Positions 1-36,327 of a stretch of DNA of 36,327 nucleotides are shown here, piece after piece. This DNA comes from Streptomyces lonarensis. GTDB taxonomy: Bacteria; Actinomycetota; Actinomycetes; Streptomycetales; Streptomycetaceae. The DNA is taken from assembly GCF_012033735.1 (NCBI RefSeq), contig NZ_JAAVJD010000031.1, positions 1-36,327 of the forward strand, given 5' to 3'. Both the position numbers and the translations under genes were made by a program. Each line of letters starts with the position of its first letter. Position 1 is the stretch's first letter. Below the pieces are notes generated by a model. The model searched no databases, had not been told where the DNA came from, and was given only the letters and a program-made list of their open reading frames with translations.

Positions 1-2
1 GC

Positions 3-119
3 GAGGCGGTCACCGAGATCGAGACCGGTGACGACGGCGCGGTCCGCGCGGTCCGCACCGCCAATGGCCGCCACCCGGCCGACCTCGTCGTCCTCGGCCT
101 GGGCACCCGCCCGCGCACC
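3..119 (+). pseudogene. 3' remnant of an FAD/NAD(P)-dependent oxidoreductase (partial at window edge)
   Basis: The frame starting at base 3 reads E-A-V-T-E-I-E-T-G-D-D-G, then a stretch ending A-D-L-V-V-L-G-L-G-T-R-P. This is the conserved strand-turn of Pyr_redox_2 flavoprotein reductases (usual form: P-A-D-x-V-V-x-G-x-G-x-R-P). After residue 39 the similarity stops and the frame becomes Arg/Ala-rich with no stop codon before the convergent HAD gene. A normal family member would continue for well over 100 residues. I infer a truncated 3' end, but the 5' part lies outside the window, so a frameshift or a divergent C-terminus cannot be excluded. Confidence 0.5.
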
Positions 120-171
120 GCCACACCGCCGCGGCAGCGACACGACGCCCGGCGTGGCCGGGAAGCGCGGG

Positions 172-209
172 GCGCCGGGCGCGGGTCGCGTGCGCGACGC
201 GCCGGGCGC
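172..209. terminator. Hairpin between oxidoreductase remnant and HAD gene
   Basis: GCGCCGGGCGCG (172-183) pairs with CGCGCCGGGCGC (198-209) with one internal mismatch, and an inner TCGCG/CGCGA stem continues it. It sits immediately downstream of the HAD stop codon (minus strand). There is no U-tract, as is usual for high-GC actinobacterial terminators. Confidence 0.55.
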
Positions 210-872
210 TCAGCGGCCGAACGGGCTGACCGCCAAGGCGTCGAGCAGCGCCGCCGGGTCGGCGTGGACCTCCGCCGCCCCCGCCGCCCACAGCTCCTCC
301 GCCGCGAGCCCACCGCAGGTCACCCCGACCGGGGTGGCGCCGGCACGGGCCGCCGCCCGCATGTCCCAGACCGAGTCGCCGACGAAGACGGTCCGCTCGG
401 GCGGCACGTCGCCGGCGAGGGACCGGGCGTGGTGGACGGGCTCCGGCGCCGGCTTCCCCTCGTTCACGTCGTCGGCGGAGGCGGTGTCCGCGATGACGTC
501 GTCCGCGTCGATCGCCCGGCGCAGTGCCGCCAGCTCCTCACCGTCGGCCGAGGTGGCGAGGACGACCCGCCAGCCGCGGTCCGCGACGGCGCGCAGCAGT
601 TCGGCGGCGCCGGGCAGCGGGCGGAGGCGTTCGAAGTGAGTGGCGTAGAGCGTCTTGTGGGCGGCTCGCAGCGTGTCGGCGAGGTCGGGGTCGTGTTCCT
701 CGCCGAGCAACCTGGCGAGCAGGTCGTGGCCGGGCAGGCCCAGCGCCCGGTGGACGTCGCGGCCCGTGACGGGGTGCCCGGTCTGCCGGAACGCCTCCGT
801 CCACGCCGCGGTGTGGAGGTAGTTGCTGTCGACCAGGGTGCCGTCCACGTCGAAGACTGCTGCGCGGGTCAT
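210..872 (-). CDS. HAD-superfamily hydrolase (phosphoglycolate phosphatase/beta-phosphoglucomutase-like)
   Basis: A 220-aa cytosolic phosphatase-type enzyme. All four HAD motifs are visible: motif I D-V-D-G-T (D8 nucleophile, D10 general acid), motif II A-T-S-A-D-G, motif III lysine in N-E-G-K-P-A-P-E-P, and motif IV V-F-V-G-D-S-V-W-D. The helical cap follows motif I (residues about 15-85), which is subclass IA. The ATG at 872 was chosen because GAGGAGG lies 7 nt upstream and motif I then falls at the usual position; the reading frame stays open further upstream. The substrate cannot be deduced. It is transcribed in the same direction as the LLM oxidoreductase upstream, 144 bp away. Confidence 0.9.
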   Translation of the reverse strand: MTRAAVFDVDGTLVDSNYLHTAAWTEAFRQTGHPVTGRDVHRALGLPGHDLLARLLGEEHDPDLADTLRAAHKTLYATHFERLRPLPGAAELLRAVADRGWRVVLATSADGEELAALRRAIDADDVIADTASADDVNEGKPAPEPVHHARSLAGDVPPERTVFVGDSVWDMRAAARAGATPVGVTCGGLAAEELWAAGAAEVHADPAALLDALAVSPFGR

Positions 873-1016
873 GGAATCCTCCTCTGCTCCGGCGTCGGCC
901 GGGTCTGCGGTGACCGTTCGGGTCCGGAGCGCCTGCCCGGCGACGGGCCACGGCAACAGTGGCGGACGCCGTCGATCGACGGGCCGGGGTGCGGGTCCGG
1001 TGCCCGCGCTGCCCGG

Positions 1017-2000
1017 TCACAGCGCCCGCAGCGCGGGGAGCAGCGTGTCGCGCGCCCAGTCGAGGAACGCGTACTGGTGGTCGCCGCCGACCTGGACGAG
1101 GGCGATCTCGCTGTACCCGGCGTCGACGAACGGCCGGACGGCGCGGACGAACTCCTGCGGGTCGTCGCCGCAGGGGATGGTCCCGGCGACCTGCTCGGGT
1201 CCGGTGTCGGCGGTGACGGCGGCGAAGCCCTTCGGGCCGCGCAGCTCGGAGTTGACGCTCCAGGCGTTCAGCGCCCAGCGGAACTGCTCGTGGGCGCGGG
1301 CGACGGCGGCGTCGCGGTCCGGGTCGTAGCAGACGGGCAGCTGCCCCACGCGCGGCTTCCCCGCGCCGCCGTGCCGGTCGAACGCGTCCAGCAGTTCGGG
1401 GCGGGGCTCGGTCGCGATGACGAGGTCCGCCTGCTCGCCCGCGAGGCGGCAGGAGAGCGGGCCGGAGACGGCGACACCGATCGGCGGCGGCTCGGCGGGG
1501 AGGTCCCAGAGGCGGGCGTTCTCCACGTCGTAATGCTCACCGTGGTGCGTGACATCACCCCCCGCGAAGAGGGCGCGGATGATGTCGATCGCCTCGGAGA
1601 GCATCGCGAGGCGCGTTGCGGGGGCGGGCCAGCCCGTGCCGACGACGTGCTCGTTGAGGTTCTCGCCGGAGCCCAGGCCCAACCGGAACCGGCCCTCGGA
1701 GAGCAGCTGCATCGTCGCCGCCTTCTGCGCGACGACGGCTGGGTGGTAGCGGACGGTCGGGCAGGTCACGTACGTCATGAGCGGGATGGTCGATGTCGCC
1801 TGCGCGGCGGCTCCCAGCACGCTCCACGCGTAGGGCGAGTGCCCCTGCTCGGCGAGCCAGGGGAAGTAGTGGTCGGAGGTGACGGAGAAGTCGAACCCGG
1901 CCCTTTCGGCGGCCACCACGTGGTCGACGAGGTCCCGGGGACCCGCCTGCTCGGTCATCATCGTGTATCCGAATCGCACACTCTGGGGCATAGAAGACAT
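1017..2000 (-). CDS. F420-dependent LLM-class oxidoreductase (G6PDH-type family)
   Basis: A 327-aa luciferase-like monooxygenase fold protein. The N-terminus F-G-Y-T-M-M, the segment S-D-H-Y-F-P-W and the block G-R-F-R-L-G-L-G-S-G-E-N-L-N-E-H are hallmarks of the F420-dependent G6PDH-family subgroup (TIGR03557 type), which uses coenzyme F420 rather than FMN. Substrates in this family vary and are mostly unknown. The start was taken at ATG 2000; an in-frame ATG at 1991 is an alternative and neither has a good Shine-Dalgarno sequence. The reading frame is open for another 1.3 kb upstream, but that part is compositional shadow of other genes. Confidence 0.88.
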   Translation of the reverse strand: MSSMPQSVRFGYTMMTEQAGPRDLVDHVVAAERAGFDFSVTSDHYFPWLAEQGHSPYAWSVLGAAAQATSTIPLMTYVTCPTVRYHPAVVAQKAATMQLLSEGRFRLGLGSGENLNEHVVGTGWPAPATRLAMLSEAIDIIRALFAGGDVTHHGEHYDVENARLWDLPAEPPPIGVAVSGPLSCRLAGEQADLVIATEPRPELLDAFDRHGGAGKPRVGQLPVCYDPDRDAAVARAHEQFRWALNAWSVNSELRGPKGFAAVTADTGPEQVAGTIPCGDDPQEFVRAVRPFVDAGYSEIALVQVGGDHQYAFLDWARDTLLPALRAL

Positions 2001-2189
2001 GGTGCTGCGGTTGGTGGGCGTCCCGCAGCCCGGAGCACCCGGTCGGGCGGTGCACCGCCCGTCGCGGCGGCCCGTGCCCCGGGGGATTCGGCGCCGAACG
2101 AAGCCGAACGGTGCCGCCGACGTGCTTCCAGCGGCCCGGGGTGTGACCGTCGGAGGTGTACCCGAACGTCCCACCCGAGGGAGACCCCC

Positions 2190-2513
2190 ATGCCCAGCGG
2201 TTCCTCGCCCAAGCGGGAGCGCCAGTACGAGCACATCAAGGAGAGCGCCGAGCAGCGCGGCACTCCCGAGGGCCGCGCCAAGGAGATCGCCGCGCGGACC
2301 GTCAACAAGGAGCGCGCGCAGTCCGGTGAGAGCCGGACGGCCAGCCGCTCCTCCACCCAGGACATGTCGGCCTCCCGGCGCGGTGGCAAGCGGTCGCACA
2401 GCGGGCCCGGCGGCCGCACCTACGACCAGCTGTACGCCGAGGCCAAGCGCAAGGGGGTCAAGGGCCGCTCCTCGATGCGCAAGGCCGAACTGGAGCGCGC
2501 GTTGCAGCGTTGA
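2190..2513 (+). CDS. Small basic protein with Rho-N/SAP-like C-terminus ('plasmid stabilization' family)
   Basis: A 107-aa, highly charged protein. Residues 1-70 are Lys/Arg/Glu/Ser-rich and probably disordered (K-R-E-R-Q-Y-E-H-I-K-E-S). The last 30 residues, from T-Y-D-Q-L-Y-A-E-A-K to K-A-E-L-E-R-A-L, look like the small helix-extended-loop-helix of the Rho N-terminal/SAP type, which suggests nucleic-acid binding. Related actinobacterial proteins are often labelled plasmid stabilization protein, without direct functional proof as far as I know. ATG 2190 has GAGGGAG just upstream. The gene is monocistronic, and a weak hairpin (2542-2558) follows the stop. Confidence 0.8.
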   Translation: MPSGSSPKRERQYEHIKESAEQRGTPEGRAKEIAARTVNKERAQSGESRTASRSSTQDMSASRRGGKRSHSGPGGRTYDQLYAEAKRKGVKGRSSMRKAELERALQR

Positions 2514-2541
2514 CCCCGCACCCCGCGCCCCGCACCCGGCG

Positions 2542-2558
2542 CGCGGGCGCTGCCCGCG
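2542..2558 (+). terminator. Short GC hairpin after the Rho-N-like gene
   Basis: CGCGGGC-GCT-GCCCGCG forms a 7-bp stem about 30 nt after the stop codon at 2513. It may be a terminator but is short. Confidence 0.3.
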
Positions 2559-2696
2559 GCCGCCTCGCGGGCCGCCCGTCCGCAGGCGCCCCGCCGCCCC
2601 ACGAGCGCGCCCGACGCGCCGGGTACGCGGCGGCCGCGGGGCGCGGCAGGGGCGGGCCCGCGTGCGGCGGGCGGGGCCCGGGGACATCATGGGGCC

Positions 2697-3335
2697 ATGG
2701 ATCAGACCGTGCGCATCGCCCAGGACCCCGACGCCGACGCGCTGCTCGGCCGCAGCCCGCTGGCGGCCATGGTCGGCATGCTGCTCGACCAGCAGGTTCC
2801 GATGGAGTGGGCCTTCTCCGGGCCGCACACCCTGCTGGAACGGCTGGGCGGCGACGACCTGGACGCCGGGCGCATCGCCGCGATGGACCCCGACGAGTTC
2901 TCCGATCTCTGCGCGCGCAAGCCCGCGATCCACCGCTACCCGGGCTCGATGGCCAAGCGCGTGCAGCAGCTGTGCCGGCATCTGGTGGAGCACTACGACG
3001 GGGACGCCGCCGCGGTGTGGCGAACGGCCGACACCGGCGAGGAACTGCTCTCCCGGCTTCGGGAGCTGCCCGGCTACGGCGAGCAGAAGGCACGGATCTT
3101 CGTCGCCCTCCTCGGCAAGCGACTCGGAGTGCGGCCCTCCGGGTGGCGGGAGGCCGCCGGTGACTACGGCAAGGACGGCGCGTACCTCTCCGCCGCCGAC
3201 ATCACCGGCCCCGAGACCCTGGCGCGGGTCCGGGAGCACAAGCAGGAGATGAAGCGGGCCGCCAAGGAGGCGAAGTCCACGGGTGGCTCCGGCGGGGGCG
3301 GCGGCGCCGGGAAGCGCGCCGCCCGCTCCCGCTGA
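2697..3335 (+). CDS. HhH-GPD family protein (uncharacterised base-excision-repair-like)
   Basis: A 212-aa protein related to the HhH-GPD DNA glycosylase superfamily (TIGR03252-type). The helix-hairpin-helix is at residues 124-132 (L-P-G-Y-G-E-Q-K-A) in the expected helical context. The catalytic Asp that normally follows about 20 residues later (V-D-T-H in Nth/MutY) is not visible; the aligned stretch reads G-V-R-P-S-G-W-R. Glycosylase activity is therefore doubtful, while DNA binding remains likely. The tail (residues 178-212) is Lys/Arg/Gly-rich. ATG 2697 follows a GC-rich leader with no strong ribosome site. Confidence 0.85.
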   Translation: MDQTVRIAQDPDADALLGRSPLAAMVGMLLDQQVPMEWAFSGPHTLLERLGGDDLDAGRIAAMDPDEFSDLCARKPAIHRYPGSMAKRVQQLCRHLVEHYDGDAAAVWRTADTGEELLSRLRELPGYGEQKARIFVALLGKRLGVRPSGWREAAGDYGKDGAYLSAADITGPETLARVREHKQEMKRAAKEAKSTGGSGGGGGAGKRAARSR

Positions 3336-3360
3336 CACCGGGGCGCCCGCCCGGGCCGGC

Positions 3361-3408
3361 GTCGGCCGGTCGGCTGGTCGGCCCGTCGGCCCCTCGGCCC
3401 CTCGGCTG
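3361..3408. repeat. Six imperfect 8-bp tandem repeats (GTCGGCCN)
   Basis: Six consecutive octamers of the form (G/C)TCGGC(C/T)(C/G) lie directly after the HhH-GPD gene, between it and the aminopeptidase gene. No function is evident; slippage-type repeat in non-coding DNA. Confidence 0.7.
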
Positions 3409-3620
3409 ATGGCGCCTCGGCCCAGCGCCGCAGGCCGCCTCGCGACGGCGCGGCACCGGGGAAGGCCGGACCGCCGCCCGCGATCGGGTGATCACACCGC
3501 CACCCGTCGGCGTGGCGTTGCGCCATCCGGTGCCAGGGGGCGCGTCACCCGATCCGCACGCCCCCTCACCGGGGATAGCTTCCGCAGTCATCACCGACCG
3601 CACCGGAAGGACCCCGCACC

Positions 3621-5426
3621 GTGAGAGGACCGCGACGTCCCCTGGGCCGCAGGCGTGGCACGCTCGGCGCGCTGCTCGCCACCGCGCTCGCCGCCCACCT
3701 GCTGCTGACCACCCCCGCCGCCTCCGCTCCCCCCGCCCCGGTGGACGGCGAGGTCACCGACGCGGCGGGCTTCCCGACGCTCCCCTCCGCCACCACTTCC
3801 TCCACCGACCGGGCCGCCGGCCCCGCCGGCCCGGTCGGCCCCGTGCGGAACGAGGCGGGGCTCGCCGACCACCGGCCCGACTCCGCCGCCGAGATCGCCC
3901 AGCGGGTCCGCGGCGAGCATCTCGCCGAACGCCTCGTCGACCGCACCACCGGCGAGGGAGCCATGCGGCACCTGGAAGAGCTGCAGCGGATCGCCGAGAA
4001 GCACGACGGCAACCGCGCCGCCGGCACCGACGGGTACGACGCCGCCGCCCGATACGTCGGGGAACTCCTCGACGAGGCGGGCTACGAGGTCACCTACCAG
4101 GAGTTCGACTTCTCCTACCGCGAGGCGCTCACCGAGCGGCTGTCGGTGCGGACGCCCACCGACCGCGACATCGAGGTGCGGGCGATGTCCTACACCGCCT
4201 CCTCGCCCGAAGGCGGCACCACCGCGGAGCTCACCGAGGTCCGCGCCGGCGGCGCCGGGGCACCGGCCGCCGAGCGCCGCACCGGCATCACCGAGGACGT
4301 CGCCGCCGCCGGGGGCGCGGGCTGCGCCCCGAGCGACTTCGGCCCGGAGGTCGAGGGCCGGATCGCCCTCATCGAACGCGGCCTGTGCACCTTCGCCGAG
4401 AAGCAGGCCAACGCAGCCGACGCCGGCGCGGTCGGCGTCCTCATCTACGACAACGAGGACGGCACCGGCCCGCTCGGCGGCACCCTCGGCGACCCCGCGG
4501 CCGGCCGGCTGCCCACCGGCGGCATCTCCCGCGCCGACGGGCGCGCCCTCTCCGAGGCGCTCGACGCCGGCGAGACCGTCACCGTCGACATGGAACTCCG
4601 CGAACTCGCCGAGGACCGCCGCACCCTCAACGTCATCGCGGAGACCCCCGGCGGCGACCCCGACACGGTCGTCATGGCCGGCGCCCACCTCGACTCCGTC
4701 CTGGACGGCAGCGGGATGAACGACAACGGCTCGGGCACCGCCGGCGTGCTGGAGACCGCGCTGCGGTTCGCCGAGGCCGCCCGCGTCGACAGCCGGGAGC
4801 CCGGGCACGGCAACACCGTCCGGTTCGCGTTCTGGGGCGCCGAGGAGCTCGGGCTGCTGGGCGCCGAGCACTACGTCGCCGAACTGGACCAGCCGGAGCG
4901 GGACCGCATTGAGCTCTACCTCAACTTCGACATGATCGCCTCGCCCAATTACGGACTCTTCGTCTACGACGGCGACGGCTCCGAGGGGATCTCCGCCCCC
5001 GGTCCGGAGGGCTCGGCGCAGATCGAGCACGCCATCACCGCCTTCCTCGACGACCGCGGCGAGCAGCCGCGGCCGACCGCCTTCAACGGGCGCAGCGACT
5101 ACGGACCGTTCATCGACGCCGGCATCCCGGCGGGTGGCACCTTCACCGGCGCCGAGGGCGTCAAGACCGCGGAGCAGGCGGAGCTGTGGGGCGGCGAGGT
5201 CGGCGCCCCCTACGACCCCTGCTACCACCGCGCCTGCGACGACCTCGACAACATCAGCGCCGAGGCGCTCGACGTGAACACGCGGGTCATCGCCCACCTG
5301 GTCGGCGGCTACGCCTGGGACACCGGATCGCTGTCCGAAACGGTCCCGGAGCCGCGCGCCGGTCGCGCCGCCACCGTGGACCAGGGCGGGCCCCACCAGC
5401 CGGCCGCCCACCGGCTCGACCGCTGA
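3621..5426 (+). CDS. Secreted M28-family zinc aminopeptidase with inserted PA domain
   Basis: A 601-aa exoenzyme that should remove N-terminal residues from peptides outside the cell. Signal peptide: residues 1-36 (R-R-rich start, L-L-A-T-A-L-A-A-H-L-L-L core, A-S-A cleavage region). A PA (protease-associated) domain lies at about 190-310, with C-A-P-S-D-F and G-L-C-T-F-A-E-K-Q-A-N. The M28 catalytic domain is about 335-560. Expected zinc and catalytic residues are present: H356 (A-H-L-D-S), D368 (N-D-N-G-S-G), E408/E409 (G-A-E-E-L-G), D437 (F-D-M-I), H536 (Y-H-R-A-C-D-D). It resembles the S. griseus aminopeptidase type. GTG 3621 is chosen because GGAAGGA precedes it at a good distance. Confidence 0.93.
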   Translation: MRGPRRPLGRRRGTLGALLATALAAHLLLTTPAASAPPAPVDGEVTDAAGFPTLPSATTSSTDRAAGPAGPVGPVRNEAGLADHRPDSAAEIAQRVRGEHLAERLVDRTTGEGAMRHLEELQRIAEKHDGNRAAGTDGYDAAARYVGELLDEAGYEVTYQEFDFSYREALTERLSVRTPTDRDIEVRAMSYTASSPEGGTTAELTEVRAGGAGAPAAERRTGITEDVAAAGGAGCAPSDFGPEVEGRIALIERGLCTFAEKQANAADAGAVGVLIYDNEDGTGPLGGTLGDPAAGRLPTGGISRADGRALSEALDAGETVTVDMELRELAEDRRTLNVIAETPGGDPDTVVMAGAHLDSVLDGSGMNDNGSGTAGVLETALRFAEAARVDSREPGHGNTVRFAFWGAEELGLLGAEHYVAELDQPERDRIELYLNFDMIASPNYGLFVYDGDGSEGISAPGPEGSAQIEHAITAFLDDRGEQPRPTAFNGRSDYGPFIDAGIPAGGTFTGAEGVKTAEQAELWGGEVGAPYDPCYHRACDDLDNISAEALDVNTRVIAHLVGGYAWDTGSLSETVPEPRAGRAATVDQGGPHQPAAHRLDR

Positions 5427-5448
5427 CGACAACCGCGCCCCGCACCAC

Positions 5449-5488
5449 GGAGGCGGGTGGGACGGAGGCCGCCGTCCCACCCGCCTCC
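5449..5488 (+). terminator. Strong terminator after the M28 aminopeptidase
   Basis: A perfect 17-bp stem, GGAGGCGGGTGGGACGG (5449-5465) with its complement (5472-5488), around a 6-nt loop, 22 nt after the stop codon. Confidence 0.85.
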
Positions 5489-5657
5489 TCGCTGTCCGCG
5501 GCGCCCGGGCAGCCGCCGCCCGGGCCCCGCGGCGGCGGTCGTGGTCGCGCCCGTGCTCGGGTTCTCGCCAACATCACACGCCGACACCATCCGTTATGCC
5601 GCGATACGCACTGTTCACCACCGCGTCACGAGGCTGCGCCACCCGGGTGCCTGCCGG

Positions 5658-5663
5658 TAGGCT
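5658..5663 (+). promoter_or_regulatory. -10 element TAGGCT for leaderless VapB-like gene
   Basis: TAGGCT fits the actinobacterial -10 consensus TANNNT and ends 6 nt before the GTG start at 5670, which has no ribosome-binding site. This is the layout of a leaderless transcript beginning at the start codon. Confidence 0.55.
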
Positions 5664-5669
5664 CTCCCT

Positions 5670-5966
5670 GTGATCTTCAAGCGCATCGGTGAGGGGCGGC
5701 CCTACCCCGACCACGGCCGGGACAGCACCCGGCAGTGGGCGGACGTCGCGCCCCGTCCCGTGCGGCTGGACCAGCTCGTCACCACCAAGGGCCAGTTGGA
5801 CCTGGAGACGCTGCTCGCCGAGGACTCCACCTTCTACGGTGACCTGTTCGCGCACGTCGTGAAGTGGCGCGGCGACCTCTACCTGGAGGACGGCCTGCAC
5901 CGGGCGGTCCGTGCCGCGCTGCAGCAGCGTCAGGTCCTGCACGCCCGGGTCCTCGAACTCGGCTGA
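5670..5966 (+). CDS. VapB-family antitoxin-like small protein (no adjacent toxin)
   Basis: A 98-aa soluble protein starting M-I-F-K-R-I-G-E-G-R-P-Y-P and containing D-V-A-P-R-P-V-R-L-D-Q-L-V-T-T-K-G. Conserved Streptomyces proteins of this type sit next to the LytR_C gene and are commonly labelled VapB-family antitoxin. No PIN-domain toxin gene lies beside it, so the label is a fold-level similarity and a real toxin-antitoxin role is not supported by context. The start is GTG 5670 without Shine-Dalgarno sequence; TAGGCT upstream suggests leaderless expression. Confidence 0.8.
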   Translation: MIFKRIGEGRPYPDHGRDSTRQWADVAPRPVRLDQLVTTKGQLDLETLLAEDSTFYGDLFAHVVKWRGDLYLEDGLHRAVRAALQQRQVLHARVLELG

Positions 5967-5997
5967 CGGCGGCCCGGCGCACCGCACGCGCCCCTCG

Positions 5998-6024
5998 CCG
6001 TCCACCGTCCACCGTCCACCGTCC
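5998..6024. repeat. Tandem CCGTCCA repeat (3-4 copies)
   Basis: Three exact copies of CCGTCCA are followed by CCGTCCC, in non-coding DNA 32 bp after the VapB-like gene. Confidence 0.75.
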
Positions 6025-6120
6025 CGTTCCGGCCCGCGCCCGGCGGCCGCCGGGGCCGCCCGGGTTGCGCGGCTCCGCCCGCCCCCGCCTTCCGCCCCCG
6101 GCTCCGTTCCACCTCGGCGC

Positions 6121-6180
6121 CGCCCACTACGGCACGCCCCACCACGGCACACCCCACCGCGGCACGGCCCACCGCGGCGC
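6121..6180. repeat. Four tandem 15-bp repeats
   Basis: Exactly four 15-mers of the form (N)(N)CCCAC(T/C)(A/G)CGGC(A/G)C fill 60 bp. They lie in non-coding DNA between the VapB-like and LytR_C genes. No hairpin or operator role is obvious. Confidence 0.7.
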
Positions 6181-6385
6181 CGTCACGCAGCGGAGCCGCC
6201 GGGCGCGCACGAGCGGCCGAGCACGGCGCTGTCCGCCGTTCGGGCGCCCCGCCCGCGCGCCGTGCCGAAACCTCCGAACGGCGTAGCTGGGCCGAACGGG
6301 TCGCAGCCCCGTCCGGGCCGGGCGAACGGCGCGCCGGGCACCCCGATACGCTGATCATCTGGTACGCACAACCACCCACCCTGGA

Positions 6386-6391
6386 TACGCT
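6386..6391 (+). promoter_or_regulatory. -10 element TACGCT for leaderless LytR_C gene
   Basis: TACGCT (TANNNT) lies 6 nt upstream of ATG 6398, with no ribosome-binding site between, indicating leaderless transcription. Confidence 0.55.
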
Positions 6392-6397
6392 GCCGCT

Positions 6398-7039
6398 ATG
6401 AGCATGCTCACACCCCCTGGAATGAGCGGTAAGCACTACCGCGTGACGGGGGACCGCTACCCACGGATGCGCCGGACCCGCCGCCGCGGCCGCCTCGCCG
6501 CCGGACTGGTCGCGTCACTCGCGGTCCTCGCACTGCTGGGCTACGGCACCACGCAGCTCGTCGACGTCTTCACCGGACAGACCGAACCGGCCGCGCAGGC
6601 CGCCCCGGCCGTGGAGCCCGAGTGCGAGGTGACGGAGGTCGAACGGCCCCCGCTGCCCGACCCCTCGGCGATCACCGTCAACGTCTACAACGCGACCGAC
6701 CGCACCGGCCTCGCCCGGGACACCGCGGACGCCCTCGCCGAACGCGGCTTCCTCATCGGCGAGGTGGACAACGCCCCCGAGGAACTGGTCGACACCGTGC
6801 CCGCCGGCGGCCTGCTGCGCGGTGCGGACGAGACGGAGGAGAGCGGCGCCCTCCAGGTACTCGGCAGCCACGTCGGCGACGGCGGCGCCGAGACCGGCAC
6901 TGTCGAGACCGGCACCGTCGAGCGCGACGGCGGGGAGCTGGACCTGATCCTCGGCGAGGACTCCGGCGAACTGCTCGACGAGCCCCGGGTCGCGCTCCTG
7001 CTGGAGGAGCTCACCGCCGAGCCCGAGGCGTGTCCGTGA
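6398..7039 (+). CDS. LytR_C domain membrane-anchored protein
   Basis: A 213-aa protein with an Arg-rich cytoplasmic start (R-M-R-R-T-R-R-R-G-R), one transmembrane helix at about residues 33-52 (L-A-A-G-L-V-A-S-L-A-V-L-A-L-L) and an extracytoplasmic LytR/CpsA/Psr C-terminal domain from about 85. That domain shows the V-N-V-Y-N-A-T-D-R-T-G-L-A motif typical of LytR_C. These domains accompany cell-wall polymer transferases, but no catalytic LCP domain is present here. Glu/Asp/Gly-rich spacer at about 145-185. It converges on upp, 40 bp apart. Confidence 0.88.
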   Translation: MSMLTPPGMSGKHYRVTGDRYPRMRRTRRRGRLAAGLVASLAVLALLGYGTTQLVDVFTGQTEPAAQAAPAVEPECEVTEVERPPLPDPSAITVNVYNATDRTGLARDTADALAERGFLIGEVDNAPEELVDTVPAGGLLRGADETEESGALQVLGSHVGDGGAETGTVETGTVERDGGELDLILGEDSGELLDEPRVALLLEELTAEPEACP

Positions 7040-7079
7040 GCCGCGCGGCCGCGCACGGGCAGCGGCCGGTGGGGCCGGT

Positions 7080-7712
7080 TCAGACGGTGCCGTACATCCG
7101 GTCCCCGGCGTCGCCGAGGCCCGGGACGATGAACCCCTGCTCGTTGAGTCGCTCGTCGACCGAGGCCGTCACCACGGTCACCGGCGCGCCGGCCAGCTCC
7201 CGCTCCATGACCTCCACGCCCTCCGGCGCCGCCAGCAGGCAGAGCGCCGTCACGTCGTCCGCGCCCCGCGCCACCAGCTCCCGGACGGCCGCGACCAGCG
7301 TGCCACCGGTCGCCAGCATCGGGTCCAGCACGTACACCTGACGGCCGGAGAGATCCTCCGGCATCCGGTTGGCGTAGGTGGACGCCTCCAGCGTCTCCTC
7401 GTCACGGATCATGCCGAGGAAGCCGACCTCTGCGGTCGGCAGCAGCCGGACCATGCCGTCCAGCATCCCCAGCCCCGCCCGGATGATCGGCACGACCAGC
7501 GGACGCGGGTGCGACAGCCGGACACCGGTGGTGCCGGTGACCGGCGTCCGGATGTCCACCTGCTCCGTCCGCACGTCCCGCGTCGCCTCGTAGGCGAGCA
7601 GGGTCACCAGCTCGTCGGCCAGGCGCCGGAAGGTCGGTGAATCGGTGCGCTCGTCGCGCAGCGTTGTGAGCTTGTGCGCCACCAGCGGGTGGTCGACGAC
7701 GTGAATCCGCAT
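7080..7712 (-). CDS. upp: Uracil phosphoribosyltransferase
   Basis: A 210-aa salvage enzyme forming UMP from uracil and PRPP. Start [16 protein letters not shown]. The PRPP-binding loop is [11 protein letters not shown] and the uracil-binding C-terminus reads Y-G-T at the end of G-D-R-M-Y-G-T-V. Length and motifs are full for the family. ATG 7712 is preceded by TAGGGT (7720-7725, minus strand) at 7 nt and no ribosome site, so it is probably leaderless. Confidence 0.97.
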
Positions 7713-7719
7713 GGACCCG

Positions 7720-7725
7720 ACCCTA
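7720..7725 (-). promoter_or_regulatory. -10 element TAGGGT for leaderless upp
   Basis: Read on the minus strand, TAGGGT lies 7 nt before the upp ATG. Confidence 0.5.
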
Positions 7726-7840
7726 ACGAACAGCTGTACCCGGCCACACCCGGCCGCCGATCGGCCGTCACCCGCTCCGCCAACTGGACGGGATCGACGT
7801 GTGGGGGGAGAGTGGAGGACTGATGACTGGGAGGTGAGGG

Positions 7841-8011
7841 ATGCCGATACCCGGCTACCCCGAGGACCCCGATCCGGCACACCGGCGCCGCCGCGCCGAG
7901 TTCCTCCGTGATCTCCAGGAAGCCAAGGCGCTGCGCGACCGCGTGCAGCCCCGGCGCGCCCGCACCGCACGAATGCGCCGTCAGCAGCGAATGCGGACAT
8001 TCCGCTGGTGA
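7841..8011 (+). CDS. 56-aa Arg-rich small protein
   Basis: This small ORF is divergent from upp. It begins ATG 7841 after the strong site GGAGGTGAGGG and reads [12 protein letters not shown], then [22 protein letters not shown]. It ends with an Arg/Gln-rich tail ([12 protein letters not shown]). The middle is predicted to be a single amphipathic helix. There is no recognised domain or signal peptide. The ribosome site and placement in a conserved neighbourhood support it as real; its role is unknown, and nucleic-acid binding is possible from charge only. Confidence 0.7.
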
Positions 8012-8087
8012 AGTGCTGAGTTACCCGACAGATCCCCGCTTTTCTGCCACGATGCCCACAGGCATGCCGAACGTGGGGAGAGCCGAG

Positions 8088-8624
8088 GTGTACTTCACCG
8101 CACTGCTCGCCAGAACCGAGAACGGTTGGGAAGCGAGCGACCGAGAACTGGACGACGTCGAGACCCTGGACGAGCTGGCCGAACTGGCCCGCGAGGCAGG
8201 GAGCGACGAGGAACCTGTCCTCGTCTGCATCGAACAGGAAGGCGCGTGGTTCGGAATCGTCCGCGTGGACGGTGAGGACGACCCGCGCGTCTTCGTCTCC
8301 GACGCCGCACGCGCCGTGCGCAGCGCGTACGGCGAGATTCTGCTGAGCGACGAGCTCCTGGGCCGCGAGCCCGAGGACCCGTACGCCCTCGACCACCTGG
8401 TGGACCTCGACGGCACCGAGGACGGCACCGACGCCCTCACCGAGCCCGGCAAGGACACCGACGACGCGGCCGAGGCCGTGCCGCAGGGACCGGTGGGCGA
8501 CCCCGGCCTGATGGCCGACTTCGGCGTGGACAGCGCCGCCGTACTCAGCCTCACCCCGGACAACGCCCTCGCGGAGATCGCCGACGCCCTCGGCTGCGGT
8601 GACGTCCTGGAGGCAGTGCGGTGA
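8088..8624 (+). CDS. tRNA adenosine deaminase-associated protein
   Basis: A 178-aa acidic protein that starts [17 protein letters not shown] and ends [14 protein letters not shown]. It is the protein found immediately 5' of tadA in streptomycetes. Residues 1-80 form the conserved core ([19 protein letters not shown]); 100-145 is an Asp/Glu/Thr-rich linker. GTG 8088 is chosen because homologous N-termini begin at this Tyr-Phe; in-frame ATGs at 8064 and 8052 are alternatives. Its stop overlaps the tadA start (GTGA), implying translational coupling. The molecular role is not known. Confidence 0.85.
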
Positions 8625-9232
8625 CCACCCCGCCCCGGCCGGCAGGCGCCACGGGGGACGCGCCCTTCGGCCGGGGCGGCGGCCCCGCGCCCGGGCCGCT
8701 CACCGACGCGTCGCCGCACACCACCCGCCCCGACCCGCTCCGGGACCCCTGGGTTCCGGCGATGCGCCGCGCCCTCGCCGAGGCACGGACCGCACCCGGC
8801 ACGGGCGACGTACCGATCGGCGCCGTCGTCCTCGGCCCGGGCGGCCCGCACGGCGAGATCATCGCCACCGGCCGCAACGAACGCGAGGCGACCGGCGACC
8901 CCACCGCCCACGCCGAGGTCATCGCGCTCCGCGCCGCCGCGCACCGCCTGGGTGGCTGGCGGCTGACCGGGTGCACCTTGGTGGTCACGCTGGAGCCCTG
9001 CACGATGTGCGCCGGGGCCGGCGTCCTCTCCCGTGTGGAACGCGTCGTCTACGGCGCGGCGGACACCAAGGCGGGGGCGGTCGGCTCCCTCTGGGACGTC
9101 ATGCGGGACCGGCGCCTCAACCACCGGCCCGAGGTGCTGCACGGCGTCATGGCGGCGGAGTGCGGGCAGCTGCTCACCGACTTCTTCCGCTCCCCGGCCC
9201 GCGCAGCCGACCGCACCGACCTCCCCGGCTGA
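8621..9232 (+). CDS. tadA: tRNA-specific adenosine(34) deaminase
   Basis: A 203-aa zinc deaminase converting wobble A34 to inosine in tRNA-Arg(ACG), the tRNA also encoded in this window (21573-21645). The active site is clear: H97-A-E99 (proton shuttle Glu) and P-C127-T-M-C130 zinc ligands. Residues 1-45 are a low-complexity extension absent from typical family members, and an internal ATG at 8762 would remove it. GTG 8621 is retained because of the 4-bp overlap with the preceding gene. A 14-bp terminator follows. Confidence 0.93.
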
Positions 9233-9278
9233 GCCGCCGGCCTGGGGTGGGCGGGACGGGGGGTGCGGACACGCAGAA

Positions 9279-9311
9279 GCGCCCCCGGACGGGCAAGCCG
9301 TCCGGGGGCGC
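9279..9311. terminator. Bidirectional terminator between tadA and tRNA-Ser
   Basis: GCGCCCCCGGACGG (9279-9292) is perfectly complementary to 9298-9311, with a 5-nt loop. It can serve tadA on the plus strand and the tRNA on the minus strand. Confidence 0.85.
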
Positions 9312-9317
9312 CGGAAG

Positions 9318-9404
9318 CGGTAGCGGAGGGATTTGAACCCTCGGTGGAGTTGCCCCCACACTCGCTTTCGAGGCGAGCTCCTTAGGCCGCTCGGACACGC
9401 TACC
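9318..9404 (-). tRNA. tRNA-Ser(CGA)
   Basis: An 87-nt class II tRNA on the minus strand. The acceptor arm GGTAGCG pairs with CGCTACC, the anticodon stem CTCGC/GCGAG encloses loop CTCGAAA (anticodon CGA), there is a long variable arm, and the T-arm carries GGTTCAAATCC. Discriminator G. Confidence 0.95.
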
Positions 9405-9960
9405 GAGAGAGATCCTAGCCCACCGTCGCGCTGTGCCGAAATCGGGTAACGGCCGTGCCGCACCACGACGGCGACGACCGTGCGGGTGGCGGGCCGCCGC
9501 GGGGCCGGCACCGCCAGGGGCGGGTTCGGCGGTGCGCGCCGCGCAGTCGGCAGCGGATGGCGGTCCGCCGCGGAGCCGGCTCGCAGCCAAGGAGGGACCG
9601 GAGGAGGCGGCGCCGGGGGGACGTGCCACCTCCTCCGGTGTCGGACGGGGCTCGCGGGGTCCGGCGGGGGGCTGCCGGAGGCCGCGGCGGTTCCGTCCGC
9701 TCCGGCGGTCGGGGAAACCGCCGGGCATGGCTCCAGCATGCGCCGCCCACGGCGCCGGGGGAGGCGCGAACGACCCCTCCTCGCGGGACCTTCGTCACCT
9801 TTCGGGCGGGGCCTTCACCGTCCCGTGTCAGGGGCACGCAGCCTGTTCCCACCTGCGGCGGGACAACCACCGGACAGCCCGCCGGAAGCCTGGTTAAACT
9901 CACCCGACCGCGCAGCGCGGTGCGTGCCGCGGTCCCGCGGGTCACGCCGAGGGGGAGACG
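9405..9960. other. Intergenic region without recognisable gene
   Basis: This is 556 bp between tRNA-Ser(CGA) and the 54-aa membrane protein. Open frames on both strands lack start sites and conserved sequence. The right end holds the ribosome site GAGGGGGAGA for the next gene. Confidence 0.5.
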
Positions 9961-10125
9961 ATGGCGCAGCTCAAGAAGATCATCCTGTTCGCACTGATCG
10001 TCTTCGTGCTGTACACGATCATCACCTCGCCGGAGCGCTCGGCGGAGATCGTCCAGATGGGGTTCGAGGGCATCTCCTCGGCGGCCGGGGCGGTCGGTGA
10101 CTTCATGACGGCGCTGGTGAACTGA
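9961..10125 (+). CDS. 54-aa single-pass membrane protein
   Basis: ATG 9961 is preceded by GAGGGGGAGA. The product starts M-A-Q-L-K-K and has one hydrophobic helix at residues 7-22 (I-I-L-F-A-L-I-V-F-V-L-Y-T-I-I-T). The remaining segment is small and amphipathic, from S-P-E-R-S-A-E-I-V-Q to the end M-T-A-L-V-N. Similar tiny proteins occur at this place, between tadA and sigF-like genes, in streptomycetes. Function unknown. Confidence 0.75.
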   Translation: MAQLKKIILFALIVFVLYTIITSPERSAEIVQMGFEGISSAAGAVGDFMTALVN

Positions 10126-10536
10126 GGCGGCTCCGCCGCTCGCCCGCCACCCTCCCCTGCACGGCCCGCTCACGCCACGGCGCCCGCCGGCGGCTACCCG
10201 TGCGCGGCGGTACCGACCGCATCCATGACGTCCCGCCGCACGGCGCGCGCCCCTCGCGCCCCGGGCGCACACCGGCGCGCACGCCCCGGGGCCAGGCAGG
10301 CAGCGACGGCCTCGACGAACCGGCCCCCGCTATCCGCCTCTTACGCCATCGCCTCCGGACAGCAGGCGTGTTCCGGCCACCGACAACGCTCGCCGCGGGG
10401 TGGCCGTCACACACCCGCAAGGCCTGGCCACTGCTCAACACGGCGTTATGGGGGTGCTTGCACATAGCCAATATGTCTTGTGATGCTATGACCGCTCTTG
10501 CCGGATATGAGGTACGACGAAGGGGTGGTCGGGCCG
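10126..10536. other. Intergenic region upstream of the SigF-like gene
   Basis: There is no gene here. The last 100 bp are conspicuously AT-richer than the surroundings (CACATAGCCAATATGTC, TGATGCTATGACC) and probably contain the sigma-factor promoter. TATGAC near 10486 is a possible -10 box, which would give a leader of about 40 nt to GTG 10537. Confidence 0.4.
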
Positions 10537-11328
10537 GTGGCGACGACGCAGACCCGAGAATCGCGGGGCGCGGCCGCCAGGGCGCTCACCCACCAGCTGT
10601 TCGAGAAACTCGACCATCTGGAACCCGGCACCGCGGCACACGCCCGCGTCCGAGGCGAACTGATCGAGATCAACCTGCCGCTGGTGCGGTACGTGGCGAA
10701 CCGTTTCCGCAGCCGCAACGAGCCGATGGACGACGTCGTCCAGGTCGGCACCATCGGGCTCATCCACGCCATCGACCGCTTCGACACCTCGCGCGGCATC
10801 CAGTTCCCGACCTTCGCGATGCCCACCATCATCGGGGAGATCCGCCGCTACTTTCGGGACAACGTCCGCACCGTGCACGTACCGCGCCGCCTGCACGAAC
10901 TGTGGGTGCAGATCCACGGCACCACCGAGGAGCTGACGCTCAGCCTGGGGCGGAACCCCACACCCCGGGAGATCGCCGAGCGACTCGGCGTACCGGAGGA
11001 GGACGTGCTCGCCGGCACCGAGGCCGGCCGTGCCTACCGCGTCGCCTCTCTGGAGGCTTCCCAGGAGCGCGAGGACGGCAGCCCGGCGCTGGGCGAGCGG
11101 CTCGGGTACGACGACCCCGGCATGGACGGCGTCGAGCACCGCTCACTGGTCCGGCATCTGCTCGTCCAGCTGCCGGAGCGCGAGCAGCGCATCCTGTTGC
11201 TCCGTTACTACCGCAATCTGACGCAGTCACAGATCAGTACGGAACTCGGCCTCTCCCAGATGCACGTCTCGCGACTGCTCTCCCGGAGTTTCAGCAGACT
11301 GCGGGCCACAAACACGATCGACGCCTAA
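10537..11328 (+). CDS. sigF: RNA polymerase sigma factor, SigB/F/G group (SigF-like)
   Basis: A 263-aa alternative sigma factor. Region 2 is at about 45-110 ([28 protein letters not shown]), with region 3 in the middle. Region 4 helix-turn-helix is near the C-terminus ([20 protein letters not shown]). This group directs stress and sporulation genes in Streptomyces. The symbol is by synteny: it lies next to a second paralogue, as sigF and sigN do. GTG 10537 is favoured because AAGGGGTGG lies upstream and the conserved sequence begins there; ATG 10507 and TTG 10498 are open alternatives. Activity in this group is normally held by anti-sigma factors, none of which is adjacent. Confidence 0.88.
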
Positions 11329-11433
11329 CCCTTCAGGGTGAACACGCCCTCCCGCGAAGTGGCTTGATCTGGAACTCATTGTCGACAAGACGCTACATCG
11401 TGTTGATGACTTGTGACATTCTGCTAGACGAGC

Positions 11434-11459
11434 GTTTGTCGCAGGGGCAACTCCGGTAT
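11434..11459 (+). promoter_or_regulatory. SigB/F-type promoter upstream of sigN-like gene
   Basis: GTTT (11434-11437) and GGTAT (11455-11459) are separated by 17 nt, that is 16 nt if the -10 hexamer is taken as CGGTAT. This is close to the Streptomyces SigB-family consensus GNNT-N14-16-GGGTAY. It lies about 72 bp before ATG 11532. Confidence 0.55.
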
Positions 11460-11531
11460 TCAACCTGACGGGCGCACTTCTCACGCCGGAGAGCGCCACT
11501 GCGATCCATCCACGACCTCCAAGGGGGTGGC

Positions 11532-12452
11532 ATGTCCGTAGAACTGGGCAGCTCCAAGGTGCTCTCCACCCACGGCACGCCGCACATTCCCGCGCCATCC
11601 GTCGACGGCGGACCCGACGGTGCGCAGAATCCCGACGGTCCCTCGGACGCCACCCCGACGGCGGCCGGTGGTCCGGGCACCACCGACGGACTCGACACCC
11701 GCACCCTGTCCCGCTCCCTCTTCAAGCGTCTCGCCGCCCTCGACCCGGACAGCCCGGAGCACGGCTACGTCCGTGACACGCTGATCGAGCTGAACCTGCC
11801 GCTGGTGCGGTACGCGGCCGGCCGGTTCCGCAGCCGCAACGAGCCGATGGAGGACATCGTCCAGGTCGGCACCATCGGCCTGATCAAGGCGATCGACCGG
11901 TTCGACTGCGAGCGCGGCGTCGAGTTCCCGACCTTCGCCATGCCGACGGTCGTCGGGGAGATCAAGCGGTTCTTCCGCGACACCTCGTGGTCGGTCCGCG
12001 TCCCGCGGCGGCTCCAGGAGCTGCGTCTCGCCCTGACCAAGGCGAGCGACGAGCTCTCCCACCGCCTGGACCGCTCCCCCACCGTCCCCGAGCTGGCGGT
12101 CTGCCTGGGCGTCTCCGAGGAGGAGGTCGTCGACGGGCTCGCCGTCGGCAACGCCTACACGGCGAGCTCGCTGGACTCCCCCTCCCCCGAGGAGGAGAGC
12201 GGCGAGGGCTCGCTGGCGGACCGCCTCGGCTACGAGGACGTCGCGCTGGAGGGCGTCGAGTACCGCGAGTCGCTCAAGCCGCTGCTGGCCCGGCTGCCCG
12301 CGCGTGAGCGCCGCATCATCATGCTGCGGTTCTTCGGCAACATGACACAGTCGCAGATCGGCGAGGAGATCGGCATCTCGCAGATGCACGTCTCCCGGCT
12401 GCTGACCCGCACGCTGGCCCAGCTGCGCGACGGGCTGACCGCCGAGGAGTGA
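11532..12452 (+). CDS. sigN: RNA polymerase sigma factor, SigB/F/G group (SigN-like)
   Basis: A 306-aa paralogue of the upstream sigma factor. Residues 1-55 are a Pro/Gly/Asp-rich extension. Conserved regions follow: [20 protein letters not shown] (region 2), R-V-P-R-R-L-Q-E-L (region 3) and [17 protein letters not shown] (region 4). ATG 11532 has AAGGGGGTGG upstream. The gene has its own SigB-type promoter in the 203-bp gap after the SigF-like gene, so it may be autoregulated or controlled by its neighbour. A 13-bp terminator follows. The symbol rests on synteny. Confidence 0.88.
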
Positions 12453-12454
12453 CG

Positions 12455-12485
12455 GTCCCGGGCCGGTCCCGCACCGGCCCGGGAC
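12455..12485 (+). terminator. Terminator after sigN-like gene
   Basis: GTCCCGGGCCGGT pairs perfectly with ACCGGCCCGGGAC around CCCGC, 2 nt after the stop codon. Confidence 0.85.
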
Positions 12486-12896
12486 ACCGAACCACCGCCG
12501 CGCCGGACCACTGCCGGGCGCCCGTAAGCGCCGGGCACCACCGCCCCCGTGGCGCGGCGACGGGGTTCCGACGCGACCGATCGGCCGCACGCGCCGCAGG
12601 CGGCGTGCCGGCGTGCAGCACAACCGACAGGGCGTCAGACCGTGCTGCGACCCGCGTGCCCCCGCACGACCGACGGCACCTCAGGTCAGACCGCGGCACA
12701 CGTGCGCCCGCACGACCGGCGGGGCCGCCCCAGGTCGCCGGCGACACCGCACCGCCGCCGACCGGAGAACCGCTGCCGTGCCTCCTGCCGGTACGCCGAC
12801 GGCCGCAGCGCCGCGGTCGGAGAGAACGCGGCACGGCGGCCGTGAAGAAGGTCGCGCGTGAGGTGCTGGACACGCCCGTAGGCGCGCCCGGCGGAA
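12486..12896. other. Intergenic region, no gene seen
   Basis: Between the sigma-factor terminator and the convergent 66-aa gene. It contains two imperfect direct copies of a 30-35 bp segment ending CCCGCACGACCG(A/G)CGG (about 12647-12676 and 12693-12722). I see no coding signal. Confidence 0.45.
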
Positions 12897-13097
12897 TCAG
12901 AGCGCGAAGACGGCGACGAGTACGACGGCGATGACCGCCACCGCGACGAGGGCACCGATCACCAGCCCTCGGTTGCCTCCGGAGCTGGTGGCGCCCGACG
13001 TGCCGGCGGGTGCCTCGTCCACGAATGCCTGGAACATCTGGGTGCTGCCCGCGGGGTCGTGCTGCGTGTTCCGCGGAGCCTGAGGGTTATGAGCCAT
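12897..13097 (-). CDS. 66-aa tail-anchored membrane protein
   Basis: M-A-H-N-P-Q-A-P-R-N-T-Q-H-D-P-A-G-S-T-Q, then a short linker and one C-terminal transmembrane helix (about residues 44-66, L-V-I-G-A-L-V-A-V-A-V-I-A-V-V-L-V-A-V-F). The N-terminal half is soluble and presumably cytoplasmic. Small proteins with the D-P-A-G-S-T-Q-M-F-x-A-F-V-D-E-A-P motif are widespread in streptomycetes; function unknown. TAAGGT lies 8 nt upstream of the ATG without ribosome site, suggesting a leaderless or nearly leaderless mRNA. Confidence 0.75.
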   Translation of the reverse strand: MAHNPQAPRNTQHDPAGSTQMFQAFVDEAPAGTSGATSSGGNRGLVIGALVAVAVIAVVLVAVFAL

Positions 13098-13105
13098 GGC
13101 AGCGG

Positions 13106-13111
13106 ACCTTA
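13106..13111 (-). promoter_or_regulatory. -10-like TAAGGT upstream of the 66-aa gene
   Basis: TANNNT hexamer, 8 nt before ATG 13097 on the minus strand. Confidence 0.4.
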
Positions 13112-13439
13112 GCGAACGCCCACCACCCGCCGACAGGCAGGATGAGGTCAACTCCCCCCGAGACACGCCGGGTGGCCCGAGCTGCCCCGCTTCGTCACCG
13201 GCCCGTGCGACGTGCGGCAGCGTGTGCGGCGCCGCGAGGCGGTGAGCCGCAGACCGGTCGCACGTGGCCCGCCGCCGGCCACTCCCCCGGTCGGGAGGCC
13301 GTGACCCCATCCGCACCACGGGCCCCGACGGTGCTTTCCGGCCCCGAGCGTTCCGGAACGCCGCACGCCCCTTGCGGAGGGCGCGCCCCGCGCCCTGGAC
13401 TGGTAACCCCCCACACCCCACCCCCACCGGATGTGATTC
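13112..13439. other. Intergenic region between divergent 66-aa and GH16 genes
   Basis: No gene is seen. The notable element is the GCGTTCCGGAACGC palindrome (13348-13361), described separately. The last 60 bp are C-rich with no clear ribosome site before GTG 13440. Confidence 0.5.
13348..13361. promoter_or_regulatory. 14-bp palindrome GCGTTCCGGAACGC, putative operator of first GH16 gene
   Basis: A perfect palindrome 78 bp upstream of the GH16 start. The core GTTCCGGAAC recurs as a 16-bp palindrome upstream of the second GH16 gene (16239-16254). I infer a shared repressor or activator site; no regulator gene is adjacent. Confidence 0.5.
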
Positions 13440-14333
13440 GTGTCCACGAACAACTCCGCACCCCGCCGCGGACTGCGCCGCGCGGCCGTCGCCGGCACCG
13501 CTCTCGGCCTCGGCGCCGCCCTGCTGGCCGCCGGGACCGCCACCGGTTCACCCGCCTCGTCGGAGCCGGCCGCCGCCGACCCGCCCACCGCCACCGTCGT
13601 CTTCCACGACGACTTCGACGGCCCCGCGGGCGCCCCCGTCGACAGCTCCTCCTGGAACCTCGACCCGGGCGACAACATCAACAACGTCGAGCTGCAGTAC
13701 TACACCGACGGCACCGACAACGTGGCCCAGGACGGCAACGGCAACCTGGTGATCACTGCCGAGGAGGGCAACCCCGGCAACCACCAGTGCTACTACGGCC
13801 CCTGCGAGTACACCTCGGGCCGCATCAACACCGCCGGGAAGATCGAGGCCGAGTTCGGCCGCGTCGAGGCCCGCATCCAGCTCCCCGAGGGCCAGGGCAT
13901 CTGGCCCGCGTTCTGGATGCTCGGCGCCGACTTCGGCGACGTCGGCTGGCCGCAGAGCGGCGAGATCGACATCATGGAGCTGATCGGCCACGAGATGGAC
14001 ACCGTGCACGGCACCGTCCACGGCCCCGGGTACTCCGGTGGCGGCGGCATCGGCTCCCCCTACCAGCTGCCGGCGGGCGAGAGCTTCAGCGACGGCTTTC
14101 ACACCTTCGCCATCGACTGGTCGCCGGACTCCATCACCTGGTCCGTCGACGGCAACGAGTACCAGACGCTCACCCCGGCGGACGTCACCGGCGAATGGGT
14201 GTTCAACAAGCCCTTCTTCCTGATCCTGAACGTCGCCGTGGGCGGCGAGTGGCCCGGCTACCCCGACGGGTCCACGCAGTTCCCGCAGGAGATGGTCGTC
14301 GACCACGTGACCGTCACCGAGTTCACCCGCTGA
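13440..14333 (+). CDS. Secreted GH16 endo-beta-1,3-glucanase (laminarinase-like)
   Basis: A 297-aa secreted glycoside hydrolase. Signal peptide about 1-36 (R-R-G-L-R-R-A then A-G-T-A-L-G-L-G-A-A-L-L-A-A-G-T), with a twin-Arg-like n-region. The GH16 jelly-roll fills residues 50-297. The active site is G-E175-I-D177-I-M-E180 (nucleophile E175, acid/base E180), preceded by W-P-A-F-W-M-L-G. This architecture usually cleaves beta-1,3- or mixed-linkage glucans of fungal or algal walls. There is no binding module. GTG 13440 has a poor ribosome site; the signal peptide fixes the start region. It is a close paralogue of the gene at 16406. Confidence 0.93.
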   Translation: MSTNNSAPRRGLRRAAVAGTALGLGAALLAAGTATGSPASSEPAAADPPTATVVFHDDFDGPAGAPVDSSSWNLDPGDNINNVELQYYTDGTDNVAQDGNGNLVITAEEGNPGNHQCYYGPCEYTSGRINTAGKIEAEFGRVEARIQLPEGQGIWPAFWMLGADFGDVGWPQSGEIDIMELIGHEMDTVHGTVHGPGYSGGGGIGSPYQLPAGESFSDGFHTFAIDWSPDSITWSVDGNEYQTLTPADVTGEWVFNKPFFLILNVAVGGEWPGYPDGSTQFPQEMVVDHVTVTEFTR

Positions 14334-14497
14334 CCCGGGTCACCGCACGGGGCGGTCCGCGGGCCCCGACCGCACCGCACCGCACGCCGCGCCCGGGTCG
14401 CCGGGACACCGCCGTCCGGGCGGAGAAGAGCCGCCCGCAGCACCGCCCCGGCGCGCCCCCGGTAATGAGAACCGACGATGTGGGTAGCTCGACCGTC

Positions 14498-16039
14498 ATG
14501 AGCAGCAGACTCGCCCGGGCGGACCGTCGACTCTTCCAGCTGGTGGCCGCCCACCACTTCCCCGGGGGCGACCGTGTCCTCCCCCGGCTCAGCCGCAGCG
14601 CCAACCACGGACTGCTGTGGTTCGGCGCGGCGGCTGCGATGGCCGCCTCCGGCCTCGGAGGCCGCCGCACCGCGCGCAGGGCGGCCCTCCGCGGCACCGC
14701 CTCCCTCGCCGTGGCCTCCGCGACCGTCAACGTGCTGGCCAAGCGCGCCGTGCGCCGCCGGCGGCCCGTCCTGACCGACGTCCCGGTCATACGGCAGCTG
14801 AACCGCGCCCCGTTCACCACGTCCTTCCCGTCCGGGCACGCCGCGTCGGCCGCCGCCTTCACCACGGGCGTCGCGCTCGTCTCCCCCAAGTGGGGCGCCG
14901 CGCTGGCGCCGGTCGCGGCCTCGGTCGCGTTCTCCCGCGTCTACACCGGGGTCCACTACCCGGGAGACGTGGTCGCGGGCGCCGCCATCGGTGTCGGCGC
15001 CGCGTTCCTCGTGCGGCGGCTGCTCCCCCGCGACCACCTGGAGCCCCCGGCGGTCCGCACCGCGGTCAAGGCTCCCGAGCTCCCCGAGGGCAAGGGCCTG
15101 GTCGTGGTCGCCAACGCCGGCTCCGGCAGCTCCGGCCTGCCCCCCGAGCGCGTCATCGGCGAGGTGCTGCCCCGCGCCGAGGTGGTGCTCTGCGGCGGCG
15201 AGGGCGGGGTCGACGTCACCACCGCGCTCCGGCAGGCCGCCGAACGCGCCACCGAGCTCGGCGGCGCGCTGGGCGTCAGCGGCGGCGACGGCACCGTCAG
15301 CGCGGCCGCCCGCTGCGCCATGGAGCACAACCTGCCGCTGGCCGTCCTCCCCGGCGGCACGCTCAACCACTTCGCCCACGACCTGGGCATAGAGACCACC
15401 GAGGACACCCGGCGCGCCCTCGCCGACGGCGAGGCGGTCGAGGTCGACCTGGCCCGCTTCACCAACGAGGACTTCGCACCGACCCCGGACGACCCCTCGA
15501 TCCCGGCCGCCGGCGGCACCTTCGTCAACACCTTCTCCCTCGGTGTCTACCCCGAGATGGTGCGGGTCCGGGAACGCTGGTCGCCCCGGGTCGGCAGCTG
15601 GCCGGCCGGCGTGATCGCCGCGTGGCACGTGCTCCGCGCCTTCGACCCGGTGGAGTTGGAGATCAACGGCGAACGGCACCGGGTCTGGCTGCTGTTCGCG
15701 GGCAACTGCCGGTACGAAGGGCTCGGTCTCGCACCGCAGCGCCGCTCCCACCTCGCCGACGGTCTGCTCGACGTGCGCGTCGCCTACGCCGACCGCTGGG
15801 CCCGCACCCGGCTGCTGGCCGGTGCCCTCAGCGGGCGGCTGAGCAGCTCTCCCGTGCACGGCGCCGCGCTGCTCCGCCGGATGCGGATCGACTGGATCGC
15901 ACCCGGCACCCGGCTCGCCTACGACGGCGAGATCGGTGACGCGCCGGGTCGGCTGCTGCTCTCCAAGGAGCGGTCCGCCCTCACCGTCTACTGCCCCCAG
16001 GCCACCCAGCGGCTCACGCCGCTGACCACCACGGTCTGA
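14498..16039 (+). CDS. PAP2 phosphatase-diacylglycerol kinase fusion (lipid metabolism)
   Basis: A 513-aa two-domain protein. The N-terminal PAP2 domain (about 1-180) has K-R-A-V-R-R-R-R-P, the motif P-S112-G-H114, and S-R-V-Y-T-G-V-H-Y-P-G-D, i.e. all three phosphatidic-acid phosphatase signatures, with hydrophobic membrane helices. The C-terminal DAGK/sphingosine-kinase-type domain (about 200-505) has N-A-G-S-G-S, G262-G-D-G-T266 and P-G-G-T-L-N-H-F-A. The opposing activities could interconvert diacylglycerol or polyprenol and their phosphates. ATG 14498 was preferred over ATG 14465: GGGTAG lies about 9 nt upstream, which would allow a near-leaderless SigB-type start. Confidence 0.9.
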   Translation: MSSRLARADRRLFQLVAAHHFPGGDRVLPRLSRSANHGLLWFGAAAAMAASGLGGRRTARRAALRGTASLAVASATVNVLAKRAVRRRRPVLTDVPVIRQLNRAPFTTSFPSGHAASAAAFTTGVALVSPKWGAALAPVAASVAFSRVYTGVHYPGDVVAGAAIGVGAAFLVRRLLPRDHLEPPAVRTAVKAPELPEGKGLVVVANAGSGSSGLPPERVIGEVLPRAEVVLCGGEGGVDVTTALRQAAERATELGGALGVSGGDGTVSAAARCAMEHNLPLAVLPGGTLNHFAHDLGIETTEDTRRALADGEAVEVDLARFTNEDFAPTPDDPSIPAAGGTFVNTFSLGVYPEMVRVRERWSPRVGSWPAGVIAAWHVLRAFDPVELEINGERHRVWLLFAGNCRYEGLGLAPQRRSHLADGLLDVRVAYADRWARTRLLAGALSGRLSSSPVHGAALLRRMRIDWIAPGTRLAYDGEIGDAPGRLLLSKERSALTVYCPQATQRLTPLTTTV

Positions 16040-16074
16040 CGCCGGCGCCCGACGGCGCCCCGACCCACCACGGA

Positions 16075-16112
16075 CTGCGGGCCGTGCCGACCACCACCGG
16101 CACGGCCCGCAG
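16075..16112 (+). terminator. Terminator after the PAP2-DAGK gene
   Basis: A 15-bp perfect stem, CTGCGGGCCGTGCCG (16075-16089) with its complement (16098-16112), and an 8-nt loop. Confidence 0.85.
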
Positions 16113-16405
16113 GCGCGTCCGCTCGGCGGCGCCCCGCCGTGTGCGGGTCTCGCCGGCATCGACACCGGCAGCGGCAGCGGCAGCCACGGTGGGCGGGCCG
16201 GCCCCGCCCGGCTGCGGCACCTGCGGGCCCCGACCCCGCGAGTTCCGGAACTCGGTTCTCTTGCAACCCAGTTGTGCAGGCGCTGCAATGGACCCGCACC
16301 AGGCTTCTTCACACCCCCCACAACCGCGCCCGCCACCGCGCCTTCGCGCGCCTACCGTCGGGCGCGGGTTCGACGGCGGCACCACCGCCAGAGAGGACGT
16401 GGCCC
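16113..16405. other. Upstream region of second GH16 gene
   Basis: No gene. It contains the CGAGTTCCGGAACTCG palindrome (16239-16254) and, 6 bp further on, a second inverted motif TTGCAAC-CCA-GTTGTGCA (16261-16278) with another TGCAA at 16284-16288. This is a dense operator-like region about 120-170 bp before the gene. Confidence 0.45.
16239..16254. promoter_or_regulatory. 16-bp palindrome CGAGTTCCGGAACTCG, putative operator of second GH16 gene
   Basis: A perfect palindrome sharing the GTTCCGGAAC core with the site at 13348-13361. It lies about 150 bp upstream of ATG 16406. Confidence 0.5.
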
Positions 16406-17770
16406 ATGACGGGTCCGTGGCCCACCCGTGCCTCCTCCCCCGACTCCCCGGCCCCCGCCCGGGTCCGCCGCCGCCCGGCGCTGCGCCGGCCACGACTCGT
16501 GGTCGCCGCGCTGGCGCTGAGCCTCGGGGCCTCCCTGCTGGCGTCCGGCGCGACCGCCACCGCGCTGCCCGACGCGGCCGCCCCCTCCGTCGCCGCCGCG
16601 GCGCCGGCCGCCGAGCCGCCCACCACGCAGAACGTCGTCTTCTTCGACGACTTCAACGGCCCCGCCGGCGCCGGCGTCGACGGCAGCAAGTGGACCCACG
16701 AGGTCGGCGACAACTGGGGCAACAACCGCGAGTCGCAGTACTACACGCCGGGCACCCGCAACGCCGCGCTCGACGGCAACGGCAACCTCGCCATCACCGC
16801 CCGCAAGGAGAACCCGAACAACTACCAGTGCTGGTACGGGCGGTGCGAGTACACCTCCGCGCGACTCAACACCGCCGGCAAGTTCAACGCCCAGTACGGC
16901 CGCGTCGAGGCGCGGATCAAGGTCCCCCACGGCCAGGGGGTGTGGCCGGCGTTCTGGATGCTCGGCGCCGACTACGCCAACGTCGGCTGGCCGCAGACCG
17001 GTGAGATCGACATCATGGAGAACGTCGGCTTCGAGCCCGGCAGAGTCCACGGGACGCTGCACGGCCCCGGCTACTCGGCGGGCGGCGGTATCGGCGCCTC
17101 CTACACCCTGCCCGGCGGGCAGCGCTTCGCCGACAACTTCCACGTCTTCGCGGTGGACTGGTCGCCCAACCGCATCTCGTGGTCGGTCAACGGCACCGTG
17201 TACCAGACCCGCACCCCCGCCGACCTCGGCGGACGCCAGTGGGTCTTCAACAAGCCGTTCTTCCTGATCCTCAACTTCGCCGTGGGCGGCGAGTGGCCCG
17301 GCTACCCCGACTCCTCCACGCAGTTCCCGCAGCAGATGCTCGTCGACTACGTGCGCGTCACCGAGGGGCAGAAGCCCCCGCCCACCGGCCGCACCGGCAC
17401 CATCACCGGGCTCGCCGGGAAGTGCGTGGACGTCGCCAACGCCAACAGCGCCAACGGCACCCCCATCCAGCTCCACGACTGCAACGGCAACGCCGCCCAG
17501 CAGTGGACCATCCCCGGCGACGGCACCATCCGGGCCTACGGCAAGTGCCTCGACGTGGACGGCCCCTCCACCGCCGACGGTGCCGCCGTCCACCTCTGGG
17601 ACTGCCACGGCGGCGCCAGCCAGCAGTGGGCGATCAGCGGGGCGCGCGACATCGTGAACATCCCGGCGAACAAGTGCCTCGACGTCCGCGAGCACAACAC
17701 CAACAACGGCACCCGGCTCCAGATCTGGACCTGCTCCGGCAACCCCAACCAGAAGTGGAACACCCCCTGA
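16406..17770 (+). CDS. Secreted GH16 endo-beta-1,3-glucanase with C-terminal ricin-type (CBM13) lectin domain
   Basis: A 454-aa secreted enzyme. Signal peptide about 1-52 (R-V-R-R-R-P-A-L-R-R-P-R-L then V-V-A-A-L-A-L-S-L-G-A-S-L-L-A). GH16 catalytic domain about 72-322, with E200-I-D202-I-M-E205. A short P-P-P-T linker leads to a beta-trefoil CBM13/ricin-B module (about 328-454). Its three repeats are visible by recurring G-K-C-x-D-V and Q-x-W (G-K-C-V-D-V, G-K-C-L-D-V, N-K-C-L-D-V; Q-Q-W, Q-Q-W, Q-K-W). The lectin presumably holds the enzyme on polysaccharide. ATG 16406 has GAGAGGA upstream. Paralogue of the GH16 gene at 13440. Confidence 0.94.
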   Translation: MTGPWPTRASSPDSPAPARVRRRPALRRPRLVVAALALSLGASLLASGATATALPDAAAPSVAAAAPAAEPPTTQNVVFFDDFNGPAGAGVDGSKWTHEVGDNWGNNRESQYYTPGTRNAALDGNGNLAITARKENPNNYQCWYGRCEYTSARLNTAGKFNAQYGRVEARIKVPHGQGVWPAFWMLGADYANVGWPQTGEIDIMENVGFEPGRVHGTLHGPGYSAGGGIGASYTLPGGQRFADNFHVFAVDWSPNRISWSVNGTVYQTRTPADLGGRQWVFNKPFFLILNFAVGGEWPGYPDSSTQFPQQMLVDYVRVTEGQKPPPTGRTGTITGLAGKCVDVANANSANGTPIQLHDCNGNAAQQWTIPGDGTIRAYGKCLDVDGPSTADGAAVHLWDCHGGASQQWAISGARDIVNIPANKCLDVREHNTNNGTRLQIWTCSGNPNQKWNTP

Positions 17771-17801
17771 CCGGGCTCTGACCACCTGACCCGCCACTCC
17801 T

Positions 17802-17846
17802 GCCGGCGCGGTGCCCGCCCACCCGAGGGCCGGGCACCGCGCCGGC
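17802..17846. terminator. Terminator after GH16-CBM13 gene
   Basis: A 16-bp perfect stem, GCCGGCGCGGTGCCCG (17802-17817) with its complement (17831-17846), and a 13-nt loop. Confidence 0.85.
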
Positions 17847-17883
17847 CCTCGGCGGACGCCCGCAGCACGAGAGCACGACAAGA

Positions 17884-17911
17884 GCCCCTCCCGGGACTCC
17901 GGGGAGGGGAT
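17884..17911 (-). terminator. Original tRNA-Arg terminator, now beyond the distal att site
   Basis: CCCCTCCCGG pairs with CCGGGGAGGGG with one bulge. It occupies the same position relative to the tRNA 3' end as the hairpin at 21530-21566 next to the intact tRNA-Arg. I infer that this was the chromosomal terminator before the island inserted. Confidence 0.6.
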
Positions 17912-17915
17912 TCAC

Positions 17916-17957
17916 TGTGCGCTCGGCAGGATTCGAACCTGCAACCTTCTGATCCGT
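17916..17957 (-). repeat. Distal attachment site (tRNA-Arg 3' fragment, 42-bp direct repeat)
   Basis: This is identical over 42 bp to 21571-21612, which is the 3' half of the intact tRNA-Arg (T-arm, acceptor strand and part of the anticodon stem). Similarity ends abruptly on both sides. The tRNA 5' half is absent, so it is not a functional tRNA. This is the classical scar of integration into a tRNA 3' end. Confidence 0.9.
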
Positions 17958-17965
17958 GGACCATG

Positions 17966-17990
17966 ATCCCCAGGTCTCTGACCTGGGGAT
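17966..17990. repeat. Inverted repeat adjoining the distal att site
   Basis: ATCCCCAGGTC-TCT-GACCTGGGGAT forms an 11-bp perfect stem starting 9 bp inside the island. It could be a terminator or a recombination-protein binding site. Confidence 0.55.
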
Positions 17991-18033
17991 TCATGCTCTC
18001 TTCCTTCGCAGCTCACCGGATGGTCAGCGATAG

Positions 18034-18100
18034 CTACGACGCACTACGACCAAAGTACTCCGCCCGCGCGTTCTCCCATTTTTCTCCCACCCATCTCCCG
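18034..18100. promoter_or_regulatory. Candidate integrase arm-type binding repeats
   Basis: CTACGAC occurs at 18034 and 18044 (10-bp spacing). TCTCCCA, TCTCCCA and TCTCCCG occur at 18072, 18083 and 18094 (exact 11-bp spacing, one helical turn). Short helically phased direct repeats beside an att core are typical of tyrosine-integrase arm sites and accessory sites. The assignment is inferred from position and phasing. Confidence 0.45.
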
Positions 18101-18145
18101 TGCTCACCGGGCGGGCTGTGCGGCTCTCGCCGCAACCGACGGGGT

Positions 18146-18514
18146 TCAGATACGGTTGAGGCCAGGCCACTGCGGGGGTTCGCTGGCCCCGCGGTGCAGG
18201 GCAGTGGTGGCTGTGGCCTCCATGGCTGCGTCCCCGGTGACGTACACGGCGGTGACGGTTCCGGCGCCTTCGGAGGATGCGGAGGAGTCGCCGTCCAGGT
18301 TGTGCATACACGAGTTCACCCGGGCTGCGAAGCGCTGTACGGCGCTGCCGACCGCGCCCGCGCTGCTGCTGCCGTACGTGAGGCCGCCACTGGATGTGGC
18401 CGCGGTACTCAGGTCACCGGCCAGGTCCGAGGTGGCGCTGGCGATTTCCGGCCGCTGGCCGTCAAACTGTCGGAGCACCGCCCGCACATGCGACGGAACA
18501 ATGTCCCAGTCCAC
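18146..18514 (-). CDS. DUF6507-like small helical protein (WXG100-like size)
   Basis: A 122-aa protein beginning V/M-D-W-D-I-V-P-S-H-V-R-A-V-L, the W-D-I start typical of DUF6507. It is followed by an Ala/Ser/Thr-rich helical body (S-S-A-G-A-V-G-S-A-V-Q-R-F) and a Gly/Ala segment. There is no signal peptide or membrane helix. In size and composition it resembles ESX/type VII-associated small helical proteins, so a role as chaperone or co-secreted partner is possible but unproven. GTG 18514 is chosen for the family start; TTG 18607 would extend it by 31 unconvincing residues. Divergent from the disrupted gene at 18670. Confidence 0.65.
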   Translation of the reverse strand: MDWDIVPSHVRAVLRQFDGQRPEIASATSDLAGDLSTAATSSGGLTYGSSSAGAVGSAVQRFAARVNSCMHNLDGDSSASSEGAGTVTAVYVTGDAAMEATATTALHRGASEPPQWPGLNRI

Positions 18515-18772
18515 CAGCCTGCCCCCGCTCAACGTAGTTGTTGGCCGACCGGGTTGATGGTACGGAACCGCCACTGCGGACACAACTGGTACCGTCCATA
18601 TACGCAAGGTGAGCTTGCATGGGGGCGAGCTGGACGCAGCACGCTACCGGCGAGGAGTTGGGGGAGCCAATGTCCATCGTCAGTCCGGCCGAGATCCCAT
18701 GGTTTGCTGGAAACCTCGCAGAGCTGGAGCGAACTGTCACCGCTCTCAGACGTGATGGCCGGACGATCTCCG

Positions 18773-18775
18773 ACT
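18773..18775. repeat. Left target-site duplication (ACT) of the IS
   Basis: ACT immediately precedes the left inverted repeat and is repeated at 19648-19650 after the right one. Confidence 0.65.
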
Positions 18776-19647
18776 GAGCTTCTTCGAGTTGGCCACTGAT
18801 CGGGTGATGGCCGTGAAGCGCAACGAGCGAGGCCCCCAGGCGGTTGATCGAGATGTCTGACGTCTCAACAACACTGCTCGGGGGCCTCGTTGGTCATCCA
18901 TCCTGCCGCACTCGACCTGCCGCACGCACTCATCGAGTGGGTCACCATGCTGATCGTCACCCGTGAGGGTGACCGCCGCTGCAAGCTCCGCCCGTCCCAG
19001 CGCGCGATGGTGGCACTGGTGTACCTGCGCGAGCACACCACTCTGGCGAAGATCGCCGCCGGTTTCGGGATCAGCGAGTCCACCGCCCACGCCTACACCA
19101 ACGCGATCGTCGACCTGCTCGCCGCACGTGCACCGGGCCTGCTGAAGACGCTGCGCGAGCATGATCCCGACTTCGTCCTCCTCGACGGGACCCTCGCCGA
19201 GTGCGACCGGGTCGGCGACGGCCGGGCCGACTACTCCCACAAACACCGGCGCCACGGCGTGAACGTGCAGGTCGTCACCGATCCCGACGGTCAGCTGCTG
19301 TGGCTCTCGCCCGCCCTGCCGGGCCGCACCCACGACCTGACCGCCGCCCGCACCCACCGGATCATCCGCATCTGCGAGCGCCAAGGCGTTCCCATCCTGG
19401 CCGACCTTGCCTACCAGGGCGCCGGCCCCTGGCTGACCACCGGCATCAAACGCAGACCCCTGCAGGAACTCACCCCCACCGAAAAGACCCGCAACCGTGC
19501 CCTGGCCGCCACACGGGCACCCGTCGAACGCGGCGTCGCAAGACTGAAGTCCTGGCGGATCTTCCGCAGGGCCCGATGCAGCCCCAACCGCATGACGTCA
19601 ATCGCCAAAGCCATCCTCACCCTGGAGCGGCAACGCTGAAGAAGCTC
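18776..19647. mobile_element. IS5-family-like insertion sequence (872 bp)
   Basis: It is bounded by imperfect terminal inverted repeats beginning GAGCTTCTTC (left end 18776-18794; right end 19629-19647 read on the minus strand), flanked by ACT duplications, and contains one full transposase gene. The intact repeats, duplication and gene suggest a fairly recent and possibly active insertion. Confidence 0.85.
18890..19639 (+). CDS. IS5-family-like transposase (HTH_Tnp_4 + DDE_Tnp_4)
   Basis: A 249-aa transposase. Its N-terminal helix-turn-helix (about 40-75: [18 protein letters not shown]) is followed by an RNase H-like DDE domain. The acidic residues are visible in V-L-L-D-G-T-L, D-L-A-Y-Q-G-A and V-E-R-G-V-A-R-L-K. 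Its length is normal for single-ORF members. The start appears to be TTG 18890 (CGGGGG upstream); an in-frame stop at 18845 prevents a longer form. The stop codon lies inside the right inverted repeat. Confidence 0.9.
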
Positions 19648-20029
19648 ACTGCGGAACGCGCCTCCACTCCACCTTCCAAGGCATCGCCCAGGGCTACACG
19701 CCGCGGAGTCCGAAGACCTGCTGGCAACGACCGTCCCGCTACAGCAGACCGGGGCCCGGGTCAAGGACGCTGTCACCCAGGTAGCAACAGTGCTGGACCG
19801 CTATGTTCTCGAAGCGCGCATCATCGGGGACCGCCTTGCTGACCTGCGCGAACGCGCCCGTCAGCTTTCGAGCGGCAGCTGGGAGGCCGACGACCCGAGA
19901 ACGATGGAGGAGAGCGAGCGCATCCGCGCGGAGGTCCGCGACGTCGTGACCGCCTTCGGGCGGCTCGAAGAGGAAACGGTACGGCAGATCGACGGCGTGC
20001 TGGACGAGGAGTGACCCAGGGTAGGAGTG

Positions 20030-20746
20030 ATGAGGGCCGGCTACGGCGACCACGGCTATGGCACTGGCGAGGACTCACCGCCGAACACCGAGGAGAACGC
20101 CGGCGACGGAGCGCAGTACGACTACATCCCCTGGCCCGAGGAAGGGGCTTTCCTGGCCCGGCACAAGAACACCATCGAACTCGCTGCGGCAGAATCCGGA
20201 ATCGACCCCGCCACCCTTGTCGCCCTTCTGATCAAGGAGGGAGGCGGCCGGGCCGAATTCACGGGACTGCCATTCCTGTCCGGAGCGCTCCGCTCCCTGG
20301 AGGGCTTGGGGACGATCTTCGGAAGAAACCAGACGGTGGGCATCGGGCAGATGCGCCCCGATGTAGCCCAGCGGCTCTTCCGGGACCACTACGGACACGA
20401 GATATCGACGTCCGACGCACGAAGGGTGCTGGCCTGGGACGACACGTGGGGAATCCGGCTGGCGGCGGCGGAACTCAGGTACATCAAGGAGGAGCTGGGA
20501 GTCACCGACCGAGAGGCGTACGTCATATACGCAGCTGGAGCTCAAACTGAGGCCACCCGCCTGTGGCTCAGTGGCGCACCAAGGGAACGGGCACCGCTGG
20601 TGTACGAGCGCGCGGACGGCTCCGAGAAGCACCACCAGTGGGCCGAGGAGTACTGGGAGAGAGCCGGCCAGGAGGACGGACGGGACCGGGAGCAGCGCAG
20701 GCGGCAGGAAGAACGAGAGCTTCACGAAGGCGACATGCAACGGTGA
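20030..20746 (+). CDS. Lytic transglycosylase/lysozyme-like protein without signal peptide (candidate secreted effector)
   Basis: A 238-aa protein. Residues 50-185 follow the SLT/lysozyme pattern: G-I-D-P-A-T-L-V-A-L-L-I-K-E70-G (catalytic Glu position), V-G-I-G-Q-M-R-P-D-V-A (counterpart of G-L-M-Q-x-x-P-x-T-A), W-G-I-R-L-A-A-A-E-L-R-Y-I, and I-Y-A-A-G (counterpart of the Y-N-A-G motif). The N-terminal 45 residues are polar and Gly/Asp-rich; no signal peptide or transmembrane helix is present, so export would need a leaderless route such as a type VII-like system. The C-terminus is a charged Glu/Arg helix. ATG 20030 (AGGG 8 nt upstream) was chosen; GTG 20027 is an alternative. It overlaps the next gene by 4 bp. 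Confidence 0.75.
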   Translation: MRAGYGDHGYGTGEDSPPNTEENAGDGAQYDYIPWPEEGAFLARHKNTIELAAAESGIDPATLVALLIKEGGGRAEFTGLPFLSGALRSLEGLGTIFGRNQTVGIGQMRPDVAQRLFRDHYGHEISTSDARRVLAWDDTWGIRLAAAELRYIKEELGVTDREAYVIYAAGAQTEATRLWLSGAPRERAPLVYERADGSEKHHQWAEEYWERAGQEDGRDREQRRRQEERELHEGDMQR

Positions 20747-21258
20747 CGAGAAGCAGCAGTACACATGACCTGCCTTCCGATCGGCCTCCTCGCCAGGCCC
20801 GGCGGCGGGTCCCCGGGCTACTTCTGGTCGTCGGCCTCGCCATACTGGCGGTCGCAGTCGTGGCAGTCACCTTGGCGGCCTCGGCGCTCAGCACGACCAA
20901 GAACGTCTCCAGCGCAGCCCGTGCCGAAGTGATCGGCGAGGCGCACCTCCTCGATGAGGTCGTTACCACCAGCCCTACCGGTGACAATCCATACGAGATC
21001 CGCTATCTGGTGCTGGATCTCTCCCCTTCCGAGCAACGTCGCCACCTCGAAGCCAAGGGCTGGGAGACGTTCGACATTCCCGACACCTCGACCGGATTCG
21101 GTGGCAGCACCGAGCGCCACAACGCCACCGCCTACGTCCAGCCCCTCCCCGACTTCCTCGACGCACACCGTGGCAGCCACACCGCCGAGCTGAACCGCTT
21201 CGATGACCTCCCCGCCCCTGACAACCTCATCGCCATCACCCTCCAGCCCTTGCGGTGA
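20743..21258 (+). CDS. Membrane-anchored extracytoplasmic protein (candidate immunity partner)
   Basis: GTG 20743 overlaps the upstream stop (GTGA), so the two products are coupled. The 171-aa protein has an Arg/Pro-rich cytoplasmic start, one transmembrane helix at about 26-48 (V-P-G-L-L-L-V-V-G-L-A-I-L-A-V-A-V-V-A-V) and about 120 residues outside the membrane with no family I recognise (L-V-L-D-L-S-P-S-E-Q-R-R-H-L-E-A-K-G-W-E-T-F-D). Its topology faces the compartment where the neighbouring hydrolase-like protein would act, which fits an immunity protein; that is inference from position and topology only. Confidence 0.7.
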   Translation: MTRSSSTHDLPSDRPPRQARRRVPGLLLVVGLAILAVAVVAVTLAASALSTTKNVSSAARAEVIGEAHLLDEVVTTSPTGDNPYEIRYLVLDLSPSEQRRHLEAKGWETFDIPDTSTGFGGSTERHNATAYVQPLPDFLDAHRGSHTAELNRFDDLPAPDNLIAITLQPLR

Positions 21259-21529
21259 CCATGCGGCTCCTGCACGCTCTACCTGAGTCAGCGAGGGCGC
21301 AGCCCTTGGGGCAGACAGCGGCGCGACGATCCTCGTGGCCTTGGACATGGACGACCTGTTCACCCTCCTGCTGGCATCCCACGCGTCACGTGATGTCGGT
21401 GTGAGCACTGCCGCGGTGCTGGCCGTCAGGGGACGACGACGGCCTGATGCCCTCGGAGTGGATGAGGATGAGGCGGGCCCGGACGGGACGGCACCCGCCT
21501 AGCCAGCACGTTGATGTCAGCTGGTGATG
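21259..21529. other. Right end of island, possible degraded ORF
   Basis: A 51-codon frame at 21347-21502 (M-D-D-L-F-T-L-L-L-A-S-H-A-S-R-D) lacks a ribosome site and resembles nothing I know. I see no integrase remnant. A TCACGTGA octamer at 21386-21393 is not a convincing parS. Confidence 0.4.
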
Positions 21530-21566
21530 TCAAAGGCCCCTCACGGAGTCCGTGAGGGGCCTTTGA
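21530..21566. terminator. Terminator of intact tRNA-Arg (island-borne)
   Basis: TCAAAGGCCCCTCACGGA is followed after one base by its exact 18-nt complement. It lies 6 bp beyond the tRNA 3' end on the minus strand, inside the island. Confidence 0.85.
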
Positions 21567-21570
21567 CCTG

Positions 21571-21612
21571 TGTGCGCTCGGCAGGATTCGAACCTGCAAC
21601 CTTCTGATCCGT
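21571..21612 (-). repeat. Proximal attachment site inside tRNA-Arg (42-bp direct repeat)
   Basis: Identical to 17916-17957. It makes up the 3' half of the functional tRNA, which the island restored on insertion. Confidence 0.9.
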
Positions 21613-21645
21613 AGTCAGATGCTCTATCCGTTAAGCTACGAGCGC
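21573..21645 (-). tRNA. tRNA-Arg(ACG)
   Basis: A 73-nt tRNA on the minus strand. Acceptor GCGCTCG/CGAGCGC, anticodon stem TCTGA/TCAGA with loop CTACGGA (anticodon ACG), T-arm with GGTTCGAATCC, discriminator A. It is the integration target of the island and the substrate of TadA, encoded at 8621. Confidence 0.97.
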
Positions 21646-21903
21646 CTCGGCCCGGCGGGTTTCCCCTGGACCGCGTTGCGTGGACAACATTACAGCACCT
21701 CGGCCTCAGGGTGAAATCGATAGCCCGTACCCATCCTGAGCTGCGGAAACGTCCTCGGGCGGGCGTGTCGGCGGTGGTGTCCCGCCGCCCGGGGAGCACG
21801 GTCGGCGGGGTGCCGGCGGCAGTGAGCGGCGAAGGGCTCCGGGCAGCGGCGCGGCAGTGCGAGTGCGGCGGGGCGGACGGCGGACGGCGGACGCGCGGAA
21901 CGA

Positions 21904-21935
21904 CGAGACCCCCGGCCGCAGGGCCGGGGGTCTCG
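21904..21935 (-). terminator. Terminator of tRNA-Ser(GCT)
   Basis: CGAGACCCCCGGCC is perfectly complementary (14 bp) to 21922-21935 with a GCAG loop, 9 bp beyond the tRNA 3' end. Confidence 0.85.
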
Positions 21936-21944
21936 GTGAAGCTG

Positions 21945-22034
21945 CGGAGGCTCCGGGATTTGAACCCGGGATGGGGGGTTACCCCAAACCGCATTAGCAG
22001 TGCGGCGCCATAGACCAGACTAGGCGAAGCCTCC
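21945..22034 (-). tRNA. tRNA-Ser(GCT)
   Basis: A 90-nt class II tRNA on the minus strand. Acceptor GGAGGCT/AGCCTCC, anticodon stem CCGCA/TGCGG with loop CTGCTAA (anticodon GCT), long variable arm (GGGGTAACCCC), T-arm GGTTCAAATCC. Confidence 0.96.
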
Positions 22035-22358
22035 ACGCACCCCGCGCGTGCGAAGGGTGCGTGCCAAATCATGCCACAGCCCGGGCGAGCGCTGCGAATC
22101 GACCCCGTTCCGTGACCGGGGAGCGGCGGACGACCGGCACCCCGGGCAGTCCCGGAGGCTGGCCGGCCCTGCGTCGCAGCCCCCTTTCAACAACCCGTGG
22201 GCATCGCGCCGGGCAACGGTCGCGGCGGAGCGCACCCGTCCCGGCCTGCGAGGCAACCGCCGGAGCGCGGCAGGCGGCGCACGGACCGGGCACACGTACG
22301 GCCGTGCCCCGCGCAACGCGAAGCCCGCGGCCGCGTTAGGCAGGGAAGGCACGCGCTC
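22035..22358. other. Intergenic region upstream of the protease inhibitor
   Basis: I see no gene and no clear promoter in this stretch. The frames open on both strands lack recognisable sequence. GGGAAGG at 22343-22349 is the ribosome site of the next gene. Confidence 0.5.
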
Positions 22359-22796
22359 TTGCGCCGCCCGAACCCGACAGGCTGGAGCACTCGCATCATG
22401 TCGTACACCGCACTCGCCGCCGCCCTCGCCGCCGCTGCCGCCTTCGCCGGCACCGCGACGGGCGCCCCCGCACAGCAGGACGCGGAGACCCGACTGGTCA
22501 TCTCCGTCTCCGAGAACGGCGACCACTCGGACGCCCGGGAGACCACCCTCACCTGCAACCCCGCCGGCGGCGAGCACTCCGCCCCGCAGGCCGCGTGCGA
22601 CGAGCTGGAGGCCGCGGGCTCGACCGTCCTCTCCCCGGTCTCGCGAACCTCGGTCTGCACCCAGATGTACGGCGGGCCGGAGACCGCGCGCGTCACGGGC
22701 GTCTGGGCCGGGCAGCCGGTCGACGCCGAGTTCAGCCGCACCAACGGCTGCGAGATGCACCGCTGGGACCAGCTGGGCACCGTGCTCGGCGGCTGA
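22359..22796 (+). CDS. Secreted subtilisin inhibitor (SSI family)
   Basis: A 145-aa precursor from TTG 22359, the length usual for SSI precursors. GGGAAGG lies 9 nt upstream and the extra residues supply the Arg-Arg n-region of the signal peptide. From ATG 22398 (132 aa) the signal would have no positive charge. Numbered from that ATG, the mature part has four cysteines (C53, C67, C87, C118), matching the two SSI disulfides, and the T-G-V-W-x-G core. The reactive loop reads C87-T-Q-M-Y-G-G-P; aligned with C-P-M-V-Y-D-P of SSI, the P1 residue is Gln89, whereas Met, Lys or Arg are usual. Specificity may be altered. It should inhibit extracellular serine proteases. Confidence 0.88.
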   Translation: MRRPNPTGWSTRIMSYTALAAALAAAAAFAGTATGAPAQQDAETRLVISVSENGDHSDARETTLTCNPAGGEHSAPQAACDELEAAGSTVLSPVSRTSVCTQMYGGPETARVTGVWAGQPVDAEFSRTNGCEMHRWDQLGTVLGG

Positions 22797-22869
22797 GGCC
22801 CGCACCTTCTCTCCCCTCCTTGCGCCGGACGTGCGGCGCACCCACCGTGCCGTGCCCGTCGGACCGGTG

Positions 22870-22900
22870 GCCGGCCGCCCTCGGCCCGGGGGCGGCCGGC
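22870..22900 (+). terminator. Terminator after SSI gene
   Basis: GCCGGCCGCCC pairs with GGGCGGCCGGC (11 bp) around a 9-nt loop, 74 nt past the stop codon. Confidence 0.7.
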
Positions 22901-23436
22901 GGGCGTCCGGAGGGGCGGCCGGTCGGATCGGCCGGGGCCGGCGCCGGCCCGGGTCCCGCCCGTCGCCTGCGGGCGTCGGCCGCCGTCACACGCCCGGGTG
23001 GTCCGGCCTGTGGGACCGGCACGGCTTCAGCACCCGGTGCCCGCCCCGTGCGGGGTCGGTGACCGCCGGATGTCGTCCCGCGAGCCGGACCGTCGATATT
23101 CGGCGACGATTTCCCGCCAACGCGCGCCGGGGGCGCACACCGTCCGCGTGGCGGTTGCCCCTCACCGCTGCCCGTTCGCCCGGCCCCTCTCATCGGCCCG
23201 GACACCGACACCTCGTCAACTCCCCTGCTGCGCAGTGCCGGCAGCGTGCCGGGCGTCCCGGCCGCCGCGGCCCCCAGCCCTCCGCCGCTGGACGGCGACC
23301 GCCGCCGGCGCCCCCCGTCGGCACCGCGCGCCCCTGCCCCCACCGGCCTCGACGTGGCATCCGCCACAGACCGTCGGGTCCCCCGTACGGGAGAATCCTT
23401 GCTCGGTCGGGCCACCTCCGTGTGGGTGGCTGCCCG

Positions 23437-23442
23437 TAGACT
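23437..23442 (+). promoter_or_regulatory. Possible -10 element (TAGACT) for the PAS-kinase gene
   Basis: A TANNNT hexamer in the leader of the 23549 gene. No good -35 box is seen 16-18 bp upstream. Confidence 0.3.
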
Positions 23443-23548
23443 CCCTCTTGACGCCTTCCGGTGCGCCCGCCGTGTGCGGGCCGGGCCGGGAGCGGTCGCC
23501 GGGGAGGTCAACGTGGGGGCTCAACGTCACTGAGGAGGATGGGTCGTC

Positions 23549-26500
23549 GTGAGCAGCAGGCCGGCGAGAGGCACTGCTCGCCTCGCCGCCATACTCGACG
23601 CGCTGCCTGACGCGCTGGTGCTGGTCAACGGCAACGGCACGGTGGTCAACGCCAACAGCATCGCGCAGGAGGCCCTGGAGTCGACGGGCGCACCGCTGGT
23701 GGGCCGCGGGCTCCTGGACATCCTCCCCGACTTCGACCCGCGGCGTATCCCGGGTTCGATGCGTCCGGAGGAGCTGGACTCCCAGGGCCGCACCGGCCCG
23801 ACGCGGATGACGGCGCGGCGGACGGACGGCAGCGAGCTGCAGGTCGAGGTCACCAGCGCGGCGATCCCGGCAGGGCACTCGCCCTACGCCTCCGCGATCG
23901 AAGCGGCGTTCGCCGACGACTACAGCGGCGACGAGCTGCTGATGCTGGTCGTGCGCGACCTGACCGGCACCCTCGACACCGAGGCGGAACTCGCCCGCCA
24001 GCAGCGCCAGACCGAGATGATCCTGCGCGCGGCGACCGAGGGCGTCATCGGCGTGGACACCGAGGGCCGGGTGGTGCTGGTCAACCCGGCCGCGGCGCAG
24101 ACGTTGGGCCACCGCGCGGGTGCGCTGGGCGGCCAGGAGGTGCACGGGCTGATCCACCACTCCCACGCCGACGGTTCGCCGCTGGCCTGGGAGGAGACGC
24201 CGCTGCACGACACGCTGCGGTCGGGCCGCAAGCACCGCGTCCGTCAGGGGCAGGTGCTGTGGCACAAGTCGGGCGAGGCCATCCCCGTCGACATGACGAC
24301 GGCCCCGGTACGCGACGGTGACCAACTGGTCGGCGCCGTGATGACCTTCACCGACCGCCGGCCGCACGACTCGCTGGTGGCCCGGCACTCCCAGCTGGAC
24401 GCGGTGCTGGCGCACGCGCTGCGCGGGCCGCTGGAGGAGCTGCGCGGCGAGCTCTCCGCGCTGGCCGCGGACGCCGCGGGCCAGTTGTGGCCCGAGGCCA
24501 ACCAGGTGCTGCACCATCTGGCGGCCGGGTACGCGCGGATGACGACGCTGGTGGACAACGTCCTCAGCTTCCAGCGGTTGGACTCCGGCCGGGAGAAGCT
24601 GGCGCGCAAGAAGGTCTCGCTGGACACCGTCGTCACGGCGGGTGTCGAGGGCGCGACCGAGCTGATCGGCCCGGGCCGGGCGCAGTTCGCGGTGCACGCC
24701 CCGCCGATCGACGCCGAGGTCGACCCGGAGCGGCTGGCGCAGGCGCTGGCGCACCTGGTGGCCGATGTCGCGGGGGTGGACTCCACCGGCCGTTCCGCCA
24801 ACGGCGCGCGGGGCGACTCCACCATCGTGGTGGCGGCGGCGCAGCGCGGGGACGTGGTCCGGATCGAGGTCCGCGGCCCGTACACCGGCGGCGACCCGGT
24901 GCACTCCCCGCTGGTGCGCGGCATCGTGCGGCTGCACGGCGGCGTGTTGCAGACCCATGAGGTGCCCGGTGCGGCGGACGGCCGCGCCTACGTGCTGGAG
25001 GTCCCGGTCCGGGCGGACCGCAAGCCCGTCCCGCCGGGCCAGCGGGTGGAGCGGGCCGGGGACACCACCGTCGTGCCGGTGCCGATGGAGCCGGTGCGGG
25101 GCACCGCGGCGCGGCGCGGCGCCGAGCAGGCGAGCCGTCAGGGGCCGCAGCCGCAGGAGGCGTCGTCGGGTGAGGACGGGGCGACGGCGCTTCCGGCGCT
25201 GCCGGCCGGTTCCGACGCGCCGCGCCCCGAGCCGCTGATCGTGACGGCCCCGGAGCCGGCGGCCGGCGGGTTCCCGGTCGCACCGGAGGGCGGCGAAGGC
25301 TACGGCGGCGAGGGCGGGCCGGTGCGGCCGCAGCTCCCGGCGCAGGCGTCGGAGGAGCCGCGGCCGGTGGCGGAGCCGGCCCCCGGGCCGCAGATCCCGG
25401 AGCAGTCGGCGCCGCAGCAGTCGGAGCCGCAGCAGTCGTTGCCGCAGCAGCCGGTGGCCGTGCCGGGCGGGAACGGGGAGTCGCCCACGGGGCGTCGCCG
25501 CCGGGCCCGTGCGGAGGGGCCGGTGCCGCAGCCCGGTGGTGAGCCGATGGCGTTGCCCGGACCGCAGGGGTTCGAACACGAGCAGCAGTCCGCCGGGGAC
25601 ACCGGCGGCGGCCGGCGCCGTCGCGCCGGAGCGGTGGCCGAGACGGAGCTGCCCGCCGAGGCGGCGCAGCAGATCCCGCAGCAGGCCGGTGGTGAGCAGC
25701 CGTCGGGCCGTCGGCGCCGTGCCGCGCCCGAGGGTGTGCCCACCGGGGTGCACGGCCCGGACACGGCGGCGGGCCCGAGCGGCGGCATCGTGATGCCGCC
25801 GGCGGAGGAGCTGCCGCCGCCACCGGCCGACCCGTACGCGACGGCCCCCGCACTGGCGGGGGTACCGTCCGAGACGCCCGAGGAGTCGGGCCCGCCCGCG
25901 CTCCCCGCGGCGTCGCAGCCGGCGGAGGAAGCGGCCGCACCGGAGCAGGAGCCGGCGGCCCAGCCCGGTCCCGAGCAGCCCGCGCCGGCGGGTGGGTTCG
26001 CGGTCTCCCCGGAAGGCGTGGCCCAGGCGGATTCGCCGCAGCAGGTGCCGCAACAGGTGCCGCAACACCCCGCCCCCGGGGGAGCGCCGGAGGCGGTCGT
26101 GCCCCAGGAGGCGGCCGCCGCGGAGGCGCCCGCCGAGCAGCAGCCCCCCGCGGTGGGGGAGGCGCCGGCGCGGTCGGACCACTCGCGGGTCGCGGCCAGC
26201 CCGATACTGTCCGGTTCGCTGCCGCAGCAGGAGCGGCCGCGCCACCAGCCGCTCCCGATGCCGGGGAGCGAGCGGATCGCGGATCAGCACAGCTCGGGGG
26301 TGAGCGTGCAGACGCTCGGCCAGGGCATCCCGGTCTCGCAGGTGACGCAGCACGAGGAGCAGCGGGCCGCGGAGCAGCGCGCCGCGGAGCAGCAGGCGGC
26401 GGTCGGGCCCATGATGGGCGCGGTCCCGGCGTCGAGCCCGGGGCGGCGGCGGAAGCTGGGCAACCCGGCGGCGGACGACTCGCGGCTGAACGCCGCGGGC

Positions 26501-27391
26501 GCGATCCCGTCGGCGCCGGGTACGGACGGGGTGGGCAGGCAGTTCGCCATCGGTGCGCCGGCCGAGGGCTCCGAGGAAGGCCCGGAGCATCTCGACGGCC
26601 CCGGCGGGGCGGTCGAGGTCACCGCGGCGCGGACCCCTGCGGACGACGCGGAGCTGCCGCCGGAGCCGCTGGACAACCCGCGGCGGCTGCTGGTCTGGCC
26701 CGAGCCCGACGTCTCGACACAGCAGGCGCTGACCGAGCGGGGCTACCGCCCGGTGCTGGTGCAGTCGCGGCAGGAGGTGGACGCGCAGATCGCGGCCTAT
26801 CCGGCGGCGCTGTTCGTCGATCCGCTGACGGGGCCGATCACGCGGACGGCGTTGCAATCACTGCGGCAGGCGGCGGTGGCGGCGGGGGTGCCGGTGCTGG
26901 TGACGGCGGGCCTGGGGCTCGCGAGCCGTGACGCCGCCTACGGCGCCGACCCCGCGGTGCTGCTGAAGGCGCTGGCGCCGAGGGACAGCGAGCAGCACCC
27001 GCCGCGGGTACTGCTGGTGGAGGAGCGGCAGCCGATCGCGGACGCGTTGTCGATGGCGCTGGAGCGTCGGGGCATGCAGGTGGTCCACGCCGCGGCGGAT
27101 GCCGAGGCGATGGAGGCGGCGCAGCAGTTCCGCCCGAACCTGGTGGTGATGGATCTGGGCCAGGTCCGGCGGCGCCGGGTGGGCCTGATCGATTTCCTGC
27201 GGGTGCACGACGCGTTGGCGCGGACGCCGTTCGTGGTCTACACGGCGGCGGAGTTGGACCCGGCGCGGCTGCCGCAGTTGGCGTCCGGCGAGACGGTGCT
27301 GTTCCTGGCGGAACGGTCCACCAGTGACGAGGTGCAGGCGCGCATCGTCGATCTGCTGGCGAAGATAGGGGCCGGTTCGCTGCACGGCTGA
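23549..27391 (+). CDS. Double-PAS hybrid histidine-kinase-like protein with long Pro/Gln linker and two receiver-like domains
   Basis: A 1,280-aa cytosolic signalling protein. Order: PAS1 about 10-75 (A-A-I-L-D-A-L-P-D-A-L-V-L-V-N); PAS2 about 155-270; HisKA-like helix with H289 in A-H-A-L-R-G-P-L; a degenerate HATPase about 375-505 (the N-box Asn is absent, L-A-H-L-V-A-D-V-A, and no clear G-boxes). A Pro/Gln/Glu-rich disordered linker spans about 510-1030. Two receiver-like domains follow; the second has D1202 (V-V-M-D-L) but lacks the paired acidic residues and the conserved Lys. ATP hydrolysis and normal phosphotransfer are doubtful; it may be a scaffold or pseudokinase. There are no membrane segments. 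GTG 23549 has GAGGAGG 10 nt upstream. Confidence 0.85.
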   Translation: MSSRPARGTARLAAILDALPDALVLVNGNGTVVNANSIAQEALESTGAPLVGRGLLDILPDFDPRRIPGSMRPEELDSQGRTGPTRMTARRTDGSELQVEVTSAAIPAGHSPYASAIEAAFADDYSGDELLMLVVRDLTGTLDTEAELARQQRQTEMILRAATEGVIGVDTEGRVVLVNPAAAQTLGHRAGALGGQEVHGLIHHSHADGSPLAWEETPLHDTLRSGRKHRVRQGQVLWHKSGEAIPVDMTTAPVRDGDQLVGAVMTFTDRRPHDSLVARHSQLDAVLAHALRGPLEELRGELSALAADAAGQLWPEANQVLHHLAAGYARMTTLVDNVLSFQRLDSGREKLARKKVSLDTVVTAGVEGATELIGPGRAQFAVHAPPIDAEVDPERLAQALAHLVADVAGVDSTGRSANGARGDSTIVVAAAQRGDVVRIEVRGPYTGGDPVHSPLVRGIVRLHGGVLQTHEVPGAADGRAYVLEVPVRADRKPVPPGQRVERAGDTTVVPVPMEPVRGTAARRGAEQASRQGPQPQEASSGEDGATALPALPAGSDAPRPEPLIVTAPEPAAGGFPVAPEGGEGYGGEGGPVRPQLPAQASEEPRPVAEPAPGPQIPEQSAPQQSEPQQSLPQQPVAVPGGNGESPTGRRRRARAEGPVPQPGGEPMALPGPQGFEHEQQSAGDTGGGRRRRAGAVAETELPAEAAQQIPQQAGGEQPSGRRRRAAPEGVPTGVHGPDTAAGPSGGIVMPPAEELPPPPADPYATAPALAGVPSETPEESGPPALPAASQPAEEAAAPEQEPAAQPGPEQPAPAGGFAVSPEGVAQADSPQQVPQQVPQHPAPGGAPEAVVPQEAAAAEAPAEQQPPAVGEAPARSDHSRVAASPILSGSLPQQERPRHQPLPMPGSERIADQHSSGVSVQTLGQGIPVSQVTQHEEQRAAEQRAAEQQAAVGPMMGAVPASSPGRRRKLGNPAADDSRLNAAGAIPSAPGTDGVGRQFAIGAPAEGSEEGPEHLDGPGGAVEVTAARTPADDAELPPEPLDNPRRLLVWPEPDVSTQQALTERGYRPVLVQSRQEVDAQIAAYPAALFVDPLTGPITRTALQSLRQAAVAAGVPVLVTAGLGLASRDAAYGADPAVLLKALAPRDSEQHPPRVLLVEERQPIADALSMALERRGMQVVHAAADAEAMEAAQQFRPNLVVMDLGQVRRRRVGLIDFLRVHDALARTPFVVYTAAELDPARLPQLASGETVLFLAERSTSDEVQARIVDLLAKIGAGSLHG

Positions 27392-27406
27392 CGCGAGTCC
27401 GCGTGG

Positions 27407-27456
27407 CGGCGGCCCGCCTCCCCCGGAAAACACCTTCGGATGGAGGCGGGCCGCCG
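27407..27456. terminator. Bidirectional terminator between PAS-kinase and acyl-CoA ligase genes
   Basis: CGGCGGCCCGCCTCC (27407-27421) is perfectly complementary to 27442-27456, with a 20-nt loop. It serves two convergent genes. Confidence 0.8.
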
Positions 27457-27516
27457 TCGTGTGCGGGCGGCCCCGGGCCGCGGCCCGGCACGCCCCGGTC
27501 CGGGGCGGATGCGGCG

Positions 27517-29226
<1,710 letters not shown>

Positions 29227-29490
29227 CGGGCCTCCCGAGGTCGCGGGACGAGACGCGCTTGTTCCTGTACACGCCGGTAGCTTCAGTGAAGCGCAGTCTG
29301 GCAGCAGCCGCCCGGGATGTCAGCGGGTTGCACAGGCTCGGTGATCATGCGTTCGCGGTACACCGACCACGGTGGGGCGGAAAGCGGAGCGCGAAGTACA
29401 GGGAGCGGGTCGACGCCGCACCGCCCCGACCGGGGCGGACCAGTGGCGGGGCGCGGGTGGGACGCGGGGCGCAGGGCGGGGCGGAACGGG
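29227..29490. other. Intergenic region between ECF sigma and acyl-CoA ligase genes
   Basis: 264 bp upstream of the ligase start and downstream of the sigma-factor stop (both genes on the minus strand). No ORF is supported. It is expected to hold the ligase promoter, but I cannot pick -10/-35 boxes with confidence. Confidence 0.35.
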
Positions 29491-30063
29491 TCAGGCCGCC
29501 ATCGGCTGCTGCCGGGCGACCGCGGACTCGGAGCCGGCCGGGGTGATCACGGCGGCGAGCGAGAGGTCACCTCGCAGCTTGGTGAGTGCGCGGGAGACGG
29601 CGCTCTTGACCGTGCCGACGGAGACGCCGAGCACCTCGGCGGTGCGGACCTCACTGAGGTCCTCGTAGTACCGGAGGACGACCATGGCGCGCTGCCGGGC
29701 CGGCAGCCGCATCACGGCCTGCCACATGGCATCGCGCACGGCCTGCTGCTCCGCGGGGTCGGCAACGGGCAGCGGTTCGGGCTCGGGCAGCTCACCGGTG
29801 ACGTACTCGTCCACGCGCCGCTTGCGCCACTGCGAGGTGCGGGTGTTGACGAGCGTGCGCCGGACGTAGCCGTCCACCGCGCGGTGGTCGGCGATCCGGT
29901 CCCAGGCCACGTAGGTCTTCGTCAGCGCGGTCTGCAGCAGGTCCTCGGCGTCGTTGGGGTCCGAGGTGAGGGAGCGGGCCGTGCGCATCAGCACCGGGCG
30001 GCGCGCCTGAACGTAGGACGCGAAGCTCGGTGTCACCTGCGAGGTGCTTCCTGAGGTGGTCAT
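29491..30063 (-). CDS. ECF RNA polymerase sigma factor (SigE family)
   Basis: A 190-aa group 4 sigma factor of the actinobacterial SigE-family type. Region 2: F-A-S-Y-V-Q-A-R-R-P-V-L, D-A-E-D-L-L-Q-T-A-L-T-K-T-Y. Region 4: L-P-A-R-Q-R-A-M-V-V-L-R-Y-Y-E-D-L-S, then H-T-H V-L-G-V-S-V-G-T-V-K-S-A-V-S-R-A. There is no adjacent anti-sigma gene. ATG 30063 has no ribosome site; TACGTT 7 nt upstream indicates a leaderless mRNA. Function and regulon cannot be read from sequence. Confidence 0.9.
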   Translation of the reverse strand: MTTSGSTSQVTPSFASYVQARRPVLMRTARSLTSDPNDAEDLLQTALTKTYVAWDRIADHRAVDGYVRRTLVNTRTSQWRKRRVDEYVTGELPEPEPLPVADPAEQQAVRDAMWQAVMRLPARQRAMVVLRYYEDLSEVRTAEVLGVSVGTVKSAVSRALTKLRGDLSLAAVITPAGSESAVARQQPMAA

Positions 30064-30070
30064 GGTTCAT

Positions 30071-30076
30071 AACGTA
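30071..30076 (-). promoter_or_regulatory. -10 element TACGTT for leaderless ECF sigma gene
   Basis: TANNNT on the minus strand, 7 nt before ATG 30063. Confidence 0.5.
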
Positions 30077-30259
30077 GGCCGCACAAGGGGTCCGGCGGAT
30101 CGACCCCAGGTCTGGTCGGACCCTCCCTCCAGCGGAGTAGGAACCGCGCTCCGCCGACCACCTACAGGTGGAGGCGGCGTCATCACGGCGTCGGGGTTCT
30201 CAGGGTCGGCATCAGGGGAGCCGGACGGCGGCCGCACTCGACATGATCACCGTGGGCGA

Positions 30260-30275
30260 TGTTCCACGTGAAACA
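30260..30275. promoter_or_regulatory. parS-like ParB binding site
   Basis: TGTTCCACGTGAAACA differs by one base from TGTTTCACGTGAAACA, the canonical parS palindrome. It is intergenic. Streptomyces carries many such sites around oriC, where ParB assembles for chromosome segregation during sporulation. Confidence 0.75.
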
Positions 30276-30592
30276 TGTGACCACCGAGGCGTTCGCGGCG
30301 CGATTCGGGGCAACGGAGGGCAGCGGTCGTCCCGGAGCCGCTCTGGAGGGTTACCCCGACCACAACCCCGCCACACCGCCCTCGGCGAGGCGGTGAGCAG
30401 CAGGCGGAACGGGAAGGTCAATGGTCCCTGGGTTGGGCCTCCACCCCGCTCCTCCCGGAGCATCGGAGGGGCCGCCGCCCGGGGTGCGACCGGCCGCGAC
30501 GGCGTCACGACGACGCGCAGCGGTCGTGACGCGACGGTGGCGACTCGGCGGCAGTCAGCGGCCCCCAAGGCGAGCGCGGCGTCCGGCGGCGG

Positions 30593-31264
30593 TCAGCGGC
30601 TCTCCGGGGCCGGCGCGGTGTCCGGCGACCCGAGCGCCGCCACCTCGCTCGGGGTGCCGGCCATGATCGTGCCCACGTGGGCGGTGATCTGTGCGACCGG
30701 CCAGTCCCACCAGCGCGCCCGCAGCATGCGTTCGACGTCCTCCGCGTCGAAGCGGGTCCTGATGTGCCGCGCCGGGTTGCCGGCCACGATCTCGTACGGG
30801 CCGACGTCCCGGGTCACCACGCTGTGGGCGCCGATGACGGCGCCGTCCGCGATCCGCACCCCCGGCATGATGGTGGCGGCCCGCCCGATCCAGACGTCGT
30901 TGCCGACCCGGGTGTCCCCCGCCTGCTCGATCGCCGAGAAGGTGTCGAGGGTCGCCGCGGTCCAGTCCCCGCCGAACATGGTGAACGGGTAGGTGGAGGG
31001 GCCGACCATCGGATGGGAGCCGCCGGGCATCAGGAAGGTGACGCCCGGCCCGATCGCGGTGAACCGCCCGATCACCAGCCGCTGCGGGCCGAAGAGGTAG
31101 AGGACGTTGGCCTCTTCGAACGGCCGGCGCCGCCCCTCGTCGTCGTAGTAGGTGAAGTCGCCGACCTCGATGAAGGGCGAGGTGATCTGGTTCTTCAGGA
31201 AGACCACGTTGGTGAGTTCGGGTCGGGTGGTGGGGTGCGGCTGGTTCGGGTCGGGGGCGCTCAC
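30593..31264 (-). CDS. CatB-related O-acetyltransferase (hexapeptide repeat)
   Basis: A 223-aa xenobiotic acetyltransferase-type protein with a left-handed beta-helix. Typical segments: F-T-Y-Y-D-D-E, L-V-I-G-R-F-T-A-I-G-P-G-V-T-F-L-M-P-G-G-S-H (with the catalytic-region His), V-G-N-D-V-W-I-G-R-A-A-T-I-M-P-G-V, A-V-I-G-A-H-S-V-V-T-R-D-V and P-Y-E-I-V-A-G-N-P-A. It transfers acetyl from acetyl-CoA to a hydroxyl; drug or sugar acceptors are known in the family, but the acceptor here is not predictable. GTG 31264 has GAGG 6 nt upstream; longer frames exist without support. Confidence 0.9.
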   Translation of the reverse strand: MSAPDPNQPHPTTRPELTNVVFLKNQITSPFIEVGDFTYYDDEGRRRPFEEANVLYLFGPQRLVIGRFTAIGPGVTFLMPGGSHPMVGPSTYPFTMFGGDWTAATLDTFSAIEQAGDTRVGNDVWIGRAATIMPGVRIADGAVIGAHSVVTRDVGPYEIVAGNPARHIRTRFDAEDVERMLRARWWDWPVAQITAHVGTIMAGTPSEVAALGSPDTAPAPESR

Positions 31265-31457
31265 GGCTGCCTCGCTCTGTGCTGGACGGGCGGAAGAGGG
31301 TGTGGGCGGGCGCGGCCCCCCGATCGACCGCGACGTCCCGGCGTCCGCTACCCGGCACCGCCGGAAACCCACCTCCCGCGCAGATCAGGGGGCGGGTATC
31401 GGACATGCGGCGCAGGGGCGGGCGGGCGCAGGGGGGCGGGGTGCGGCGCCCGTGTGC

Positions 31458-31490
31458 GGTGCCCCGGGTGAGGGCGTCCCCCGGGGCACC
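31458..31490 (-). terminator. Terminator after the small secreted protein gene
   Basis: GGTGCCCCGGG (31458-31468) pairs with CCCGGGGCACC (31480-31490), 11 bp with an 11-nt loop, about 105 nt beyond the stop on the minus strand. Confidence 0.7.
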
Positions 31491-31594
31491 GCCGGAAACG
31501 GGGAAGGCCCCGCGGCCGCATCGGAAGGTTGCGGCCACGAGGCTCCTGGTGTCGGGGCCGGCTGGTCCCCCCGGGACGACCGCCGGCGCCGACC

Positions 31595-31900
31595 TCACCA
31601 GAGGTTGGTGAAGTTGACCGTGGCGTTGGTCTGGTCGATCGCGGTGAACCCGCTGCCGACCACGCTCGCGGTGTTGTTCTGGTTCGCGGCCCCCTGGCCG
31701 GTCGCAGCCTGCTGCGTCGTGGTCGAGTTGCCCTCGTTGTCGTCGCCGACACCGCTGCCGATGTTGCTGACCACGGACGCGTTGGATCCGTAGCCCGCGA
31801 CGGCGCCGTTGTTCGCCAGGGCGACACCGCCCAGCAGCCCCAGGGCCAGCGGCAGCGAAGCGGCGGCGGCGACGACACGAGCGGTACGGATGTGGGTCAT
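31595..31900 (-). CDS. Small secreted Asn/Gly/Ser/Thr-rich protein
   Basis: A 101-aa protein with a clear signal peptide (residues 1-29: M-T-H-I-R-T-A-R-V then V-A-A-A-A-S-L-P-L-A-L-G-L-L-G, cleavage near V-A-L-A-N). The roughly 72-residue mature part has no Cys or Lys and is rich in Asn, Gly, Ser, Thr and Gln (N-N-G-A-V-A-G-Y-G-S-N-A-S-V-V-S-N-I-G). It has alternating polar/hydrophobic strands and ends N-F-T-N-L-W. It is not a chaplin or rodlin by motif. The composition would suit a surface or amyloid-type fibre, but that is inference. AGGAGGA precedes ATG 31900 by 7 nt. Confidence 0.8.
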   Translation of the reverse strand: MTHIRTARVVAAAASLPLALGLLGGVALANNGAVAGYGSNASVVSNIGSGVGDDNEGNSTTTQQAATGQGAANQNNTASVVGSGFTAIDQTNATVNFTNLW

Positions 31901-32523
31901 TCAGATCCTCCTGGGTTGCGGCCTGCCGTCGGGGCATGCCGGTGCGGTCGTGCGGAGTGGTGCGAAGGGCGTGGGGGGCGTGGTGCGGTGCTGTCGTATC
32001 GATGCGGGTCCGTCGTACGGCGGGGGTTGCGCCCCGCCGACGGCTCCTCGAACGCCCGCCCCGGCGGACGGGAGTGGCTCCCGCCCCGGCTGGTCCGGGG
32101 GGACGGTGGGTCTGGGTCTCTGACTCGGAAGGCCGGCCGAAGGGCCGGTGGTGCTGCGGTGTTCGGTGCGGTGTTCGGTGCGGCGGGCCCGTCGGCCCGG
32201 TTGATCGTCTGCGACGTCGTGCCCCCATGCTGCCCGGACGAACCAGCTGGAACCACCGCATCACCCAGCTTCCCTCCCACGAAGGACCCAGCCCCCGGAA
32301 AACCCCGCTTTCGGGGCGTTTCAAGTCTCCGCACACCGGGCCACCGGGGGCGCTCAGCGCCGACCGCGACGGGGCGCACAGCGCGCACGGCAGCCTCGTG
32401 CGCCCCTCGCGGAGTCACGCCCCGTCCTCCGCGTCGCCTCCCGTCCGGGCGAAACTGCGCGGCGACGGGTGGCCGCGCCGACCAGCAGCGGCAGCCACCG
32501 GCGGGGTGGGGCATGCTGGTCGG
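31901..32523. other. Long intergenic region between divergent genes
   Basis: 623 bp between the secreted-protein gene (minus) and the AraC-type gene (plus). Open frames cross it but lack a start or family match. It includes GTTCGGTGCG repeated at 32160-32180 and an orphan hairpin with U-tract (32300-32321). Confidence 0.5.
32300..32321 (-). terminator. Orphan intrinsic terminator-like hairpin
   Basis: AAACCCCG-CTTT-CGGGGCGTTT: a 5-bp GC stem flanked by A and T runs, giving a TTTT tract on the minus strand. No annotated transcript reads into it from the right, so it may end an unannotated small RNA or be incidental. Confidence 0.35.
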
Positions 32524-33231
32524 ATGTACCGGGAACGGGAGACGCCGCTGCTTCCCGGGGCCGTCCTCTGGGACAGGGGCCCCGCGGCAGCGGCGGCGGA
32601 ACAGCGGGTCCTGCCGGACGGCTGCACGGACCTCATCTGGTGCGACGGCCTGCTGGTCGCAGGCCCCGACTCCCGGGCGCACCTGAGCACGACACCGCCG
32701 GGCACGGCGTTCGACGCGATCCGGCTGCCGCCGGGGACGGGCGCCGCCGTTCTCGGGGTCCCTGCCGCCGAACTCCGGGACCAGCGGGTGCCGTTGGCGG
32801 CGCTGTGGGGCGACGCGGCCGCCCGTGCCCTCAGCGAGCGCGTGGCGGGGGCGCAGGACCGCGGCGCGGTGCTGGCCGACGTGGCCCGCCAACGGCTGGC
32901 GGCGGCGTCAGGGGCCGCGCCCGGCGCCGGACCGGAGGCCGAGCCCCTGCGCCGAGTGGTGCTCGCCCATGCCCGGAACGGAAAGGCCGTCGCAGAGACC
33001 GCGCGGGCCGCGGGGATCGGCGAACGGCAGCTGCACCGCCGCTGCCTCGCGCTCTTCGGCTACGGTGCCAAGCAGTTGGCCGGGATTCTGCGGCTCCACC
33101 GAGCGCTGGATCTGGTGGCGGCCGGGGTCCCCGCCGCCGAGGCGGCGGTACGCAGCGGCTACGCCGACCAGCCGCACTTCGCCCGGGAGGTGCGCCGTCT
33201 GGCAGGCGTGCCGCTCTCCCGGCTGCGCTGA
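32524..33231 (+). CDS. AraC-family transcriptional regulator (DUF6597-type N-terminus)
   Basis: A 235-aa regulator. Residues 1-95 form the DUF6597-like sensory part (L-P-D-G-C-T-D-L-I-W-C-D-G-L-L-V-A-G-P-D). The two AraC helix-turn-helices lie at about 140-232 (A-V-A-E-T-A-R-A-A-G-I-G-E-R-Q-L-H-R-R and A-A-V-R-S-G-Y-A-D-Q-P-H-F-A-R-E-V-R-R). It may control the neighbouring VOC gene, but no operator is evident. ATG 32524 has no ribosome site; CATGCT lies 6 nt upstream, a weak leaderless signal. Confidence 0.88.
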   Translation: MYRERETPLLPGAVLWDRGPAAAAAEQRVLPDGCTDLIWCDGLLVAGPDSRAHLSTTPPGTAFDAIRLPPGTGAAVLGVPAAELRDQRVPLAALWGDAAARALSERVAGAQDRGAVLADVARQRLAAASGAAPGAGPEAEPLRRVVLAHARNGKAVAETARAAGIGERQLHRRCLALFGYGAKQLAGILRLHRALDLVAAGVPAAEAAVRSGYADQPHFAREVRRLAGVPLSRLR

Positions 33232-33443
33232 CCGCGACGCCCGGCCCGGTCGCCGCGCGCGGCCCGGCGGGACGCCCTGACGGGGCTCGACGCCGGGCCG
33301 CGCCGCCGGGCCGCCGGCGGCGACCTGGGGCGGCACCGGCGTCCCGCGCCCCTCCGGGCACCGGCCCACGGGCACCGATCGCGCCGACCCTCCGTCCCCG
33401 GGGTGCGCGGAAAGCCCGCAGCGCCCCGGGGAGTCCGAGCCGA

Positions 33444-33848
33444 TCAGGTCCCGGCCGCCTCCGGCAGGGGCGCGAAGAGGTCCACGCTGTTGCCGTCCGG
33501 GTCCAGGACGGTGGCGTAGCGCTGCCCCCAGACGGCGTCCCATGGCGGCAGCTCGCCGGGGTGACCGGCGGTCGTCAACTCGGCGTAGACACGGTCCACC
33601 TCGGCCGGGGAGTCGCAGGCGAAGGCGACGCTGAGGCCGCCGCCCCGGCCCGGCTGCCACTCCGGGGCGAACGACCGCATCGTCTCCTCCGTGTCCCAGG
33701 CGAGCCGCAGGCCGCCGGGGAGCTCCGCCTCCACGTGCGGGGCGTCGTCGGCGGCCTCGGGGACCGCCACCCCCAGGGCGCGGTAGAAGTCGAGGGAGGC
33801 CGAGAGGTTCGAGGTGACGAGTCCGAAGACCGCGATGCGCGTAGTCAT
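33444..33848 (-). CDS. VOC-family (glyoxalase-like) protein
   Basis: A 134-aa single-subunit vicinal-oxygen-chelate protein with two beta-alpha-beta-beta-beta modules: I-A-V-F-G-L-V-T-S-N-L-S-A-S-L-D-F-Y-R-A-L-G-V at the start and Y-A-T-V-L-D-P-D-G-N-S-V-D-L-F-A near the end. Members include glyoxalases, fosfomycin and bleomycin resistance proteins and many of unknown role; the ligand cannot be assigned. It converges on the AraC-type gene. ATG 33848 is preceded by TAACCT at 6 nt, so it is probably leaderless. Confidence 0.88.
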   Translation of the reverse strand: MTTRIAVFGLVTSNLSASLDFYRALGVAVPEAADDAPHVEAELPGGLRLAWDTEETMRSFAPEWQPGRGGGLSVAFACDSPAEVDRVYAELTTAGHPGELPPWDAVWGQRYATVLDPDGNSVDLFAPLPEAAGT

Positions 33849-33854
33849 GACCGC

Positions 33855-33860
33855 AGGTTA
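33855..33860 (-). promoter_or_regulatory. -10 element TAACCT for leaderless VOC gene
   Basis: TANNNT on the minus strand, 6 nt before ATG 33848. Confidence 0.55.
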
Positions 33861-33969
33861 GGCAGGGCCACGCCCGTCGGTCTTGAACGAAACGGACACG
33901 CCCCGGCCGCCCCGCCCCTACCGAGGAGCGGCCGGACGACGGGCGCCACGACCGGCCCCGGGGGCCAAA

Positions 33970-33975
33970 TACGTT
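33970..33975 (+). promoter_or_regulatory. Possible -10 element TACGTT of the serine hydrolase gene
   Basis: It lies about 25 bp before ATG 34001 in the divergent region shared with the VOC gene. Confidence 0.35.
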
Positions 33976-34000
33976 GCCCGATCAGCCGGATACGCCTTGC

Positions 34001-35506
34001 ATGGCCCCCATGACCGACACAGCGCACGACCCCGACCGAACGGCGGCGACGCCGCCCACCGCCGACCCGCTCCCCGGCACGGCCGATCTCGGTTCCGACG
34101 CCTTCGCCCTCTCCGCCCTCCGCGCGGTGGACCACTCCGGCGACGACGGGCTGGACCCGCTGCCGGCCACCCGGCGTGCCCTGCTCCACCAGGTGGCGCG
34201 CGCCCAGGCGGACGGCCGCGCCCCGTCCGTGGTGGCGGCGCTGGTCCGCGGGGGCCGGCCCCGCTGGTTCGCCGCGCGCGGCGAGGTCGCGGGTTCGGCG
34301 CCCGGGCCGGACACCCAGTACCGGATCGGCTCGCTGACCAAGACGTTCGTCGCCGTGGCGGTGCTGCGGCTGCGGGACGAGGGGCTGCTGTCGCTGGACG
34401 ACCGGCTCGACGTCCATCTGCCCGACGTGCCGCAGGCCGGGGACGCCACCGTCGCCCAGCTGCTCTCCCACACCGCCGGCCTGGCGGCGGAGACCGGCGC
34501 GCCCTGGTGGGAGCGGAGCCCGGGCGAGCTGCGCCCCGAACCGGCCGACCTGCACGGCCCGACGCCCCGCCCCCATCCGCCGGGCCGGCGGTTCCACTAC
34601 TCCAACCCCGGCTTCGCGACGCTCGGCGCGCTGATCGGCGCGGTCCGCGGCCGGGACTGGTTCGACGTGCTGCGCGAGGAGGTCCTGGAACCGCTGGGCA
34701 TGCGCCGCACCACGCAGTCGCCGCGCGCGCCGCACGCCGCCGGCTGGGCCGTCCATCCGCACGCCGACGCCGTGCAGCCCGAACCGGCGGTCGACACCGG
34801 GCTGATGGCCCCGGCGGGGCAACTGTGGTCCACCGCCGCCGACCTCGCCCGCTTCGCCGACTTCCTCTCCCGGGGCGACGACCGGGTGCTCTCCGCCGCC
34901 TCGCTGGCGGAGATGCGCCGCCCCGCGGCACCGCCCGAGGGCGGCCACTGGATCGACGGGTACGGCCTGGGGATGCAGCTACTGATGCTGGACGGGCGGC
35001 TGCTGGCGGGTCACAGCGGCTCGATGCCGGGGTTCGTCGCGGGGCTGTGGGTCCACCCGGAGCAGGACGTCGCGACGGTCGTCCTGGCGAATGTGACCAG
35101 CGGGCTGCGCGCGGCGACGCTGGCGGCGGACCTGCTGACGGCGGTGGCGGAGCAGGAGCCGGCACTGCCGGCGCCCTGGCACCCGGACCCGGCGCCCGAC
35201 CGGGAACTGCTCGGCCTCTCCGGGCTCTGGTACTGGGGGCCCGCCGCAACCGAAGTGCGGGTGACGACCGGGCGGGAGCTGCGCCTCGGCGCCCCGGGAG
35301 CGGGACGCGGCTCCCGGTTCCGACCCGAGGCCGACGGCAGCTGGACGGGGCAGGACGGGTACCTGGCGGGTGAACGGCTGCGCGTGGTGCGGCGGCCGGA
35401 CGGCTCGGTGAGCCATCTCGACGCCGGTTCGTTCGTCTTCACCCGGCGGCCCTACGAGCCGGGTGACCCGGTGCCCGGCGGGGTCGACGCGGCCGGCTGG
35501 CGGTGA
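34001..35506 (+). CDS. Serine hydrolase, beta-lactamase (class C/PBP4*-like) family
   Basis: A 501-aa protein. The catalytic Ser is in S-L-T-K (I-G-S-L-T-K-T-F), the Tyr motif is Y-S-N (F-H-Y-S-N-P-G-F-A) and the third motif is H-S-G (G-H-S-G-S-M-P-G), the standard triad of the Beta-lactamase (PF00144) family of esterases and D-Ala-D-Ala peptidases. Residues about 1-65 are a polar extension; no convincing signal peptide is seen, so it is probably intracellular. A C-terminal beta-rich domain follows from about 395. ATG 34001 was chosen, with ATG 34010 close by. True beta-lactam resistance is unlikely to be its role. Confidence 0.9.
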   Translation: MAPMTDTAHDPDRTAATPPTADPLPGTADLGSDAFALSALRAVDHSGDDGLDPLPATRRALLHQVARAQADGRAPSVVAALVRGGRPRWFAARGEVAGSAPGPDTQYRIGSLTKTFVAVAVLRLRDEGLLSLDDRLDVHLPDVPQAGDATVAQLLSHTAGLAAETGAPWWERSPGELRPEPADLHGPTPRPHPPGRRFHYSNPGFATLGALIGAVRGRDWFDVLREEVLEPLGMRRTTQSPRAPHAAGWAVHPHADAVQPEPAVDTGLMAPAGQLWSTAADLARFADFLSRGDDRVLSAASLAEMRRPAAPPEGGHWIDGYGLGMQLLMLDGRLLAGHSGSMPGFVAGLWVHPEQDVATVVLANVTSGLRAATLAADLLTAVAEQEPALPAPWHPDPAPDRELLGLSGLWYWGPAATEVRVTTGRELRLGAPGAGRGSRFRPEADGSWTGQDGYLAGERLRVVRRPDGSVSHLDAGSFVFTRRPYEPGDPVPGGVDAAGWR

Positions 35507-35513
35507 CCCGCGG

Positions 35514-35553
35514 GGCGCCGCCCGCGCCCTGCGGCGCCGCCCCGGCGGGGCGG
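35514..35553. terminator. Bidirectional terminator between convergent hydrolase and GNAT genes
   Basis: GGCGCCGC/GCGGCGCC (35514-35521 with 35531-35538) overlaps a second hairpin CCGCCCC/GGGGCGG (35537-35553), in the 47-bp gap. Confidence 0.5.
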
Positions 35554-36018
35554 TCAGAGCGTGAGCTTGAAGCCGACGTGCGAGGCGGTGAACCCGAGCC
35601 GCTCGTAGAACCGGTGGGCGTCCTCACGCGTCGCGTCGCTGGTCAGCTGCACCAGGGAGCAGTCCTGCCGCCGCGCCTCGTCCACCGCCCAGCCGATCAT
35701 GGCCGCGCCGAGGCCGTCGCCCCGGTGCCCGCTGTGGACGCGGACCGCCTCGATCAGCGCCCGGGAGGCGCCCTTGCGGGAGAGCCCGGGGATGACGGTG
35801 AGCTGGAGGGTGCCGACCACGGTGCCGTCGGCGTCGGCCACCACCAGGTGCTGGTGGGGGTCGGCCTCGATGGCGTCGAAGGCCCGCCGGTAGGGGGCGG
35901 GGTCGTCGAGGTCCTCCCGGGTCGCTCCGAGCGGGTCGTCGGCGAGCATCGCCACGATCTCGGGAAGGTCCTCGGCGCGGGCGGGTCGCATGCGGGGTGA
36001 AGTCGTGGAAGTCGTCAC
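35554..36018 (-). CDS. GNAT-family N-acetyltransferase
   Basis: A 154-aa acetyl-CoA-dependent transferase. Motif A is present: V-R-V-H-S-G-H-R-G-D-G-L-G-A-A-M-I (the Q/R-x-x-G-x-G/A pyrophosphate loop). The C-terminal motif B reads C-S-L-V-Q-L-T-S-D-A-T-R-E-D-A-H-R-F-Y-E-R-L-G-F. The acceptor is unknown. The start is placed at GTG 36018 because TAGGGT lies exactly 7 nt upstream, a leaderless layout; the GTG at 36027 would overlap that -10 box. Confidence 0.9.
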   Translation of the reverse strand: MTTSTTSPRMRPARAEDLPEIVAMLADDPLGATREDLDDPAPYRRAFDAIEADPHQHLVVADADGTVVGTLQLTVIPGLSRKGASRALIEAVRVHSGHRGDGLGAAMIGWAVDEARRQDCSLVQLTSDATREDAHRFYERLGFTASHVGFKLTL

Positions 36019-36025
36019 CGCGCGC

Positions 36026-36031
36026 ACCCTA
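36026..36031 (-). promoter_or_regulatory. -10 element TAGGGT for leaderless GNAT gene
   Basis: TANNNT on the minus strand, 7 nt before GTG 36018. Confidence 0.5.
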
Positions 36032-36124
36032 CCGGCAGCCGGGGCGGGCGCGGCCGGGCAGTTTACGCCGGGTCGCGGCCGGATGTCCGGGTTTCCCGGT
36101 TCCCGTCCGCAGATCGTAAGTGCC

Positions 36125-36130
36125 TTGACA
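36125..36130 (+). promoter_or_regulatory. -35 element TTGACA upstream of the last gene
   Basis: An exact TTGACA 50 bp before ATG 36180. The -10 position 17 bp further on (AGCACG) matches poorly. Confidence 0.35.
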
Positions 36131-36179
36131 CGCTGGGCGACGGCAGCAGCACGAGCCAGTCGAGTCCGAAGGCGGAGTC

Positions 36180-36327
36180 ATGACGGTGATGTCGGTGAAC
36201 AACGGTGCCGGCGCGGCCGGTGAGCACGAGCGGCGCCCCGGGCCACCGGCCGCCTGCGAGCACGCGGCGGGCGCGGTGCCGGGGACGCCCGCGGTGCCGC
36301 CGATGCCGCTCGCCCCGCCCTTCGTGC
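36180..36327 (+). CDS. Unidentified gene, 5' end only (runs off the window)
   Basis: ATG 36180 follows AAGGCGGAG. The visible 49 residues start M-T-V-M-S-V-N-N-G-A-G-A-A-G-E-H-E-R-R and become Pro/Ala-rich (P-A-V-P-P-M-P-L-A-P-P-F-V). Low-complexity N-termini of this kind precede the real domain in many Streptomyces regulators; no domain is visible yet and I cannot name it. TTGACA upstream supports a promoter here. Confidence 0.55.
   Translation, partial: MTVMSVNNGAGAAGEHERRPGPPAACEHAAGAVPGTPAVPPMPLAPPFV

Follow-up and report, generated by a model that had tools for sequence, protein, structure and literature searches.

The window analyzed here is a stretch of 36,327 nucleotides of Streptomyces DNA, and the named relatives are likewise Streptomyces. 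Beside a tRNA-Arg(ACG) gene lies a 3.66-kb island flanked by two att cores, which we read, with a probability of roughly 0.64, as a composite relic of two integrative elements that has lost its integrase and that, with unlike arms at its two ends, would have been left stranded. The two ends are assigned to two different elements because the arm next to the tRNA carries repeats of one class (class A) and the distal arm carries a tandem array of TCTCCC units, which is most likely the relic of putative arm-type integrase sites. Relics of this sort are ordinary, though the present one has a detail that is informative.

The island and the repeats at its distal end

The distal att core, at 17916-17957, matches the 3' part of the tRNA-Arg(ACG) gene in 42 of 42 positions. 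An earlier, sequence-only reading of this DNA had placed three kinds of repeats within 145 bp of that core and had taken them together as the layout of arm-type integrase and accessory-factor sites, preserved although the integrase gene is gone. The repeats are indeed there: TCTCCCA starts at 18072 and 18083 and TCTCCCG at 18094, in exact steps of 11 and 11 bp, with the array ending 143 bp from the core; CTACGAC starts at 18034 and again 10 bp on, at 18044; and the inverted repeat (17966-17976 with 17980-17990) is paired in 11 of 11 positions. The features of the locus are collected in Table 1.

Table 1. Annotated features of the tRNA-Arg(ACG) island and its borders, in window coordinates
Feature	Position	Strand	Basis
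Terminator-like hairpin of tRNA-Arg gene, chromosome side of distal att	17883..17915	-	sequence
Distal att, identical over 42 bp to the 3' part of tRNA-Arg (from anticodon to 3' end)	17916..17957	.	sequence match
Hairpin, 11-bp arms, terminator-like	17966..17990	.	sequence; same stem beside tRNA-Gly elsewhere
CTACGAC, two copies, 10-bp step, function unsupported	18034..18050	+	sequence, shuffles, comparison of distal sites
TCTCCC(A/G), three copies, 11-bp steps: putative distal arm-type sites, class X	18072..18100	+	sequence, shuffles, genome and distal-site comparison
DUF6507 gene (cargo), 3' end facing the array	18146..18607	-	PF20117, E 1.7e-16
IS5-type insertion (transposase 18890-19639), not present here in the sister locus	18777..19647	+	profile match, sister alignment
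Cargo ORF, no family match	20027..20746	+	ORF list, profile search
Cargo ORF overlapping 20027..20746 in another frame (start uncertain), no family above cut-off	20563..21258	+	
Putative proximal arm-type sites, class A, TTGATGTCA-N5-TGATGTCA	21511..21532	+	pattern from relatives
Inverted repeat of 19 bp without mismatch: terminator-like hairpin of the tRNA, carried by the element	21529..21567	.	sequence
Proximal att core within the tRNA gene	21571..21612	.	sequence match
tRNA-Arg (ACG)	21572..21645	-	sequence

The three kinds of repeats are not equally informative. Among 20,000 dinucleotide shuffles of these 145 bp, a constant-step 6-mer triple (step 7-15 bp) appeared in 2 and a 7-mer present twice in 1,524, so that base composition hardly explains the TCTCCC triple, whereas the CTACGAC pair is at chance level. 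CTACGAC, which is also never paired at the 19 other distal tRNA-Arg sites that we compared, was accordingly dropped as a candidate arm site. The hairpin at 17966-17990 was likewise set aside as an integrase site, since a stem of the same CCCCAGGTC-N3-GACCTGGGG type adjoins tRNA-Gly genes in 10 of 25 scanned loci (L005, L007, L012, L013, L015, L017, L018, L024, L029 and L030); because of this company the hairpin looks like a terminator, and stems of its kind account for many of the short matches to the distal end in our search of 392 genomes. What survives of the proposed layout is thus the TCTCCC array, whose position and arrangement are as at other islands and which is linked to bacA elements, as described below.

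The loss of the integrase gene was borne out by profile and tblastn searches of the att-flanked element. Pfam integrase, traB and rep families were missing from the ten ORFs that were profile-scanned, and tblastn of class A to D integrases against the island returned chance-level rows only, for which reason an integrase remnant inside the island was rejected. One row (21 residues at 21446-21499, E 0.21, to a class A integrase) could be a trace of the end of such a gene, which we do not claim. Because traB and rep were not among the ten ORFs, the island is an integrative-element remnant and not a defective actinomycete integrative and conjugative element (AICE) in the strict, traB-requiring sense given in PMC9513070.

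Over its whole length the distal end recurs in one other genome of the 392 Streptomyces genomes searched (the window's own included), at 93% identity in G134, and the remaining matches are pieces of about 20-40 bases; among 199 genomes from 55 genera, a set that overlaps the Streptomyces set and in which the best two or three candidates per genome were scored, only the window's own genome carries it whole. The 661-bp distal end gave no match in a phage collection and, in a plasmid collection, three records that matched in the core only. The sister genome has the same island at the same tRNA with the same arms, in blocks 94-98% alike and with other IS insertions, and its locus (L003/L099) keeps both the TCTCCC and the CTACGAC repeats, the third TCTCCC unit reading TCTCCCA there. 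Across the aligned distal arm, window and sister differ by eight substitutions and a 4-base gap, none of them in TCTCCC or CTACGAC letters.

Arm motifs at tRNA-Arg(ACG) islands

A search with the exact core yielded 66 stretches. Once the window and its sister were included, pattern reading gave 78 att sites, of which 57 were scored as intact tRNA and 21 as distal; the plasmid NZ_CP108973 is not among them. Short tandem motifs beside these cores fall into four classes, A (TGATGTCA), B (GCTGTAC), C (TGCCGTC) and D (GTGAGA), which are very probably arm-type integrase sites. At the 19 distal sites other than those of the window and its sister, class A was by our reading found five times, B five, C six and D once, and at two sites no array could be seen; L064 and L088, which are among the 19, end at a contig edge after 45 and 134 bases and look like one site. 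The sequence-only reading had looked to related elements for the window's repeats, and this expectation came out divided: none of the 19 sites (the two at contig edges counted) has a TCTCCC array, and no complete element that joins TCTCCC arms to a tRNA-Arg core was found among them, whereas such arrays are present at bacA elements.

Proximal arms consist of pairs of units 13 or 12 bp apart (10 in the single class D case) that start 48-78 bases before the core. Distal units of classes A to C start at +78 to +122 and the window's TCTCCC units at +113, +124 and +135, so that the window's array shows the general layout, short repeats that flank the core at a set distance. The window does not have the same motif on both arms, with TGATGTCA on the proximal side (at 21512 and 21525, a 13-bp step) and TCTCCC on the distal. 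The class A pattern, which was taken from relatives, had no match in 100 shuffles. This arm had been overlooked in the sequence-only reading, and since it is of a different motif class, the site is not one attP preserved whole. Helical phasing as such, by a 10.5-bp rule, was also given up, because the steps vary among the arm classes (13 bp in A and B, 12-13 proximally and 9 or 12 distally in C, 10-11 in D, and 11 in the TCTCCC array).

When neighboring sites on one contig were paired to give 17 att-bounded elements, with classes assigned after inspection, 14 had matched motifs at both ends and three, the window's among them, were mismatched. The second element of JOEL01000069 has a degenerate proximal motif and no visible distal array, and the second element of JOBF01000004 (L063/L039) has TGATGTC proximally and class B distally. 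Each of the three mismatched elements measures less than 5 kb, as do two of the matched ones, at 923 and 1,976 bp. The shorter of these, L034, is a tRNA-Arg element with matched class B arms that is too short for an integrase and may be a minimal passenger open to mobilization by a class B integrase. The JOBF01000004 island (about 205.1-209.6 kb of that contig, 4.6 kb) has no degenerate core between its ends.

In a count that is blind to the motif classes, the number of 6-mers shared within an element's own pair of ends, compared over stretches of 55 and 100 bases rather than entire ends, was attained in 2 of 20,000 permutations. The proximal arm of the window has 13 6-mers in common with one of the class A distal arms; with the distal arm of its own island it shares 2. 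The class B proximal arm of L062 has eight 6-mers in common with the distal end of the window's island and equally many with its own distal end, by virtue of GTACTCCGC and a GC-rich word. When distal arms of one class are aligned, the conserved positions cluster in two places, the bases nearest the core and the motif array.

The motif classes also track the integrases. In a tree of 15 integrase sequences (14 of 18 BLAST rows plus L098, several of them fragments; two from L051 and those of L075 and L081 were left out as fragments), classes A, B and C at tRNA-Arg(ACG) each form one clade, with support from 100/99 to 100/100, and class D is represented by one sequence. In the circular plasmid NZ_CP108973 a core that differs slightly from the window's is flanked on either side by class A arms, one distal unit having a mismatch, and a PF00589 integrase adjoins it. 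The integrases would bind these motifs; for the TCTCCC units, the connection to an integrase runs only through the bacA junction described in the next section.

The mismatch in the window might instead belong to one intact, asymmetric element, whose lost integrase bound the proximal TGATGTCA units, with the TCTCCC units bound either by an accessory factor or by the same integrase through a second surface. Perfect 42-bp cores at both ends, the conservation of both arms in the sister genome and the TGATGTC proximal and unlike distal arm of L063/L039 are consistent with such a design. It nevertheless appears unlikely to us, since four of the five other integrated elements with proximal TGATGTC have TGATGTC distally too, as does the circular plasmid, and the fifth, which is L063/L039 itself, has a distal arm of class B and not TCTCCC. 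Furthermore, no TGATGTC or its complement lies within 300 bp of the array in 12 bacA loci.

TCTCCC arrays at bacA and in phages

The exact TCTCCC triple is found in 38 of the 392 Streptomyces genomes, as compared to 19 for the reversed pattern (hand count). Sixteen of the 38 have it, as one family, in the 3' flank of bacA, and two are the window and its sister. This leaves 20, close to the 19 of the control, so that the window/sister locus and bacA together explain the excess over the reversed pattern. For the 16 bacA genomes the 3' flank was read in 12 loci, two more were examined separately and G283 and G289 were placed by array pattern, with the identity of BacA checked by Pfam for one of the genes. 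The island PAISt is reported to integrate at TTCATGAA, at the 3' end of bacA, by means of IntSt, a tyrosine recombinase that is not recognized by Pfam (PMC4057263), and integrase genes at bacA att sites appear also in PMC10711302. A PAISt-like integrase/att junction is present in at least 24 of the 392 genomes (two best candidates per genome scored), namely in at least 15 of the 16 genomes with a bacA array and at least 9 of the 376 others (Fisher p 4e-20, for genomes that are not independent). Nine of these at least 24 genomes lack the exact triple, and one of the nine, G090 (L238), encodes an intact IntSt-like protein.

The bacA arrays start 196-197 bases from the start of the palindromic TTCATGAA core. 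The spacers between the window's units match those of six distinct bacA arrays at a mean of 6.2 of 10 positions, versus 2.1 for 22 other arrays; each site, and each distinct bacA array, was represented once in this comparison. Among the 21 junctions aligned for the attR side, none is without a TCTCCC unit, but only four (L234, L238, L244 and L246) have two units 11 bp apart, which in L234 and L238 fall inside the integrase coding sequence. These last two loci encode intact 455-residue integrase-like proteins (L234 1614-2981, minus strand; L238 347-1714, plus strand) that end at the bacA att junctions and that, judging from their place and sequence tail, would be IntSt relatives; their Pfam integrase matches are all sub-threshold, and NCBIfam, tried for L234 alone, gave none. 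The IntSt-like tail had no match in plasmids.

In an initial set of six genomes, Pfam recognized no integrase or resolvase up to 15 kb from the bacA arrays, and a serine recombinase at bacA was rejected on this ground. The lack of PF00589 near these arrays fits with the reported invisibility of IntSt to Pfam (PMC4057263), as do the sub-threshold hits of the two 455-residue proteins. In 16 further genomes, one, G332, has among the matches listed a PF00589 integrase about 1.9 kb from its bacA TCTCCC array (G332:C12:186276-186770). In another bacA island, L228, the 3' end of bacA with a TCTCCC array (a triple, then a pair) is duplicated 3.9 kb apart, at 7072-7297 and 10946-11164; the copies enclose a DDE transposase as well as an ORF that matches AAA ATPases, and a decayed integrase tail adjoins the second copy.

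Among viral contigs of IMG/VR the triple occurs in 65 and the reversed pattern in 31. A PF00589 match lies within 1.5 kb in 11 of the 65 and none of the 31 (p 0.010, or 0.050 with two families collapsed), where three of the 11 matches are under the family cut-off and distances were worked by hand from locus offsets. The motif is tied to integrases in part, not always. The 54 contigs in which no PF00589 match lies so close would also suit a regulatory or structural element that came to stand near the att site by chance, for instance one placed downstream of the DUF6507 gene, whose stop codon is 46-74 bp from the window's array. We regard this explanation as quite unlikely: integration sites account for the Streptomyces excess over the reversed pattern, an array 3' of the DUF6507 gene is not a promoter operator for that gene, and no DUF6507 gene was found in the seven ORFs scanned of the one bacA island examined for it, L228.

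That the array is no more than a chance pattern in a pyrimidine-rich spacer seems very unlikely. Real DNA is richer in constant-step triples of any 6-mer than the shuffles are, with 55 of 1,248 overlapping tiles of the window and 397 of 17,436 tiles of the fetched loci containing one (2-4%), and about 20 of the 392 genomes have the TCTCCC pattern at background. Against this stand the rarity of such triples in composition-matched shuffles, the sparing of the TCTCCC letters among the few differences from the sister arm, and the resemblance of the window's spacers to those of bacA arrays.

Proposed composite origin and relation to known elements

Under the composite reading, the tRNA-proximal end would derive from a class A element of the AICE kind, and the distal end from a second, TCTCCC-armed element. 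Most likely the two inserted in tandem at a single tRNA, and a later deletion removed the middle together with the integrase. The cargo, that is the DUF6507 gene and its neighbors, would then have been stranded, because no single integrase could pair the unlike arms well, and would since have been inherited vertically. A deletion junction inside the island was not located. A scan for degenerate internal cores with up to 14 mismatches found nothing beyond the known cores in the window, the sister or the two other mismatched islands, and a hidden att core within the island was rejected on that basis; the scan is blind to a core that spans the L063/L039 border. Cis-mobilizable elements (CIMEs) are flanked by att sites, have no integrase and can be moved by the integrase of a relative. 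The island resembles them in its att flanks and missing integrase and differs in its mismatched arms, which argue against mobilization.

The arrangement of the window's arms has counterparts in AICEs. In the attP sites of pSAM2 and pACPL, integrase-bound arm repeats have been reported, in the form of a 21-nt repeat on each side of the tRNA identity segment (PMC3364876), which by our reading consists of two 9-mers about 12 bp apart and so resembles the layout in the window. The sequence and the tRNA are different, however, and in pSAM2 and pACPL the same repeat stands on both sides, whereas the window's sides are unlike. At Streptomyces tRNA-Arg genes, the accretion of several elements and a remnant without traB have been described (PMC9513070). 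The defective AICEs and remnants of that report share with the window a tRNA-Arg-type target, direct-repeat ends, tandem elements and the lack of transfer genes, and the state of the window fits a deletion within a tandem array of such elements; relative to the remnants described there, the hybrid ends are the new point.

PAISt-type islands share with the window a TCTCCC triple at 11-bp steps (in the bacA flank), a 3'-end target and, putatively on the window's side, a tyrosine recombinase, and they differ in the core, which is the TTCATGAA palindrome in bacA and tRNA-Arg in the window. We put forward tentatively, and with the odds against it, a wider proposal: that TCTCCCA arrays at 11-bp steps are the arm sites of the IntSt family, that a TCTCCC-armed tRNA-Arg element existed, that recognition of arm and of core has been exchanged among Streptomyces integrases in nature, and that unlike arms strand islands. 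For the PAISt integrase, the arrays would be candidates for its arm sites; PMC4057263 leaves open what att needs besides an 8-bp core. More generally, the arm motif at a single tRNA may tell which integrase family made each end, and with such a code composite or stranded islands could be recognized from their sequence. No report of an arm code or of TCTCCC arms was found in titles and the openings of abstracts, and such a report may already have been published.

The hairpin that adjoins the distal att from the chromosome side, assigned to the tRNA-Arg gene, has a similar counterpart in S. spiramenti (L083), where no island abuts the tRNA and the hairpin stands directly at the tRNA 3' end. Adjoining the island, the window encodes a GH16 glycosidase with a ricin-type lectin domain (16139-17770), parts of which are 80-89% alike to parts of 13679-14321. 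The same glycosidase gene is found in S. spiramenti (L083 1458-5177) about 3.7 kb from tRNA-Arg.
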